64,000 bases of DNA from Allocoprobacillus halotolerans (GTDB lineage: Bacteria; Bacillota_I; Bacilli_A; Erysipelotrichales; Coprobacillaceae), in assembly GCF_024399475.1 (NCBI RefSeq), contig NZ_CP101620.1, positions 124,001-188,000 of the forward strand, given 5' to 3'. Positions 1 through 64,000 of the stretch are shown here, one piece after another. Made by a program: the position numbers and the translations under genes. Position 1 is the stretch's first letter. Every line of letters starts with the position of its first letter. The notes under the pieces are model-generated. The model saw only the letters and a list, made by a program, of their open reading frames with translations. It was not told the origin of the DNA and did no database searches.

Positions 1-945
1 AACACGAAGATTAAATTCAGTCTCTTTGATTTTTTCTTTCATATCAGAGCCACCACCATACGCATAAAACGTTGTGTCATTTGGATCAAATGCCGGTCTT
101 ACAGACTTGTTTTTGCCGTTTGTAACTGGAGTCACATTGATAACGGACGGATCAAGAAAAAGTCTTTTCTTTCCTAACTGGAATTCATTAAAATATGAAT
201 CAAACTTTTCATCACAGTCCATCATTTCATCTAGTGCATTGGCAAAAACTGCCATTCCCATAGGCTCATCAATATCAGAGTTATTAACCATGTTCGGCTT
301 AATAATTTGGAACAAAGGCACAGGAGAATAGATAATCCTCTGTACATCATCTGGAATCTTATCAATGCTATAATTTCCGCCTTTTTCTGCATCAAATATA
401 ATATTCTCAACTCTATATTGATTACCTACTTTTTCATGAATATTGACATAATATTTACTGTCGCCTATTTGACTTGCAAAGGCTACATCTATAATTCTTC
501 CATTTCTTATTCGTAAAGGAAAAATCATATTGCCATTAATATAATCAATCTGGCATCCGCTTTGTGTTGAAGCTGAAGCATATTCAACAAATGCGCCTGT
601 TCCTAACGCAAAGCTCAATTCAATGAGTGCATTTGACTGTGCCTGAAAGTCATTTTCACTAAGACAACCCTCAAGAATATCCTGATAAGCATCATCAACT
701 GTAATTTTCACTTTTTCATTTAACAACAAATCAGCCCAGTCCTCACAGCTCTTTTTTGCCATTCCCAGTGATTTCTTTGTTCTTTTGACTTCCTTTATAC
801 CATTATAAATCACATATTCATGAAAGGAATCAACTTTGCCACGATACCATTCTCTCCATAACTGCATATGTTCCCTATGATTCAGTGAGGTCTGAACATC
901 ATAGCCTAATTTTTCAAGAAAATCTCTCACATCACTTGCTATCAT
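1..945 (-). CDS. Phage portal protein (N-terminal part; runs off the window)
   Basis: The minus strand is open from an ATG at 945 to the window edge. The start follows a strong GGGAGGTG ribosome site. The protein begins MIASDVRDFLEKLGY and contains SLGMAKKSCEDWADLLLNEK, a segment typical of A118/SPP1-like portal proteins. The portal forms the dodecameric ring at the capsid vertex through which DNA is packaged. It lies directly downstream of the large terminase with 13 bp between, the classical packaging order. The C-terminal part lies outside the window. The family call is from pattern recognition of the N-terminal region. Confidence 0.8.
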   Translation of the reverse strand, partial: MIASDVRDFLEKLGYDVQTSLNHREHMQLWREWYRGKVDSFHEYVIYNGIKEVKRTKKSLGMAKKSCEDWADLLLNEKVKITVDDAYQDILEGCLSENDFQAQSNALIELSFALGTGAFVEYASASTQSGCQIDYINGNMIFPLRIRNGRIIDVAFASQIGDSKYYVNIHEKVGNQYRVENIIFDAEKGGNYSIDKIPDDVQRIIYSPVPLFQIIKPNMVNNSDIDEPMGMAVFANALDEMMDCDEKFDSYFNEFQLGKKRLFLDPSVINVTPVTNGKNKSVRPAFDPNDTTFYAYGGGSDMKEKIKETEFNLRV

Positions 946-958
946 TATTTCACCTCCC

Positions 959-2290
959 TTAATCGTTCAACATTGGAAGCATGTTGACTATATAATCCCA
1001 AGCTCCCATGACAGCATATCTCGTCGCATCCTGGCAATGATCGTTTTGTTTGATTGGTTTCTCTTTTCCTTTATCTATAGAATCTGGATCATAACTATAT
1101 AGATACATTTCTTTTTCTAGTTCCTTTTGATAGATGCTTAATTTCAGGACATAAAAAATAAGCAGTTTCTGAACTCTGCTTATCCCTAAATCAACTGTGT
1201 TATCTATTTTTGGAAATATCACTTCTGGACATACACGCTTAATTTCTTCAGCGAGTCCAACTGCTGATGGATCAATGCATGCATAAACTGGCATCTCTCC
1301 AAATGTATCATATATAGAATCAATGAAATCACGAAAATCACCAGCATATTCACTAGGACTCTTCTGAACACCTGTATCTCTTCCAGAGTGATAATATTCA
1401 AATAGTCCCTGAAATTTCTTGTTATAGAAATCTAACCCATAGGCTTCATAAGTCGTTGCGTTCAATTGTCCTGCGTCTATACCCACGAACAACAAATCAT
1501 ATGCTATTGATTTTTTGGGGTCCACAACATGCTTCTCCGGATTGAACATATAATAAATCAGATCATCCAATCCAACTGATTTTCCAAGCCAAATCCAGTT
1601 ATACATTTTCTCATCTGCCTGTTTCATTGCGTTGGCTTCATCAATCAGCTTTTGTCCAAGCCATGACACAGGAACGTCCTGATATGTGACATGTATATGA
1701 ATGCAATCATTTCTCTGTTCCATCTTATGACACCACTCATTAATTGGTGCTTTTGGATTCTTGGGTGGATTATATAGATAAAGCATTCTAAAATCCTTAT
1801 CATTACCACGAACGAATGTGGCTACAATGTTATTTATCTCATCTTCGCCTTCACCCTTGTCAAAAAACTCCGTCAACTCATCAAGGACAACAAGCTTTAT
1901 AGCGTTATTTTCATCAATCATACCTTTTGTATCATCCACGCTGTCAGAACCAGTAAAATAAATGGTGTTTGAGTTCTTTAGGTTGGTAATACGCATGGGC
2001 TTTTTTGTAATCTTGAAATACTTTTTATTCAGTTTAAGCCTCTTCATAGCGCGCAGGCATTCTTTGAATACAGTTTTTTCAAGCTTCACATGATGCTTTC
2101 TCATAATGACAACCGCTGTACCTGCTTCTCCTGCAATGAGATAATCAGATAATATTCCCATATATGAAGATTTAGTACCAGCACGCCCAGATGTTAAAAT
2201 CTGATGCATATGATCAACATCATTGAATAGGGCATGAAACTTTGGAATGATGATGTCTGATAATTTAACCTCTTGGTAAATCATTGACAA
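959..2290 (-). CDS. terL: Terminase large subunit (PBSX/SPP1-type)
   Basis: A 443-residue packaging ATPase/nuclease that pumps DNA into the prohead and cuts concatemers. Visible motifs: a degenerate Walker A near residues 34-41 (SGRAGTKSS), a Walker B with the catalytic acids (KLVVLDELTEF, about residues 132-142), and the RNase H-type nuclease start FVGIDAGQ (about 269-276), with later acidic positions (IDPSA; NDHCQDA). It overlaps the small subunit by 26 bp, implying translational coupling. The listed start is a TTG six bases after AAGGAG. An ATG two codons later (2284) is the alternative. Length is normal for the family. Confidence 0.93.
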   Translation of the reverse strand: MSMIYQEVKLSDIIIPKFHALFNDVDHMHQILTSGRAGTKSSYMGILSDYLIAGEAGTAVVIMRKHHVKLEKTVFKECLRAMKRLKLNKKYFKITKKPMRITNLKNSNTIYFTGSDSVDDTKGMIDENNAIKLVVLDELTEFFDKGEGEDEINNIVATFVRGNDKDFRMLYLYNPPKNPKAPINEWCHKMEQRNDCIHIHVTYQDVPVSWLGQKLIDEANAMKQADEKMYNWIWLGKSVGLDDLIYYMFNPEKHVVDPKKSIAYDLLFVGIDAGQLNATTYEAYGLDFYNKKFQGLFEYYHSGRDTGVQKSPSEYAGDFRDFIDSIYDTFGEMPVYACIDPSAVGLAEEIKRVCPEVIFPKIDNTVDLGISRVQKLLIFYVLKLSIYQKELEKEMYLYSYDPDSIDKGKEKPIKQNDHCQDATRYAVMGAWDYIVNMLPMLND

Positions 2291-2944
2291 TCATAACTCC
2301 TTCCTCAGTGTCATTTTCGTTTGTCTTTGCACTAACCGCATTAATTTGAGCACGAATAAGATTAACACGTTCTTTCTGCTCCTCAGTAACCATATCCCAA
2401 TTTTTGTGAAGCATATCATTATACTGCTTTATCATGCTTTCTAGAGTTTTCATGGCACGACTCTGAGCAGATAGAAAAGTAGCCTGCTTATCCCAGGCTT
2501 GTTGAACTTCCCAGCGTTCACCAACAACATTGCCATCCTTTTCTTCGATCTTCTCAATAGTCTTATCTTGCTGATCATGTACATACATGAGCTTTTGAGC
2601 ACGAATAATTGCTGCAAATTGCAATTGGATATTCATCCACAATGTATCAATTTCATTTGTTGGCATTTCTCCAATAATCTGCTGAGTTTCTTCTGGCAAC
2701 CATTTAGAAAAAAAGCCATGCTTTTCCGCATGCTTGTTACCTGGAGGACCAGTTGCATTTTTATTGCCTAGGGGTGCACCCTTTTTCTTCTTTGGGGGTG
2801 CACCCTCTTTTTATCCATCTTATTCCAGTGGCGAGTTTTCCATGACTTGACTGTATTAATTGAAACATTGTATTTTTCGGCTATTTCCTTTCGCTTAAGG
2901 CCTTTCTTATAATCCTCATAGGCAAGTTCCCAGTTCTCTTTCAA
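2265..2944 (-). CDS. terS: Terminase small subunit, split by a one-base shift
   Basis: The N-terminal part ([26 protein letters not shown]) is a homeodomain-like HTH that binds the phage pac site. The middle carries the family signature [18 protein letters not shown], and the C-terminal part is helical. The HTH part and the rest lie in different frames. The break is at a five-base T run (2808-2812 on the plus strand). One more base gives [20 protein letters not shown] and an intact protein of 226 residues. The start is probably TTG 2944, twelve bases after AGGAGG, because the upstream ATG at 2992 lies inside a terminator. A GGGTGCACCC palindrome occurs twice here as part of the coding repeat. 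Confidence 0.82.
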
Positions 2945-2977
2945 GTCATACCACCACCTCCTATTTGTCGTTTTGGG

Positions 2978-3008
2978 TAAAAGAAAAACCACAGCAGTGT
3001 GTGGTTTT
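2978..3008 (-). terminator. Rho-independent terminator
   Basis: Read on the minus strand, AAAACCACA and TGTGGTTTT form a 9-bp stem around a six-base loop, followed by TCTTTT. It lies between the putative nuclease gene and the terminase genes. It therefore ends the nuclease transcript and separates it from the packaging operon. Confidence 0.75.
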
Positions 3009-3056
3009 AATTGATTTTTTCAACTGTTAATAATCCTGTATTTGTTTCTAATATAT

Positions 3057-4222
3057 CTATAATTTTTTTCTATTTAATTCTCCACTCAAATATTTCTCAA
3101 ACATTCTTAAAAGTGTAATTGTTTCAATAATTAAACTTTTATTCCTAATTGCAAGTTCAATAGCATTATTATGCACTTCTTCTCTTTGAGATAATGGTTT
3201 ATTTCTTTGATGATCAATAATAAGCAATGATACTATATTTTCTTTATCAACTTCATGTTCATCAATATAATTTTGTACATGGATATCTAATTGGGATACA
3301 TTTGCATTTTTTACATTAGATGTTACTCCCTTTATTTCACCAATAAATACTTTATCATCAATCTCAAAATTAAAATCTTCTTTTTTTACATCATTAAATC
3401 CAGATAAGTCACATCCTAACATTTGTTCCAATATTTCAAATACAACATCAACCAGCTCATCCCCTGAAGTATAAAGAATAGATTTGTATCTCATATTTCT
3501 TTTTAACACTTTTTTTGCATTATCAATATCTTTACTTGCATTTTTTATAATTTCTGTTTTATCGTCGATAATTTCTAATTGCCTTGCATCGTCAAACATT
3601 TGTTCCTCCTTAATCCAATCAGGTTCTTCTTCTTTGTCTACTATTAAATGTATTTGTTTAAAAAATTTAATTAACTGATCATAAGTTGAAATATTTAATG
3701 TTGATAATATAACCTTGTTACATTTTATAGTTGTTGGCCTTTCACTTTTTTCTGACAGTGTCAATACGTTACTTGCATTATAAAAACAAAATGATGCATT
3801 TATATTTTCATCACCAATTTTTGTAATAGTATTTTCGTAAATTATTTTAAGATCTGCTATTGGTCTATATAAATAATTTAATATGTGTGATTTTAAAGTA
3901 CCTATTATGTCTTTTAATTCGTGATATTTTCTATATCTACCATCATAATCAATGTGATAATATAGTTTTAAATTCTGTGGAAAAAAACAATAATTGACGC
4001 TTTTTTACTAAGTCCTATCATGTCTGAGATACTGATAAAATCATTCATAATATTTACGTAAGAAAAACTATTACCATTATTTCTCCAAATCTTTTCATCC
4101 TTTAAATCTATAACATTTATATCAAAATCATCTAATGATCGTGCATCATGTATTTTATTTAGAACAATATCTTTTCCATTAAAATTTTCTTCATTTCCTG
4201 AGTATGTAAGTATTTGAATCAT
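3057..4222 (-). CDS. Putative PD-(D/E)XK-type nuclease, cargo gene (one-base shift)
   Basis: Two frames join at a seven-base A run (3981-3987 on the plus strand). One added base gives a continuous protein of 388 residues. The C-terminal third has a hydrophobic strand, then an acidic residue, then FIGEIKG, followed by QLDIHVQNY. This resembles the D-(D/E)xK core of restriction-endonuclease-fold proteins with a C-terminal helix Q residue. The N-terminal half is not recognised. The gene has its own promoter and terminator and sits between terminase genes and a toxin-antitoxin pair, a place where phages often carry defence or exclusion genes. The nuclease assignment is an inference from motif shape. 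The biological role is unknown. Confidence 0.5.
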
Positions 4223-4387
4223 ATTTATTTCCCCTTCCCATTTGTATTTATTCTACACCATTTTCCCTTTTAAAGCGACACCACAAGCAGAAAAAATGTA
4301 TGTTTAAAGGGGATTTCAAAATGAACTCTATGTCTAGCTGGCTTATTATTATATGAAAGGTTGGTAAAATGTGATGTCGCCATAAAA

Positions 4388-4500
4388 GAAAAAGAACACT
4401 TACGTGCTCTTTCACAAGGGATATTCAAATTATCGGGGAAACGTTCATCCATCTTTGCCAGTTCCTGACATTATAATAATATCATACTATGCGATTAACA
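4388..4500 (-). promoter_or_regulatory. Promoter and terminator-like leader upstream of the putative nuclease gene
   Basis: The 420-bp gap 4223-4641 has no convincing gene. On the minus strand it holds a TATAAT box (4470-4475) with a weak TTAATC 17 bp upstream (4493-4498). About 60 bases downstream lies a hairpin with arms AAAGAGCAC/GTGTTCTTT (4391-4412) followed by TTCTTTT. Together these would make a short terminated leader before the gene starting at 4222. A 60-codon open frame overlaps it (4270-4452), but its sequence looks like non-coding DNA. Confidence 0.4.
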
Positions 4501-4596
4501 TGTTTAACATTTTTAACATCTTTTCAGTTTACATAACTTTTTTTGTGATATACTATAAGTGAATTAAGAAGTGACTGCATAATGCATCATTAACAG

Positions 4597-4626
4597 AAAC
4601 GAGAGGACGGCAATCCTCTCGTTTTT
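4597..4626 (+). terminator. Strong hairpin terminator, probably used from both sides
   Basis: AAACGAGAGGA and TCCTCTCGTTT form an 11-bp stem around CGGCAA, followed by TTT on the plus strand. It sits 15 bp beyond the stop codon of the minus-strand GNAT toxin gene and could end that transcript. On the plus strand a TTTACA/TATACT pair (4528-4554, 15-bp spacing) would give a transcript of about 65 nt ending here. That makes a small RNA possible but unproven. Confidence 0.6.
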
Positions 4627-4641
4627 ATATCTAAATTCTTT

Positions 4642-5262
4642 TTATTTAGCTCCAACCAATTCGTTTTCTTGTTCTTCTTGTGATAAAACTTCTTCTAAAA
4701 TTTTATTTGTTGGTAATAAATAAATCAACATATCATCTTTTTTCTTAAATAATTGAAATCCAAATTTCTCATAATATCTTTTAAGATTTTCATCATCTTT
4801 GCAGTCAACATGCGTAACTACACTAGGGAAAATCATATGTATATCTTTAATCCTTGAAAAAACTAAGCTCATTAAGATATCTCCAGTTATATATTCATTA
4901 TAACCATTTGTATAATTTTTGGCTAGCTGCCCAATTAACAAAGTTTTTATATTTTTTCCTATAGGATACGTTGTCCCAAACAATTTCTTTCTATGTCTAG
5001 ATTTTAAAGAATCACTTAACTCAACATTACTTTGACCTAACGCATATACAGCGACTAAATATGTTTTTCCATATGATGGTTGTGCATATACAAGATAGGT
5101 TCTAGCCAATCCAACTCTTTCAAATTCATAAGCTTTATAGTGAATAAAATATTCAACATCAGGATTTAAAGGACAAGAAAAATCGGAAAGAATTTTCATT
5201 ATTTCATCCTTTCCGATTTTTTGATTAATCATATCATATAAGGATATAGTTCTATATATCAT
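4642..5262 (-). CDS. GNAT acetyltransferase toxin of a type II toxin-antitoxin pair
   Basis: A 206-residue GNAT-fold protein. The acetyl-CoA loop region reads IGQLAKNYTNGYNEYITGDI and the C-terminal core reads DDENLKRYYEKFGFQLF, which is typical of the fold. The N-terminal half (VEYFIHYKAYEFERVGLARTY) resembles Firmicutes GNAT toxins that acetylate charged tRNA. Its ATG overlaps the stop codon of a small basic gene upstream (ATGATATATAG), the usual antitoxin-toxin layout. No other function in the phage late region is suggested. The toxic activity is inferred from context and family style. Confidence 0.7.
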   Translation of the reverse strand: MIYRTISLYDMINQKIGKDEIMKILSDFSCPLNPDVEYFIHYKAYEFERVGLARTYLVYAQPSYGKTYLVAVYALGQSNVELSDSLKSRHRKKLFGTTYPIGKNIKTLLIGQLAKNYTNGYNEYITGDILMSLVFSRIKDIHMIFPSVVTHVDCKDDENLKRYYEKFGFQLFKKKDDMLIYLLPTNKILEEVLSQEEQENELVGAK

Positions 5263-5428
5263 TTTTATTAATTCCTAACATGTTTAAAATAGCTTTTTTC
5301 CCTTTAACATCTTGATGACCAATCACTTTTTTTGTTTTTACTTTTTTTGTTTTGTTCATGATATTATGGAATCTATTAACATCTGAACGTTCGATTACAT
5401 AAGTATCAGTGAAACTTTTTGTTGCCAT
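5252..5428 (-). CDS. Small antitoxin partner of the GNAT toxin
   Basis: A 58-residue protein starting MATKSFTDTYVIERSDVNRF with a Lys-rich middle and the tail KKAILNMLGINKND. MATKSFT-type small proteins commonly precede GNAT toxins in Firmicutes. They combine an N-terminal DNA-binding strand with a C-terminal toxin-neutralising segment. The ATG follows GGAGGAGATATT. The gene overlaps the toxin start by 11 bp. It would neutralise the toxin and autorepress the operon. The assignment rests on context and N-terminal similarity recalled from memory. Confidence 0.65.
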   Translation of the reverse strand: MATKSFTDTYVIERSDVNRFHNIMNKTKKVKTKKVIGHQDVKGKKAILNMLGINKNDI

Positions 5429-5530
5429 AATATCTCCTCCTTCTAGTATAGATAACTTCTATACGTATGTATTGTACCATAAGTCATATAATAATATCCA
5501 TACTTTGTCAATATATTTTTTATTTTTTTA

Positions 5531-5893
5531 CTATCTAGCCAGATATCCATATATAGCTTTTCTAATGAGTCTTTTCACATGAACAGAAGAGAAATGAACT
5601 TTATTACCAATTGCCGTATAACTTTGCTTTTCTATATACCTTTCATAGATTAGCACCTTATCAATACCTATAAAATTTTTTTCAATAAACTGTTCTATTT
5701 CTTTCTGTTGCTCCCTGCATTCTTCAATCTTCTGCATGTATACCAGCATCATATCATCCTGTGCTGTGCCTTTTTCTTCCTGAGAATAAGAAATGGCCTT
5801 CAGTCCACCCATCTTGTTCTCATACAGAATTATATCGTATCTAAGGCTTTGATATTTTTTTAGATAGTTTTCAACCTTTTCATACGAATCCAT
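5531..5893 (-). CDS. RinA/ArpU-like phage transcriptional regulator (DUF1492-type)
   Basis: A 120-residue protein with an N-terminal coiled coil (residues 1-70) and a C-terminal sigma-70 region 4-like HTH (VLIYERYIEKQSYTAIGNKVHFSSVHVKRLIRKAI). Proteins of this kind activate late phage transcription or packaging genes. It sits at the boundary between early and late genes, immediately before packaging genes in transcription order, as expected for that role. Confidence 0.75.
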   Translation of the reverse strand: MDSYEKVENYLKKYQSLRYDIILYENKMGGLKAISYSQEEKGTAQDDMMLVYMQKIEECREQQKEIEQFIEKNFIGIDKVLIYERYIEKQSYTAIGNKVHFSSVHVKRLIRKAIYGYLAR

Positions 5894-5896
5894 TTC

Positions 5897-6013
5897 CTAG
5901 TCCTCCTGATCAGCACGTCTAATATCTGCATAAACAATAATCCCACCAACAACCAGCAGTGCTGTTTCTAGCATTCCAAGTCCTGCGAAGAAATTAATAA
6001 GCCAGTTAGGCAT
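5897..6013 (-). CDS. Small single-pass membrane protein
   Basis: A 38-residue protein: a short amphipathic start (MPNWLINFFAGLGM), one hydrophobic segment (LETALLVVGGIIVYA) and a charged tail (DIRRADQED). The ATG follows GAGAGGAG with eight bases between. It is embedded in a chain of overlapping small phage genes. Function unknown. Confidence 0.6.
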   Translation of the reverse strand: MPNWLINFFAGLGMLETALLVVGGIIVYADIRRADQED

Positions 6014-6027
6014 AGTCACAACTCCTC

Positions 6028-6162
6028 TCATAATAAATTTTTCAACATTAATTCAAGCTTCTTTATGTATTTATCTATAATCAGCTGCGTACAAGGAAGC
6101 TGAACGAATTCTCTTTGCTGATACAAATCAATGAGCTGTTTCATCAAATCTTGTTTATTCAT
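6028..6162 (-). CDS. Small phage protein, unknown function
   Basis: A 44-residue protein (MNKQDLMKQLIDLYQQREFV start), predicted helical. Its ATG overlaps the stop of the upstream gene (AAAATGA), so it is translated by coupling. No family recognised. Confidence 0.55.
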   Translation of the reverse strand: MNKQDLMKQLIDLYQQREFVQLPCTQLIIDKYIKKLELMLKNLL

Positions 6163-6455
6163 TTTAACAACTCGCTTTCTTCAACCTTTTCATAAGTTTT
6201 TTCGAATATATCTGGTTTACATGGATATATTTCGCCATTTATTCCTTTTATGATGTAATCATTTCTACTTGCTTTCATATCACCTTCGAGAGTATGTATA
6301 ATAAGTTCTTCATGTGGAACTCCTTTTCCGACTTGCCACGCAGAATCATTTACGTTATACGAGCATTTGCTGCCACAAAACTTCTTTACTTCGCTTGTGT
6401 TTCCTGTCCATTGAATAGCTTCAACTTCTACTGGTTTCTTTCTATACTTCATCAT
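6159..6455 (-). CDS. Conserved phage protein (KYRKKPVEVEAIQW family)
   Basis: A 98-residue protein opening with MMKYRKKPVEVEAIQWTGN and ending with NGEIYPCKPDIFEKTYEKVE. This pair of signatures is common to small conserved proteins of siphophages of low-GC Gram-positives. Function is not established. Start: either of two adjacent ATGs after GGAAGTGAAAG. It is part of a run of overlapping early genes. Confidence 0.7.
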   Translation of the reverse strand: MMKYRKKPVEVEAIQWTGNTSEVKKFCGSKCSYNVNDSAWQVGKGVPHEELIIHTLEGDMKASRNDYIIKGINGEIYPCKPDIFEKTYEKVEESELLK

Positions 6456-6458
6456 CTT

Positions 6459-6626
6459 TCACTTCCTTTTCTTCTCTAAATATTCACAAATCATTTCATA
6501 AATTGGCATAATCAGTAATTCATATAAAATCAAACAACCTGCAAATATAAAAGCAATTGTAACAATACCCCATACAATCCATATAATAATTATCAAAGAA
6601 TAAAATGTTGTATATAATTCTGTCAT
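6459..6626 (-). CDS. Small membrane protein
   Basis: A 55-residue protein with one long hydrophobic stretch (SLIIIIWIVWGIVTIAFIFA, then GCLILYELLIM) and a basic C-terminal end (EKKRK). The ATG overlaps the upstream stop (GAATGACA). Function unknown. It would lie in the inner face of the membrane if expressed. Confidence 0.55.
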   Translation of the reverse strand: MTELYTTFYSLIIIIWIVWGIVTIAFIFAGCLILYELLIMPIYEMICEYLEKKRK

Positions 6627-6973
6627 TCTTGATACTCCATAGCCTTTGTAACTGGGAAGAAACGTCCTTCTTCAAACACTGTTCTTAAAAATGTTAAATC
6701 ACCATTTTCAAACTCAATATCAATTTCACTATTCACGCTTTTTATTTTGAAAATCCATTCTGAATTATCATCCCAAACCCACATATTAGGTTTTAAATCT
6801 TCAAATTTGTATGGTTGATGATTAAATACGTATTGAATCAAACCATCAATTATATCTACATATTTATCTAAATCTTCGCCTGTTATGCAATCGGTTCCAA
6901 AAGTGTTATCCCATAATTTACTTAATGCAGTTTCACATTCTTCTTTAGTCAACATCTTCATCACTCCAATCAT
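6623..6973 (-). CDS. Hypothetical phage protein
   Basis: 116 residues, acidic. The C-terminal half (FEDLKPNMWVWDDNSEWIFKIKSV...IEFENGDLTFLRTVFEEGRFFPV) looks like a small beta-barrel, seen in other phage early proteins of unknown role. ATG candidates are at residues 1, 5 and 7, and the true start is uncertain. No catalytic motif seen. Confidence 0.55.
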   Translation of the reverse strand: MIGVMKMLTKEECETALSKLWDNTFGTDCITGEDLDKYVDIIDGLIQYVFNHQPYKFEDLKPNMWVWDDNSEWIFKIKSVNSEIDIEFENGDLTFLRTVFEEGRFFPVTKAMEYQE

Positions 6974-6979
6974 AAATTC

Positions 6980-7422
6980 TTAACCTTTCTTAACAAACAG
7001 CTCACCATTCTCACTTAAACATATGATCAATCGTTCCTGCTCATCATAATGTCTTATCACATGTATCTCATTGACCTGCGTATCGTCGTGATAAGCAACC
7101 TTATTCAAGGCATCCAGCACGACCTTGACCACATTATCTACGTCAGGTTTCTTTTTGGATTAAAAGCATTGCTCAACTTCAAAGCCTTATTTTTCTTTGT
7201 ATCACTCTTGTTTGGAGAAAAGCACACATACATGCTCATTCGTATGCTTTTATCAGAGATGTAATTTGTGTGCTTTAGGTAGCTGTTTTTAATCAGTTTT
7301 TCATATTCAACAGTTTTCTTATCTGTATAGGCAATACCCATTCTTGTAAATCTCGGCCTTCCCTTTCCACGGACACCTGGAACTTCAAAGATGAGTCCAC
7401 TCTCAGGCCATTGGGTCGCCAT
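6980..7422 (-). CDS. rusA: RusA-type Holliday junction resolvase (one-base shift)
   Basis: The N-terminal part (GLIFEVPGVRGKGRPRFTRMG) and the C-terminal part (PDVDNVVKVVLDALNKVAYHDDTQV) together form the RusA fold. They contain the conserved KPDxDN...DALN...DD catalytic acid pattern that cuts four-way junctions before packaging. The two parts are in different frames, broken at a five-T run (7152-7156). One more base gives NPKKKPDVDNVV and a 147-residue protein of normal length. The start ATG 7422 (MATQWPESG) lies inside the end of the preceding gene. Confidence 0.88.
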
Positions 7423-8053
7423 ATTCCTCGTCCTCGAATTCTTCAGGAGGTTCTTCAAATGACTCTTCTCGATTTTCCACATATGCTTCAATCTTCATCT
7501 GTGAACTGTCATTTTCATTAGGTACAACGGCAAATGCAGTAAAGATCAAAGAAATTTTAGACAGATCATCTTCTGTTTCAAATCTCAAATAATCATAGCC
7601 ATTATGAACATTGAATATATCAAACATTTTAAGATACCCGACATCATCATCACTGATCCATTTTCCTGTTACGGATGCTATTTTTGCTATCTTCTTGGTG
7701 TAGTGCTTATCCATCTCATCAACCCAGCTATCATCCATTCTACCCTCTACATAGGAAACAATATTATCTCTTGTTCTGGCATTGCTCAACGCATCACCTT
7801 CCACTTTATCAAGCACAAAAGATTTGTTGGGCAGTTGTTTCAGCTGATAGATGCACTTGTCAAAATCATATGCATCAATCAGTCTGTCTATATTTTCTAA
7901 TGATTCATATACACCACAATAACCAGGTGCATAGAAATATAATTTATCAAGCAATCCTGCAACATATGTTCTTTCATCTGTCTTTCCAAAAATCTTGTTA
8001 ACACAATCAAGAAACTTGTACAGTTGTCTTTCTTCTCTTGTTATCTTCATCAT
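7403..8053 (-). CDS. Hypothetical acidic protein at the end of the ubiquitin-like cassette
   Basis: 216 residues, strongly acidic at the C-terminus (residues 190-216). The tail EEYGDPMA ends with the same four residues as the phage RecT (DDDPMA). No JAB/MPN metalloprotease motif (EhxxH, SxxD) is present, so it is not an obvious deconjugating peptidase. It follows the E2-like gene by 5 bp and overlaps RusA, so it is cotranscribed with both. The role may lie with the conjugation cassette or with recombination. I do not recognise the family. Confidence 0.6.
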   Translation of the reverse strand: MMKITREERQLYKFLDCVNKIFGKTDERTYVAGLLDKLYFYAPGYCGVYESLENIDRLIDAYDFDKCIYQLKQLPNKSFVLDKVEGDALSNARTRDNIVSYVEGRMDDSWVDEMDKHYTKKIAKIASVTGKWISDDDVGYLKMFDIFNVHNGYDYLRFETEDDLSKISLIFTAFAVVPNENDSSQMKIEAYVENREESFEEPPEEFEDEEYGDPMA

Positions 8054-8058
8054 CGCTT

Positions 8059-8712
8059 CTATCCTTTCAGTACATCTTTTAGTTTTTTATTCAATGGTTT
8101 CATGAGCTTGTATGGAAATTCATTGGACTCAAGATATTCAAAATAGGTCTTTGTTATAGAAAATCCGTTCATTCCACTGAATGTTGAATGGGAATAAGGT
8201 GTAAATATGATTCTCTCCAGCGCTCCAACAATATCTTTGTCAATAATCTTACGTTCAGCGTTTCCAATGCACATCTTATTGCCAGAAAGTTCATTCGGCA
8301 TCGGATATTCATAGAGTTCTGTTTCTTCAGCTTTGTATTCCTTGTAAGAGTAGCACTCTATACTGCCAACTTTTTCATGAGAAAAATAAACAATGTATAT
8401 GGCATTTGGGAAATTGATATTGTATACAAGCATATTGCCACTGCTACTTTCAGCATAATTGACAATTCTTTTCTTTTCCTCCTGCTTGATGACTGTATAG
8501 TGTTCGTCAATGGCAATGATCTGTGGATTCAACAAAATAATATTTTTTGTTGGAACATACTTTTCAGCTTTCCTTTCAAACGATTTTCTGATGATCTTGC
8601 AGAATTCCTGAGTTTCAATTTTCTTGAAAACCAGTTCATTTCTGCCATGGTCTTTGAATGCAATTTCAACTGCATTACTTTCTGAAGTAATTCGTGCAAT
8701 CAATTCCGTCAT
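8059..8712 (-). CDS. E2-like protein (PRTRC protein B / Prok-E2_D type)
   Basis: With the start at ATG 8712 (GAGGTGATTCT before it) the protein has 217 residues. An extra 11 codons upstream lack a ribosome site. The C-terminal half has the pattern of PRTRC protein B: EYPMPNELSGNKMCIGNAER, then FTPYSHSTFSG, then FPYKLMKPLNKKLKDVL. In E2-like folds this region carries the ubiquitin-accepting Cys. The candidate here is Cys148 of KMCIG. The ATG overlaps the stop of the upstream companion gene (CTATGA). Together with the adjacent E1 and Ub-like genes it should accept the Ub-like protein and pass it to targets. Assignment by motif, not by search. Confidence 0.7.
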   Translation of the reverse strand: MTELIARITSESNAVEIAFKDHGRNELVFKKIETQEFCKIIRKSFERKAEKYVPTKNIILLNPQIIAIDEHYTVIKQEEKKRIVNYAESSSGNMLVYNINFPNAIYIVYFSHEKVGSIECYSYKEYKAEETELYEYPMPNELSGNKMCIGNAERKIIDKDIVGALERIIFTPYSHSTFSGMNGFSITKTYFEYLESNEFPYKLMKPLNKKLKDVLKG

Positions 8713-9626
8713 AGAATCACCTCGCCACCCGGTGCTGCATGACATTCCAAAATTTTGGAAAATAAATAGCTGTTATAGTCATCCTCTCGAGAATAATACA
8801 AATAATCATTCATGTTAGCTAAAGCTCTCTTGAATGACAGACTTTCTTGATTGGTATCCTTGATTCCAAATATTTCAATAAGTGCCTTCATGCCATCATA
8901 GACTGTATCCATATCGAAAAATCCGTTATAAGCAACTGCTTCAATATTGTAATTTTCAGCAAATACAAATTCTCCATTGACCATGTAGTACTTGAGCTCA
9001 TTAAACATCAATCTTACACGTAAATTCTTTGCGTAAGCCTTTCTTAGCTTTCTGGCATAGGATTTATTTTTCAGCCTTACATATGAAACATTCACTCTTT
9101 CTGTTTCTGCATCATACCCATCAATGTATCCAGAATGATTTGGATCCTCAAAATCTTTAAGACAATCAATTATGAAATCATTAAGATATTTATCAATCTT
9201 TCTGTTTGAGTTGTATGGCTTGTAGTTATCTATGCGATAATGCTCAACATCAATATGGCTACCATCATCCAAAGCAATTGCAAAGTCAAAGTCTTCACAC
9301 TTGACATCAAAATGCATTGTATGCATCACACATGACAGAAGCATTGTAACCAGAACGTTATCATAACTCATGTCAAGTGCATCACCAAGATGCATATCGT
9401 TAAGATAGTTATCCTCATGAAAACCATATTCGTATATGTCAACAAATCCTTCAGGACCGTTATGGACCGCTACTTCTATCTGGTTTTTTATTTCATCATC
9501 AACGGTGAAATCATAAATAAATCGAAGGAAGCAAGTCAGATCATTGTCTTCCATTGCATCAAAATCATAATCATCATCAGTCTGAGTAAAATACTGAACC
9601 AAATCGCTCAACACGCTGAACACCAC
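8709..9626 (-). CDS. Large acidic companion of the ubiquitin-like cassette
   Basis: About 305 residues, with a very acidic N-terminus (TQTDDDYDFDAMEDND) and later a basic helix (KSYARKLRKAYAKNLRVR, about 192-209). It lies between E1 and E2, overlapping E1 by up to 50 bp and E2 by 4 bp. PRTRC cassettes have a protein F in the same neighbourhood, but I cannot show homology. The listed start is GTG 9626. GTG 9614, eight bases after AAAGGTGG, is an equally good start. It could be the target, scaffold or adaptor of the pathway; this is inference from position only. Confidence 0.6.
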   Translation of the reverse strand: MVFSVLSDLVQYFTQTDDDYDFDAMEDNDLTCFLRFIYDFTVDDEIKNQIEVAVHNGPEGFVDIYEYGFHEDNYLNDMHLGDALDMSYDNVLVTMLLSCVMHTMHFDVKCEDFDFAIALDDGSHIDVEHYRIDNYKPYNSNRKIDKYLNDFIIDCLKDFEDPNHSGYIDGYDAETERVNVSYVRLKNKSYARKLRKAYAKNLRVRLMFNELKYYMVNGEFVFAENYNIEAVAYNGFFDMDTVYDGMKALIEIFGIKDTNQESLSFKRALANMNDYLYYSREDDYNSYLFSKILECHAAPGGEVIL

Positions 9627-10266
9627 CTTTCAGCTGTCTCATCAGCAACGCATTACAATGTTCCAAAAGATAGTTGGCCATTTTATTATTCGTAACCAAA
9701 AACTGCACATTTCCCTTTGATGCCTGTACCTCGCAAGATTCATCAAGTGGATGAACATCATCTTCAAGTTTATATGTCTTGCTTCTAAGCGCTCCATAAA
9801 TCTTTCCATCATGAGAATATCTATAGGCAATGAATATGTTTCCTTCATATTCTCCATTTGCCGAATCCAGATAATAGCATCTTTCAAGATTTTCAAACGT
9901 ATATTCGAGTATCTTTCGAGTAGCATCATTATCAACGCAGCCAATAAGGACAGGTGTGTAAAGATAGTTGTTATTGCAGTATTCAAGAATCTCATTTTTT
10001 GTCAGGTAAAGGCCTATAGCTTCACAATGTGTATCATAGAAGGTGTTAATCTTAGCAGACAACGCAATCGACTTATACTCTCCTATATCCTGCTCCTGAT
10101 AGGACTGGCGCTTCATGTTCTTTCTTTCAACACGGTCACCATCTACAAGTAGCATCTTGTGGTCAGTATTGATAAGAAGCTTAGGAAGGTCCCTTGCAAG
10201 AAGAGAACCAGTTCCACCAACTCCAACGATAATGAATACATATCTTTCCCCCATACGATTCATCAC
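9577..10266 (-). CDS. E1-like ThiF/PRTRC-type activating enzyme
   Basis: 229 residues, a single-domain E1. Residues 9-20 (YVFIIVGVGGTG) are the Rossmann ATP-binding loop, followed by LVDGDRVERKNMKRQSY with the conserved D, N and RQ, and VLIGCVDND (about 106-114). The C-terminal part DESCEVQASKGNVQF...NNKMANYLLEH matches the PRTRC ThiF pattern, with Cys178 as the candidate thioester residue. It would adenylate the C-terminal Gly of the Ub-like protein encoded directly upstream. Starts GTG 10266, ATG 10263 (TGATG overlap with the Ub gene stop) and ATG 10254 are possible. The usual zinc-binding CxxC pairs of MoeB/ThiF are absent. Confidence 0.85.
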   Translation of the reverse strand: MMNRMGERYVFIIVGVGGTGSLLARDLPKLLINTDHKMLLVDGDRVERKNMKRQSYQEQDIGEYKSIALSAKINTFYDTHCEAIGLYLTKNEILEYCNNNYLYTPVLIGCVDNDATRKILEYTFENLERCYYLDSANGEYEGNIFIAYRYSHDGKIYGALRSKTYKLEDDVHPLDESCEVQASKGNVQFLVTNNKMANYLLEHCNALLMRQLKGGVQRVERFGSVFYSD

Positions 10267-10658
10267 CCCTTTTTGTATTGCTTTGCAGTCGCAACAAGCG
10301 TATTGTCTTCTTCAAACATCTTGTATGTCATTTCACCAGCAAATTCATAATGACGATGATCAAGCATGATCTGACTAATCTGCTTGTCTGTATATGTTTT
10401 TCCATCTTCAAATCCATAATTGGAAACATCTACAATATGGCCTTCAGTGTAAAGACTAAACGGATAGACATATCCATTTTCTGTAGTAGGTGTTTTAGCT
10501 TTGCTTGAATTGCTCGTCTTAGAATAAATCTTTTTGTCCTGTTTTTGAGCTACAGGCTTCGCCCCAGCAACGTTTTTCTCTTTTTCGACCTGTTTATCAT
10601 CTTTTGTGTTTTTCTGCTCCTGCTGCATCATTTTAATAAAATCAATTGCCATTTTCAT
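10263..10658 (-). CDS. Ubiquitin-like beta-grasp protein (PRTRC protein C-like)
   Basis: 131 residues. Residues 1-60 are a charged, probably disordered extension. Residues 62-131 form a compact domain (YVYPFSLYTEGHIVDVSNYG...YTDKQISQIMLDH...GEMTYKMFEEDNTLVATAKQYKKG) with the strand-helix-strand layout of PRTRC protein C/Prok_Ub. It ends exactly in Gly131, as needed for adenylation by the E1 encoded next. The stop overlaps the E1 start. The gene overlaps the helicase-loader gene by 17 bp, placing the cassette in the early operon. The beta-grasp assignment is by pattern and context. Confidence 0.68.
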   Translation of the reverse strand: MKMAIDFIKMMQQEQKNTKDDKQVEKEKNVAGAKPVAQKQDKKIYSKTSNSSKAKTPTTENGYVYPFSLYTEGHIVDVSNYGFEDGKTYTDKQISQIMLDHRHYEFAGEMTYKMFEEDNTLVATAKQYKKG

Positions 10659-11160
10659 TTCCCCTTTCTTTTTCCTTTAGCTTCATAGCAAAGTATTCTG
10701 TTCTTTTTCTTTTCTCAAATTCATCGCGGTCAGACTGATTTATATAAATTGCTTCTGCAAATGGTGCATACAATCTTGTGTTTTGTTCATGGCATAGCAT
10801 AATGTCTTCCCTGCTTGGATTGCCTCTCAATATCTCAATCAGCTTCATTGCTTCATCTTTCGTCTTGAACTTGAATGGTATCAGCTGATCATGAAAACGA
10901 ACATGAATGATTATGCAATCCTTTCTGACCATCTTTTCGACTATGAATGATTTATCAACCTCTTCAAGTATTTCATGAATGGATGGAACATACTTGCTCT
11001 TTTTGACCAATCTCTTGATGGATAACAGGACTTCATTCTTTGAATACTCGTCAAACATGATTTGCCAGGTAGCAATCGTTTCATCACTGTCATCAATCTT
11101 TCGTCCTTGATAGACAGTCTTCATGAAATTTAGAATTTCCAAAATTTCAGTTTTTTCCAA
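10642..11160 (-). CDS. Replicative helicase loader/inhibitor (G39P-like)
   Basis: 172 residues. The N-terminal 65 residues (EILEILNFMKTVYQG...TWQIMFDEYSKNEVLLSIKRLVKKSKYVPSIHEILEEV) have the helical layout of the SPP1 G39P helicase-loader family, which delivers DnaB-type helicase to the phage origin. The C-terminal part is charged and likely flexible. The start appears to be TTG 11160, downstream of GGGGG. It lies just downstream of the iteron repeats in transcription order, consistent with a replication role. Confidence 0.65.
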   Translation of the reverse strand: MEKTEILEILNFMKTVYQGRKIDDSDETIATWQIMFDEYSKNEVLLSIKRLVKKSKYVPSIHEILEEVDKSFIVEKMVRKDCIIIHVRFHDQLIPFKFKTKDEAMKLIEILRGNPSREDIMLCHEQNTRLYAPFAEAIYINQSDRDEFEKRKRTEYFAMKLKEKERGNENGN

Positions 11161-11302
11161 AATCCTAACATCCCCCTGATAAAAGAAATCAGTCTGGTCT
11201 GCTGTGACTTTTTTGGCTTCCTACTCTATAACATAGTTAGCAAATATGCAGCAGCACTGCTTTCTTTATTTTCTTTTTTCTTTTATTTCTTTAATATAGA
11301 TG

Positions 11303-11390
11303 AAGTGTCCGTATTACGTACAGTAAGTGTACGCCGCACGTACGATAAGTGTCCGTATTACGTACAGTAAGTGTCTGTGTCACGTACACT
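11303..11390. repeat. Four tandem 22-bp iterons, candidate phage replication origin
   Basis: Four directly abutting 22-bp units begin at 11303, 11325, 11347 and 11369, each opening AAGTGT and carrying ACGTAC near the end. Units 1 and 3 are identical (AAGTGTCCGTATTACGTACA then GT). Units 2 and 4 vary in the middle. They abut the stop codon of the replication initiator gene and precede the helicase-loader gene, the usual place of a phage ori. The rest of 11161-11302 is T-rich on the plus strand and shows no gene. Confidence 0.8.
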
Positions 11391-11734
11391 TACTCATCAA
11401 AATTTCTATTCATGATAGCCTGATAAAGATCGTATTTCAGTACCCTTACAGTTGTAATTCTTCCATTTAAACAATAATCAATTGCTCCATCATCTTTTAG
11501 GATTTTCAGACATTTGTATAATTTATCTCTACTGATGCCGAGTATATCGCACATCTCTTTTTTTGTCGTTTCAAATGTTCCTGAACGAAATTTTGCAATC
11601 GTATTGTCCTTCTTGACATATTCACAGTGCAGGAGGCAAAAGATGAAAACCTGAAGCACATATGGATCTCTGAAATACTTCCAATCTTCAATTTTACGAT
11701 AAAGCTTTACGTATCCTTTCTTATCCTCCTGCAT
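11390..11734 (-). CDS. Phage replication initiator, winged-helix domain only
   Basis: 114 residues. GYVKLYRKIEDWKYFRDPYVLQVFIFCLLHCEY is the start typical of DnaD-like replisome organizers, followed by the HTH ETTKKEMCDILGISRDKLYKCLKILKDDGAI (residues 56-86). The usual C-terminal DnaD domain is missing, so this is a short form. The stop codon touches the first base of iteron unit 4, suggesting that it binds these repeats. Confidence 0.72.
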   Translation of the reverse strand: MQEDKKGYVKLYRKIEDWKYFRDPYVLQVFIFCLLHCEYVKKDNTIAKFRSGTFETTKKEMCDILGISRDKLYKCLKILKDDGAIDYCLNGRITTVRVLKYDLYQAIMNRNFDE

Positions 11735-11740
11735 AATGAA

Positions 11741-12133
11741 CTAACCTTCTATAAGAGCATAGCGAGAAATTAAATCCTCAATAACATACTCTTTACCTGT
11801 TTCCATAAAATTAAATATAGTTTGTTCTTTGTTTGGATGTGCGCATATGACACCAAATCCAGATATTGAAATATCTCCAAAGTTATCTTTATATATCTCT
11901 TTGACACCTACTTCATGCCAGTAATTTAGCAATTCCCATTCCAGAGGGCTGACATATATTCTCTCTGGTACTTCTTCTAAAAGTTCTTCTTTTGTAAAAG
12001 GAAGATTTACATTTTCATCTATATTTTTAATGGTAATGACTATTTCTTGTGATGGTTCTTTATCTATTCTTCTCACTTCATAATTAGAAATTTTTGTTTC
12101 GTTTTCTATCAATAGCTTCGTTACAACATTCAT
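11741..12133 (-). CDS. Hypothetical phage protein
   Basis: 130 residues, acidic, no recognised family. The middle contains PLEWELLNYWHEVGVKEIY, suggesting a mixed alpha/beta fold. It lies between recT and the replication initiator and is cotranscribed with both. The start ATG follows AGGAGG. Confidence 0.55.
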   Translation of the reverse strand: MNVVTKLLIENETKISNYEVRRIDKEPSQEIVITIKNIDENVNLPFTKEELLEEVPERIYVSPLEWELLNYWHEVGVKEIYKDNFGDISISGFGVICAHPNKEQTIFNFMETGKEYVIEDLISRYALIEG

Positions 12134-12144
12134 ATTGATTCCTC

Positions 12145-13092
12145 CTATGCCATTGGATCATCATCTAATGATTCCATAACAGGTTCTTTTGCAAACTGAT
12201 TAACACCAATTGTTGGACCAACAGTTTCTTCAATCTGCTGTGGCTCTTCAGGAGTTACTGTTTCGTTATCGATGACATCTGGATTATCAACATATGATGG
12301 CTGTAATTCTTCATTGATAACAGCCTGATCAGCTTCAATGGCCTTTTGCATTTCCGTTGACAATAAAGCGTGCTTTGACAATAACTGTCTTAGCATTGTC
12401 TTTTTGGCCATCTCATCAAAGTTCTTGTACCAGAAAGAAGAATATTTCCATAATTCGTTCTGTGGAATTTTTCCTGCCTGAAGTTCTTCTAACTTTTTCG
12501 CGCTGAATGCCTGAGAATACTCATCTGCATGTTTGATCATCTTTTCCTTAGACCAGTATAAACGTTTGATATATCCATTCTTCATCTCAAAATAGGCCAT
12601 ATAGCCAACAACAGGAAGATTTTCTCTAACAGCATCATCATCTACAAATTCGAATTCCGGCTTACCAGTGAGGCGATTACGTCCCTTGTATTCTCCTTCA
12701 CGAATTTCAATAGCATCAATGTCAACATACTCTCCTGTTCTAATGGCCAACTGAAGATAGCCTTTATAACCAATCTGGAACTGCGCTTCCTTGCAGCCTT
12801 TCTTTTTATTATTAAAAGGAACCATATAGAAATATCCCAATTGAGGGCTTGGCTTAAGATGTAAGCTTTGCCCCAATAATGCTGCACTGATGATTGATTG
12901 TGAGTCACATTCAGCAAGTGTTGGATTGTTATTGACTGCACTTGTAATGGATGTAATGAACTCCTGTGCATCTGTTCTACCAACCATCTGATAGATCTTT
13001 GTTCGCATGATATTTGATTGAATAAGATTATTAAATGCCTTTATTCCATTTTTAGGTGCACTCTTTGCTTTTGTTAAATTATTCTGTACCAT
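12145..13092 (-). CDS. recT: RecT single-strand annealing recombinase
   Basis: 315 residues. Recognised by the RecT core (SIISAALLGQSLHLKPSPQLGYFYMVPF, then EAQFQIGYKGYLQLAIRTGEYVDI, residues about 64-136). It binds ssDNA made by the phage exonuclease and anneals homologous strands. The last 60 residues are acidic and flexible, ending ESLDDDPMA. The DPMA end recurs in the 216-residue protein at 7403-8053. An AGGAGG site precedes the ATG. It works with the YqaJ-type exonuclease at 14896-15579. Confidence 0.93.
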   Translation of the reverse strand: MVQNNLTKAKSAPKNGIKAFNNLIQSNIMRTKIYQMVGRTDAQEFITSITSAVNNNPTLAECDSQSIISAALLGQSLHLKPSPQLGYFYMVPFNNKKKGCKEAQFQIGYKGYLQLAIRTGEYVDIDAIEIREGEYKGRNRLTGKPEFEFVDDDAVRENLPVVGYMAYFEMKNGYIKRLYWSKEKMIKHADEYSQAFSAKKLEELQAGKIPQNELWKYSSFWYKNFDEMAKKTMLRQLLSKHALLSTEMQKAIEADQAVINEELQPSYVDNPDVIDNETVTPEEPQQIEETVGPTIGVNQFAKEPVMESLDDDPMA

Positions 13093-13104
13093 TTTCTTTT
13101 CCTC

Positions 13105-14571
13105 CTATTTTCTTTCATATTTGAAGTCCTTAAACATCATTGATAATAATTTTAAAATATTACTGAAGGTCTTGATTACTCCAAATGATCCACTGAATGA
13201 ATATGTATACTCATATGTCTTTCCTTCAAATTTCTCTGGCGTTGGAGCAATTTGTGCAAGAATCTGATGATCATTTCCTTTTGCCAATACTTCACCAGTC
13301 TTTTCATCTGTTAGCATTGTAATGTTTGATTGTTTATTTTGTTCCTGTGAAGTGTTTTCTGCAATTTCAGTATTTTGTTCATGGTTTTGCATTTGCTGCT
13401 TAGAAACGATTTCCTGAGCCTTTTTATCAGCTTCCTTTTGCACTGCATTCTTTATCATTTCAACATCACGATTGATTCTTTGTTGAACATCAGGCATGGA
13501 AGTTCCTTTTTTATACAACTCAACATATGTGTCAGCATTCAATTGAGCATCCAACCCATGTGCAATAGACAACTGAGTCACCGTTGATTTAATTGTTTCA
13601 ATATCTTTCTGTTTCTGATTATAGAGTTCAACGATTCGATTTAATTCAGCGTTGATTTCATCTGTTGTCTTTTTGGTTAGATTTCCAGTTTTGGTAAACG
13701 CAGATGCATTCGTCCATGATGGCTTGAAAGTAAATTCCTTTCGTGTATCATCGTCAAGCATTTCTTGCTTGATCAACATATCCAATGTTGGATTGATGGT
13801 TGTTTCCATCATCTTTTGTTTCAATGCCTCTTTTTCCTTTGCTTCAAATCCTTTGATTTCACTATCCAATGGACCAACAACATCATCAATGGCTTTGATA
13901 ATATTTGTCATGGCATCATAAACTTCATTAATTTCTTTCAAAGCTTCATTTTTAATGTTCTTTCTATTTTCAGTGATGATTTTCTTCTTATTATTCAAGT
14001 CTGCGCGTGTATCAGTTAATTCTTTGAAATTATCCTGTGTAACAACAATGTTTTTGTATTTGTTGATTGCGTTAATGACTGTATCCTTGAATTCAATGAC
14101 ATTCCCTGTAATTGTTGCAGGTGTTATTGTACCCACTTCTAATTGATTCAGCGTTTCTGCCAAAGAAAGTTCATTTTTCACTTCTTTCACTTCAGTTTCC
14201 ACGATGTCTTCCATTGGATCAGCAACCAGATCATCTTCAGGTGGTCTTATGCTTGCAGCATCATCACCGAACAAGCTTCTCTGTTCATAGTTTTCTGCTT
14301 CAGGAAAAGCTTCATTGAATTCTTTGATTGAATAATTCATTCCAATGTTTGCTGGATGATCATATCCTACAAACATTCCAATATCATCACGATAGAATGC
14401 TACACGTTTATTCGTTACATCTGTATTCAACTGTGTCACAGGTGTTCCGTCCTGAAGGAATAGGTTTTGTATACCCATCCATTCCTTAAGCTTTAAAAAT
14501 TGTTCCTGGCTGTCAACTGCAATGGCTGACGTACATCCAAGAAATTCATTCTGTACTTTATTTAACTGCAT
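13105..14571 (-). CDS. DUF1351 phage recombination-associated protein
   Basis: 488 residues. Residues about 165-255 (KDTVINAINKYKNIVVTQ...LNNKKKIITENRKNIKNEALK...VVGPLDSEIKGFEAKEKEALK) carry the DUF1351 coiled-coil signature found next to recT in many siphophages. The N-terminus holds a small separate domain (about 1-90), then an acidic linker (DDLVADPMEDIVETEV) that contains another DPM tripeptide. The C-terminus is Gln-rich and then beta-rich. Biochemical function is not known. The start overlaps the upstream gene by 14 bp. Confidence 0.75.
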   Translation of the reverse strand: MQLNKVQNEFLGCTSAIAVDSQEQFLKLKEWMGIQNLFLQDGTPVTQLNTDVTNKRVAFYRDDIGMFVGYDHPANIGMNYSIKEFNEAFPEAENYEQRSLFGDDAASIRPPEDDLVADPMEDIVETEVKEVKNELSLAETLNQLEVGTITPATITGNVIEFKDTVINAINKYKNIVVTQDNFKELTDTRADLNNKKKIITENRKNIKNEALKEINEVYDAMTNIIKAIDDVVGPLDSEIKGFEAKEKEALKQKMMETTINPTLDMLIKQEMLDDDTRKEFTFKPSWTNASAFTKTGNLTKKTTDEINAELNRIVELYNQKQKDIETIKSTVTQLSIAHGLDAQLNADTYVELYKKGTSMPDVQQRINRDVEMIKNAVQKEADKKAQEIVSKQQMQNHEQNTEIAENTSQEQNKQSNITMLTDEKTGEVLAKGNDHQILAQIAPTPEKFEGKTYEYTYSFSGSFGVIKTFSNILKLLSMMFKDFKYERK

Positions 14572-14863
14572 TTTCTTTTCCTCCCTCGATATTTATTCCA
14601 AATGCTCTGCACCAGTATTGAGTTCTAGCATCATGAATATTTCTGTCTTTTTCATACCATTTCATTTGCTGTAATACTTCCTTAGCACATTTTTTACAAT
14701 AAACTTCATTCAATATTGGAATCAGAACAAACTTTTCATTTGCGATTGGTTTCAGACATTCCCCACAGATTGGATCTGGATTCAATGTTGCATTTACAAA
14801 TTTCCAGAAATCCACATTTTCTATATAAGAAATGCCATTATCTGTATACTTCAATTTCTGCAT
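14558..14863 (-). CDS. Small zinc-binding phage protein
   Basis: 101 residues with CGECLKP...YCKKCAKEV, two CxxC pairs 22 residues apart that probably bind one zinc. The ATG follows AGAGGTAAATT. It lies between the exonuclease and DUF1351 genes, so a role in early DNA metabolism is plausible but not shown. Confidence 0.6.
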   Translation of the reverse strand: MQKLKYTDNGISYIENVDFWKFVNATLNPDPICGECLKPIANEKFVLIPILNEVYCKKCAKEVLQQMKWYEKDRNIHDARTQYWCRAFGINIEGGKENAVK

Positions 14864-14895
14864 AATTTACCTCTTTTTTTATCTAAAGTTCATCT

Positions 14896-15579
14896 TCATG
14901 AAAGGTGGCGAGTGTTATCCTCCAGCATCTTCCAAAACTTCTTTTCTTCTGTAATGATATACTGCATGTCTTCAATCACATCTTCTTTATGTATCGTGAT
15001 TTCTCTTGTTTCCTGGCCATCCTTATAGGCAAAATCAAGCAATGCATAAATAACCGCTTTATCAAAACCTGTAACAATCAGGTAATGCAGCACTTGGCAA
15101 TAATAAGCATCAGGTACTCTCTCAATCCATACACCCTGTTCATTATCCCAGTAGCCCCAATCATTAAGCATGTCTCTGTTCTGAATGGTTGTCGTCTTGA
15201 TTTCAAGAACACACTTGTTTTTCTCCTGATCCAGGAGCGCTCCATCCAGATTGGCATTCATGAATTCATATTGTTTTGATTTCAGTGATATGCTTTTTGT
15301 ATTGATTGGAATATATTCTGGATGTAATGCAAAGAACACATCAATTAACGGTTGCTCAAGTCTATTCCCTTTTTCGATAGCTGTATTTGTTATATGTTTG
15401 GCTGCTGAGTTACCTTTTTTCTCCATGAATAGTTCATAAGGAGTCTTATATTTATTAATGTTTAGGATGATTGAAACTTCACTTCCACCTATTCCTGTCT
15501 TGCGCTGTGATAACCATTCTGGTGACTTATCAACTGTTTCATAGACATGGCATTGATCAAAGAAATCATTTAGCTTCAT
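14896..15579 (-). CDS. YqaJ-type viral exonuclease
   Basis: 227 residues. The PD-(D/E)xK core is visible: EWLSQRKTGIGGSEVSIIL (residues 21-39), NANLDGALL (about 114) and VLEIKTT (about 128-134), giving the catalytic D, E and K. YqaJ exonucleases resect dsDNA ends to make ssDNA for RecT. Usual length. It precedes DUF1351 and RecT in the same operon. Confidence 0.92.
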   Translation of the reverse strand: MKLNDFFDQCHVYETVDKSPEWLSQRKTGIGGSEVSIILNINKYKTPYELFMEKKGNSAAKHITNTAIEKGNRLEQPLIDVFFALHPEYIPINTKSISLKSKQYEFMNANLDGALLDQEKNKCVLEIKTTTIQNRDMLNDWGYWDNEQGVWIERVPDAYYCQVLHYLIVTGFDKAVIYALLDFAYKDGQETREITIHKEDVIEDMQYIITEEKKFWKMLEDNTRHLS

Positions 15580-15699
15580 GCGATTCCAACTCTCTTAACT
15601 CAAGCATGATTTCACTGCGTCTTTTGAAGTCATCGTGCGTGAGATGGTCCTTCATATCTAAGACAAATAATTCCTGTTCTAATTCTTCTTTTTGGTCAC
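15566..15699 (-). CDS. Small phage protein, split by a one-base shift
   Basis: From GTG 15699 (AAAGGAGTGGGGTAAT before it) the reading stops after seven codons. One extra base in the five-T run 15689-15693 gives a 44-residue charged helical protein (MTKKEELEQELFVLDMKDHL start, ending LRELESHEAK) that overlaps the exonuclease start. Without the change only a start at an internal ATG would be possible. Function unknown. Confidence 0.4.
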
Positions 15700-15700
15700 A

Positions 15701-15838
15701 TTACCCCACTCCTTTCACACTAGCCATAATTACAATAATCACCGTTGCTATAGCAATTGCTATTGATAAAAAATACGGATATAGCTTATCTCTCAATGGC
15801 AATTCCTGATAAGGTACAACTAAATCTGGTCTACTCAT
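15701..15838 (-). CDS. Small membrane protein
   Basis: 45 residues: a polar start (MSRPDLVVPYQELPLRDKLY), one transmembrane segment (FLSIAIAIATVIIVIMA) and a short end. The ATG overlaps the upstream gene's stop region. Function unknown. Confidence 0.55.
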   Translation of the reverse strand: MSRPDLVVPYQELPLRDKLYPYFLSIAIAIATVIIVIMASVKGVG

Positions 15839-15980
15839 CTTCATCGGCTTCAACCTCTTTTCCAAATAGCAATGTTGTCACAAATACCAACGGTCCACAT
15901 ACCAAAGATGAATTTCCTCTGCTGAAAAACGTCAAAACAGCAAAGAATATCATCAATCCAAACAAAACATGCTTCATCAT
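15831..15980 (-). CDS. Small membrane protein
   Basis: 49 residues with two hydrophobic stretches (VLFGLMIFFAVLTFF and LVCGPLVFVTTLLFG) and an acidic end (KEVEADEDE). AAAGGGG precedes paired ATGs at 15980 and 15977. It overlaps the next gene by 8 bp. Function unknown. Confidence 0.55.
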   Translation of the reverse strand: MMKHVLFGLMIFFAVLTFFSRGNSSLVCGPLVFVTTLLFGKEVEADEDE

Positions 15981-16035
15981 CTTGATTTCCCCTTTCTAAC
16001 CACCTATAATAAAGATGATTAATTTTCACTTTTAA

Positions 16036-16302
16036 TTAATCTTTGGTCGATGTTGCCGCATCGACTTTTTCTTTTGCTTCTTTGGCCAAAGTGTAATTAC
16101 TTAAATTCATACCTTTGTACTTCTCCTGAAATTCCAAGATTTCATTTTGACTGAACTTCCAGCCTTTACCAAGAAAAATAGGATTGAGTATTTTTAATGT
16201 AATGAAATTATTCAATTGAACTGTAGAAATCCCTAAATCATCTTTCACTTCTTCAGCTCTCAACATTCTGGTCTGTCTGATGACTTCCATTTCACTGTTC
16301 AC
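16036..16302 (-). CDS. Excisionase-like/HTH DNA-binding protein
   Basis: 88 residues. The core RMLRAEEVKDDLGISTVQLNNFITLKILNPIFLGKGWKFSQNEILEFQEKYKG is a MerR/excisionase-type winged helix (residues 12-65). Such proteins bend DNA for excision or act as early regulators. The listed start is GTG 16302, which lies too close to AGGAGG. ATG 16290 has better spacing. It is second in the early operon. Confidence 0.6.
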   Translation of the reverse strand: MNSEMEVIRQTRMLRAEEVKDDLGISTVQLNNFITLKILNPIFLGKGWKFSQNEILEFQEKYKGMNLSNYTLAKEAKEKVDAATSTKD

Positions 16303-16466
16303 CTCCTTTCAAGAATTTTATTGATATACCCTAGTAAGTAGCCAAGCATCATGCTATCCGTAATTTCCATATCATCAGGAAGTTCATATTCCTCTAACAT
16401 TTTCTGTTGAATATCTTCAATGTTTCTAACCTTTTTCAAAAGTTCTAAGATTTCTTTATTTTTCAT
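16299..16466 (-). CDS. Small phage protein, first gene of the early operon
   Basis: 55 residues, acidic and helical (MKNKEILELLKKVRNIEDIQ start; DSMMLGYLLGYINKILERR end). Its stop sequence AGGAGGTGA also supplies the ribosome site of the next gene. Function unknown. The 168-bp gap 16467-16634 upstream must hold the divergent promoters for this operon and for the cargo gene at 16635. Confidence 0.5.
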   Translation of the reverse strand: MKNKEILELLKKVRNIEDIQQKMLEEYELPDDMEITDSMMLGYLLGYINKILERR

Positions 16467-16577
16467 AACTTTCCCTACTTTCTGCTTTTAACTCCGTTTT
16501 TCCGGTGTTAAAATACTATTTTTAAAAACTTCAATTTTCAAAATCTGCTAAAATAAACTTGTCGATAATCTTTACTA

Positions 16578-16606
16578 TTTGTTTGCTAAGCTCACTTTGC
16601 TATAAT
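16578..16606 (+). promoter_or_regulatory. Promoter of the DUF4145 cargo gene
   Basis: TATAAT at 16601-16606 with a weak TTTGTT 17 bp upstream (16578-16583). The gene's GTGAGGTG ribosome site and ATG follow about 30 bp downstream. The gene can thus be expressed from the prophage independently of the phage early operon. Confidence 0.5.
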
Positions 16607-16634
16607 TAAGTTATAGAAAGTGAGGTGAATTAAT

Positions 16635-17297
16635 ATGAACTCTGATATAGAAGATATAGTTTCAATTTGTCCCCACTGTGGTAAAGGAATAAAACCAAAT
16701 CTTATATTTAATACAGAGTATGCCAATGGTCTCAGCAACAATCATACAAAATGGCTCGCTGTTATGCAGTGTCCAATTTGTAAACAATATTTCTTCGTAG
16801 ATCAATTAATTCTTAGTGATTACTATGGTGATTTCGATCAAATTGTAAATTATCATGTTTATCCAAAAGTAATCCCTGAAGAAATAAATTTTGATAGTAG
16901 GTTGAACGATTTAATCTCTCCAGATTTTTGTACAGTATATAAACAAGCATTAATTGCTGATAATGAGGGATTGAATGAAATAACAGGCTTAGCATTTCGA
17001 AAAGCTTTTGAAATATTGGTTAAAGACTATGCAGCATATCTCAATAAAAATATAGATAAACAGGAAATACTTAAACTAACATTAAAACAAACTATAGATA
17101 AATATTTTAAATCATCTGAATTTGAGCCAATATTTAGAAAAATATCATGGCTGGGTAATGATCATTCACATACTTTTAATAAGCATGATGATTATAACGT
17201 TAATGATTTAAAAAGATTTATACATGCCTGCATATCTAAAATTATTAGTCAGCTAGATTTAGAAGAACTTAATAACATAGAATCAAAGAACAATTAA
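16635..17297 (+). CDS. Zinc-ribbon/DUF4145 protein, lysogenic cargo gene
   Basis: 220 residues. CPHCG (residues 12-16) and CPIC (about 46-49) form a zinc ribbon. The C-terminal half (GLAFRKAFEILVKDYAAY...WLGNDHSHTFNKHDDYNVNDLKRFIH) matches the DUF4145 layout, a HEPN-like helical domain often found alone or fused to restriction enzymes. It is transcribed against the surrounding minus-strand genes from its own promoter, inside the immunity region. This is where prophages keep superinfection-exclusion genes. The defence role is an inference. Confidence 0.65.
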   Translation: MNSDIEDIVSICPHCGKGIKPNLIFNTEYANGLSNNHTKWLAVMQCPICKQYFFVDQLILSDYYGDFDQIVNYHVYPKVIPEEINFDSRLNDLISPDFCTVYKQALIADNEGLNEITGLAFRKAFEILVKDYAAYLNKNIDKQEILKLTLKQTIDKYFKSSEFEPIFRKISWLGNDHSHTFNKHDDYNVNDLKRFIHACISKIISQLDLEELNNIESKNN

Positions 17298-17427
17298 TTT
17301 TGTTCTTTTTCTATTTCTTTTACAGCTTTTAAAAAATCAATATGAGATCCTATGAATTTAATTAATAATTCAAGCCATTCTATATCATTTTCTTTTTTAG
17401 AAAATCAGTAATATCTTTCTTATCCAT
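17294..17427 (-). CDS. Small protein behind the Cro-like gene (one-base shift)
   Basis: From ATG 17427 the frame (MDKKDITDFLKK...) ends early. Adding one base to the six-T run 17393-17398 gives 44 residues (…ENDIEWLELLIKFIGSHIDF…KEIEKEQN) ending four bases inside the convergent cargo gene. Predicted helical; no family recognised. Confidence 0.45.
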
Positions 17428-17494
17428 GGCTTTCTCTCCCTATTTTTACAACATTACTCATAAGTCAATCACCCTTTCTTTTTTTGTTTCATTT

Positions 17495-17716
17495 TTATGG
17501 CACATTCTTTTTAAAAAAATTTACATTACAAAATATAATGTTTTCAAATGGTATTCCAACTATGTTAGAAAATTTTAGAGCTTCATCAACATAAAATCGA
17601 GTTTCCCCTTTTTCTTTGTTAATATAAGCATTTTCACTCATACCCAATAATATACTCATTCTTTTTTGGGATATTTTAGCTAACCCTCGAGCTTGTTCAA
17701 CTGTGTATTTTTCCAC
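17495..17716 (-). CDS. Cro-like XRE regulator
   Basis: 73 residues from GTG 17716, with AAAGGAG seven bases upstream. The HTH is EQARGLAKISQKRMSILLGMSENAYINKEKGETRF (residues 7-41). It is divergent to the CI-like gene and would control entry into the lytic cycle. A 16-bp operator copy (CATTTTTATGGCACAT) overlaps its last codons (17490-17505), identical to the copy in its promoter. Confidence 0.75.
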   Translation of the reverse strand: MEKYTVEQARGLAKISQKRMSILLGMSENAYINKEKGETRFYVDEALKFSNIVGIPFENIIFCNVNFFKKNVP

Positions 17717-17736
17717 TATATCGCTCCTTTCTGTTC

Positions 17737-17844
17737 CATTTTTATGGCACATACATATATTATCATCTCTCGTTTGTTTTTGCAACACTTTTTTGGCACA
17801 ATTTTATAGTTTTATGTTGTAATGTACCATTTTTTTGATATAAT
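17737..17844. promoter_or_regulatory. Divergent immunity promoters and operators
   Basis: Minus-strand promoter for the Cro-like gene: TTGCAA (17780-17785), 17-bp spacer, TAATAT (17757-17762). Plus-strand promoter for the CI-like gene: TTGTAA (17817-17822), 16-bp spacer, TATAAT (17839-17844). Operator-like sites are CATTTTTATGGCACAT (17737-17752), TTTTTTGGCACAA (about 17790-17802) and the inverted AATGTACCATTTTTTT (about 17821-17836). The first has an exact second copy at 17490-17505. Confidence 0.65.
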
Positions 17845-17865
17845 GTATTTAAAGAAGGTGAGAAA

Positions 17866-18315
17866 ATGGCAAAAATAGATATGATGCTTTATAAAGAAAT
17901 TGGGAGCATATTAAAAAGAGAAAGAACATTACAAAAGATAAGTCTTGATACGTTAGTTGATAAGATTGGCAATATAAAAACAAAAAGTTCTTTAAAAAGA
18001 TATGAAGATGGTGCTTCTCGAATTGATATGGATACATTAGAAATAATTTGTAAAGCGTTATGTTTAAATTATGCTGATGTTATACGAGAAGCAGAAGAGA
18101 AAGTACAGTTTTATTCAAAAAATGATAGTTTAGGTAATTACGAAGAAAACGTTGAATACCTTAAAGATAACTATCCAAATCTTATTGATCTGTACAATGA
18201 GATACATGCAAATGATCAATTAGTTATTTTGTTTGACAAAGCAAAGAAATTAGAACCACAGGACTTAGCACAAATATTAAAGATTATCGACACATTTAAT
18301 AAAGAAACTAAGTAA
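17866..18315 (+). CDS. CI-like XRE repressor
   Basis: 149 residues with an N-terminal XRE HTH (residues 10-65: EIGSILKRERTLQKISLDTLVDKIG...SLKRYEDG) and a helical C-terminal part, without a LexA-type autoprotease domain. It is followed after a short gap by an ImmA-type metalloprotease, so induction is probably by ImmA cleavage as in ICEBs1 ImmR/ImmA. It has its own promoter in the divergent region. Confidence 0.85.
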   Translation: MAKIDMMLYKEIGSILKRERTLQKISLDTLVDKIGNIKTKSSLKRYEDGASRIDMDTLEIICKALCLNYADVIREAEEKVQFYSKNDSLGNYEENVEYLKDNYPNLIDLYNEIHANDQLVILFDKAKKLEPQDLAQILKIIDTFNKETK

Positions 18316-18327
18316 GGTGTGATAATT

Positions 18328-18606
18328 ATGAGCTTTGAAGATTTTCTACGTTGGTATAACATTAACTTGAAAATCACAAACATGCCAAGCTACGTTAATG
18401 GCTTTGCATATTACAATGGGAATGAATATCTGGTTATTATCAATTCTAGGTGTTCATCATACCAGCAGCAAGAAACTTTGGTGCACGAAATGATACATAT
18501 CTTTGAAAATCATTTTTCTTGTCCTGCTGAGTATGAAAAAAGATGTGAGCAAGAAACTCACATGATGGTAAAGGATTTAAAAGAAAATTATATTTTAAAT
18601 CAATAA
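18328..18606 (+). CDS. ImmA/IrrE-type metalloprotease (antirepressor)
   Basis: 92 residues from ATG 18328 (AAGGTG eight bases upstream; an upstream GTG at 18319 is less likely). It carries the zinc motif HEMIH in ETLVHEMIHIFENHF (about residues 49-64). This family cleaves the cognate XRE repressor after DNA damage. It is coupled to the repressor gene directly upstream. Confidence 0.88.
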   Translation: MSFEDFLRWYNINLKITNMPSYVNGFAYYNGNEYLVIINSRCSSYQQQETLVHEMIHIFENHFSCPAEYEKRCEQETHMMVKDLKENYILNQ

Positions 18607-18648
18607 AGCACAATTAGTGTTTAAAAATACAGGGGAGGATAAATTGTT

Positions 18649-19916
18649 ATGGGCTTATTCAATAAAAAAGAGCTTAAGAGGATAGCTGAATTGGAGGAAC
18701 AATTAGAATCTTTGGGAGCTAAAGAATATATTGAAATTCAAGACCTTACCAAAAAAGCTAGAGAAGAATACACAAAGTTAAATGAAACCATTTCATTAAG
18801 CAATCAAGAAATAGAAAAATTACAAAAGCAAATAAACGAAAAAAACAGACAATTGAAGAACTTGATTTTACAACTGAATTAATAAACGATTTTGGTTTAT
18901 ATGAACCAAAGTATGATTTTTCAAATAGCGAAGAATATTCCGAAGAAATAAAGAAAATACGTGCAAAGCAAAAAGAAATGATAAAAAATAAAACAGCATT
19001 AAATTGGTATGACAGTTGGACATTAGATGGCAGCAAATCAAAAGGAAGAGCAATGAATAACGATAATATGAAAATGTATCTTAGAGCTTTCAATAACGAG
19101 TGTGATGTCTTAATATCAAAAGTCAAATTTAACAATTTTGATAAAATCGAAGAACGAATCAAGAAATGTGTTCACGCATTAGATAAATTAAATCAAAGAA
19201 ATAAGATATCAATGACAAAAGCATATTTATCTTTAAAAATTGATGAATTGCATTTAGTTCATGAATATAATTGCAAAAGACAGGAAGAAAAAGAAATATT
19301 AAAAGCTGCCAGAGAAGAAGAACGCGAAAAAGCAAAATTACAAAAAGAAATCAACGAGGCCAGAAAAAATTTCAAAAGAACAAGCTCATTATGAAAAAGC
19401 AAAAGAACAGTTACTAATTCAACTAGCTAATTCTCCGGATTCAGAAGTAGAAGATATAAAAAATAAAATAAAAGAACTAGATATAAAGTTAGAAGAAATA
19501 GAAAACAATTTAAAAGATATAGATTATAGAGAAGCCAATCAGAAAGCTGGATATGTTTATATAATTTCTAATATTGGATCATTCGGTGAAGGTGTATATA
19601 AAATAGGCATGACTCGTCGATTAGATCCCCAGGATAGAATAGACGAACTTGGTGATGCATCAGTACCTTTTAAATTTGATGTTCATGCAATGATTTTCAG
19701 TGAAGATGCTCCAAAATTAGAAGCCACATTACATCATGTATTCGAAAAAAATAAAGTAAACATGATAAATGGCAGAAAAGAATTTTTAGAGTTCCTCTTG
19801 AAGAAATTGAAAAAGTAGTAAAAGAAAATCATGATAAATTAATCAAGTTTAAAGAAATACCTGATGCTGAGCAATACAGAGAGTCACTCAAAATAAAACA
19901 ACTTATTAATGAATAA
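18649..19916 (+). CDS. DUF4041-GIY-YIG (T5orf172) protein, broken by three shifts
   Basis: Four frame segments join into about 422 residues. They comprise an N-terminal coiled coil (MGLFNKKELKRIAELEEQLE), a DUF4041 domain (about FGLYEPKYDF...AKLQKEINEA) and a C-terminal GIY-YIG nuclease-like domain (AGYVYIISNIG...GVYKIGMTRRLDPQDRI...EATLHHVF). Breaks fall at A or T runs 18839-18845, 19364-19369 and 19783-19787. The middle one has one base too many or two too few. Such proteins are common next to phage repressors and may act in exclusion or DNA damage response. Function is not established. Confidence 0.75.
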
Positions 19917-20145
19917 ATAAAAATGTCCTAAGCCCACACGAGTAACTTAGGATCATCTACATTATAACAAAAAAACTCCCCTGCTGGCAACAGAGAAGTT
20001 TAAAGTGCACTGGCAATGCACTAATGTAAAAAGACTTTAATTGGAAATTTAGGTAAATTAAAATGTTTAATGAATGTCCTTTTACGTACTCAATTTTACC
20101 ATAAGAGCACGTCTAAGGCAAATACAAATGAAAGGACGTGTTTTT
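19917..20145. other. Non-coding spacer with hairpins upstream of the integrase
   Basis: Contains a CCTAAG...CTTAGG inverted repeat (19926-19952) and a short GTGCA/TGCAC repeat (about 20007-20022). The integrase ribosome site AAAGGA lies near 20130. No gene seen. The hairpins may end the upstream transcript or bind integrase accessory proteins. Confidence 0.4.
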
Positions 20146-21246
20146 ATGAGCATTAGAAAAAGAGAAAGCAAGAAAGCAAAGAATGGATATGTTTTTGAAG
20201 TATTTATAAAATATGTAGACTATGCAGGAAACAAGAAAAGAATATCTAAGAGCGATTTCTTACAAAAAAGGAAGCTCAAATCTATGAAGCTGAAAAAAGA
20301 AAGAAATCAGCGAAAACATCAATATAAAGACCAAGAAATATACTTTTAATGATATTTTCAATCTCTATATAAATAATGATCCATTTACAAAGGACTCAAC
20401 CAAATATTGCAGATTGTCTACTTACAATAAACATCTAAAAAATACGCTAGGTCCCTGTGACATATCTAAATTGGATTATGAGTATATTCAAAACTTCTTC
20501 AATGAAAAAGCAAAGACTGAAACAAAAACATTGATAGAAAACATATACAGAGTTGTTAATGGAGTTTTTACGTATGCATATAATAATAACTATATAATAA
20601 GGAAACCATATGTAAAGCTTAAACTAAATGGCTTAAAAACTTTGAAAAAGAAAAATACAATCACAATAGATGAGTTTAAACAATTTATAGATAACTATAG
20701 TCATCCAAATATAAACAAAAAAGTTGAATATGATAATTATATTGTTGCACTATATATTGGACTATATACTGGTATTCGTTTAGGTGAATGCCTGGGAATA
20801 AAAAAGAAGATGTGGATATGATCAACAGAAACATTTCAATTAACAAGCAGCTTCAGATCATAGGAAGTGACATAAGAATATCTGAATTGAAAACAAATTC
20901 AAGTTACAGAAAAGTTCCAATATCGAATGAACTGTATGAAATTTTAAAAGAGCATTTTAAAAAGTATCCTGAAAGTGAGTTTGTCATATGTGATAAAGAT
21001 ATGGGATGTATGTCACCAAGAAAGATACAGAAATCAATACAAAGAGCTTCTCAAAAGCTTAACATTGATTTTCACTATCACATGCTTAGACATACCTTCA
21101 TCACCCAGTTGTATAACAATGGGGTCGATATAAAAGTAACACAATTGTTAGCTGGTCATTCTAGCTATAAAACAACCGCTGATATTTACACAGAATTAGA
21201 CAATGAAAAGACAAGTAATTTTCAGACAACCAATCTTTATAATTAA
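20146..21246 (+). CDS. int: Tyrosine integrase of the prophage, broken by three shifts
   Basis: Rejoined, 367 residues. These comprise an N-terminal AP2-like DNA-binding region (MSIRKRESKKAKNGYVFEVF), an SAM-like core-binding domain (about 60-160) and a catalytic domain with TGIRLGE (Arg), HMLRHTF (HxxR), LLAGHSS (His) and DIYTEL (nucleophile Tyr). Breaks lie in A runs 20264-20269, 20293-20298 and 20800-20805. Each is repaired by one added base and gives the expected family length. It points toward the attachment region, as usual for the end of a prophage. Confidence 0.9.
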
Positions 21247-21506
21247 TTATTTTCGACACCATTTTTGACACCTTTTTAGCAATATTTTAGATGCATACTT
21301 ATTAAACATATACAAAACAACTATATAAAATTAGGTATTTTATAAATAAAATGCAAATATTCTTGTGAAATAGACACAAAACAGCTATTAAATACAAGAT
21401 TGAATTCACTTGTTTTTGGTATGGGTAACAACCCTATGGTTGGAGCAACTGTTGCTGTTGCTGTAGCTATCGAAGAAGCTTGTAAATAATTAGGTATTTT
21501 CTAAAT
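21247..21506. other. Probable right attachment region of the prophage
   Basis: Directly after int come two GACACC boxes (CGACACCATTTTT and TGACACCTTTTT, 21254-21279) that could be integrase arm sites. A 19-bp near-repeat AATTAGGTATTTTxTAAAT is found at 21329-21347 and 21488-21506. The end of a foreign reading frame (21394-21489) lies between the two copies. The crossover is probably inside 21329-21420. The left attachment site is outside the window, so the core cannot be fixed. Confidence 0.5.
21394..21489 (+). pseudogene. 3-prime end of an interrupted gene at the prophage junction
   Basis: The last 31 codons of a reading frame (TRLNSLVFGMGNNPMVGATV, then AVAVAIEEACK, stop) have no promoter or ribosome site of their own and are followed by a strong terminator. 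This looks like the 3-prime remnant of the gene in which the phage integrated. I do not recognise the protein. The 5-prime part would lie left of the window. Confidence 0.5.
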
Positions 21507-21512
21507 ATTGCG

Positions 21513-21541
21513 AAAAACTCTGATTTAATCAGAGTTTTTTT
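21513..21541 (+). terminator. Rho-independent terminator of the interrupted gene
   Basis: AAAACTCTGATT and AATCAGAGTTTT form a stem of about 12 bp with almost no loop, followed by a T run. It lies 24 bp after the remnant's stop codon and marks the end of the DNA flanking the prophage. Confidence 0.8.
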
Positions 21542-21621
21542 GTTTTTATGGCACAGTAAAAATTTCGGATTATATTAAATAAACGTGTTAAAACTTTATG
21601 AAACTCCTAACGATTTTTTCA

Positions 21622-21810
21622 GTTACTAACAGGTTACTAACAGGTTACTAACACAGTTACTAACAAATTACTAACACGTTACTAACAAACTAAAATTTAA
21701 ATTTCTTTCTGTTCATCGATACTTTTTTAATCAACAACAAGTCTGTTGGTGCGTGGTGGGAGCATTTCAGACTTAGTGAGAGTTTTTCGGTTACTAACAC
21801 GTTACTAACA
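21622..21810. repeat. Eight GTTACTAACA repeats upstream of parA
   Basis: GTTACTAACA starts at 21622, 21633, 21644, 21656, 21678, 21790 and 21801, with a one-base variant (ATTACTAACA) at 21668. Six are head-to-tail with 10-12 bp periodicity, two form a second group 100 bp away. About one helical turn between copies suggests cooperative protein binding on one face. Their position upstream of parA suggests a partition centromere or replication iterons. The remaining 21542-22027 shows no gene. An inverted repeat GCCAGT/ACTGGC (21987-22004) precedes the parA ribosome site. Confidence 0.7.
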
Positions 21811-22027
21811 AATACATTTTTTTGATACTTATACGTCGCTATATTTTTCTTCAAAATTTAGCACTCACGTATAAGTTTTTTTATTCCGTAAATTATGATT
21901 TCTTAGATATTTTTCTTATATTTTAAATATACTAATAATCAATTTATTATTAGTAAGAAAAAGTATCCATCATCAAAAATTACATAGCCAGTCTTAGCAC
22001 TGGCCATGAGAAAGGAGGTAAATTTAT

Positions 22028-22849
22028 ATGGCAAAGAAGTGCAATGTAATAGTAGTTGCAAATCAAAAAGGTGGAACAGGAAAAACCACGACTACTGAAA
22101 ATGTAGGCATAGGTTTAGCTAATCAAGGCAAAAAAGTATTAATGGTAGACTTTGATCCACAGGGAGATTTATCTGCTTGTTTAGGATTAAAGAATACTGA
22201 TGATATGGAAAACACTATATCAAAAGCAATGAATGATATTATCTATGATAAGAAAGTTGATTACAATAATCTAATCATTCACCACGAGGAACAGATTGAC
22301 TTAATCCCAAGCAACATTGAACTTGCTGACTTTGAATTAAAGCTAGTAAGTGTCATGAATCGTGAACGTGTTCTTGATATGTGTCTTAGCCCTCTCAAAC
22401 AACACTATGACTATATCTTGATTGACTGTCCCCCTTCTCTTGGGATGCTGACAATCAATGCGTTATCTGCTGCCGATAATATTCTGATACCTGTACAAGC
22501 TCAGTATCTTCCAGCCAAAGGAATGACTAAGTTACTGAATACAATCGGCAAAGTAAAACATCAAATCAATCCAAAGGTCGATATACTTGGTGTTGCTATC
22601 ACTCTTGCTAATATGCAGACCAATTTGGGAAAAAGTACAGTGGACACAATTAGAGAAAATTATGGAAAACATATCAAAGTCTTTAATTCGATTATTCCTA
22701 TTGGTGTTAAAGCTGCTGAAGCCAGTGTATCCGGAAAAAGTGTATATCAGCACGCAAAAGACAGTAACGTGGCTAAAGCTTATGAAGATTTAACTAAGGA
22801 AATCACAAAAATTGAAAGGTCAAAACATAAAGGTACACCAGAAAGATAG
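22028..22849 (+). CDS. parA: ParA/Soj partition ATPase
   Basis: 273 residues. The deviant Walker A KGGTGKTTTTENVG (residues 14-27), LMVDFDPQGDLSACLG and YILIDCPPSLG are the ParA signatures. It lacks an N-terminal HTH, so it is a Soj-like short ParA. GAAAGGAGG precedes the ATG. It is paired with parB 13 bp downstream and with the repeats upstream, forming a stability module of the element. Confidence 0.95.
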   Translation: MAKKCNVIVVANQKGGTGKTTTTENVGIGLANQGKKVLMVDFDPQGDLSACLGLKNTDDMENTISKAMNDIIYDKKVDYNNLIIHHEEQIDLIPSNIELADFELKLVSVMNRERVLDMCLSPLKQHYDYILIDCPPSLGMLTINALSAADNILIPVQAQYLPAKGMTKLLNTIGKVKHQINPKVDILGVAITLANMQTNLGKSTVDTIRENYGKHIKVFNSIIPIGVKAAEASVSGKSVYQHAKDSNVAKAYEDLTKEITKIERSKHKGTPER

Positions 22850-22862
22850 GAGTTGAAATATC

Positions 22863-23822
22863 ATGAACAAATTTGATTTAGGACTTCCTAAATTTGAAGA
22901 TACTCTTTTCTCCACTGAGGAACAAAGACAGGAAGCCAGACTTGAAAAGGTCATGAAAATTCCTATCAGTGAAATTCATGACTTCAAACAGCATCCTTTT
23001 CATGTCCGTATGGACGAGGACATGGTAAAACTGATTGACAGCGTAAAAGAAAATGGTGTCTTAATGCCTGCTCTTGTCAGACCAGATAAAAATGGTGGAT
23101 ATGAGATGGTATCAGGGCACAGGAGAAAATTTGCGTTAGAGCAAAATGGGATAACGGAAATCGACGCTATTGTAAGAGAACTTGATGACGACCAAGCAAC
23201 CATCATCATGGTTGATAGCAATATTCAACGTGAGCATATTCTGCCAACTGAACGTGGATTTGCCTATCGTATGAAATTAGAAGCAATGAAACATCAAGGA
23301 AAACGTAATGATTTAACTTCGTCCCAAGTTGGGACAAAGTTAAAAAGAGCCGATGATATGTTGGCTGAACAGGTTGGAGAAAGTAGAAATCAAATTCAAC
23401 GATTTATTCGATTAACATACTTGGTTAAAGAATTAAGAAATATGGTTGATGAAATTCATGAAGATGGATTTACTATCGCATTGAATCCAGCCTATGAACT
23501 ATCATTTCTTCAAATCAAGGAACAAAACGAACTCGTTGAAGTCATCAAGGAAACTTTAGCTACCCCTAGTCTTGCTCAGGCTCAGGAATTGAAACGTAAA
23601 AGTCAAAATGAAGAGTTATCTAAAGATATGATGATGGATATGTTACTGGCGGACAAGCCAAACCAAAAGGAAAAAATAAGTCTCAAGATGGAGGAAATTA
23701 ATAAATATTTTCCAAAATCCTATACACCTAACCAAAAAAAGGAGATTATTCTCAAATTATTGGGTGAATGGCATAAAAAAGAGAAAGAGAACATTCTAGA
23801 TAATTTATATTCACACATGTGA
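22863..23822 (+). CDS. parB: ParB partition protein
   Basis: 319 residues. The N-terminal ParB/sulfiredoxin-like domain shows IPISEIHDFKQHPF and the GHRR box (SGHRRKFAL). The central HTH is LAEQVGESRNQIQRFIRLTYLVKE. It binds the centromere repeats and loads ParA. Same operon as parA. The C-terminal 70 residues are charged. Confidence 0.93.
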   Translation: MNKFDLGLPKFEDTLFSTEEQRQEARLEKVMKIPISEIHDFKQHPFHVRMDEDMVKLIDSVKENGVLMPALVRPDKNGGYEMVSGHRRKFALEQNGITEIDAIVRELDDDQATIIMVDSNIQREHILPTERGFAYRMKLEAMKHQGKRNDLTSSQVGTKLKRADDMLAEQVGESRNQIQRFIRLTYLVKELRNMVDEIHEDGFTIALNPAYELSFLQIKEQNELVEVIKETLATPSLAQAQELKRKSQNEELSKDMMMDMLLADKPNQKEKISLKMEEINKYFPKSYTPNQKKEIILKLLGEWHKKEKENILDNLYSHM

Positions 23823-23851
23823 ATGATAAAATTGCAGAATTATTAAATTTC

Positions 23852-23883
23852 AGCGTATTCATGGGGGTAGTACGCTTTTTTTC
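23852..23883 (+). terminator. Terminator after parAB
   Basis: AGCGTA and TACGCT form a short stem around a G-rich loop, followed by seven T. The DNA beyond it (23884-24065) holds a C-rich stretch and a small GNRA-type hairpin (ATTCC GAAA GGAAT, about 23925-23939) but no gene. Confidence 0.65.
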
Positions 23884-24065
23884 GTTGCCAGTCGTGACTG
23901 TTTTTCCCCCTAAAACCCCCTTAACATTCCGAAAGGAATCACCTTTGGACTCTTAAATTCACTTTATATTATAACTAACTCATTATATATAGAAATACTT
24001 ATATGATTTCATACATTTGTTATAAAAAATAGAGTTATCTATAATCATAACAAGAGGTGATTGTT

Positions 24066-24200
24066 ATGAAGAAAATATTAATAGCATTATTTATCATAGG
24101 TTTAGCTGTTTATCTAACTTCAGATAGTGAAGAAAAGCAAAAACGTAAAGAATATAACGTTGAACAAATAGAAAAGAATATTGCACCATATATAAATTAA
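24066..24200 (+). CDS. Small membrane-anchored peptide
   Basis: 44 residues: MKKILIALFIIGLAVYLTSD is a membrane segment or signal anchor, the rest is charged (EEKQKRKEYNVEQIEKNIAPYIN). AGAGGTG precedes the ATG. Function unknown. Confidence 0.55.
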   Translation: MKKILIALFIIGLAVYLTSDSEEKQKRKEYNVEQIEKNIAPYIN

Positions 24201-24227
24201 ATCAAAATTAAATAAGCAAGATATTAA

Positions 24228-24256
24228 AGGCATCTCAAACATGAGGTGTCTTTTTT
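24228..24256 (+). terminator. Rho-independent terminator
   Basis: AGGCATCTCA pairs with TGAGGTGTCT (one G.U) around AACA and is followed by six T. It closes the small-peptide transcript before the adhesin gene. Confidence 0.7.
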
Positions 24257-24361
24257 GTTGGAAAGGAAATATAAATATGAAGACTAAAATAAGATCTCCA
24301 TGTTCATTCTTTTTATTTAAAACACTACAAATAAAGAATAAAAATACAAAGGAGAAGAAAA

Positions 24362-27300
24362 ATGTTAGATAAAATAAAAACAATAACAAAGAAATCAGTT
24401 CTTTGCATAGCAAGTGTCATGATGTTAATGAATGGACTTGTTACAAATGCGTTTGCATTAACTGGAACAACCAGTTCAATTCGATATAAGGATTGGATTC
24501 TTATTGATCCTACCGATGGAAGTGAACATGGAACAGAGGGATACTTGTTGGTTGACAATCAGCCTGTATTCTGTGTAGATTACTTTACAACTTTTCGTAA
24601 CAACAAGAAAGTAACAGCTGGAACATATAAAGATATTGGTATCAGTGAAGAAAAGGCAAAGAGATTGTCTTTGATAGCTTATTATGGAACGAAAGTTGCA
24701 GGAAGAACGGATAAGGATTGGTACGCAATCACTCAGGGACTTCTTTGGAGAGAAATTCATGAAAGAGATGATCTGGAGTGGGTGAGAACCCCAACAGCCT
24801 ACACTTATGCAGAGGTTCAGCAAAAGTGGAAAGAAATTCTAGCTGATGTTGATAAGTTTTATATGGCTCCATCATTTGCCAATAAGACACACAACATTGA
24901 TGCAGATAAAACATTGACCTTGACTGATACAAAAGGTGTCTTGGAAGATATGGTAGTTGTAGACGATGGTGGTCTAGATGTTAAGATCAGTGGAAATACG
25001 TTAACTGTAAAAGGTACATCATCTATTACCAAAGCAAATATTGTATTGAAGAAAGACATTCCTGCAAGTGAAACTGGAGTCAGCATTTATTATACTGCTG
25101 ATGACTGTCAAGCAGTTGCAAGTTTCAAAATTGATGATGTCATGCAGACTTCAATGAAAGTGACAGTCAATCAGTTTGGAAAGCTTGTACTAACAAAATA
25201 CAATGATGATAAAACATCTACAATTGCTGAAACATCTTATCGCATTACTGGACCAAATGATTTTGATGAAACACACACAACTGATAAAAATGGAAAAATC
25301 AAATTAGATAGATTAGTTCCTGGTGAATACAAAGCAGTAGAAACAAAATCTGCTAATGGATATCTTATCAATGTAAGTGAGAAATCATTTGAAATAAAAC
25401 CAAATGAAACAACTTCTATTGAATTTACCAATAACGAACCAACTGGAAAGATAGAATTAACAAAATCCATTGATTCTTCTAAAACAAATGGCTTAACTGG
25501 TGATGCAACATTGGAAGGCAATACTTATGAATTGCGTGCCAAAGAAAGAATCACAAATAAAGCTGGAACAAAAACATATTATGAAAAAGACGCTTTAGTA
25601 TCAGCAAAGAAAACAAACAAAGATGGAAAAATCACTTGGAATGATCTTCCTTTAGGTAATTATTACATCAAGGAAACATCATCAAATGATTCATTGGTTT
25701 TAAATACTTCTATTATCAATGTTTCTCTTGAGTATCAAGATCAGACAGTTTCTAAAGTTGTCAAAGAAGCAGATACATCAAATCGTGTCAACATGCAAAA
25801 AATTCAGGTGTTCAAATCAGGTGAAAAAGATGGAATTTCTGGTATTGTAAAAGGACTGCAAGGAGCAGAATTTACATGGAAATTGAAAAGTGAAGTCAAT
25901 CATGTAGGATGGGATAATGCTACAACCTATGCAGTAATTACTACTGATGAAAATGGTCGTGCAACAACACCGTATCTTCCTCATGGAGAATATCTAGTCA
26001 AAGAAACAAAGACTCCAAAGGACTATATTACTGCTCCAGACTTTACAATCAGTGTGACTGATGATTATACCGAATATGAAGATATTGAACAAATCAAGAT
26101 TATTAATATCAACAATAGACCTTTCACTTCACAGGTTAAATTAATTAAAGTTGATGAAGAAACAGGAAAGACAGTCACTTTAAATGGTGCAAGTTTCAAG
26201 ATTAAGAACAGCGAGGGTAATTATGTTGTTCAAAAAGTTGCTGGACAAAAAATTGATACTTTTACAACGAATTCTAAGAATCAAGTAATTACTTCTTTTG
26301 GTAAATTAGGAGAAGTGACTTTACCGTTAGAATTGGATGCAGGAACATACACGGTGGAAGAAATCAAGGTTCCTGATGGTTTCCTTGAATTGGAAGAACC
26401 AATTACCTTTACAATTACAAATCAGCACGACTATGACATGGATGAAGATGAAACTCCTATCTTAACAATTAAGGTAGCCAATGCTCAGCCTAAAGGAAAA
26501 ATCATCATCAATAAAACAGATAAGGAGACTGGTAAAGCCATGACAGATATTGAGTATCTGTTGACTGCAAAAAATGATATTGTTTCTGGAATAGATGGCT
26601 CTATTCTTTTCAAAAAAGGAGAAACTGTTGCTAAAGGAAAAACGGATGTCAATGGACAAATTATTATTGACGATCTATTCATGGGTGAATATGAATTAAA
26701 GGAAACATTGACAAATGAAGGGTATGTTTTAGATGAAACTGTTCATGACATTATCTTCAAGGCAGAAGATACAACTACTAAGGAATATACTCATGAAATC
26801 AATGTCACTAATATTGCTCCATATGGACAGATTAATTTATTTAAGACTGACAAGGATACAAAAGAACCATTAGGTGGCATTACATTTGAATTAACAGCAA
26901 AGGAAGATATCTATTCATTAGATGGAAGAAATACATTACTGTATAAAGCTGGTGATAAAGTATCGGTAGATATTTCTGAAAACGGATTATATGTAACCAA
27001 CGAACTTGGAGAAATCCATATTGGAAATCTTCCATTAGGAAAATATGAACTGAAAGAAGTTCAGACTCTTGAAGGATATGTACCAAACGATACTGTTTAT
27101 GATATTGATTTAAGCTATGATCATAGTGATAAAGTCATCTATACAAAAGAAATCAACGTCATCAATGAAAAAACAACAACTGAAATTTCTAAAGTTGATG
27201 CAACTGATGAAAAAGAATTAGAAGGTGCTCATTTGTCGTTAAAAGATAAAGATGGCAACATCGTTGAAGAATGGGTTTCAGGCAAAGAATCTCATATCAT

Positions 27301-27835
27301 CAGAGGGCTTTTGGTTGGCGAAGAATATACACTTCACGAAGACTTAGCACCTATTGGATATGCGACAGCCAGTGATATAACTTTTACAGTCAATGCTGAT
27401 GGAACTCCAACAAAAGTGACTATGAAAGATGAAATCACAAAGGTAGAGGTATCAAAGGTCGATGCAACAAATCAAAAAGAAATCGAAGGTGCCAAACTCA
27501 CTTTGACTGATAAGGAAACAGGAGAAGTGATTGAACAATGGACTTCAGAGAAAGAACCACATAGAATCGAAGGGCTGGAAGTAGGAAAAATTTATATCCT
27601 ACATGAAGATCTTGCCCCAGTAGGATATGAAGTTGCCAGTGATGTGGAATTTACTATTGCTGATACTGGAGAAATTCAAAAAGTTATTATGAAAGATCAA
27701 CCTAAGACAACTGTTGTGAAAACTGGAGATGATTCTCAAACAGGATTATATCTAGTAGTCATGGCAATGGCAGGAATCGCAACCCTAGTGATATTAAGAA
27801 AATCAAAAAAAGATGGTGACATGAATGAACAGTAG
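24362..27835 (+). CDS. Thioester-domain surface adhesin with SpaA/CnaB repeats
   Basis: 1157 residues. A signal peptide (1-33) is followed by a thioester domain with Cys71 (PVFCVDYF) and Gln125 (ITQGLLW), which can form a covalent bond to host surface amines. Eight SpaA/CnaB-like isopeptide domains follow from about residue 280, the last two nearly identical (each with LHEDLAP and GY). The wall-sorting end is VVKTGDDSQ, then a membrane helix and KSKKDGD. This is a pilus-like stalk adhesin as carried by Tn1549/CTn-type elements. It may help recipient contact or gut adhesion. No shifts occur in 3.5 kb. Confidence 0.88.
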   Translation: MLDKIKTITKKSVLCIASVMMLMNGLVTNAFALTGTTSSIRYKDWILIDPTDGSEHGTEGYLLVDNQPVFCVDYFTTFRNNKKVTAGTYKDIGISEEKAKRLSLIAYYGTKVAGRTDKDWYAITQGLLWREIHERDDLEWVRTPTAYTYAEVQQKWKEILADVDKFYMAPSFANKTHNIDADKTLTLTDTKGVLEDMVVVDDGGLDVKISGNTLTVKGTSSITKANIVLKKDIPASETGVSIYYTADDCQAVASFKIDDVMQTSMKVTVNQFGKLVLTKYNDDKTSTIAETSYRITGPNDFDETHTTDKNGKIKLDRLVPGEYKAVETKSANGYLINVSEKSFEIKPNETTSIEFTNNEPTGKIELTKSIDSSKTNGLTGDATLEGNTYELRAKERITNKAGTKTYYEKDALVSAKKTNKDGKITWNDLPLGNYYIKETSSNDSLVLNTSIINVSLEYQDQTVSKVVKEADTSNRVNMQKIQVFKSGEKDGISGIVKGLQGAEFTWKLKSEVNHVGWDNATTYAVITTDENGRATTPYLPHGEYLVKETKTPKDYITAPDFTISVTDDYTEYEDIEQIKIININNRPFTSQVKLIKVDEETGKTVTLNGASFKIKNSEGNYVVQKVAGQKIDTFTTNSKNQVITSFGKLGEVTLPLELDAGTYTVEEIKVPDGFLELEEPITFTITNQHDYDMDEDETPILTIKVANAQPKGKIIINKTDKETGKAMTDIEYLLTAKNDIVSGIDGSILFKKGETVAKGKTDVNGQIIIDDLFMGEYELKETLTNEGYVLDETVHDIIFKAEDTTTKEYTHEINVTNIAPYGQINLFKTDKDTKEPLGGITFELTAKEDIYSLDGRNTLLYKAGDKVSVDISENGLYVTNELGEIHIGNLPLGKYELKEVQTLEGYVPNDTVYDIDLSYDHSDKVIYTKEINVINEKTTTEISKVDATDEKELEGAHLSLKDKDGNIVEEWVSGKESHIIRGLLVGEEYTLHEDLAPIGYATASDITFTVNADGTPTKVTMKDEITKVEVSKVDATNQKEIEGAKLTLTDKETGEVIEQWTSEKEPHRIEGLEVGKIYILHEDLAPVGYEVASDVEFTIADTGEIQKVIMKDQPKTTVVKTGDDSQTGLYLVVMAMAGIATLVILRKSKKDGDMNEQ

Positions 27836-27950
27836 CCTATGGATTATAACAGTAACATTATCAATCATGATAGCTGTTTTAGGCATCAAGATATATGTCA
27901 AAGTCAAAAGACAAAAAAGAAAACTCATTGAAATGAAACAAAAACAATAA
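27825..27950 (+). CDS. Small membrane protein overlapping the adhesin end
   Basis: 41 residues: MNSSLWIITVTLSIMIAVLG is a membrane helix, followed by a basic tail (KIYVKVKRQKRKLIEMKQKQ). The ATG lies inside the last codons of the adhesin gene, so it is translated by coupling. It may be an adhesin accessory; function unknown. Confidence 0.5.
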   Translation: MNSSLWIITVTLSIMIAVLGIKIYVKVKRQKRKLIEMKQKQ

Positions 27951-27966
27951 CAATCTATTTTAAAAG

Positions 27967-27995
27967 CAGGTGGCATCATTGCTGCCTGTTTTTAA
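27967..27995 (+). terminator. Terminator after the adhesin operon
   Basis: CAGGTGGCA pairs with TGCTGCCTG (two G.U) around TCAT and is followed by five T. Confidence 0.65.
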
Positions 27996-28015
27996 ATACT
28001 TAAACAAGGAAAGGA

Positions 28016-28657
28016 ATGAAAACTATGATTTTTAAAACCAAAGTGGAACATATAGAAAAGGTCCTCAATGAAATAGAAAATTCAAATCTATACGAATACC
28101 CACATATTGATTTTATTCTTGTCAAGGAAATCAATGGAAAAGATTATTATGCAGCTGGTATTTCAAATGAAATCAATCCAGATGAATCTTTTCTATTTCG
28201 CCCAAAAGCAAGAGCTAAATCAATTCCCATTCAAAACCTTCGCTATGAAAAGCAAGAATACAAAAAATTGTTTAAAGAATGTATTGAAGGTTATGTTCTT
28301 CAGCAAATGCAGAAGGGTTATAAGATTATCTATATGTCCATTGACTTTCATATTGAATTATGGGGATTTATAGACAATTATTATCACAGCATTGATATTT
28401 TTGATGATGGTCTCATTTATTATATGTCTTTCTGTTATGGAATTGGTCTTACTTCTACTTTTTTATCTCACTATAGCTGTGGATATTTTCCAGATTTCAT
28501 TCATGATTTTTTGGGTGAAGTCACATTTGAATCATCTAAGGAACTAGCCGAAACCATTATAGAAAGTAATAACCGTATGATCACTTCGCTAGAACTCAGA
28601 AATGAACTTTGCTACAAGATTCTTGATAGGAGAACTGAAAATGAAGAAAGAAGTTAA
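28016..28657 (+). CDS. Hypothetical accessory protein, paralogue of the next gene
   Basis: 213 residues. The central region (GYKIIYMSIDFHIELWGFID, then IYYMSFCYGIGLTSTFLSHYS) aligns by eye with the next gene (GFEIEYMTIDEHCGIWYTID, then KYLSYCQQHEITSQVISLYS). Both precede an LPD-type protein gene and overlap it in order, so all three form one operon. No enzyme motif seen. Confidence 0.6.
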   Translation: MKTMIFKTKVEHIEKVLNEIENSNLYEYPHIDFILVKEINGKDYYAAGISNEINPDESFLFRPKARAKSIPIQNLRYEKQEYKKLFKECIEGYVLQQMQKGYKIIYMSIDFHIELWGFIDNYYHSIDIFDDGLIYYMSFCYGIGLTSTFLSHYSCGYFPDFIHDFLGEVTFESSKELAETIIESNNRMITSLELRNELCYKILDRRTENEERS

Positions 28658-29366
28658 GGATTTCATCAATAATTCCTATCAAACATTTAGAGATAAGGAA
28701 GAATCCGATATGGTCATCAGTCAAGTTCTGTCACTTAAAAATGAAGATGGAACAATTGGATTTCAGGCAATAGCTGTATCTCAAAATGATCCTGATGAAA
28801 TCAGATGCATTCGTGAAAATATTCAAGGAAAATCAGAATATATGAAAATTCTTGAATGGGACTATAACATAGAGGACTATCTATTGGATGATCTTGAAAA
28901 TGGGTTTGAGATAGAATATATGACAATAGATGAGCATTGTGGCATCTGGTACACCATCGATAACTGGCGTGACGACATTTTTCATATGGAAGGACTCCAG
29001 AAATATTTGTCTTACTGCCAACAACATGAAATCACTTCACAAGTCATTTCATTATATAGTTCAGATCACATAAATATTTTTGATCTTTATCAGGAGGCAA
29101 ACGGACCATATAAAATTATTGCTGAAACAAGTATTGGAAGCAGAGCGATTGTTCTAGGACATAGCTCTATCTCCCCATCACCTTATGTGACATGGGATAC
29201 TACCCCTAACAGAAAATATGGATATTATGCTGGTCACTATTTTTCAAGTTACACAGATGCTTTCAAGGATTATAGAGAGCGATGTCAAGTCATCATGAGC
29301 AAACATCTTGAATTTGAAAGAAATAAAACAAAGCCAATCAAAGGAACAAAGAGATATGAGCGATGA
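28641..29366 (+). CDS. Hypothetical accessory protein, paralogue of the previous gene
   Basis: 241 residues from ATG 28641 (TAGGAG before it). An upstream in-frame start at 28602 has no ribosome site. It shares YMxIDxHxxxW and a following SxC...ITS...YS pattern with the 28016-28657 product, and differs elsewhere. Overlaps both neighbours. Function unknown. Confidence 0.6.
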   Translation: MKKEVKDFINNSYQTFRDKEESDMVISQVLSLKNEDGTIGFQAIAVSQNDPDEIRCIRENIQGKSEYMKILEWDYNIEDYLLDDLENGFEIEYMTIDEHCGIWYTIDNWRDDIFHMEGLQKYLSYCQQHEITSQVISLYSSDHINIFDLYQEANGPYKIIAETSIGSRAIVLGHSSISPSPYVTWDTTPNRKYGYYAGHYFSSYTDAFKDYRERCQVIMSKHLEFERNKTKPIKGTKRYER

Positions 29367-30084
29367 AAATTCATTCAAGATGATATTACAGAATGATGAT
29401 AAAAAAGTATATATTGACCTTTCAAAAGGATATGATCATGTTTCTAATTCCCTACGCAAGTTAGGATATTATCCTTATGATGTTAAATTTATTCATGTAA
29501 GATTCAAGTTTACACATCAAAGTAACGAAAATTTAAAATATCTAGCTCAGATTATTGATAAAGATGATTACATCATGGACGTATTTAGAGCATATCAATA
29601 CCTTAAACATGAAAAAGGATTTGATAAACATTTAAGTGTGTTAATAAAAACACAGCAGGTTCATTCGATCAAAGACGTGCTGATTCAAGGAAATCTATAT
29701 CAACTCTATAAGAACAGTAAAAACAATAATATACCCAACCTACAAAAGATAAAACTGGAAAATATAAGATTTCAGGAAATAACAATTTTCAATAAACCTG
29801 CTTTATTCACACCCTATCGAATTGATAGTAAAGATTTGCCTAAGGGGTTATACAAATATGAGTGTCAGTGTGATGATAATCAAGATGGAATAATTACAAT
29901 GATAGGAAAATCTATTCGTGTTAATTTTTGGGGAACCATATTGACTACAAAGAAGATTGTATTACATCATGGATATAGAAATGTAGATGAGACTAAAGAT
30001 ATATTATTTAATGATTCTAAAAGTATCTTGATTCATGATTACTTCAGAAAATATCCTATCAGTAAAAATAATTATGTTCGTTAA
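29356..30084 (+). CDS. LPD28-like protein of mobile elements
   Basis: 242 residues from ATG 29356 (AAAGGAAC before it), overlapping the previous stop. The C-terminal half reads FTPYRIDSKDLPKGLYKYEC, then GIITMIGKSIRVNFWGTILT, a pattern known from the large polyvalent protein-associated domain LPD28 of conjugative elements. Role unknown; probably an accessory of conjugation or its control. Confidence 0.55.
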   Translation: MSDENSFKMILQNDDKKVYIDLSKGYDHVSNSLRKLGYYPYDVKFIHVRFKFTHQSNENLKYLAQIIDKDDYIMDVFRAYQYLKHEKGFDKHLSVLIKTQQVHSIKDVLIQGNLYQLYKNSKNNNIPNLQKIKLENIRFQEITIFNKPALFTPYRIDSKDLPKGLYKYECQCDDNQDGIITMIGKSIRVNFWGTILTTKKIVLHHGYRNVDETKDILFNDSKSILIHDYFRKYPISKNNYVR

Positions 30085-30172
30085 TATATATTGTAAACAA
30101 ATTTTTTTATGAGATAATCAAACTAGATAAATTGAAAGTTATCAAGGTGTTTTTATGGAAGGAGTTGAAAAT

Positions 30173-30504
30173 ATGAATTTCTTCGAGATAGTCCTTACAT
30201 TAGCAATTTCTTTGGGGGCAGTAGTGTGGGGTGTGAATATTTATAATCAAAAGGGTACTTGGTTTCTTGCTGGATGGAATACGATGAGTAAAGAAGAAAA
30301 AGCAACATACAATGAGAAAGCAATATGTCATTTGTTTGGAAAATGCGTTGTTTTCTGCGAATAGGAGCATTTCTTTTATTATACGGCAGCTTTAATCACA
30401 ATGATTTTGTTTTATGTGTTGGACTTGGGATAATTGCAATAATGGTTATTCTATCAATTATAATACCTAAGATAAATCCTAAAAAATACCGTCAATACAA
30501 ATAG
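30173..30504 (+). CDS. DUF3784-type membrane protein (one-base shift)
   Basis: A frame break at the four-T run 30351-30354 separates MNFFEIVLTLAISLGAVVWG...SKEEKATYNEKAICHLFGK from the second half (GAFLLLYGSF...LSIIIPKINPKKYRQYK). With one added base it is a 110-residue protein with three membrane segments and the DUF3784 layout. The start ATG 30173 follows GGAAGGAG. Function unknown. Confidence 0.65.
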
Positions 30505-30515
30505 TAATTTACCAA

Positions 30516-30545
30516 AAAGATTGTCAGTAATGACAGTCTTTTTTG
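30516..30545 (+). terminator. Rho-independent terminator
   Basis: AAAGATTGTCA and TGACAGTCTTT form the stem around GTAA, followed by T residues. A second hairpin (TTAGTT/AACTAA, 30571-30588) followed by TATTTTTTT stands just before the next promoter. Confidence 0.8.
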
Positions 30546-30607
30546 TACGACAGGCAGTTATACAAATAAATTAGTTCAGTGCAACTAATCTATTTTTTTA
30601 TTATATA

Positions 30608-30644
30608 TTGACTTTTAACGATAACTACTATAAAATATAGTAGT
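30608..30644 (+). promoter_or_regulatory. Promoter and PadR-type operator of the resistance operon
   Basis: TTGACT (30608-30613), 17-bp spacer, TAAAAT (30631-30636). The -10 box is covered by a perfect 21-bp palindrome (30624-30644) with 9-bp arms ACTACTATA/TATAGTAGT around AAA. It is the likely site of the PadR-like protein encoded second in the operon, giving repression with autoregulation. Confidence 0.75.
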
Positions 30645-30677
30645 GTAGTTTATAGTAGAAAGGAGGACATTAAATAT

Positions 30678-31028
30678 ATGAAAAATTATGACAATTATTT
30701 TCTTCCTGTAGATAATATGGAAGAAGCAAAAAGATACTATGAGGAAATATTGGGGTTAAAAAAGAAATTTGATTTCTCTGATAAGGGAATGGTTGCTTAT
30801 AATATTGGAAATGAAGAACCTGCAATAATTTTAAAAGACAAAAATAAATTTGAGAATTTAAAGCCTACAATATGGTTTGAAGTAGAAGATGTTGCAATCT
30901 TCTATAAAGAAATGTTGAATAATGATATAAAATTTTTGAGTGAGCCTTTTAAAATTGGAACTGGTAATGCAGTCGAGTTTGAAGATCCATTTGGAAATAG
31001 ACTTGGCGTTACAGATTATATTAAGTAA
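30678..31028 (+). CDS. VOC (glyoxalase/bleomycin-resistance fold) protein
   Basis: 116 residues. It shows the paired beta-alpha-beta-beta-beta units of the VOC fold: NYFLPVDNMEEAKRYYEEIL (1-24) and PTIWFEVEDVAIFYKEML (about 68-86), ending FEDPFGNRLGVTDY. It could be a binding protein or detoxifying enzyme. First gene of an operon with a PadR regulator and a tetracycline-resistance gene, so it may add a drug-binding function. Substrate unknown. Confidence 0.75.
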   Translation: MKNYDNYFLPVDNMEEAKRYYEEILGLKKKFDFSDKGMVAYNIGNEEPAIILKDKNKFENLKPTIWFEVEDVAIFYKEMLNNDIKFLSEPFKIGTGNAVEFEDPFGNRLGVTDYIK

Positions 31029-31040
31029 GGAGTAGAGATT

Positions 31041-31568
31041 ATGTCAAATATAGATTTGGTATTATTAGGACTTATTAAACAAAAATCACAAAGTGCTTAT
31101 GATATTAAAAAAAATATAGAATATCGTAATATACCAAGATGGGTAAAAATTAGTGAACAGTCTATTTATAAGAAAGTATTACAATTAGAATCAAAAGAAT
31201 ATATTGTTAGCCATAAAGAGAAAGAGGGAAATATGCCAGATAAAGCAATATATACTATTACTAACAAAGGTAATGATTATTTTAATAAACTTATGAATGA
31301 TATTTCAAATTCTGATGTTAGTCTATATTTGGATTTTAATGTTATTATCACGAATTTAGATTTAGTAGATGATGAACAAAAACAGATTCTTGTTTCTAAT
31401 ATAAAATCAAAGATATTAGAATTAAAAGAATTACTAAATGAAAGACGTTCTCATAGACAACATATTCCTAATGTTGGAAAACAAATGTTCAAACAACAAT
31501 TAGCATTAGTAGAAACATTAGAAAAGTGGATAATTGATTTTGAGAATAGTTTAAAAGAACAAAATTAG
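31041..31568 (+). CDS. PadR-family regulator
   Basis: 175 residues. N-terminal winged helix (LVLLGLIKQKSQSAYDIKKNIEYRNIPRWVKISEQSIYKKVLQLESKEYI, about 6-56) and a C-terminal coiled dimerisation part (Vir_Tn-like). It probably binds the 21-bp palindrome upstream of the operon. Coupled between the VOC and tet genes, so it may sense a drug that induces tet. Confidence 0.8.
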   Translation: MSNIDLVLLGLIKQKSQSAYDIKKNIEYRNIPRWVKISEQSIYKKVLQLESKEYIVSHKEKEGNMPDKAIYTITNKGNDYFNKLMNDISNSDVSLYLDFNVIITNLDLVDDEQKQILVSNIKSKILELKELLNERRSHRQHIPNVGKQMFKQQLALVETLEKWIIDFENSLKEQN

Positions 31569-31617
31569 CAAATATTGATTTTAAGTTAAAAGATAAATTT
31601 GTAGGGAGGGAAATTCC

Positions 31618-33538
31618 ATGAAAATAATCAACATTGGTATTCTTGCTCATGTAGATGCAGGAAAGACGACCTTAACGGAAAGTCTGCTTTATACAAGTGG
31701 AGCAATTTTAGAATTAGGCAGTGTAGATAAGGGAACAACAAGGACAGATACTATGTTTTTAGAACGTCAGCGTGGAATCACAATTCAGGCAGCAGTTACT
31801 TCTTTTAATTGGAATGACTACAAAATCAATATTGTAGATACTCCTGGACATACAGATTTTATAACAGAAGTGTATCGTTCCTTATCTGTTCTTGATGGAG
31901 CAATTTTAGTAATTTCTGCTAAAGATGGTGTACAAGCACAAACCCGAATACTATTCCATGCACTTCAAAAAATGAATATACCAACAATTATTTTTATAAA
32001 TAAAATAGATCAGGATGGAATTAACTTAAATAATATTTATCAAAATATCAAAGAAAAACTTTCAAATGATATTATTGTTATGCAAAATGTAACATTAACT
32101 CCAGAAATATCAATTAAAAATATCATTGATTTAGATGATTGGGATCCTGTAATTTCCAAAAATGATAAACTTTTAGAAAAATATATTGTAGGAGAAAAAT
32201 TGACTATACAAGAATTAATGTATGAAGAATATAGGTGTGTTAAAAAAGGTTCGTTGTTTCCTATATACCATGGAAGTGCTAGAAATAATATAGGGACTCA
32301 ACAACTTATCGAAGCTATTTCAAATCTTTTTTGTTCTGAAATGAATGAGAATGATTCAGAACTATGTGGAAGAGTTTTTAAAATTGAATATACAGACCAT
32401 AAGCAAAGATTAGTTTATTTGCGTCTTTATAGTGGAACATTACACTTACGAGATACAATTATGTTGCCAGAAAAAAGAAAATGAAACTTACAGAAATATA
32501 TATTCCTTCAAATGGGGAAATGATACAGACAAAAATAGTTTGTTCTGGAGATATTTTTATTATACCTAACAATACATTAAGATTGAACGATATTATAGGA
32601 AATGAAAAGATTTTGCCATGCAATGTATGGAATGACAAGACTGTACCAATACTACGAACAAGAATTGAACCGATAAAAATAGAAGAGAGAGAAAAATTAT
32701 TGGATGCTCTTACAGAAATTGCAGATACTGATCCTCTTTTACGTTATTATGTTGATACGATAACACATGAAATCATCATTTCTTTTTAGGAACAGTGCAG
32801 TTAGAAGTTATCTGTTCTCTGTTGATTGAAAAATATCACATAAACATAAGAATCGAAGATCCAACCGTAATTTATTTGGAAAAGCCATTACAAAAGGCAG
32901 ATTATACTATTCATATTGAAGTACCACCAAATCCATTTTGGGCATCAATTGGATTATCAATAACTCCACTTCCAATTGGCACTGGAATACAGTACGAAAG
33001 CAAAGTTTCACTCGGTTATTTAAATCAAAGTTTTCAAAATGCAGTAAGAGAAGGTATTAATTATGGACTGGAGCAAGGATTGTATGGTTGGAAAGTGACA
33101 GATTGTAAAATATGTTTTGAATATGGTGTTTATTATAGCCCTGTTAGTACTCCCTCGGATTTTCGCTTTCTTGCCCCAATTGTACTTGAACAAACATTGA
33201 AAAAAGCGGGAACGCAATTATTAGAGCCATATCTTTCGTTTATACTTTTTACACCAGAGGGATACTTTTCTCGTGCATATAAAGATGCACAAAAACATTG
33301 TGCAATAATTGAAACAAGTCAATCAAAAAATGATGAAGTTATTTTTACAGGACATATTCCTGTACGTTGTATTAATGAATATCGTAATACTTTAACTCTA
33401 TATACAAATGGGCAAGCAGTTTTTTTGACAGAATTAAAAGATTATCAAATTGCTACTTGTGAACCAGTTATTCAATCACGTAGACCAAATAATCGAATAG
33501 ATAAAGTACGCCATATGTTTAATAAAAAAGAAAATTAA
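31618..33538 (+). CDS. tet: Tetracycline-resistance ribosomal protection protein, Tet(W/O/M) type (two shifts)
   Basis: An elongation-factor-G-like GTPase that removes tetracycline from the ribosome. It has [16 protein letters not shown] (P-loop), [18 protein letters not shown] (switch I), DTPGH and NKID, plus the C-terminal [14 protein letters not shown]. Breaks at A run 32471-32476 and T run 32783-32787 split it into three. With one base added at each, 640 residues result, the family length. It differs at many positions from Tet(M), Tet(O) and Tet(W) as I recall them, and its C-terminal half is closest to Tet(W). It may be a distinct allele class. The AGGGAGGG ribosome site is strong, with no visible leader peptide. 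Confidence 0.92.
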
Positions 33539-33580
33539 GTTACTATTCACTAAAATTACAATTTGTAGAGGAGATTGTAT

Positions 33581-33751
33581 ATGAAAAAAGCAGAAGGAAT
33601 CTGTTCTGTGATAGGAAGCCTTGTAGGTGCAATAGGAACCGGAGTAGCAATTTACTTTACTGGAAGCGTTTGGTGTTCAATTATAGGATTTTTAGGTTTT
33701 ATGATTGGTAACCGAATTGGAAAAGTAATCGACGACTCTAAAGAGGAATAA
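33581..33751 (+). CDS. Small glycine-rich membrane protein
   Basis: 56 residues with a two-part hydrophobic stretch (ICSVIGSLVGAIGTGVAIYF and CSIIGFLGFMIGNRIGKVI). GAGGAG precedes the ATG. It follows tet by 42 bp, possibly on the same transcript. Function unknown. Confidence 0.5.
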   Translation: MKKAEGICSVIGSLVGAIGTGVAIYFTGSVWCSIIGFLGFMIGNRIGKVIDDSKEE

Positions 33752-33830
33752 GTTCCAGTTAGTTAAACAAATAAATACTAATTTATTAGATAAAAGTAAT
33801 ACTTTACAATACGTATAGATTTACAACATA

Positions 33831-33862
33831 AGAGATTCCAATTTTTTAGGAATCTCTTTTTA
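33831..33862 (+). terminator. Terminator ending the resistance operon
   Basis: AGAGATTCC pairs with GGAATCTCT, followed by TTTTTA. It separates tet from the conjugation/replication genes. Confidence 0.8.
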
Positions 33863-33887
33863 TATACAAACGAGAGGAGGTTCAACA

Positions 33888-36800
33888 TTGAAAACAAAAT
33901 ATGAATATATTCATGAGCTTCTACATGAACAAGCTGAGAATCTTTCCAAGTCACCTTATAATTGGATGGCATTCTTAAAAACATCAGCTTATATGTTTAA
34001 ATACGATTTTGCTGATCAACTTTTAATTTATACTCAAAAGCCAGATGCGAAAGCATGTGCATCTTTTGAAACATGGAATGAAAAACATAGTCGATGGATA
34101 CGCAAAGGCTCTAAAGGTATTGCTCTTTTAAATGATGATAACACCTTAAGATATGTATTTGATATCAAGGATACCCGCAGTCCCAGCTTTAAGCCTCTCC
34201 ATCTATGGAGAGTAGAAATAAAAGATGAATTAGAATATATCCATATGCTTGAAAATAAGTATGGGAATATGAATTTTTCTATAGAACTAGGACATGCAAT
34301 CATTGAAATGTCATCTATCATTGCTGAAGAAAATATACAAAATTACTTTTCTCCCTACTCAAATTTCGAAAAGACAGCGAACTTGAACATATGGAAGAAC
34401 ATGAAATCATGATTGAATTTAAATCATTATTAACAAATTCCATAGCATTCGAGATTATTCATAGAAGTGGATTGAATGTTAATGATTACTTTACTGCTGA
34501 AGATTTCTATGCTATAAAAGATTTCAATTCCATTGACATGATCATGCAGCTTGGAACAGCAAGTCGTGACCTATGTGAAATAGGCATGAATGATATTTCT
34601 GCAAAAGCAAAAGAAATTATGATTCGTACATTTGAACAGTCCAAACAAATGATACAAAATAGAGGTGTAAACAACGAAAGGAGCGATATACATGAAAGAA
34701 TTGACGTACAATCAAGTGGGAGATTATCTAATGCCAAATCTGAAAGCAGAAGAACCAATCTTCAACAGCCGATACGCAAGGATGAGATACAATTACCTCA
34801 AAACAAACTATCCGGCACATCTTCTCGCATTGAAAGCGAAGAACAAACTGAACAAACATTTAAAAACAGTCAATCAGGAAGCAGTACAAAAAATGGAAAT
34901 TTTGATGGAGGAATTGCTGAAGAAACAGCCAGCTCCAGACAAGGAAACTCATCAGATGGAATGGGTACAACATATGGACAATCTAAAAGAACAAGCCGAG
35001 GAAATAATCTTAGCAGAGATAATCTACAATTAGATTTAGGATTAGGTGGTGAAGAAATAAAAAATGCTTTACCACCTTTTGATTTGCAGGATTTACCTGC
35101 GTTATTACGTGAAGATGTTTCACTTCAACATTCTCGTGAAGAAATTCAACAGTTCTTTATGGAACATACGGACGATAAGGAACGTGCTGATTATCTTGCA
35201 GAATGTTATGATGATACTCTAGTGGAAACATTCCGACGTCCAGAAAAAATGACTACTCTTATATTGGTTACAAGAAAGATGGTAACGGGCTTAATGTATG
35301 GGCTGGTAGCTGGCAAAACAAAAAATCCAAATCTCATTTATCTTTCTTTCAGCTTCAATTGGAAGTCGCAAAATTAATTGAGAACGACGAATATCTATAT
35401 TCTAGACAGAAAGGCATGACTCCTATTCAACTGACCTATGAAAAAGGATTAATGAATAGAAATGTAGACTATTATCTGTTTTCATATAAAAATGAGTTCA
35501 GAAAAAACTCTACCGAAATTATTGAATTTTTAAGCAATGAACAAGATAGACAAAAGCGTATACAGTTCATAAAGGACTTTTATCCTGACCAGATTGTAGA
35601 AATGGAAGTGGATGGTGTCATTCTTGGATTCAAGAAAGAGAATGAGCATCTGCATATCTACATGGGACCGTATGATGATCAGAAAGCATCTAGTGATTAC
35701 AGTTGGTCCCTTGTAGAAAGCGAAATAGACGGCATGATTCTATCACGCTATTTTGATCCTAGTGTTCAAATTCCAACTATTGAAGAACAGCAAACAGCTA
35801 TATATGAAAATGAGGAACAGCTCAAAAACGGTATTTATTTTTCTCAAGAGGAAATAGACCGTGCTCTTGTTCGTGGCAGTGGTTTTGAAAATGGGAAATA
35901 CAGAATCTATCAGCAAATGCTCAAAAAACATTCAGTCAATGAAAATGCCCTGTTTTTAAAAGAAGAATATGGAATTGGTGGTTTTGCTCCAGTAGTAGGA
36001 CTGATTGATATAAATTACGACAGCAGAGGAATCAAATTTTCTAGAAGCCGACAGATAGGCAAAGAAGAAATAAAGATAACCCTTAACTGGAAAAAGATTG
36101 CTAAAAGAATCAGTGAGCTTGTTGCTGCCAATCGTTATCTTAGCAAGGATGAAATGGAACACTATCCAGAGTTTCTCCATGAGCAGATGGAACAACAGCT
36201 TGAATACGAACGTAAAATGTTAAATCATGAACCAATAGGTGTTGTCGTAGAAAACAGTCCAGATGAAAATGTCAAGAAAGACTATCGTTGGAAAGTAGGA
36301 GATACCTTTTATAAAGGAATTGATGAATACACCATCATCGAAGATGGAAATCAGATTGCTATCCAAAGTGATGAATTTCCTTTATTTATTGATTACCTAT
36401 CAAGAGAAGAATTCAAATCTCTTTTAAAGGAAAACCCACTTAATGATAAATTACTAGTTGCAATCGAAGAAGATAATCATAAAACTAGCGAACAACAGCT
36501 TCTTGATGAATATATTCCTGTATTTATTGATAGGATTCAACGAAGTGAATACTACCCTCGATTAAGAAATCGTGATACAGATGTACATGAGGCAGAGTTG
36601 CTGATTCGAGAAACTATGATTGACATCATGACATCTATAAACATGACAGATGAAGCTATCTATAATCTTTATACAACCAATGATGTTTTCAGAGAAAAGG
36701 TTATAGATCATCTTATTGATAAGGTCTATAATGATATTTCGACATTACCTGTTCAGGAAACATCAGAACTTTATAATGCACTATACGAACTTGTACCAAA

Positions 36801-39800
36801 CATTTTAGATGTTCAGTCCTACATGATGACATTTTATTCGAAAAACAGTGAAGAACATCCTCTTACTATTTTCTATAATAGTGATGAGAAAATCATTGAA
36901 ATGTATCACTGGTATGAACTTAATGGTATCGAGATAACTGAACCGCATATGAAGTTTTTCTATGATTCCACTGATAAGGCAATTAGCCCTATCTATTACA
37001 GCAATCCTCTACTCAATGTTGAATTTAATACTGATAATGATTCAAATGAATTCATACAAAACGATATGCTTCAGTATGCCTTAACATGGTTACAAAATAT
37101 TAAGGATAAAGACTATTATCTAGAATCTGAACAAATTTACATGAATGATGAAAAAATCGGTACGTATTATGTGGATTATAATGATAATGGAGAAATCATC
37201 TATTCAAGTATGCCTTACGACAAACTTATAGATTATGCAGATGTACATAATCTTACCAATTCTATCAAAAATTCTCATAAATTTGATAACAATAACATTA
37301 TTCAAGAGCTTAACAATCAAGCTGAACAGAAAAAATCTCAAAAAGAGCCAGTAAACTATCACATTGAAGATGAACATCTTGGAGCAGGAACTCCTAAAGA
37401 AAGATATAGAAATAACATTGCAGCTATCAGGCTGCTTTTTTCTTTGGAAAAAGAAAATCGTCTGGCAAATAAAGATGAACAGGAAATCCTTGCTAAATAT
37501 GTTGGCTGGGGTGGACTTTCTGATGTATTCGATTCTACAAAATCGAACTGGGCAAATGAATATACAGAATTGAAATCACTACTTAATGATGAAGAATATA
37601 CACAGGCAAGAGAGTCTACATTAACAGCCTTCTATACTCCACCTATTGTGATTGATTCCATCTATTCTACTTTGAACAATCTTGGATTCAAGTATGGAAA
37701 TATACTGGAGCCAGCCTGCGGGACTGGTAACTTCTTGGGAAGACTCCCTCAACAAATGCAGAATTCGAAATTGTATGGAATCGAACTGGATTCAATCACA
37801 GGACGAATTGCTAAACAACTGTATCAGAAAGCCAATATCACGATAGATGGATACGAAAACACAAATCTTCCGGACAGTTTCTTCGATGTTGCCATCAGTA
37901 ACGTTCCATTTGGACAGTTCAAGGTATCTGATAAAAGATATAATAAACTTAATTTCAATATCCATGATTACTATTTTGCAAAGACACTGGATAAAGTAAG
38001 AACTGGTGGTATCATTGCCTTCGTAACATCGAAATACACGTTGGACAAAGCTAATTCTTCTGTCAGAAAATATATATCCGAACATGCTGAACTGCTTGGA
38101 GCAATCAGACTTCCTAATACGGCTTTCAAAGAAAGTGCAAACACCAAAGCGGTCAGTGATATCCTGTTTTTGAAGAAACGTGAAAGACCGATGGTGGTTG
38201 ATGAACCATGGCTATATACACAAGAGGATGCAAATGGTTTTGTCTATAATGCCTATTTCCAGAACCATCCGGACATGGTACTGGGAAACTTTGAAATGTC
38301 AAAGTCAATGTATGGACGTGATGAATTGACCGTTGTTCCTTTTGATGATATTCCATTGAAGGATTCACTTGAAAAAGCTGTTTCAAATATCCAAGGTAAG
38401 ATGGATCAGATCATCTTCGACGATAACGTCATTGAAGATTCCAATGAAGAAATAGTGACGATACCTGCAGATCCAACAGTAAAAAACTTCAGCTACACGC
38501 TCATTGATGGTGATATCTATTTCAGAGAAAACAGCATTATGACGAAAATGGAACTGACTGAAACTGCAAGCAATCGTATTACCGGCATGATAGAAATTCG
38601 TGACTGTGTACGTAATCTTATCAACTATCAGAAAGAAGATTTTGAAGAGCTAGTCATTGAAAACGAACAGAAAAGACTAAATATCCTTTATGATGCATTC
38701 ACAGAAAAATATGGACTCATCAATTCCCGTGGAAATAGTTTAGCTTTCCGTGATGACAGTTCCTACTATCTTTTGTGTTCGCTGGAAAACTTAAATGAGG
38801 ATGGTACGCTTAAGTCAAAAGCCGATATGTTTTCTAAACGTACAATCCGTAAACATGTTCCTGTTGAAAGTGTTGAAACTTCCAATGAAGCACTTATGAT
38901 TTCACTAGCCGAAAAAGCAAAGATAGATTTTGATTACATGAATCAGCTGACAGGATTTGATAAAGAGAAAATGGTAGAAGATTTAAAGGGTGTCATCTAT
39001 CAAATTCCTGACATTGATGATAACAATGAAGTCTATGTCACTGCTGATGAATATTTGAGTGGCAATATTCGCCAAAAATTGAAAGTAGCAGAGATGGCAG
39101 TTTCCATCAATCCTATCTATCAAGAAAATATTGATGCATTAAAACAGGCTATGCCTGATGAACTGTCCGCTTCAGAGATTGAAGTAAGGCTTGGAGCAAC
39201 GTGGATACCTGAAAATATCTATGAAGATTTCATGCATGAACTTCTATCGACCTCCACTTTTGTTCAATCAAGAATCAATATTACCTATTCAAAAGCTACT
39301 GGAAACTGGAATATATCGAACAAGAACTGGGATAGAGGCAATGCCAAAGCCGAAAAAACGTATGGGACACATCGAGCGAATGCGTATCGTCTGTTGGAAG
39401 ACTGCCTTAATTTAAAGACAACAAAAATCTACGATTACGAATATGATGATGAAGGCAAGAAAGTCGCTATTCTTAATAAAAAAGAAACGATGATTGCCCA
39501 ACAAAAGCAAGAAGCTATCAAGGAAGCATTCACCAACTGGATATGGAAAGATTACGATCGTAGAGAACATCTTGTAAAAAGATATAATGAACTATTCAAT
39601 TCCATTCGTCCTCGTGAGTACAACGGAGATCATCTGGAATTTCCAAACATGAACAATGAAATTAGTTTGAGAAAGCATCAAAAAGATGCGATTGCTCACA
39701 TCCTTTATGGTGGAAATACACTTCTTGCTCACGTAGTTGGAGCAGGGAAATCTTTTGAAATGATTGCTGCGTGTATGGAATTAAAACGTCTTGGGTTATC

Positions 39801-42162
39801 TCAAAAAGCAATGTTCGTTGTACCAAACCATTTAATTGAACAATGGGGTTCTGAATTTCTAAGACTCTATCCAAGTGCAAATATTCTTGTAACAACAAAA
39901 AGGGATTTTGAAAAAAGCAAACGAAAGACGTTCTGTTCACGTATTGCTACTGGTGAATGGGATGCAGTTATCATTGGACATTCACAGTTTGAAAAAATTC
40001 CTATCTCTGTAGAAAGACAACGTAAACTCATTGAAGATCAAATCGAAAGCATAACAAACGGCATTCAGGACCTCAAGGCAAATGGTGGTGAAAGATTCTC
40101 AGTCAAACAATTGGAAAGAACTAAAAAAGGGTTAAAGAAAAGGCTCGAAAAGCTAAACAATGATGAAAGAAAAGATGATGTTATCTACTTCGAGGAGCTT
40201 GGCATTGATAGATTATTTGTTGACGAAAGCCATAACTATAAGAATCTTTTCCTTTATACCAAGATGAGAAATGTTGCAGGTCTAACCCAAACAGAGGCTC
40301 AAAAATCTTCCGATATGTTCATGAAATGTCAGTATCTTGATGAAATCACAGGTGGCAAAGGTGTTGTCTTTGCAACAGGTACTCCTATATCCAACTCCAT
40401 GACGGAAATGTACACAATACAGCGTTACCTCCAGTACAATACATTAAAGGAACATGGACTGGAGCATTTTGATAGCTGGGCAAGTACATTTGGCGAAACA
40501 GTAACAGCTATTGAATTAGCACCTGAAGGAACTGGTTACAGAATGAAAACAAGATTTGCAAAATTCTTCAACCTGCCAGAACTGATTAATATGTTCAAAG
40601 AAGTAGCAGATATCAAGACAGCAGATATGCTTAATCTCCCTACTCCAACTGCTCATTATCACAATATTGCAGTCAAACCAAGTGAGGAACAGAAAGAAAT
40701 CGTTGCTGAATTTGCAAAAAGAGCTGAAGCCATACGTAATGAAAATATCGATCCAACGGTGGACAATATGCTAAAGATTACCAATGACGGAAGAAAACTT
40801 GCACTCGATCAAAGACTCATTGATCCAACCCTTGACAACAACCCTCATAGCAAGGTCAATGCATGTATTGATAATGTCATTCGCATCTATGAGGAAACCA
40901 AAGATAAAAAGTCTACTCAACTGATTTTCTGTGACATGTCTACTCCTCAAAAAACATCTAAAGCATTTCTAGAAAAGTTAGAACAAAATGTAAATATTCC
41001 ATACACAAATGTTTATGATGACATCTATAAAAAACTTATTGAACATGGCATTCCACCCAATGAGATTGCTTATATTCATGATGCTGCAACAGATACAAAA
41101 AAGAAAGAACTCTTCTCAAAAGTAAGACAAGGAAGTGTTCGTATATTGCTTGGATCTACTGCTAAAATGGGTGCTGGTACGAATGTCCAAGATTTACTGA
41201 TAGCTTCTCATGACCTCGATTGTCCTTGGAGACCAAGCGATCTGGAGCAAAGATCAGGAAGAATTATCCGTCAGGGGAATACAAACAGTGATGTAGAAAT
41301 CTATAGATATGTAACGGAACAGACATTTGATAGTTATTTATACCAGCTTATAGAAAGTAAGCAAAAGTTTATTTCACAGATACAGACATCAAAGAGTCCT
41401 GTCCGCTCAGCAGAAGATATAGATGAAGTTACGTTAAGCTATGCTGAAATCAAAGCCCTCGCAAGTGGAAATCCAAAGATAAAGGAAAAGATGGATCTCG
41501 ACATACAAGTCAATAGATTGAAACTAGCAAAAGCTAATTATCTAAGCGAAAAATATGATTTGGAAGATAAAATTATTAAGTATTACCCAATGAAAATTGC
41601 CTCCATCAAGGAAAAAATCAATGACTATCAAAAAGATCTGGACAGCACTTCACCTGTTGAGGAATTTAGTGGAATGACATTACAGAATCATTTTTACTTG
41701 GAAAAGGAAACTGCAGGAAAAGCATTGCTGATCTTATGTGAGAAAGATAAATCATCGAATCAAAAACTGATTGGTGAATATCGTGGCTTTGAATTACACC
41801 TTTCTTATGACCAGTTTCATTCCTATCATCAATTGACATTAAAGAAAAACGGAACATACATGATAGATCTAGGAAATGATGTTTACGGAAACATTACAAG
41901 AATCGATAATCAGATCAGTTCAATTGCAAAAAAGTTAGAGACAGAAAGAAGCCTTCTGACAACTGTAGAACAACAATTTCATAATGCAAAGGAAGAAGTT
42001 ATTCGACCATTTGAAAAAGAACAGGAACTGCAGGATAAGTCATCTCGTTTAGCTATACTGAACAAAGAGCTAGATATAGGAAATCAAAATAATAAAGAAA
42101 CAATCCCTTTAGAGGAATCATCAGTAATCATTCAAGATAAGACTATCAATCATGAAAGATAA
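33888..42162 (+). CDS. Giant ArdC-methylase-SNF2 helicase protein (LtrC-like; two shifts)
   Basis: Rejoined at 34361-34366 and A run 35244-35249, this makes about 2,758 residues. The order is: ArdC-like N-terminus ([25 protein letters not shown]); a flexible linker that also holds the nested TnpV gene; and LPD-type regions. Next, GWGGLSDVF (plus-strand position about 37,500) introduces a DNA adenine methylase domain with [12 protein letters not shown] (about 37,709) and ISNVPFG. Finally comes a helicase with [11 protein letters not shown] (about 39,730), FVDESHNY (about 40,217) and RSGRIIRQG (about 41,254). Such proteins accompany Tn1549/CTn-type elements. They may protect entering DNA from restriction and remodel it. 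Confidence 0.85.
34692..35033 (+). CDS. TnpV-like protein nested out of frame in the giant gene
   Basis: 113 residues: [20 protein letters not shown], a central basic part ([23 protein letters not shown]), and [20 protein letters not shown], the pattern of TnpV proteins of Tn4451-type elements (WxxxMxxxxxxAEEIxxxE). It lies entirely inside the linker of the giant helicase gene, in another frame. The ATG has a near-perfect site, AAAGGAG, with a spacer of eight bases. The overlapped linker is low-complexity (Ser, Glu, Asn), as expected where two proteins share DNA. Role unknown; TnpV is not essential for known transposition. Confidence 0.75.
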   Translation: MKELTYNQVGDYLMPNLKAEEPIFNSRYARMRYNYLKTNYPAHLLALKAKNKLNKHLKTVNQEAVQKMEILMEELLKKQPAPDKETHQMEWVQHMDNLKEQAEEIILAEIIYN

Positions 42163-42279
42163 ATTTTCAAATTGATATAAGATATAAATATAGTATAAAA
42201 TGATATAATATCATCAATATAGAATTTATTGTAAAATAAGATTATAATTAAAAAGGAAATTGAAAGGAGTTGGACGTAG

Positions 42280-42486
42280 ATGAATACAACAAGAAATGAA
42301 TTTCTTAGATTGGATTTTATTCAAGCGTTGATTAAATTTTCTAATGGTAAGATTTCAGAAAAAGAAGCAAACAGCATTGCTGATAGAAAGCTACGTTTAA
42401 CTGATTTTTCTGATGGCAGTCCTTTAGCTCATAAAGGTCCTAGATGGTTAGCAAAACATATTGTTAGAACAATGACATTTGAATAA
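42280..42486 (+). CDS. Small conserved element protein
   Basis: 68 residues: LDFIQALIKFSNGKISEKEANSIADRKLRLTDFSDGSPLAHKGPRWLAKHIV. GAAAGGAG precedes the ATG. No family recalled, and predicted helical with a basic patch. It stands alone between terminator-like sequences. Confidence 0.5.
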   Translation: MNTTRNEFLRLDFIQALIKFSNGKISEKEANSIADRKLRLTDFSDGSPLAHKGPRWLAKHIVRTMTFE

Positions 42487-42506
42487 ACAATAAAGAATTC
42501 TCTACA

Positions 42507-42541
42507 GAAGTAATGTCAAATAATTGCATTACTTCTTTTTA
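42507..42541 (+). terminator. Terminator, with a second one before the primase genes
   Basis: GAAGTAATG and CATTACTTC form the stem, followed by TTTTT. A second hairpin, AACAGCAAC/GTTGTTGTT with a T run (42620-42653), stands directly upstream of the primase genes and may attenuate their expression. Confidence 0.7.
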
Positions 42542-42672
42542 TTTCAATGACATCAGTAACGTTTTCCTTTTTTGAATATGAATCTATTATTTCATTAGAT
42601 CAAATATCAATATTATCTTAACAGCAACGAAAAATCTTTTGTTGTTGTTTTTTTATATAGGAGAAATCAAAC

Positions 42673-42984
42673 ATGAATACAAAACTTATAAAAAAGATAC
42701 CAGTCGAACATGTTATACAGATCAAGACAATTGATTTACTGTCATATTTAAAGCAATACGAACCAAATTCAATTATCAAAAATAAGAGCCATTATGATTC
42801 AATTACGCATAATGGTCTTACAATTTATAAGAATAGATGGGCATGGAAATCACATCATCTTAATGGCAAAACAGCCATCCAGTATCTTGTTTTCGTTGAA
42901 GAAATGGAATATATCGATGCTCTGTATCTTCTCTATCAATGTTATAGCAAGGAGCTTAACAATGGCAAAAAGATTCATCAGTAA
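42673..42984 (+). CDS. Stand-alone N-terminal domain of a DUF3991/TOPRIM primase
   Basis: 103 residues. IKTIDLLSYLKQYEPNSIIK...THNGLTIYKNRWAWKSHHLNGKTAIQYLVFVEEMEYIDALYLLYQ repeats the N-terminal domain of the next gene (LDLLTYLKNYEP...SNGLWCWWAQNIGGRTALQYLIKVEGMEFLDAALYL). It lacks the TOPRIM part. It overlaps the next gene by 23 bp, so a domain duplication has been split into a separate subunit. Confidence 0.65.
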   Translation: MNTKLIKKIPVEHVIQIKTIDLLSYLKQYEPNSIIKNKSHYDSITHNGLTIYKNRWAWKSHHLNGKTAIQYLVFVEEMEYIDALYLLYQCYSKELNNGKKIHQ

Positions 42985-43902
42985 AAAAGATCTCGCAAGA
43001 ATCAAGGAGCTTGACCTTCTAACCTATCTCAAAAATTATGAACCGCAGGAACTTGTTAAAAAGAGCAGAAATGATTATGTGACTCGCACTCATGGTTCAC
43101 TTCATATAAGCAATGGTCTATGGTGCTGGTGGGCACAGAACATTGGAGGACGAACTGCACTTCAATATCTCATTAAAGTAGAAGGTATGGAATTTTTAGA
43201 TGCTGCATTATATCTAAAGGATCTGATTGATAAACAGCCTCCAACAAAAGTTATTCAACAAAATAGATCAAGCTATCATTTTCGTCTCCCCTATCGTTAC
43301 GAAAATGACAACAAGATTATCAGCTATCTTGTCAATGAACGAAAGCTCGATAAGAGCATAGTAGATTATTGCATCAAGAAAAAACTCATCTATGAATCAG
43401 CACATGATCATGCTGTTGTATTTGTTGGATATGATGAAAGCCATATGCCTAAATTTGCAAGCACACGCTCAATAGATTCTGATATGAAAAAAACATTCCA
43501 GGAAGTAATAAAGCATACAGTTTCTGCATTAAAAATGAGCATAATCATCAGCTGCATGTCTTTGAATCTGCTATAGATTTGCTATCATATATGACGATTC
43601 TAAAAGGAAATAAAAAAGATTATCTTAACAATAATTACCTTTCCATAGATGGAGCAACCCTCATTGGAAAAAATATTCATGATACTGAAATACCTGTAGC
43701 TCTTAATCATTTTTTAAATAACAATGAAATCATTTCCATATTTCTTCATATGGATAATGATAAAGCTGGAAAGGATACTGTCAAAAAAATTCAATATCAT
43801 TTAAAAAATCAGTATAAAATCATTGACTGCTCACCACAAAAATATAAAGATGTTAATCAAGAACTGCAGACCAAAGTATTTCATATTGACATGGAAAGAT
43901 AA
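42962..43902 (+). CDS. DUF3991/TOPRIM primase-like protein (one-base shift)
   Basis: From ATG 42962 (GGAG seven bases upstream) the gene runs to 43902, with a break in the A run 43487-43493. Rejoined, it has 313 residues. It has an N-terminal DUF3991 domain (residues 8-90) and a C-terminal TOPRIM domain, with E in VFESAIDLLSY and DxDxxG-like LHMDNDKAGKDT. It resembles mobile-element primases that prime the transferred strand or element replication. Confidence 0.8.
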
Positions 43903-44002
43903 GTCAATGGCAGAAGATTTTTCTAAAAATATGCAAATTTTAATTTTGTACAATTCCTTTTCAAATAAAAATATTGCATAATAATGATGAGGTGATTTAC
44001 TG

Positions 44003-44458
44003 ATGGATAATATAAAAATATTGACCATTATACTAAAGGAACAGAAAGATGATGTTATTGATTATTACTATCTTGCCAATGAATCTGATACAAAACTAGC
44101 TGGAATTGTTTCATTGAAGATGAACATTTTTGAAAAACTTCCAGCAAAGATTGATGACTATACTCTCTTTGCGATAGATGCATATCTTAATGATGAGATT
44201 TCAATAGTCCGTCCATGTCATGAACCAATGAAAGTTCCCGACTGTCCAGATATTTGTGGAATAGTAGCTTCTGGGACAATTATACATTACTATATTAAAA
44301 ACAATGAAATGCCTAAATTCATCTGTTCATTAAGTGATGATGCTGTAGATTTAATAATGCAATCTGATGAATGCATTCAACCACTTATTGATAACGGTAT
44401 TATAAGCAAAGAAGAAGTTGATGAATATCGTCAAAAACAATTAAAGAAATGTTCATAA
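44003..44458 (+). CDS. Hypothetical element protein
   Basis: 151 residues, acidic, from ATG 44003 after GATGAGGTG. Contains two Cys-Pro motifs (RPCHEP, VPDCPDICG). No family recognised. It is probably part of the mobilisation region by position. Confidence 0.5.
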   Translation: MDNIKILTIILKEQKDDVIDYYYLANESDTKLAGIVSLKMNIFEKLPAKIDDYTLFAIDAYLNDEISIVRPCHEPMKVPDCPDICGIVASGTIIHYYIKNNEMPKFICSLSDDAVDLIMQSDECIQPLIDNGIISKEEVDEYRQKQLKKCS

Positions 44459-44613
44459 ATTGTATCATCTTTTCTATTCATCTTTTTATGAAATCAAAAA
44501 TATCATTCAATGATCCATATAACTTTCAAGCATTTAAAAATGAATCTGTCTATTTTTTAGCCATTCGTCCATGAGACAATGGCTATTTCATTATGTTAAA
44601 GGAGTGAATATCT

Positions 44614-44811
44614 ATGAAAAAATATCTTGTTGAAATTACTGAAACTTTGCAAAAACAGATTACTGTTTCGGCTAATTCCCGTGAAGAAGCTGAACAAAAA
44701 GTCAAGGAAAGATATAAAAATGAAGACATCATTTTAAACGAAAATGACTATGTTGATACAGATTTTCATGTCATAAAAGAAACAAGAATAATGAATCATG
44801 ATGAGAGATAA
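44614..44811 (+). CDS. DpnD/PcfM-like small protein
   Basis: 65 residues: YLVEITETLQKQITVSANSREEAEQKVKERYKNEDIILNENDYVDTDFHV has the DpnD/PcfM layout, common in Tn1549-type elements near the relaxase. A beta-alpha-beta fold is likely. Role unknown. A TAGCCATT/AATGGCTA hairpin (44556-44586) precedes it. Confidence 0.7.
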   Translation: MKKYLVEITETLQKQITVSANSREEAEQKVKERYKNEDIILNENDYVDTDFHVIKETRIMNHDER

Positions 44812-44834
44812 GTGCACTTTTATCTCTCTTTTTT
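44803..44834 (+). terminator. Rho-independent terminator
   Basis: GAGAGATAA (including the stop codon of the previous gene) pairs with TTATCTCTC, followed by six T. Confidence 0.75.
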
Positions 44835-44865
44835 GTTATGAAAACTGAAAGGAAGTGAATAAAAA

Positions 44866-45069
44866 ATGGATTCAAGAGTACAAAAATCAATTAATAAACT
44901 GGAAGCATTAAAGCAAAAAAAGCTAAGTGAAAAAGAAAAAATAGAACATGAGCTATCCTCAATAAACACAGATTTGAAAAGATTATATACATTCAAGAAT
45001 GAACAGGATAAGCTTCAGACTGCAATCAATGATTTTTATCAACCTAAGAATACAATTAATAACAACTGA
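44866..45069 (+). CDS. DUF4315-type protein
   Basis: 67 residues, helical: KSINKLEALKQKKLSEKEKIEHELSSINTDLKRLYTF. Such DUF4315 proteins accompany Tn1549/CTn-type conjugation genes. It lies upstream of the oriT region. Function unknown. Confidence 0.7.
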   Translation: MDSRVQKSINKLEALKQKKLSEKEKIEHELSSINTDLKRLYTFKNEQDKLQTAINDFYQPKNTINNN

Positions 45070-45165
45070 CACTCCAAGAGTGTCCTGTATACTAGCAAGC
45101 ACTGAATTCGGTTGCCCACCTCATTCGCTTGTTAGGGTTTCACCCTAAGACCCCTACTACTGAAA
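45068..45165. other. Candidate origin of transfer (oriT)
   Basis: Three inverted repeats lie directly upstream of mobC: GACACTC/GAGTGTC (45068-45084), CTAGCAAGC/GCTTGTTAG (45092-45135), and TTAGGGT/ACCCTAA (45132-45148), followed by GACCCCTACTAC. The last could hold a nick site next to a hairpin. Position before mobC and relaxase is the usual place for a MOB-type oriT. The nick site is not proven. Confidence 0.55.
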
Positions 45166-45177
45166 GGAGAATTGCCA

Positions 45178-45531
45178 ATGGCAGAAAACAGAAAAAGACC
45201 TCATCGAGTGATCATTCATCTTAATGACAAGGAATTGAATTCACTCAACGAAAAAGTACAGCAGACAGGTTATAAAAGAGAAGGATATATCCGTCTGCTC
45301 ATTGCCGGTTATGAACCGCCATCAAAACCAAAGAAAGATTTTTATGATATGATAAAGCAACTGCGAATGATTGGAAACAATCTTAATCAGCTCTGCATCA
45401 TAGCCAACAAAACTGGAAATATAGATTACCATAAAATGAGATATGCTCTAGATGATCTTCATAAAAATATTGTACAAATCAGAACTGATGTTCTTCTCCC
45501 TAGAAAGGCTGTTGATGATGGCAACAACTAA
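45178..45531 (+). CDS. mobC: MobC relaxosome accessory protein
   Basis: 117 residues from ATG 45178 (AAAGGAG upstream; a TTG at 45172 is unlikely). A ribbon-helix-helix N-terminus (HRVIIHLNDKELNSLNEKVQQTGYKREGYIRLLI) is followed by RMIGNNLNQLCIIANKTGN, the MobC signature. It binds oriT and helps open the nick region. It overlaps the relaxase by 14 bp. Confidence 0.88.
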   Translation: MAENRKRPHRVIIHLNDKELNSLNEKVQQTGYKREGYIRLLIAGYEPPSKPKKDFYDMIKQLRMIGNNLNQLCIIANKTGNIDYHKMRYALDDLHKNIVQIRTDVLLPRKAVDDGNN

Positions 45532-46869
45532 AATATGGCCAGTAAAAAATCATCTTAAACGTGTGCTTGACTATACCAGCAATCCAGAAAAGACTGACAC
45601 TCTTGATGACATTGACTTTCAGTTCAATGTACTTTCTCAAAGTATCCATTATACAACTCAGGATATGAAAACAGAAAAGCAATTATATGTTACTGGAATC
45701 AACACTCATCTTTCCACTGCCTTTGAGGATATGGTCCTAACAAAAAAACATACAGCAAAGAAGATGGCATTCTTGCCTTTCATGGCTATCAGTCATTCAA
45801 GCCCGATGAAGTTGATGCTGAAACTGCACATCAGATTGGTATTGAACTTGCCAATATTTTATGGGGCGATCGCTTTGAAGTCCTCGTATCAACACATATT
45901 GATAAACATCATTACCATAATCATTTCGTAATCAACTCTGTATCTTTTAAAGATGGCAAACGTTATTACGATAATAAAGCTACCTATAAAAGAATGAGAG
46001 AGGTATCCGATGCACTTTGTGAAAAGTATCAGCTTTCAGTCATTGAAGATAAAAGTAGTCACTCTCGTCATTATGCAGAATGGAAAGCAGAAAAAGAAAA
46101 CCGACCAACAAAACGAAGTCTAGTTGTTGAGGATGTTGAATATGCAATTTCTAAATCAACCACTAAAAAACAATTCCTAAAGGCATTAAAGGATATGGGA
46201 TACTCCATTCGTGAAGGAAAATATATTTCACTCAAGCCACAAGGTGGTGAAAGAGCCTTTCGCTTGCATAAACTAACAAAAGACGGACGCTATGATATGA
46301 GCATTATTGAACAACGTTTATATGAACGTCGCTATGCACAGTTTGAATCACCTGCCCATATATCACCAAAGAAATACTACTATAAAGGTGATTTAAACAA
46401 AGCAAGAAAACTGACTGGCTTCAAAGCATTATATGTACATTACATGTTTATCCTTGGGGTGATTCCTCATCAAAGACCTGCTCCAAAAGTACATTACTAT
46501 CTTAAACAAGATTTATTGAAACTGGATCAGATTACTGAGGAGGTTACATTTCTTGCAAAGAAGAATATCAACACTATAGAAGAATTAGAATCCTGCCTTG
46601 AGAAAACAAATACACAAAAGCGTTCGCTTGAGAATGAACGTAAATGTGTGTATGGAAAAATTAAACGCTGTCGCAATGCAGAATCAAAAACATTACTTCA
46701 ACAAGACGTTGAAACCATGACAGAACAAATCAAATCACTACGAAAGGAGGTGGTGCTTTATGAGAGGATAAAAGATCGTTCACTAAAAATGAAAAGTATT
46801 ATTAAATCGGTGAACGACAATCAAAAAGATACAAAAATCAACAAAGAATATAGAAATGTTAACAGATAA
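45518..46869 (+). CDS. MOBP-type relaxase (one-base shift)
   Basis: Rejoined at the A run 45742-45748, it makes 450 residues. The N-terminus ATTKIWPVKNHLKRVLDYTS and TKKTYSKEDGILAFHGYQSF precede the metal-binding motif HIDKHHYHNHFVINSV (HxxxHxH). This nicks oriT and carries the strand into the recipient. The C-terminus is a charged coiled coil. It belongs to the Tn1549-type relaxases. The start ATG 45518 lies eight bases after AAAGG. Confidence 0.9.
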
Positions 46870-46921
46870 CTGATAGAATATGAAAAGACTATTTACAGAA
46901 ATAGAAAAAGGAGAATATACA

Positions 46922-47494
46922 ATGATATTATTTGTTGATGAAACAGAGTGCAAAGATTACTTTATAGTTGCTGGGTTGTTGACTGAATCAAAGTCAAAAA
47001 CTGATGATGCTTTTAAAAGGTTTAAAAAGAAGGTAAAAAATTTCCCAATCCCTCCCAAGAAAAAGGAAAAACTGTTTACAGAATTTAAATCAGTTCAGTT
47101 GGATAAGGAATATCAGAAAATAAAAGTTTGTATGCTCGAACATATCGATTCTTTAAACTACTCTGTAATTTATAGCGTATATAAAAAAGATGGCAATAAA
47201 TTTAATCAAGATATTAAAGAACGAATCTATTTACAACTTCTAAATAATATCGTTTTAAATATCGATGAACAAATAGATATTATTTTCGACACATTTAATA
47301 AAAAAGACTTTGAAGAAAAAATCATAAATTCTATCAAACTTAATCATAATGTTTTGTCAATTATCCAACAGGATTCTCGTTTAGAATTTGGATTGCAGTT
47401 TATAGATAATATATGTAGTGTTATTCGTCTTCATATAGATAGAAAAGAAAGTACACTGTATTATTTATTATCCAATTACTATGAAGTCAACTAA
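46922..47494 (+). CDS. DUF3800 protein (RNase H-like fold)
   Basis: 190 residues from ATG 46922 (AAGGAG eight bases upstream; an in-frame start at 46880 is less likely). MILFVDETECKDYFIVAGLL carries the DE[ST] start of DUF3800, and DIIFDTFNKKDFEEKI and LEFGLQFIDNICSVI are the other strands with acidic residues. DUF3800 proteins are frequent cargo of mobile elements and are predicted nucleases. Here it stands between relaxase and transfer operon. Confidence 0.7.
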   Translation: MILFVDETECKDYFIVAGLLTESKSKTDDAFKRFKKKVKNFPIPPKKKEKLFTEFKSVQLDKEYQKIKVCMLEHIDSLNYSVIYSVYKKDGNKFNQDIKERIYLQLLNNIVLNIDEQIDIIFDTFNKKDFEEKIINSIKLNHNVLSIIQQDSRLEFGLQFIDNICSVIRLHIDRKESTLYYLLSNYYEVN

Positions 47495-47533
47495 TATATA
47501 GAATAATATGTCAACTAATATATAGAATAATAT
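47486..47533. repeat. Tandem 24-bp direct repeat next to the transfer promoter
   Basis: Two exact 24-bp copies (47486-47509 and 47510-47533), each beginning GTCAACTAATATATAG, start at the stop codon of the DUF3800 gene. The second touches the TTGACA box of the promoter. The position suggests a protein-binding site controlling the transfer operon. Confidence 0.75.
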
Positions 47534-47650
47534 TGACATTATTCAATATTCATGGTATATTCTTCTTAGAAAGAGAGTATACTCTTATAGGTATGGTTTT
47601 CTGACCGCTCGAGGTTGGATGTGCAGATTGATGCGGAGCCATACCTTTTT
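47533..47650 (+). ncRNA. Strong promoter and structured leader RNA of the transfer operon
   Basis: TTGACA (47533-47538), 17-bp spacer and TATATT (47556-47561) form a consensus-like promoter. The transcript would start near 47568. It holds an AGAGTATACTCT hairpin and then a long stem, GGTATGG (47590-47596) with CCATACC (47639-47645). This encloses a branched region with CCGC/GCGG pairing, and TTTTT closes it as an intrinsic terminator. The 80-nt RNA shows no open frame. It could be a small RNA or an attenuator that must be read through to express the transfer genes. I do not match it to a known RNA family. Confidence 0.6.
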
Positions 47651-47677
47651 CTATACAATTTAATCAATTCTATTTCT

Positions 47678-47706
47678 AAAGCGATGATTCATTTCATCGC
47701 TTTTTT
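47678..47706 (+). terminator. Second terminator before the transfer operon
   Basis: AAAGCGATGA and TCATCGCTTT form the stem around TTCATT, followed by TTTT. With the leader-RNA hairpin it makes two intrinsic terminators between the promoter and pcfB. Confidence 0.8.
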
Positions 47707-47756
47707 GCATTTCTAAATATTTCCAATCAATTCAAAATTAAAGGAGTGTGAAAACA

Positions 47757-48481
47757 ATGGCAACAGGTGGAGAAACTGCCGATCAAATGACACGAATGAC
47801 TTTACAGGGCATTGAAGTTGCTGCTAATGTGGCAGTCAAAGCTGGTGGTATGGCATCTAAATCTTTGGCGGCAACGCTTTATGCTATTTTGACAGACAGA
47901 AAAAAATCAAAGGAAAGGCTAGACTTAATTCCATGTTAAAGTCTGGCAAAGAATTAAAAGTCTTTGCCATAAGACATAAGGATTTAAAAACTTTCTGTGA
48001 AGAAGCCAAACGTTATGGAGTTCTATATTCTGTGCTCAAAGAAAAAAACAACACTGATGGTATCTGTGACATCATGGTTCGTGCTGAAGATGCTGCGAAG
48101 ATAAGCAGAATTGTTGACAAGTATGAATTAGCAACCATCGATACCAACGCTATTCGAAATTCAATCCTCAATGAAAGACAAAACCCACTGAAAGATGTTC
48201 CTATTCTCAATGACAAAGAACATGATGATCTTGTTCACAAGCTAATGGCTTCAACAAAAAACAAGGAACAGAAAAACAGAAAGGAAAACAGTGATATAAA
48301 CCCGAAGAAAGCTTGGACAGAGAAAACAAAAGACAATCCGTTCGAGCATATCTCAATGCAAGAAAATACTGAACGTCCTTCTGTTCGAGCTAAACTCAAT
48401 GAATACAAGATGTCGCATAAAAAATCAGGACGTTCAAAACAAAGAAACAAATCAAAAAATAAAAAAACAAAGGAGAGATAA
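47757..48481 (+). CDS. PcfB-like (DUF3801) conjugation protein (one-base shift)
   Basis: Rejoined at the A run 47900-47906, 241 residues. MATGGETADQMTRMTLQGIEVAANVAVKAGG is the DUF3801 start, and KGKARLNSMLKSGKELKVFAI continues. The C-terminus is Lys/Arg-rich. PcfB of pCF10 binds relaxase and coupling protein to deliver the DNA strand. It starts at ATG 47757 with AAAGGAG and is the first gene of the transfer operon. Confidence 0.8.
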
Positions 48482-48484
48482 ATC

Positions 48485-49348
48485 ATGAACGAACAGAAAC
48501 AACATAAATGGTCTAAAGAAGAATTTGCAAAGATGATGAATGAAAAAAGACAATCATTATTCAACATGGCAAATGAACAGGTTGAAAAAGCTGTGGAAAG
48601 TGCAGATAACTTTTTAACTTATCTTAATCTGAAATCTCAGCTTGATTATACCGTCACTAACACATTACTTGTCATGGCACAAAATCCCAATGCAACACAG
48701 CTAAAGGACATCAGTCACTGGCGAGAAGATAATAAATATATTCGAAAAGGACAAAAAGGTATCCAAATATTAGAACCCGGAGAATATACTCGAAAAGATG
48801 GAAGTGCTGGAATCTCTTACAATCCAAAGTTTGTATTTGATATTTCTCAGCTGCAAGGTAAAAATAATCATATTCATTCTCCAGAATATAGCACAAAGGA
48901 AATACTAAGTGCCTTGATCTATAAAAAAGATATACTGCCAGAGGTCATCGAACAGGATACGAAGAGTTTTGAGCGAGTATATTTTGATCCTGAATCTCAA
49001 AAGATTCTTGTCAAAGATGGATTAGATCCCAAAGCAATGATTAATGGCATTATCAGAGAATACTGCATGATTGAATATATGGATATGGGTGCAACCAGAG
49101 AAGAAGTATCCTTTCAAGCTGAATGTTCAGCATATATGATTTCAAGAAGATATGGAATTGGTGATTATAACACTATGTTTGTTTCATCTTCAAATGAACA
49201 TTTCTTTTCCATGAACCCTAAAGAAATCAAGCAGGAACTTGAAAACATCAGTCGTGTTACTGACAGCGTCTCTACAAATATCAAATATGGATTGTATGCT
49301 CAACAGGAACAGACAAAACAAAAAGAAGCAGGAGAGCATGAAAGATGA
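48485..49348 (+). CDS. ArdC-like ssDNA-binding protein
   Basis: 287 residues. ADNFLTYLNLKSQLDYTVTNTLLVMAQNPNATQLKDISHWREDNKYIRKGQKGI is the ArdC N-terminal domain (about residues 40-95), which binds ssDNA and can protect incoming DNA against restriction. The C-terminal metalloprotease HExxH motif of full ArdC is not visible. Second gene of the transfer operon; an ArdC-like domain is also fused to the giant helicase. Confidence 0.75.
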   Translation: MNEQKQHKWSKEEFAKMMNEKRQSLFNMANEQVEKAVESADNFLTYLNLKSQLDYTVTNTLLVMAQNPNATQLKDISHWREDNKYIRKGQKGIQILEPGEYTRKDGSAGISYNPKFVFDISQLQGKNNHIHSPEYSTKEILSALIYKKDILPEVIEQDTKSFERVYFDPESQKILVKDGLDPKAMINGIIREYCMIEYMDMGATREEVSFQAECSAYMISRRYGIGDYNTMFVSSSNEHFFSMNPKEIKQELENISRVTDSVSTNIKYGLYAQQEQTKQKEAGEHER

Positions 49349-49533
49349 ACAAGGAAGAACAGTATGCAATAAAAGTTACTGATATGGAACGAAGAATACT
49401 CATCAAGGCACTGACTCTTCTAAAAGAAAAGCAAATCAAGGAAGATAAGAATTACGATTTCATTGATGATCTTATCATTAAATCATGTGATGCAGCTCCT
49501 ATAAGGAAAAAACGAGCCTATGAAGAACGATAG
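49345..49533 (+). CDS. Small conjugation-associated protein
   Basis: 62 residues (MEEQYAIKV-like start MNKEEQYAIKVTDMERRILI), helical and charged. It overlaps both neighbours by 4 and 14 bp, fully coupled to VirD4. Function unknown. Confidence 0.6.
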   Translation: MNKEEQYAIKVTDMERRILIKALTLLKEKQIKEDKNYDFIDDLIIKSCDAAPIRKKRAYEER

Positions 49534-51288
49534 AACAACCGACTATATTCTCATAGGATTTTTTATTATTCCTGTCATCTGGCTAGCAGTCCTTATTGCA
49601 CCTTACATGGACAAAGGTCTGATTGGTGCATTGCCTTATTTAAGCAATGCCATCAATCACCCTTTCTCTTTTCATTGGTGCAAGGATACATTCAAAACCA
49701 TATTCACCTTTTTGCTGATTTATGTCATCGGAATTGGTATTTATTATTCAACTAGAAGAAACTATCGTAGACAGGAAGAATATGGTTCTGCAAAGTGGGC
49801 AAATCCCAAAACCATCAATAAAAAATATGGAGATAAGGATATGTCACAAAATAAAATACTTAGTCAAAATGTCTGCATCGGTTTGAATGAAAAAAACATA
49901 GAAGGAACCTCAATACCCTTGTCATCGGTGGATCAGGAGCTGGGAAAACACGTTTCTATGGTAAGCCCAATATCATGCAGTGCAACACATCCTATGTAAT
50001 TCTTGATCCTAAAGGCGAGATACTTCGTGATACAGGAGCACTGCTTGAAAAGGAAGGATATATTATCAGAGTCATTGATCTCATCAATATGAATAGATCG
50101 CATGGATACAATCCATTTACCTATATCAAAGATGATAAAGATGTTCTTAAGCTGATAACAAATCTTATTAGAAATACAACTCCTAAGAATTCCCAATCGA
50201 CTGACCCCTTTTGGGAAAAATCGGAAACTGCTCTTCTTGAGGCCTTATGTCTTTATCTGCTTAATGAAGCTCCTGAAGATGAACAGAATTTTTCTATGAT
50301 CATGGAAATGATCGTTGCAGCTGATCCCAAGGAAGATGATGAAGATTATATGAGTCCTCTCGATTATTTATTCTATGATTTAGAAAAAGTTAAGCCAGAA
50401 AGTCTAGCTGTTAAACAGTATAAGATCTATAAACAAGCTGCTGGAAAAACTGCAAAGTCAATTCTTATTTCTGTTGGTGTACGACTAGCGGCTTTTAATT
50501 TGGAATCCATCATGTCATTGACGTGTCATGATGAACTGGAGCTTGAAAAGATGGGCGAAAGAAAAACAGCACTGTTTGCAGTCATTCCCGACAATGATTC
50601 AACATTCAATTTTCTTATCGGAATGTTATATACCCAGCTATTTCAAATGCTGTATTACAGTGCCGATATTCTCCATAATGGTGAACTTCCTGTCCCTGTG
50701 CATTTTGTTATGGATGAATTTGCCAATGTAGCTTTGCCAGATGAATTTGATAAACTACTTGCTACCATGCGTTCACGACAGATTTTTGTATCTATCATTA
50801 TACAGAACTTAGCGCAGATAAAGGCTCTCTATAAAGATACATGGGAGTCAATCGTCGGAAACTGTGATGAACTCTATTATCTGGGTGGAAACGAACAGTC
50901 GACGCATAAGTTCATGAGTGAATATTTAGGTAAAGAAACACTGGATACAAACACCTATGGTAAATCAAGCGGAAAAAGTGGAAGCTACTCTACCAACTAT
51001 CAGCAGGCTGGTCGTGAACTTCTAACAGCAGATGAAGTCCGTCTGCTCAACAATGATTATGCCCTTCTATTCATAAGAGGTGAACTGCCTATTATGGATA
51101 AAAAATACGATATTCTCAAGCATCCTAATGTCAAATATACCAAAGATGGAAGTGGTATTGCTTACTCCCATAACGAGATTAGTCATACCATTGATGACTG
51201 GCAAAATATCATGCTCAGTGATGAAGAATATGAACTCTTGAGTGAAGAAGACCTTGAAGAATATTTCAAGGAACAAGAAAAACAGTAA
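49520..51288 (+). CDS. VirD4/TraG-type coupling protein (one-base shift)
   Basis: Rejoined at the A run 49890-49896, 589 residues. Two N-terminal membrane helices (ILIGFFIIPVIWLAVLIAP; FKTIFTFLLIYVIGIGIYY) are followed by TLVIGGSGAGKTRFYGKP (Walker A) and YVILDPKGEI, then PVHFVMDEFANVALP (Walker B). It links the relaxase-DNA complex to the secretion channel. The position after pcfB and ardC is that of Tn1549-type elements. Confidence 0.93.
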
Positions 51289-51302
51289 AGGAGATTTTAT
51301 AA

Positions 51303-51611
51303 ATGAAATTAAACAAAAAAACAAAGAAATTATTAATAATCTATGCAGTATTTGCACTTTTATTGAACTTCAATGTACTTTATGTGCATGCAGCAGGAGA
51401 TCCAATTGCTGTAGTCAATAATCTAAGTGATTTTATCTTCAGTCTTATTCGTGCGATTGGGATGATTCTGCTTGGCTTTGGTGTTGTTCAGATTGGTCTT
51501 TCATTAAAAAGCCATGATCCCAGCCAAAGGGCTAATGGATTTTTGACTGTCGCAGGCGGAATCGTCATTACCTTTGCAAAAGAAATATTAAATCTGATTG
51601 TCGGTGGTTAA
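51303..51611 (+). CDS. Maff2/VirB2-like membrane protein
   Basis: 102 residues with a signal-like helix (LLIIYAVFALLLNFNVLYVHAAG) and two hydrophobic helices (FIFSLIRAIGMILLGFGVVQIGLSL; GFLTVAGGIVITFAKEILNLIV). This layout fits the Maff2 family of Tn1549-type elements, thought to be the pilin-like subunit of the channel. Confidence 0.8.
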   Translation: MKLNKKTKKLLIIYAVFALLLNFNVLYVHAAGDPIAVVNNLSDFIFSLIRAIGMILLGFGVVQIGLSLKSHDPSQRANGFLTVAGGIVITFAKEILNLIVGG

Positions 51612-51646
51612 GCATTTTAATAATACAAAAAGTGAGGTGAAAACAA

Positions 51647-52477
51647 ATGGGTGGAATCCTCGACAATCTCACTAATGCAATCAACACTTGGAATGAAAAG
51701 TTAGCTGAAATATGGCTGCTTCTCACCCAATCCCCGCAAAATTTCAAAGGTGGTGGCATATGGCAAGCCATAACAACAATCCATAATGCACTCATTGCAA
51801 TTGGCTTGGCTCTTCTTGTCTTATTTTTTGTATTTGGCTTGGTTAAAACCTGTACAAGTTTTCAGGACATCAAAAGACCAGAACAGGCTGCAAAATTATT
51901 CATTCGTTTTGCCATAGCTCGTGGTCTTGTAGTATACGGCATGGAATTCATGTTAGCTATCTTTGACATAGTACAGGGAATTACAAGTACAATCATGACA
52001 ACTGTAGGTGTTGGCACCGCAACTGAAACCGTACTGCCAGATACAATCATTACAGCAATCGAGGATGTAGGTTTTTTAGAAAGCATACCTTTATGGGCTG
52101 TAACCCTGCTAGGAAGTATATTTATCACTATACTGTCCTTCATTATGATATTAACAGTATACAGTCGTTTCTTTAAATTATATATGTATACAGCTGTCTC
52201 CCCTATTCCCTTGTCTGCAGCTGCTGGAGAATCTACACAAAGTGTATGTTACTCATTTTTGAGATCTTATGCCGGTGTCTGTCTAGAAGGCACTATCATC
52301 ATACTGTCCTGTATCATATTTACAAAGTTTGCAGGAAGTCCACCAGTGATTGATCCAGAAGCAAGTGCTGTAAGCATGGTATGGAGCTATGTAGGTGAAA
52401 TCATATTTAATATGCTCGTGCTTGTAGGCACTGTTAAGATGTCTGACCGTGTTGTAAAAGATATGATGGGACTGTAA
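51647..52477 (+). CDS. VirB6/TrbL-type channel protein
   Basis: 276 residues with five or more membrane helices (ALIAIGLALLVLFFVFGLV; FIRFAIARGLVVYGMEFMLA; LWAVTLLGSIFITILSFIMIL; FLRSYAGVCLEGTIIILSCI). It contains the typical segment YTAVSPIPLSAAAGE. It forms the inner-membrane pore of the conjugation channel. Confidence 0.88.
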   Translation: MGGILDNLTNAINTWNEKLAEIWLLLTQSPQNFKGGGIWQAITTIHNALIAIGLALLVLFFVFGLVKTCTSFQDIKRPEQAAKLFIRFAIARGLVVYGMEFMLAIFDIVQGITSTIMTTVGVGTATETVLPDTIITAIEDVGFLESIPLWAVTLLGSIFITILSFIMILTVYSRFFKLYMYTAVSPIPLSAAAGESTQSVCYSFLRSYAGVCLEGTIIILSCIIFTKFAGSPPVIDPEASAVSMVWSYVGEIIFNMLVLVGTVKMSDRVVKDMMGL

Positions 52478-52548
52478 TCTAGAAAGTTGACAAGTTTACT
52501 GTAGAATTTAACTACTCATTATATAAAATCAAAATAATTATATTTTTT

Positions 52549-52579
52549 AACCAGTCTTTTTTACAAGGCTGGTTTTTCT
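52549..52579 (+). terminator. Terminator or attenuator inside the transfer operon
   Basis: AACCAGTCTT and AAGGCTGGTT form the stem around TTTTTAC-like loop bases, followed by TTTCT. It lies between the VirB6 and DUF6674 genes. Confidence 0.65.
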
Positions 52580-52603
52580 ATTGAAAGAAAGGAGCTAACA
52601 ACA

Positions 52604-53375
52604 ATGAAATCATTAAAAGATTACGAAAGTATCAAAGAATTTATCGAACTGCTGGAATATCAGGGAATGAATAACGAAAAAAGCAATTGGAATTCATTAT
52701 CGATTATGTCGATACAACTGAAAAACAGCTGGATGCTGTACTTAATGAACTTCACAATGTAAGAATGGAATTAGGAACAATTCAACAAAAGACATTAAAA
52801 GCAACTGCACTTCGTGCTGTGGATAATGTGACTGATAAGGTCAATATTGCTAAAGATAATATCATCAAGACTAAAGAATTCATCAAAACCACTATTGAAC
52901 ATGGTATCAAAGAATTCAAATCAAAAGGAAAAGACGCTTTAGTTTCAACTATGAAAGCCTTAAATGTTAAAAGATTGCTACAAAAATGTCAGCATTGCTT
53001 TGACAAGATTCAACAATCTGCTGATAAATCAATAGATACACTCACACGATTAGGGAATGAGATTCATCAAGTCAATAATCATTTCAAGAATATCGGTCGT
53101 ATCATTATTGGAAAAGATCCAATTGCACTCAAAAAAGGAATCATGATAAAGGAGTTATCAGTCTAACACAAAATGGACTTTTCAAGATCATGGAAAAAAT
53201 GACTTATTTATCTGCAAAAACAAAAGAAAACATCAAGAAAATAGATAAGCAGGAACAGGAGTTAACATTAAGAACCCCATCAAAAAAGATTTCTGTAAAG
53301 AAAGCACTGAATGATATAAAGAAAACAAAAGTCAATAAAAAAGAAATCAATAAAACAGTTCAAAAGGAGAGATGA
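52604..53375 (+). CDS. DUF6674 conjugation-associated protein (two shifts)
   Basis: Rejoined at A runs 52677-52682 and 53131-53136, 257 residues. The N-terminus MKSLKDYESIKEFIELLEYQ, then LEFIIDYVDTTEKQLDAVLNELHNVR, then GNEIHQVNNHFKNIGRIIIGK follows the DUF6674 layout of Tn1549-type operons. The whole protein is a coiled coil, with a basic end. It may be structural in the channel or on the donor surface. Role unknown. Confidence 0.75.
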
Positions 53376-53466
53376 TTTATTGAGATATTTAAACATTCTA
53401 CTATTCATGATATTTTTTCATATGCTATACTATATATAAATCTTTTTTATTTCTGGAGGCTACATC

Positions 53467-53805
53467 ATGTCAAGTAAAAATCATAAAATAGTTAATGGCA
53501 AACTTCTTCAAACTGATAAAAGATTCTCTCAGTTAAAGATGAAACAGAGAGAAAAAATCTATAAATGGATGTATGAAGAAACATTACATTACTATATGAA
53601 TAAGCATAAAATGCCTTATGGTAAGCAATGCAGCATTGTTGTTGACGCCATCTATGATAGAATTATTGAAGCTGAAATCTGGATACCCTATAAAGAAATT
53701 CGATATCAGTATATCAAGAAAAAAACCAAACTAATCAATAAACTAACAAAAAAGATATATCAGACAAATAGTTCTGATACAGATCATATTTCTGATTCTA
53801 TATAA
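53467..53805 (+). CDS. Small basic element protein
   Basis: 112 residues, basic: KMKQREKIYKWMYEETLHYYMNKHKMPYGKQCSIVVDAIYDRIIEAEIWIPYKEI. The ATG follows TGGAGG. No family recognised; possibly nucleic-acid binding from charge. Confidence 0.5.
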   Translation: MSSKNHKIVNGKLLQTDKRFSQLKMKQREKIYKWMYEETLHYYMNKHKMPYGKQCSIVVDAIYDRIIEAEIWIPYKEIRYQYIKKKTKLINKLTKKIYQTNSSDTDHISDSI

Positions 53806-53969
53806 AATCAATGCCAATAGATATTAGAAATTCTGCATGATTTTATGGAAATAAGCCATGTTATCAACAGTTGACAGATTTCCAATAATGGTTGGTTGAA
53901 GAAAATCTATATATCTGCAATACTAAATTCGCGATCGCAAATGAATTTAACTTAAAGGAGAATTAATAT

Positions 53970-54332
53970 ATGAATTTCAATGAAAAACTAATTAATTTGA
54001 GAAAATCTAAAGGCTTATCACAAGAAGAATTAGGTGCAGAACTGCATGTATCCCGTCAAACAATTTCCAAATGGGAATCGTGCCAATCATATCCAGACTT
54101 TCAACGCCTTGTGCTTCTTAGTGATTATTTTGGTTTGACACTAGATGAGCTAGTCAAGGATATTGATGTAGAAGAAGTAAGAAACAAGAATATCAATAAC
54201 GAAAAACTATCATCAATATATGATGAAATGAACAGTGCCAAAAAATTTATCAGTGCGTTCTTTGTTTTTGGAGCAATGGTATTGATTTTCTTTGTTATTA
54301 TCGTTCTGTATGGTGTATTTTTTGCAAAGTAA
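53970..54332 (+). CDS. Membrane-linked XRE regulator
   Basis: 120 residues: a classical XRE HTH (RKSKGLSQEELGAELHVSRQTISKWESCQSYPDF, residues 11-44) and a C-terminal membrane helix (ISAFFVFGAMVLIFFVIIVLYGVFF). This layout belongs to sensor-type regulators such as those for cell-envelope stress. It stands with the M23 peptidase gene as a unit inserted between transfer genes. It has a terminator of its own. Confidence 0.85.
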   Translation: MNFNEKLINLRKSKGLSQEELGAELHVSRQTISKWESCQSYPDFQRLVLLSDYFGLTLDELVKDIDVEEVRNKNINNEKLSSIYDEMNSAKKFISAFFVFGAMVLIFFVIIVLYGVFFAK

Positions 54333-54356
54333 TTACGTATAGTATTTGCTTTTTAC

Positions 54357-54384
54357 AAGAGGTTGATTTCGATCAACCTCTTTT
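54357..54384 (+). terminator. Terminator of the XRE gene
   Basis: AAGAGGTTGAT and ATCAACCTCTT form an 11-bp stem around TTCG, followed by TTC. Confidence 0.85.
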
Positions 54385-54473
54385 CTATATCCAAAAATAT
54401 GAATAAGATTGATTAAATCTGGCAAGTACAATATAATTATTTACAAGAAAATTCAAAGAAGGAAGGAATGCTG

Positions 54474-55346
54474 ATGAAAACTTTTATAAAAGTTATTAAG
54501 AAACTGTATTGGCTTGGATTATTAGGTTTTGTAGGCTCATTTCTTGATATTCCTTCACTAGAATTATTTTATCTATTCTTTTTGCTTGCATTAGTCGACT
54601 TTGTTTTATCAATTATTATTGTTCTTAGAATGGAAGATACTAATGAAACAGTAAGCGACATTAAATTTCTGTTTCAAAATCTAGGCATGCTGATCGGCAT
54701 ACCAATTATTTATTTACGAAATAGATTCCGCCTTCCTAATGCAAAAAGCTATGAACCAAAGATTTTATACAGCCTGCCATTTCAAGGCAGCTGGAATGTT
54801 GCAAACGGAGGAGTCGATAGAGAAACCTCGCATTCATGGAATATCTGCAATCAGAGATACGCCTATGATTTTTATATCGAAATAAACGGTAAAACTTTCT
54901 GTGATAGCGGAAAGTCTGTAACAGATTACTACTGCTATGGAAAACCCATTTTAGCCCCTGCTGATGGAATAGTTGTTGAAATCAAGAATCTTTTCAATGA
55001 TACACCTATCCCCGATGAACCAGAAGCACTCTGCAGTGCCTCGGACATACGAGGAAATTATATCGTTATTAAACATTCAGAACATGAATACAGTACAATA
55101 GCTCATATTAAAAAAGATAGCTTCTATGTCAAAGTAGGTGACCACGTTCATAGAGGACAACAGATAGCCTGTTGTGGTAATAGTGGAAATACAAGTGAAC
55201 CACATATACATTTTCAGATACAGCAAGGAAAGAGTTTTCTTTTATCAGCAAGCTTACCCATATGTTTTGCTGACATTATAAACCATACCACATGTAAAAC
55301 GAGTCCATATATAGCAAGAGGTCATATAGTAGAAAATAAAAAATAG
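54474..55346 (+). CDS. Membrane-anchored M23 metallopeptidase
   Basis: 290 residues from ATG 54474, seven bases after GGAAGGA; ATG 54468 is too close to it. Three N-terminal membrane segments precede an M23/LytM domain with zinc residues in HSWNICNQRYAYDF (H...D) and EPHIHFQI (HxH). ADGIVVEI and GNYIVIKHSEHEYSTIAHI are the domain strands. It probably cuts peptidoglycan cross-links at the transfer site or acts in wall turnover. The catalytic domain faces outward if the last helix exits. Confidence 0.85.
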   Translation: MKTFIKVIKKLYWLGLLGFVGSFLDIPSLELFYLFFLLALVDFVLSIIIVLRMEDTNETVSDIKFLFQNLGMLIGIPIIYLRNRFRLPNAKSYEPKILYSLPFQGSWNVANGGVDRETSHSWNICNQRYAYDFYIEINGKTFCDSGKSVTDYYCYGKPILAPADGIVVEIKNLFNDTPIPDEPEALCSASDIRGNYIVIKHSEHEYSTIAHIKKDSFYVKVGDHVHRGQQIACCGNSGNTSEPHIHFQIQQGKSFLLSASLPICFADIINHTTCKTSPYIARGHIVENKK

Positions 55347-55348
55347 TG

Positions 55349-55382
55349 AGGTAGTTAGTTTTTATGATTAACTGCCTTTTTA
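55349..55382 (+). terminator. Terminator after the M23 gene
   Basis: AGGTAGTTA and TAACTGCCT form the stem (one G.U), followed by TTTTT. Confidence 0.7.
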
Positions 55383-55406
55383 ATTTCAATGAATGGAGGA
55401 ATATAG

Positions 55407-55622
55407 ATGAATGATATTTTTTCAGATATGCAGTCTAGAATAAATGTTTCATATATCTCAGACCTGCCCTATCATAAACATCGTGTTCTTTTAGAAATGA
55501 AAAAGATGAATCTTAGTATCTATTCAGATAAGCAACTTGAAGATTTTTCTTATTACGTATTCAAAATTCAATTTAAACAGTTAAAAGAATTATTGAAGAA
55601 AGGAATGATTGAATGGAAATAA
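55407..55622 (+). CDS. Small protein before PrgI
   Basis: 71 residues with FSDMQSRINVSYISDLPYHK and a basic helix (LKELLKKGMIEWK). GGAGG precedes the ATG. It overlaps PrgI by 10 bp. Function unknown. Confidence 0.55.
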   Translation: MNDIFSDMQSRINVSYISDLPYHKHRVLLEMKKMNLSIYSDKQLEDFSYYVFKIQFKQLKELLKKGMIEWK

Positions 55623-56007
55623 AAGTAAACAAAGAAATAAGAAACTATACAGAAAGCATTGCCTTCGGACTCAACCTTAGACAATGCTTTTTTCTGTATT
55701 AGCCTGTATCGTTGCAGTAGCAATCTACTTTCTATTTATAGATCATCTAGGAATGGAAATGACAAGCTGGTGCTGTATGCTGGGGGCTGCCCCATTTGCT
55801 GCTTTAGGATTCATTAACTATCAGGGAATGAATGCTGAACAGATTTTCATGACCAGCATTCGCTCACTGATTTTACAATACACAAATCTTATTGATCAGC
55901 CATATAATCTCTATTACGAAATCATGAAAGACTATATTGATAGAAAACAAAAGGAAGGTGTGAAAAAGAATGTTAAAAAGCTACGCAAAAATAAGAAAAC
56001 AGAATAA
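55613..56007 (+). CDS. PrgI-type conjugation membrane protein (one-base shift)
   Basis: Rejoined at T run 55688-55693, 131 residues. MEIKVNKEIRNYTESIAFGL is the PrgI-family start, followed by two membrane helices (FSVLACIVAVAIYFLFI; CMLGAAPFAALGFINYQG). PrgI is the VirB3-like partner of VirB4 in Gram-positive channels. It overlaps VirB4 by 38 bp. Confidence 0.85.
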
Positions 56008-58333
56008 AGAGAAAATTCATGTTCCAAGAACTGCACAACAGACAATTCCTATTGATACTGTCTATGAAGATGGTATCTTTCGCATGGGAACACGTTATTC
56101 AAAGACATATCGTTTTGTTGATATCAACTATTCGATTGCATCAGAAGAAAGCAAGGAAAATATCATCAAGAACTATAAAGATATTCTAAACTCATTTGAT
56201 TCTACGGTTACAGTTAAGATTACAATCAATAACCATAAAATTGATCTTGCCCAGTTCAAGGATGATGTATTATTAAAGCTCAAAAACGATGAAAGATATG
56301 ACCAATTTATAAGAGAATATAACCAGATGCTTCTAGAAAATATGGCAAGATGTGAAAACATCATACAGGAAAAATACATTACAGTTACCTGCTATAAAAA
56401 AGATGTAACGGATGCCAGAATATTCTTTTCAAGACTGTTCAATGATCTTTCTTCTCATTTTTCACGTTTAGGTTCAGCATTGATTGAACTGAACCTGAAT
56501 GAAAGATTAAAGATACTTCATGATTTTTATAGAAATGGTGAAGAAGAATATTTTGATTTTGACTTATCATACAACGCAAAAAATGGTCGCTCATTCAAGG
56601 ATGACATCTGTCCAAGAGCACCTGTATTTAAAAATAAGTATTTCCAATTAGGTGATAAATATGGTCGAGTATTATACATTTCCAAATATCCACAATTCTT
56701 AAAGGACAAAATCGTTGCTGACTTATGTTCTATCAATAAGAATCTCATGTATTCAATGGACATCATCTCCATACCAACAGATGAAGCAGTGACAGAAACA
56801 GAAAACAGATTACTGGGCATTGCAACCAATATTGCTAATTATTCTCGTAAACAGGCTGCAAATAATAACTTTGCAGGAAGTATCCCCTACGATATGGAAA
56901 AGCAGCAGGAGGAAATCAAGGAATTTTTAGATGATTTAACCGTAAGAGATGAAAAAATGATGCTAGTTAATATCACTATCGTTCATTTAGCAGATTCATT
57001 AGAGGAACTAGATGCTGATACTGAAGTCTTGAAATCTATAGCTCGTTCCAATGTCTGTGAATTAACTCCCCTATTCTTTGCAAGTAGACAATTGGATGGA
57101 CTTGTCTCAACGCTTCCTATTGGTATCAATCGTCTTGATACGATGGTTCGTACTTTATTGACTGAAAGCGTTGCTGCCTTTATGCCTTTTCGAGCACAGG
57201 AAATCATGGAAAAAGGTGGTATCTGGTATGGAAATAATGCAATCACTAACAATATGATCATCTGCAATAAGGAAAATCTTAAAAATCCTAATGCTTTTGT
57301 CCTTGGTGTACCGGGTGCTGGTAAATCATTTCTTGTTAAACAGGAGATTGAATTGGCTATGGCTTCCAGTGATGATGATATACTTATCTGCGATCCGGAA
57401 GGAGAATATGATATTATCATGCAGAAATTTGGTGGTGAAATCATAGAAATCTATGCCGGTGGCAAGGATTATATCAACGCTATGGATATAACACTTGGTT
57501 ATGGTGACTCTGGAGATCCATATAAGGATAAGGCTCAATTTATTCTGTCATTGATTGAAAGTGCCAATAGAGGTACTGTTTCATTAGAAGAACGAAGCAT
57601 TCTGGATAGATGTATCAATATCGTTTATCAGAATTATGAACAAACCGGTATCATGCCAACCTTAAAGACATTAAGAGAAATGCTCATTCAACAGCCAGAA
57701 CCACAGGCAAAATCTTTAGCATTGAAGATGGAATTGTTTACAATCGGTTCTATGGATTTGTTTGCACATCATACAAATGTCAATACGAAAAGTCGTGTCA
57801 TTTCCTACAACATTCATAAGCTGGATAAGAACATGAAAACAATGGGACTTCTTGTCATCACCGATCAGATCATCAACAGAGTCAATGAAAACTGGAAAAA
57901 TGGAAAAAGAACACATATCTTCCTAGATGAATTTCATGTTGTCTACAGCAATCCTGAAAGTGCAACCTTTTTCAACTCTGCATGGCGTCAGTTCCGTAAA
58001 AGAGATGCATTCCCAACAGGAATCACGCAAAACGTAGAATATCTGTTGAAAGACGAAGAAGCACGTTCAATTCTATCCAATACTGAATTTATCGTCATGC
58101 TGAATCAGGCAGCCAAAGATAGAGAACAGCTTGCTAAATTATTAAAAATAAGTGATGAACAGATGAGTTTCATTACCAATTCTCAACCGGGTTCAGGACT
58201 TATCAAACATGGTCCAAATCTAGTTCCATTTATTAACAAAATACCAAAGCATACATTTATGTATCAGACCAATACAACTAATCCAAATGATAGAAAAGAA
58301 AAACTTATTCAACAGGGACTACTTACAAGGTAG
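55970..58333 (+). CDS. VirB4/TraE conjugation ATPase
   Basis: 787 residues, intact. The C-terminal ATPase shows FVLGVPGAGKSFLVKQE (Walker A, about residue 445), ILICDPEGEYD, HIFLDEFHVV (Walker B, about 650) and GITQNVEYLL. The N-terminal VirB4 domain binds the channel. It is the energising motor of the secretion system and the best conserved gene of the operon. Confidence 0.95.
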   Translation: MLKSYAKIRKQNKEKIHVPRTAQQTIPIDTVYEDGIFRMGTRYSKTYRFVDINYSIASEESKENIIKNYKDILNSFDSTVTVKITINNHKIDLAQFKDDVLLKLKNDERYDQFIREYNQMLLENMARCENIIQEKYITVTCYKKDVTDARIFFSRLFNDLSSHFSRLGSALIELNLNERLKILHDFYRNGEEEYFDFDLSYNAKNGRSFKDDICPRAPVFKNKYFQLGDKYGRVLYISKYPQFLKDKIVADLCSINKNLMYSMDIISIPTDEAVTETENRLLGIATNIANYSRKQAANNNFAGSIPYDMEKQQEEIKEFLDDLTVRDEKMMLVNITIVHLADSLEELDADTEVLKSIARSNVCELTPLFFASRQLDGLVSTLPIGINRLDTMVRTLLTESVAAFMPFRAQEIMEKGGIWYGNNAITNNMIICNKENLKNPNAFVLGVPGAGKSFLVKQEIELAMASSDDDILICDPEGEYDIIMQKFGGEIIEIYAGGKDYINAMDITLGYGDSGDPYKDKAQFILSLIESANRGTVSLEERSILDRCINIVYQNYEQTGIMPTLKTLREMLIQQPEPQAKSLALKMELFTIGSMDLFAHHTNVNTKSRVISYNIHKLDKNMKTMGLLVITDQIINRVNENWKNGKRTHIFLDEFHVVYSNPESATFFNSAWRQFRKRDAFPTGITQNVEYLLKDEEARSILSNTEFIVMLNQAAKDREQLAKLLKISDEQMSFITNSQPGSGLIKHGPNLVPFINKIPKHTFMYQTNTTNPNDRKEKLIQQGLLTR

Positions 58334-58346
58334 TCCTTTCATTTTT
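58316..58346 (+). terminator. Hairpin at the end of the VirB4 gene
   Basis: GGACTAC and GTAGTCC around TTACAAG, followed by TTTCATTTTT. It overlaps the last codons of VirB4, so it is probably a partial terminator before the hydrolase gene. Confidence 0.6.
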
Positions 58347-58368
58347 ATAGAAAGGAGTTGATAGCATC

Positions 58369-59991
58369 ATGAATGAAATCAAGAAAAAAACAAAAAACAG
58401 GGAAATTAAAAGCAAAGACAAGATTGTAGATGTAAGAAAGCATATTAAAAATATTGCCATACATTCAAAAGATAACAGCAACGCTGATGAAAAGGAAACA
58501 CAGAACACATATGCTGTTGATCATGTATCTAAAAAAGGTAAAAAAGCTATAAATAATGTCAAAGAACAATCAATAAAGAATGCCAAAAAACAATATACCA
58601 AAAGAAAAGAAAATAAGATTATTGAAAGACAAATTCAAAATGTCTATACCCCTACCCCACCATCTTCTTCTCAACATAAATCAGATAAAACAGTATCTGA
58701 AAACAATTCTCTTAATAAAAGAAAAACTGTTCAAAAAGATTTAAAAATAAAAAAAGATTCAAAATCCCTGCCAATTAAAAATAAAAATATTGTTATCAAA
58801 AAAGAAACAGCTAATCAAAAGACTTATCAACATAAGATAAAAAGTTTTGTTAAATTAAAAAATTATAAACAGATAAAAGATTCTTCAAAGAATAGCAATC
58901 GTATCAAAAAAGGCACTCAATCAGCTATGAAAACCCTAAAAGGTTCTCTTATATTCATCAAAAGAACAGCACTCAGTGTTTCTAATCTAGTAGGTGCTGG
59001 AATATCTCTCATATTGTTGCTTGTACTTCTTCTTTTTATCGGTGTTTTTGCAGCCTTATCTGACAATTCATCTGTTAGCTCTACAAATGCCCCACTAAGT
59101 GTAGAGGTATTGGCTTACACTGATACAATAGAAAAATATGCAAAACAATATGAAATGGAAGATTATATTCCAATCATACAGGCAGTCATGATGCAGGAAT
59201 CTGGTGGAAAAGGAACCGATCCTATGCAAAGTTCAGAATGTCCCTACAATACAAAGTATCCAAATAAGCCTAATGCCATACAGGAACCAGAGTACTCCAT
59301 TGATGTAGGTATACACTATCTGTCAGACTGCTTTAAATCAGCTCAGGTCAAGGACAGCTTTGATAATGAACATATCTTTTTAGCCTTACAGGGATACAAC
59401 TATGGTAATGGGTATATAGATTGGGCAGTTAAAAATTTTGGAGGATATTCCAAAGCCAACGCAAAAGTATTCTCAGATCAAAAGAAAGCAGAACTAGGTA
59501 CTGACGTCTATGGTGATCCAAATTATGTTGAACATGTCATGCGATATGTTTCTCTTGGATTCGGCAATTATAGAGAGCAGCCTAATTTTGATAATATGGA
59601 TGCATGGGGTACTAATAACCCATATTCGAGAGCAAATCTTTATGGCCAATGCACTTGGTTTGCTTGGGGACGTTTCTATGAAATCTATGGATATTCTCCC
59701 GGATTTATTGGTGATGGTTGGAAATGTGTTGATCAGTTGTTACAGGCACATCCAGACAAGTTTATCAAATCCAATGAACCAGCAGTCGGTGCAGTATTCT
59801 CCTGTATTGGAAGAAATCATGTAGGAATAGTTATTGGTTGGGATGGAGAAAATATAACAATTCAAGAAGGAAATCTCGATGGGTTAACTAACACATTTGC
59901 AGAAGCAAAAAAAGACTGGCATACAGCAACTTATTCATTAGATCAGTTTCGTACTAAATGCAAAGGTGTTGTATTTGCAGTGCCCAAATAA
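58369..59991 (+). CDS. Bifunctional lysozyme-like/CHAP cell-wall hydrolase of the transfer system
   Basis: 540 residues: a long basic N-terminal region (1-195), a membrane helix (ISLILLLVLLLFIGVFAAL, about 212-230), a lysozyme-like domain with the catalytic Glu in QAVMMQESGGKGTDPMQSSE (about 269-289) and a CHAP domain (YGQCTWFAWGRF, catalytic Cys about 425; HVGIVIGWDG with His). It resembles Tn916 Orf14/CwlT, the hydrolase that opens peptidoglycan for the channel. Confidence 0.9.
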   Translation: MNEIKKKTKNREIKSKDKIVDVRKHIKNIAIHSKDNSNADEKETQNTYAVDHVSKKGKKAINNVKEQSIKNAKKQYTKRKENKIIERQIQNVYTPTPPSSSQHKSDKTVSENNSLNKRKTVQKDLKIKKDSKSLPIKNKNIVIKKETANQKTYQHKIKSFVKLKNYKQIKDSSKNSNRIKKGTQSAMKTLKGSLIFIKRTALSVSNLVGAGISLILLLVLLLFIGVFAALSDNSSVSSTNAPLSVEVLAYTDTIEKYAKQYEMEDYIPIIQAVMMQESGGKGTDPMQSSECPYNTKYPNKPNAIQEPEYSIDVGIHYLSDCFKSAQVKDSFDNEHIFLALQGYNYGNGYIDWAVKNFGGYSKANAKVFSDQKKAELGTDVYGDPNYVEHVMRYVSLGFGNYREQPNFDNMDAWGTNNPYSRANLYGQCTWFAWGRFYEIYGYSPGFIGDGWKCVDQLLQAHPDKFIKSNEPAVGAVFSCIGRNHVGIVIGWDGENITIQEGNLDGLTNTFAEAKKDWHTATYSLDQFRTKCKGVVFAVPK

Positions 59992-60553
59992 TTAATATAA
60001 ATAAAATAAAAAACAATCAAAAAATCAACTAAATAAAATTTTACAACCCTTAAAATTGACTAATAAATCTACTGTAGTATAAATTCCATCATTGTATTTA
60101 TTCTTTTACATTTAATTACTATTAACTTCTAACCAGTTATAAAAAACAACCAGCTTAATTATCACTTAAAATAGTCATTAATCATGCTTGAATTTATAAA
60201 AGGGCATTCAAAACATGTCCTTTTATTATTTTTTTATAAACATTATATACTTAAAAACTTTAAAAAATCGCAAAAGATAATTTATGACAATAATGTTCAT
60301 AATATTACATTATCACTTAAAAATCGACAAAACAAAATGTGATTCTATCGTCAAAATTTCAGTAAATTTTCATATTATAGATAAGTTTGTAGAATTCATA
60401 TTTACTCTCTCTATAATGATTACCCATAGGAAATAAACTATCGTAATTTGTAAACAAACCACACTATAAAAGGCACAATTGTGCTTAAAAATACATATAT
60501 TATCTTATTTGTAAAACGTTTTACAAATTACTAAAAGAAGGGTAAGTGATAGA
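59992..60553. other. AT-rich non-coding region with regulatory palindromes
   Basis: No gene in 560 bp. It holds a terminator (AAAAGGGCAT/ATGTCCTTTT, 60198-60235), a GCACAATTGTGC palindrome (60473-60484) repeated at 62199-62210, and a perfect 20-bp palindrome (60508-60527) with arms TTTGTAAAAC/GTTTTACAAA just before the next gene. The last looks like a LacI-type or other dimeric regulator's operator. A TTTGTAAAC half site lies at about 60448. Confidence 0.6.
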
Positions 60554-60898
60554 ATGTTTTATTCTCGTGAAGAAATTGAACTTACTCTAAATTTATACTC
60601 TATTGCAAAAGTACATTTGAACGATTTGGAAAGGAAACAACTGATCAATGGTGAAAGTAATGCTACAAACTTTGAAAAGAATTGCTATCATTATTATTCA
60701 TATATTATCAATATTGTTCATACTTGGATAAATACCTTATTGCCTGATGAAGCAGAAATTATTCAAAAAAGAATTATCGATAAGAACACCTTTGATTTTA
60801 TTGCGATTCAGCTTGGTTATGCCAATCATAGCTCTGTTATTAGAAAATATAAAAATATTCTCAATAAGTTGAGCTTACAAGAGGTTCAGGAATGTTAA
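60554..60898 (+). CDS. Sigma-70 region 4-like phage-type regulator
   Basis: 114 residues: an N-terminal helical part (EIELTLNLYSIAKVHLNDLE) and a C-terminal HTH (AEIIQKRIIDKNTFDFIAIQLGYANHSSVIRKYKNIL) similar to late-gene regulators such as ArpU. It begins the holin/endolysin cassette and is likely its control gene. AAGGGTAAG precedes the ATG. Confidence 0.65.
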   Translation: MFYSREEIELTLNLYSIAKVHLNDLERKQLINGESNATNFEKNCYHYYSYIINIVHTWINTLLPDEAEIIQKRIIDKNTFDFIAIQLGYANHSSVIRKYKNILNKLSLQEVQEC

Positions 60899-61343
60899 AG
60901 GTATCAGAATATATGCAATGGTTATATTCAATTATTTTAACAATCGTGACATCCCTTTTGGAGAACACTGGATTCTATTTTTACTGTATCTTTTATTGAA
61001 TATTATTGATACATTAACTGGATTTGCAAAAGCTAGAATTAATAATCAGGAAAGTTCATCCGTAGCATTGATAGGAATTATTAGGAAAATGGGATATTGG
61101 ATAATGATATTGATTGCCTTCTTAATTCCTGTGGGATTTCAAGAATTAGGAAAAATCATTAGTGTAGATTTATCTGTAACAATTTTTCTTGGCTGGTTTG
61201 TTCTTGCTTCTCTAATCATCAATGAATGTAGAAGTATCCTTGAAAATCTGGTAGATGCTGGATGTAAAGTTCCTCAAATACTTATTAAAGGTTTAGAAAC
61301 AGCTTCTAAAAATATAGAAAGTATAGGTGAAGAAAATGAGTAA
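60892..61343 (+). CDS. Phage-type holin (one-base shift near the start)
   Basis: From ATG 60892, inside the stop codon of the previous gene, the frame MLKVSEYMQWLYSIILTIVT breaks at the four-T run 60956-60959. One added base joins it to LFGEHWILFLLYLLLNIIDTLTGFAKARI, a bacteriophage holin of the family with DYxTG-type D-xxTG. The total is 150 residues with four membrane segments. An ATG at 60918 in the second frame is a less likely start. It would release the endolysin encoded next. Confidence 0.75.
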
Positions 61344-62183
61344 ATATATTATTGATATTTCTTATCATAATGGAGTAGTGGATTTAGGCAAGGCAAAAAA
61401 ATATATTGCAGGAGTTGTTGCGAGATGTTCCTATGGATGGAGTTCATCGAATATTGATAAACAGTGGGACAACAATGCAAAACAAGCTAATGAATTGAAT
61501 ATTCCACTATTTGCCTATCATTTCTGCTATGCAAGAAATGAAGAAGAAGCAAAAAAGAAGCTAAATTAGCACTAAAAGCATGTCAAAATTATCAAGTAAA
61601 TGTTATCTACTATGATCTTGAATATTCAGATTATCAAGGCAATCTAAGCAATGACATGTATTATAAAATAGCCAAAGCATTTTGTGATGCCATTGAAGAT
61701 TCAGGTCATTCAGTTGGTATTTATGCCAACCAAAATTGGTTTAAAACCAAGCTCACAAATGATGGATTTTCAGCTTGGACTTTATGGTTAGCAAACTATG
61801 GAAACAATAATGGATATAACAACTGGAATAATGAATTACAGTATAATCCTTTCAATCATGTTTTATTGCATCAGTTTACTTCTAATGCTAAAAATGGTGT
61901 ACTCAAAAATATCGAAGGAATTAGTTCAAGTAATCTTGATTGCAGTTATGATCATGGACTGATAAGTATATTCGTCAAAGATAGCCAAATCAGTGAAAAC
62001 AAATCATTTCATGTTGGTGATAAAGTAAAAGTAAAAGCAAATTCAAAATGGTACGATGGACAATCAATTGCAAGTTTTGTATTCAATAACGAATACGAAA
62101 TCATTCAAATCGATGGGGATAGAGTAGTAATTGGAGTAAATGGAAAAGTCACTGGTGCTATATCATCAAGTAATTTATATTAA
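61336..62183 (+). CDS. GH25 lysozyme (endolysin, one-base shift)
   Basis: Rejoined at A run 61551-61556, 282 residues from ATG 61336. MSKYIIDISYHNGVVDLGKA, GVVARCSYG, VIYYDLEYSD (catalytic D-x-E) and SVGIYANQNWF are GH25 muramidase signatures. The C-terminal 60 residues (VGDKVKVKANSKWYDGQSI...INGKVTGAISSSNLY-like) form an SH3-type wall-binding module. The start overlaps the holin stop. Confidence 0.9.
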
Positions 62184-62198
62184 TGGAAATTTAAAAAA

Positions 62199-62210
62199 GC
62201 ACAATTGTGC
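62199..62210. repeat. Second GCACAATTGTGC palindrome
   Basis: Identical to the 12-bp palindrome at 60473-60484, here flanked by A6 and T3, so it could also be a weak terminator for the lysozyme transcript. The two copies bracket the regulator-holin-lysozyme cassette. Confidence 0.6.
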
Positions 62211-62291
62211 TTTCAGGTAGATGTATTATTTAAATGTAGAAAACATACCGGTATAAATTCTACAAAATAAAAAAACAGGAGGAAAAGAAAA

Positions 62292-64000
62292 ATGGCAGAT
62301 GCTAACATTTTAAAAGCACAAAAATATTTAAACAATATGTATGGACATAGAAGTGAATGGGTTAAATTGGATGAAGATGGATTAACAGGGACCCTTCTAT
62401 GTCAAGGGATTATCAGAGCATTCCAAATTGAAAATGGTATTCCTTCAGTAACTGGAAATGTCGGAGATTTAACATTATCTAAAATGAGATCGTTAGATCC
62501 TATTTCTAAGATGAATGCTGATGATGAGGGTATTCCAAATGTATGTATTTTACAATGTGCATTGTTTGCAAAAGGATATAATGCAGGAGGAATTACTGGA
62601 GTTTATTATACAACAGGTGTAAATGCAGTAAAACAATTCCAAGAAGATGCAAACCTTGAAGTAACTGGAATTATCGATTGGAAAGTATGGATGGGGCTTG
62701 TTTCATTAAACTGGTTTAATAAAACTAGTGGTGGAAAAGATAAAATCGTTCAAATTCAGCAACAGTTAAATGCTGACTGGTCAGATATTATTGGTGTTGG
62801 TCCTTGTGACGGAGTCGTTTCACGATTTACTGCTTATGCGCTTATTGCTGCACTACAAGCTGCTGAGGGAATTTATACAGATTTTATTGGTAGTTTAGAT
62901 GGGACTAATTTTGGAACTCAGACAACAGCTAACTTCCCTACTGTATTAAAACAAGGGCAAAATGGAGAATATGTTAAATATAACAAATTAGTTCAATATG
63001 GATTATACTTAAATGGCTATGATCCCGGGAGATTTGATGGAAATTTTGACAGTACTACAAAATCACAAGTAGCTGCATTCCAAGAATTCTACGCATTAAC
63101 TGGTATTGGATTAGTTACTTCAGGAGAAGTAAACTGTTCAACAATGAAATCACTTTTAACAAGTAAAGGTGATACAAGCAGAACTGCAAAAGCGTGTGAT
63201 TGCTCAACTGTATTAAATAGTCAGCAAGCTCAAGATTTAAAGTCATCTGGATATCAAGTTGTTGGAAGATATTTAACTGGAACTGTTGGAGGATCAAGAA
63301 GAAAATTCATTACTTTTGAAGAAATTGAAAACATTGAAAATGCAGGTTTAAGAGTATTCCCTATCTATCAAGATGGTGGTTATGAATTAGTATACTTCCA
63401 AGATTTAAGACAGGGAACTGTTGATGCACATACTGCAATTTCATCAGCGGAAAGAATTGGAGTCCCAGCTAATACTGTTATCTATTTTGCAGTTGATTTT
63501 GATTGCTATAGTTATCAGATGACATCATTTGTTATTCCATATTTCAGAAAATTGAATTTAGTATTCAATAGTTCAAAAAACACCAAAAATTATAAAATTG
63601 GTATTTATGCGCCTAGATACATCTGTTCTTACATCAGTGATTTAGGGTTAGCTGAATATTCATTTGTTGCAGACATGTCTAGTGGATATAGTTGCAACTT
63701 AGGTTATCCTATTCCAAAAAACTGGGCTTTTGATCAATTTTATGAATTGAAAGGAAGCGAACAATTCAATTCTAGTCCTTCATTTGACTTAGATAAGGTT
63801 GGATATTCTGGAAGAGATCGAGGTATCTCAACATTTGATGAAGCGACTTATTTAACACCTGATCAATTAGCAGAATCCAATTCTGAAAATATGGTTGAAA
63901 TTCAAAGAGATCAATTTATCTATAATGTGCTTGAGCCGTTGGGATATTTAGATGCAGTTAGTAATGCAAGTTTAACTTATAACCAAGAAATTTTATTAGA
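62292..64000 (+). CDS. Peptidoglycan-binding and DUF1906 glycoside-hydrolase-like protein (partial)
   Basis: Open from ATG 62292 (AGGAGG upstream) to the window end, at least 569 residues. It begins with peptidoglycan-binding-like repeats (GTLLCQGIIRAFQIENGIPS; GVYYTTGVNAVKQFQEDANL; NFDSTTKSQVAAFQEFYAL). A DUF1906 domain follows from about residue 300 (ACDCSTVLNSQQAQDLKSSG, then YQVVGRYLTG; FPIYQDGG; VIYFAVDFDCY). DUF1906 is a TIM-barrel hydrolase of cell walls. No signal peptide is seen. The protein may be released with the holin, or be a phage-like tail lysin. The end lies outside. Confidence 0.85.
   Translation, partial: MADANILKAQKYLNNMYGHRSEWVKLDEDGLTGTLLCQGIIRAFQIENGIPSVTGNVGDLTLSKMRSLDPISKMNADDEGIPNVCILQCALFAKGYNAGGITGVYYTTGVNAVKQFQEDANLEVTGIIDWKVWMGLVSLNWFNKTSGGKDKIVQIQQQLNADWSDIIGVGPCDGVVSRFTAYALIAALQAAEGIYTDFIGSLDGTNFGTQTTANFPTVLKQGQNGEYVKYNKLVQYGLYLNGYDPGRFDGNFDSTTKSQVAAFQEFYALTGIGLVTSGEVNCSTMKSLLTSKGDTSRTAKACDCSTVLNSQQAQDLKSSGYQVVGRYLTGTVGGSRRKFITFEEIENIENAGLRVFPIYQDGGYELVYFQDLRQGTVDAHTAISSAERIGVPANTVIYFAVDFDCYSYQMTSFVIPYFRKLNLVFNSSKNTKNYKIGIYAPRYICSYISDLGLAEYSFVADMSSGYSCNLGYPIPKNWAFDQFYELKGSEQFNSSPSFDLDKVGYSGRDRGISTFDEATYLTPDQLAESNSENMVEIQRDQFIYNVLEPLGYLDAVSNASLTYNQEILL

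Follow-up and report, generated by a model that had tools for sequence, protein, structure and literature searches.

A predicted ubiquitin-like conjugation cassette in the replication operon of an Allocoprobacillus halotolerans prophage, with the sliding clamp as a possible target

Ubiquitin-like operons of the PRTRC/6d kind have been predicted since 2006 (PMC1779556). Type 6d operons, as described by Iyer, Burroughs and Aravind, contain a small ubiquitin-like protein with a terminal glycine, an E1, an E2 with a cysteine and a conserved downstream histidine, an adjacent JAB gene, and a fast-diverging companion that is largely alpha-helical with conserved charged residues (PMC1779556). Our literature search returned no function for PRTRC/6d operons. 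The PRTRC system of large plasmids comprises ParB, proteins E, C, F, B and A, and ThiF, protein A being a JAB; these plasmid cassettes sit with ParB, SSB, RecA and DNA polymerase genes. Complete JAB-bearing PRTRC-like sets are also carried by large Bacillus phages.

The locus described here lies in the early replication operon of a prophage, within a window of 64,000 nucleotides (the whole stretch analysed, to which all positions refer). Four minus-strand open reading frames follow each other in the order modifier, E1, companion, E2: a ubiquitin-like modifier of 131 residues (10263..10658), an E1-like activating enzyme of 229 residues with a ThiF fold (9577..10266), an acidic companion of 305 residues (8709..9626) and an E2-like enzyme of family D of 217 residues (8059..8712). 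The initial annotation had described four coupled genes, and all four frames were recovered, neighbours overlapping by 4, 50 and 4 nt. The companion is taken to start at a GTG within the E1 gene (9626), which is a plausible but uncertain assignment. Just upstream of the modifier, also on the minus strand, family searches identified a G39P-like helicase loader (10642..11160).

The two enzymes are the best recognizable members. The E1 matches Pfam ThiF (PF00899) with 54.5 bits for a cut-off of 28.1 (E 1.2e-14), its nearest solved relatives include UBA5, SAE2, Cap2 and BubCD, and profile-profile comparison with plasmid PRTRC-type E1s reaches 100%, with reversed controls. Residues GVGGTG, D42/D44, N50, R53, Q54, K65, D112 and C178 are invariant or nearly so over 13 phage rows. 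Cys178, in HPLDESC (codon 9733..9735), is the predicted thioester cysteine; it is invariant in the aligned phage copies, and its P-x-E-x-SC motif is also found in other cassettes (loci L037/L038 and L047). The E2 passes the cut-off of Pfam Prok-E2_D (PF14460; 29.0 bits for 25), as do the E2s of the relatives found, and aligns with plasmid PRTRC-type E2s by hhalign at 99.1% (E 1.1e-18, with reversed controls). It carries the pattern PMPN...CIG with Cys148 (codon 8269..8271) and a downstream His175 (codon 8188..8190), the pair known from type 6d E2s (PMC1779556); both are invariant in the aligned phage copies. The GVGGTG motif and Cys178 of the E1, and Cys148 of the E2, are as first described.

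The modifier is made of an N-terminal helix (about residues 1-18, 10605..10658), a disordered linker and a beta-grasp-like domain (residues 61-131, 10266..10478) ending in Lys130-Gly131. The helix carries a short motif of MAIDFIKMM type present in all copies, and a related prophage has the same motif in a PcfK-like protein. AlphaFold models residues of about 61-126 with a pLDDT of about 95. With VIA-align the best rows for the C-terminal domain were mostly ubiquitin, ISG15 and SUMO, over 54-62 residues at modest Z values of 3.7-4.6, and Foldseek alone gave no significant match; the proposed beta-grasp-like fold is thus upheld, at this modest level of similarity. Neither the modifier nor the companion matched any family in family searches, and a hhalign comparison of the modifier with PRTRC_C was not significant. 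Gly131, as had been claimed, is exactly the last residue, and is the predicted conjugation terminus. Lys130 and Gly131 are invariant over 17 phage rows. The Gly131 codon (10266..10268) differs between phages (GGG, GGC, GGA or GGT), and this use of all four third bases indicates conservation at the protein level. We therefore rejected the view that the conserved KKG end is a mere Shine-Dalgarno artefact; in addition, the residue before Lys130 varies (R, A or S).

The companion gene is always directly 5' of the E2 gene. Its product is acidic (58 D/E for 27 K/R), and companions from the phages belong to a single family (hhalign 96%) in which only a few positions are near-invariant. AlphaFold gives an alpha/beta model (pTM 0.75), for which fold searches of PDB and BFVD returned no match. 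A hhalign comparison of the companion with PRTRC_F was not significant either. The conserved tail of the companion, EVI followed by L, M or F, was also considered as a functional tail; it is better explained by the strong Shine-Dalgarno of the E2 gene, GAGGTGAT (about 8716-8723, minus strand), which lies within the last companion codons. A role as E3 or adaptor is possible for this protein.

Compared with type 6d, the phage cassette has in common the terminal-glycine modifier, the E1, the Cys/His E2 and the diverging companion. It differs by the lack of a JAB, by the order Ub-E1-companion-E2, by its residence in temperate phages of Erysipelotrichia and by a companion modelled as alpha/beta, not clearly all-helical. 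The JAB motif was absent from the window and the phage loci, and no Prok-JAB was found in the whole host genome. With the PRTRC system the cassette shares E1 and E2 homology at the profile level and one feature of layout: protein F stands just before protein B, as the companion stands just before the E2. In contrast to PRTRC it lacks ParB, protein E and protein A, and its modifier and companion are not recognizable as C and F by sequence. The cassette operon contains neither ParB nor JAB; for protein E, absence is deduced from the order of genes alone. A ParB gene is present at 22863-23822, outside the cassette operon and beyond the remnant of the prophage integrase, which reads as two open reading frames in different frames. 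The best NCBIfam matches both remain below the curated cut-offs (PRTRC_ThiF, 67.9 bits for 144.75; PRTRC_B, 28.5 for 131.45). On these sequence comparisons, the phage cassette represents a short form, devoid of a JAB, of the predicted 6d/PRTRC kind, and curated cut-offs do not place it within PRTRC. This agrees, in gene content and E1/E2 profile matches, with the initial annotation of a PRTRC-type cassette in an early replication operon, free of JAB and ParB. The further claim that the arrangement differs from known cassettes has to be restricted: Bacillus phages carry the complete sets mentioned above, with a JAB, and E2-(X)-Ub-E1 cassettes exist on the plasmids Clostridioides pESS17301a and Thermoanaerobacterium pMU3262. 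The latter, beside which no JAB gene was found, also have an E2 and an N-terminally extended modifier ending in KNKG or QKKG directly before the E1. They differ from the phage cassette in that companion and E2 precede Ub and E1 (a circular permutation), in being plasmid-borne and in sequences that are only distantly alike.

The same gene order with the same catalytic residues was found in more than 20 phage loci, and Ub-E1-companion-E2 forms a strict block in two phage clades, a recurrence that is new here. Relative to a close relative, dN/dS is 0.12 for Ub, 0.04 for E1, 0.12 for the companion and 0.13 for E2, as expected from sequences under purifying selection in all four genes. This recurrence and these values (0.04-0.13) argue that the cassette is no chance pattern. 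A tblastn search of a phage collection with the E2 as query gave no match, so close copies are absent from annotated phages. The cassette can also be absent from near relatives, which indicates that it is not essential.

In clade II, the gene immediately upstream (5') of Ub is in every locus a divergent DnaN-like sliding clamp. Its hhalign comparison with DnaN reaches 97% (E 1.1e-10, 286 columns), with a score of 83 for 23 in the reversed control, which is not significant; it also matches PHROG_947, DNA polymerase processivity factor (1.6e-5), and in other genomes its profile picks up host-type DnaN ORFs with weak scores. In locus L025 the second gene upstream of the clamp encodes a PAPS-reductase domain. 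Among 316 genomes searched with this clamp, all six full-length matches adjoin a cassette. Related cassettes on Terribacillus, Rossellomorea, Alicyclobacillus, Pseudoalteromonas and Vibrio plasmids and in a gut phage likewise have a DnaN gene next to them or close by. Among plasmids listed with a match to both genes, E1 and DnaN are at most 5 kb apart in seven of nine; five of these seven are from Bacillaceae with one shared layout and so are not independent. Many plasmid cassettes showed no DnaN within the stretch examined. By analogy, the constancy of the clamp in clade II suggests that phages may tag replication machinery as human cells tag PCNA. Phages of the window's own clade (clade I), in which the cassette lies in the replication operon, have no clamp gene; the clamp idea is thus carried over from relatives. 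The neighbouring gene p5 (7403..8053, minus strand; 216 residues with an acidic tail ending in DPMA) was considered as a hidden clamp and not retained as one, profile comparisons with DnaN and the phage clamp being at or near background. Every clade I phage whose flanks are intact has this replication-operon backbone gene, but so do cassette-free relatives; it is, on this distribution, not a cassette member, and is left as a replication-operon protein with no assigned role. Direct PDB sequence searches gave no useful match for p5, the modifier, the E2 or the clade II clamp.

The content and order of the genes, their catalytic residues, the fold of the modifier, the evidence of purifying selection and the clamp linkage in relatives are all read from the sequence; from them we infer how the reaction would run, what the companion would do, which protein would be the target and what the phage would gain. 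Using ATP, the E1 would adenylate the modifier at Gly131 and then bind it through a thioester at Cys178. From there it would move on to Cys148 of the E2, assisted by His175; with the acidic companion as guide, the E2 would join it to a lysine of a replication-fork protein. The likeliest substrate would be the sliding clamp or a clamp-bound partner, the clamp being that of the phage itself in clade II and host DnaN in the window's clade. Lacking a JAB peptidase, the cassette would leave the tag in place for good, and tagging would steer the fork toward phage replication. A working E1-E2-Ub cascade is very likely; the clamp or replisome as its target is a candidate at somewhat less than even chances. 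Taken as a whole, a phage-encoded ubiquitin-like cascade acting on the replication fork, perhaps on the sliding clamp, is the probable reading. It had been suggested that the cassette might modify host replication or defence proteins: the gene neighbourhood points to replication, whereas the defence part finds no support.

Clamp and cassette may instead both be ordinary parts of plasmid and phage replication regions, the real target being, for example, a segregation or recombination protein. The company that plasmid PRTRC cassettes keep (ParB, SSB, RecA and DNA polymerase genes, with DnaN not in all) fits such a shared origin, but every clade II locus has the clamp directly 5' of Ub, and the search of 316 genomes found it in no other place; we regard this alternative as rather unlikely. 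Counter-defence, in which the tag would disable host defence proteins and the replication neighbourhood would reflect early expression only, is improbable. It is consistent with the place in the early operon and with a presence that varies between close relatives in the manner of accessory genes (the backbone is empty in L160/L161, and L159 has PcfK and PcfJ genes, as a pair, at that position), but no defence gene was seen near the cassettes and the recurrent partner is the sliding clamp. Bil-type host systems tag phage structural proteins, and the cassette might likewise tag parts of incoming phages or plasmids. BilABCD, BubCD and type II CBASS Cap2 share with it E1 domain similarity and the bacterial ubiquitin-like E1/E2 chemistry predicted here; such systems are known in anti-phage defence, and PADLOC E1-E2 models match the E1 domain, with no match for the E2. 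Those systems nevertheless have other E2 families, other gene sets, a JAB and a role in host defence, whereas the phage cassette, which lacks the E2 family, JAB and partner genes that define BilABCD and CBASS, is in a lytic early operon and not among lysogeny genes, which makes such competition between phages improbable as well. ThiF enzymes also serve sulphur-carrier and small-molecule pathways (ThiS/MoaD or microcin-like) that involve no protein conjugation, and the PAPS-reductase-domain gene would fit one, but the dedicated E2 with invariant Cys and His, and the lack of ThiG, MoaE or rhodanese partners among family matches, make this very improbable. Finally, a decayed relic devoid of function, which the split integrase might evoke, is contradicted by the selection signal (dN/dS far under 1 in four intact genes) and by the conservation of these genes in distant phages, and can be practically dismissed.

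The replication-fork reading thus remains the preferred one. Our search of open-licence papers, a weak negative, found no phage Ub/E1/E2 cassette and no bacterial clamp tagging. Relative to type 6d, a dedicated sliding clamp is an addition of clade II; the logic proposed to be shared with eukaryotic PCNA ubiquitination and SUMOylation, an E1-E2 tag on a sliding clamp by which the fork is controlled, is an analogy only. A compact, intact phage version under selection, with a constant clamp in one clade, offers a concrete substrate to test and a system small enough to be reconstituted. We tentatively propose that mobile elements, here temperate phages, might carry a dedicated ubiquitin-like system that acts on the clamp, or on a replisome protein bound to it; this would be an independent bacterial parallel to PCNA modification, serving to control whose DNA gets copied. 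If true, clamp tagging would also explain the role of at least part of the plasmid PRTRC systems. If clamps are tagged, ubiquitin-like clamp modification would exist in the phage world too, and phages would control the host fork by a permanent tag.

The four-gene cassette is real, intact, under selection and recurrent. It belongs to a prophage with terminase, repressor-type regulator and integrase genes, carried in a genome of 2.93 Mb; the genes for major head, minor head, tape measure and endolysin lie left of the window. All four ORFs of the initial annotation were found again on the minus strand: the start of the modifier gene (10263-10658) falls within the end of a G39P-like helicase loader gene, the modifier and E1 (9577-10266) genes share 4 nt, the companion gene (8709-9626) overlaps the E1 gene by 50 nt, and the E2 gene (8059-8712), whose strong Shine-Dalgarno lies within the last codons of the companion, overlaps the latter by 4 nt. 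The claimed location in an early operon is confirmed by the replication and recombination neighbours YqaJ, DUF1351, RecT, a DnaD-like loader, G39P and RusA. With one close phage relative as reference, dN/dS is 0.12 for the modifier, 0.04 for the E1, 0.12 for the companion and 0.13 for the E2. The integrase near 20.8 kb (20414-21246) reads as two ORFs, each in its own frame, which may mean either that the prophage is locked in or that the sequence contains an error. Just past this remnant lies a chromosomal-type ParB gene (22863-23822), so that the prophage borders a parB locus.

The products were then compared with known families. E1 and E2 score above the curated Pfam cut-offs for ThiF and Prok-E2_D respectively, and no family was found for the modifier or the companion at a meaningful E-value in Pfam, NCBIfam or PHROGs. 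As proposed, the E1 has Cys178, which proved invariant and lies in an HPxDxSC-like sequence; its nucleotide loop and usual polar residues are kept, and its nearest solved structures include UBA5, SAE2, Cap2 and BubCD. The E2-like assignment is likewise borne out, with Cys148 and the downstream His175 kept in 14 of 14 rows, the same arrangement as described in 2006 for E2s of the type 6d ubiquitin-like operons (PMC1779556). In the AlphaFold model of the modifier, built with 17 phage sequences, a short helix at the N-terminus is joined by a disordered linker to a confident C-terminal domain (residues ~61-126, pLDDT ~95) of beta-beta-alpha-beta-beta type. When chains ranked by Foldseek were realigned with our in-house aligner, residues 65-130 matched ubiquitin 1-76 and the top rows (Z 3.7-4.6) were nearly all ubiquitin, ISG15, SUMO and other UBL proteins; Foldseek alone gave nothing significant. 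These Z values are modest, and the predicted beta-grasp fold, which agrees with the initial annotation, draws its weight from the consistent identity of the matches. The final Lys130-Gly131 is invariant and all four third bases are used in the Gly131 codon, so the glycine is conserved at the protein level, not only through its overlap with the E1 ribosome-binding site. The companion is acidic (58 D/E versus 27 K/R) and fast-evolving; its partly confident alpha/beta model gave no fold match.

Scans of viral contigs and genomes placed the cassette in two phage clades, and all complete loci keep strictly to the gene order Ub-E1-companion-E2. A strong cassette E1 is present in 11 of 316 genomes of the host's taxonomic order. 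Within the clade of the window's phage (clade I), one common backbone carries the cassette at varying points: following G39P, between DnaD and the RecT-region genes, or following RusA. Two closely similar backbones (L160, L161) lack it, and in a third locus (L159, reverse complement 5194-7117) a PcfK-like/PcfJ-like pair occupies the corresponding place, which together indicate an accessory, mobile module. This PcfK and the phage modifier have the N-terminal leader MALDFFEMMKQEQ in common.

The suggested PRTRC relation holds for homology: in profile-profile comparisons controlled with reversed alignments, the phage E2 matches the plasmid PRTRC-type E2 (99%, E 1.1e-18) and the E1 its counterpart (100%). 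Membership is ruled out by curated cut-offs, the closest NCBIfam models (PRTRC_ThiF and PRTRC_B) both scoring below theirs, and by gene content, the plasmid order being ParB-E-C(Ub)-F-B(E2)-A(JAB)-ThiF. As initially reported, no JAB is visible: a motif scan detected none in the short-cassette phages examined, and Prok-JAB has no match in the host genome. With homologous E1 and E2 and no JAB, the cassette is a short JAB-less variant of the 6d/PRTRC kind. The arrangement, thought to differ from known cassettes, does lack the ParB and JAB of plasmid PRTRC, but Clostridioides and Thermoanaerobacterium plasmids (order E2-(X)-Ub-E1; modifier with an N-terminal extension and ending KNKG or QKKG) likewise have no JAB gene found beside the cassette. 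In jumbo Bacillus phages the sets are complete and include JAB as well as tandem Ub. Four large Bacillus phages (L038, L114, L115, L116) encode tandem-repeat Ub (2-4 copies ending KG), an E2-like protein and an E1, accompanied in L038 by a JAB protein. In the early region of the crAss-like phage cr128_1 (L039), the gene for a ThiF E1 comes right after that for a JAB protein; the two may belong to another phage system of the Ub type.

A link with the sliding clamp is new in this analysis. Immediately upstream of the modifier, clade II phages have a gene for a protein of 321-355 aa, whose profile (ten sequences) aligns with host DnaN over 286 columns (97%, E 1.1e-10). The score is 83, compared with 23 when DnaN is reversed and at most 26 for the non-DnaN profiles tried. 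Two members match PHROG_947, DNA polymerase processivity factor. Among 316 whole genomes, all six strong matches to this clade II protein adjoin a cassette, and the remaining weak ones score like host-type DnaN ORFs. DnaN also adjoins or lies near a related cassette in plasmids of Terribacillus, Rossellomorea, Alicyclobacillus, Pseudoalteromonas and Vibrio penaeicida and in one unannotated human gut phage; it is absent from the other plasmid stretches examined. A DnaN query matched only 307 of 72,556 plasmids. Among the matches listed, nine records are common to the E1 and DnaN tables, with distances, by subtraction of coordinates, of 1.4, 2.6, 2.7, 2.7, 2.7, 2.7, 4.2, 31 and 64 kb; five of the close pairs come from Bacillaceae, have a single layout and therefore count as one lineage. 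In L025, one of the loci compared, a PAPS-reductase-domain gene (5021-6019) is found two genes before the clamp-Ub operon. A clamp gene is absent from the phage of the window. The neighbour of its cassette, p5 (216 aa, 7403-8053, minus strand), has a replication context; profile comparison does not support it as a clamp, and it also occurs without the cassette. The products of p5 and of RecT (12145-13092), separate operon genes, have a common acidic tail ending DPMA, with D-P-M invariant in p5 relatives; this tail may serve both proteins as an SSB-like docking tip.

We propose that the E1 would adenylate Gly131 and carry the modifier on Cys178, from which it would pass to Cys148 of the E2, the companion possibly acting as adaptor or E3. 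The modifier would be attached to a fork protein, with the sliding clamp as leading candidate, and would not be removed. As the window's phage lacks a clamp gene, its substrate would be host DnaN or another replisome protein. The clamp link is the most interesting point, and it opens the long-standing question of what such systems modify to direct testing.
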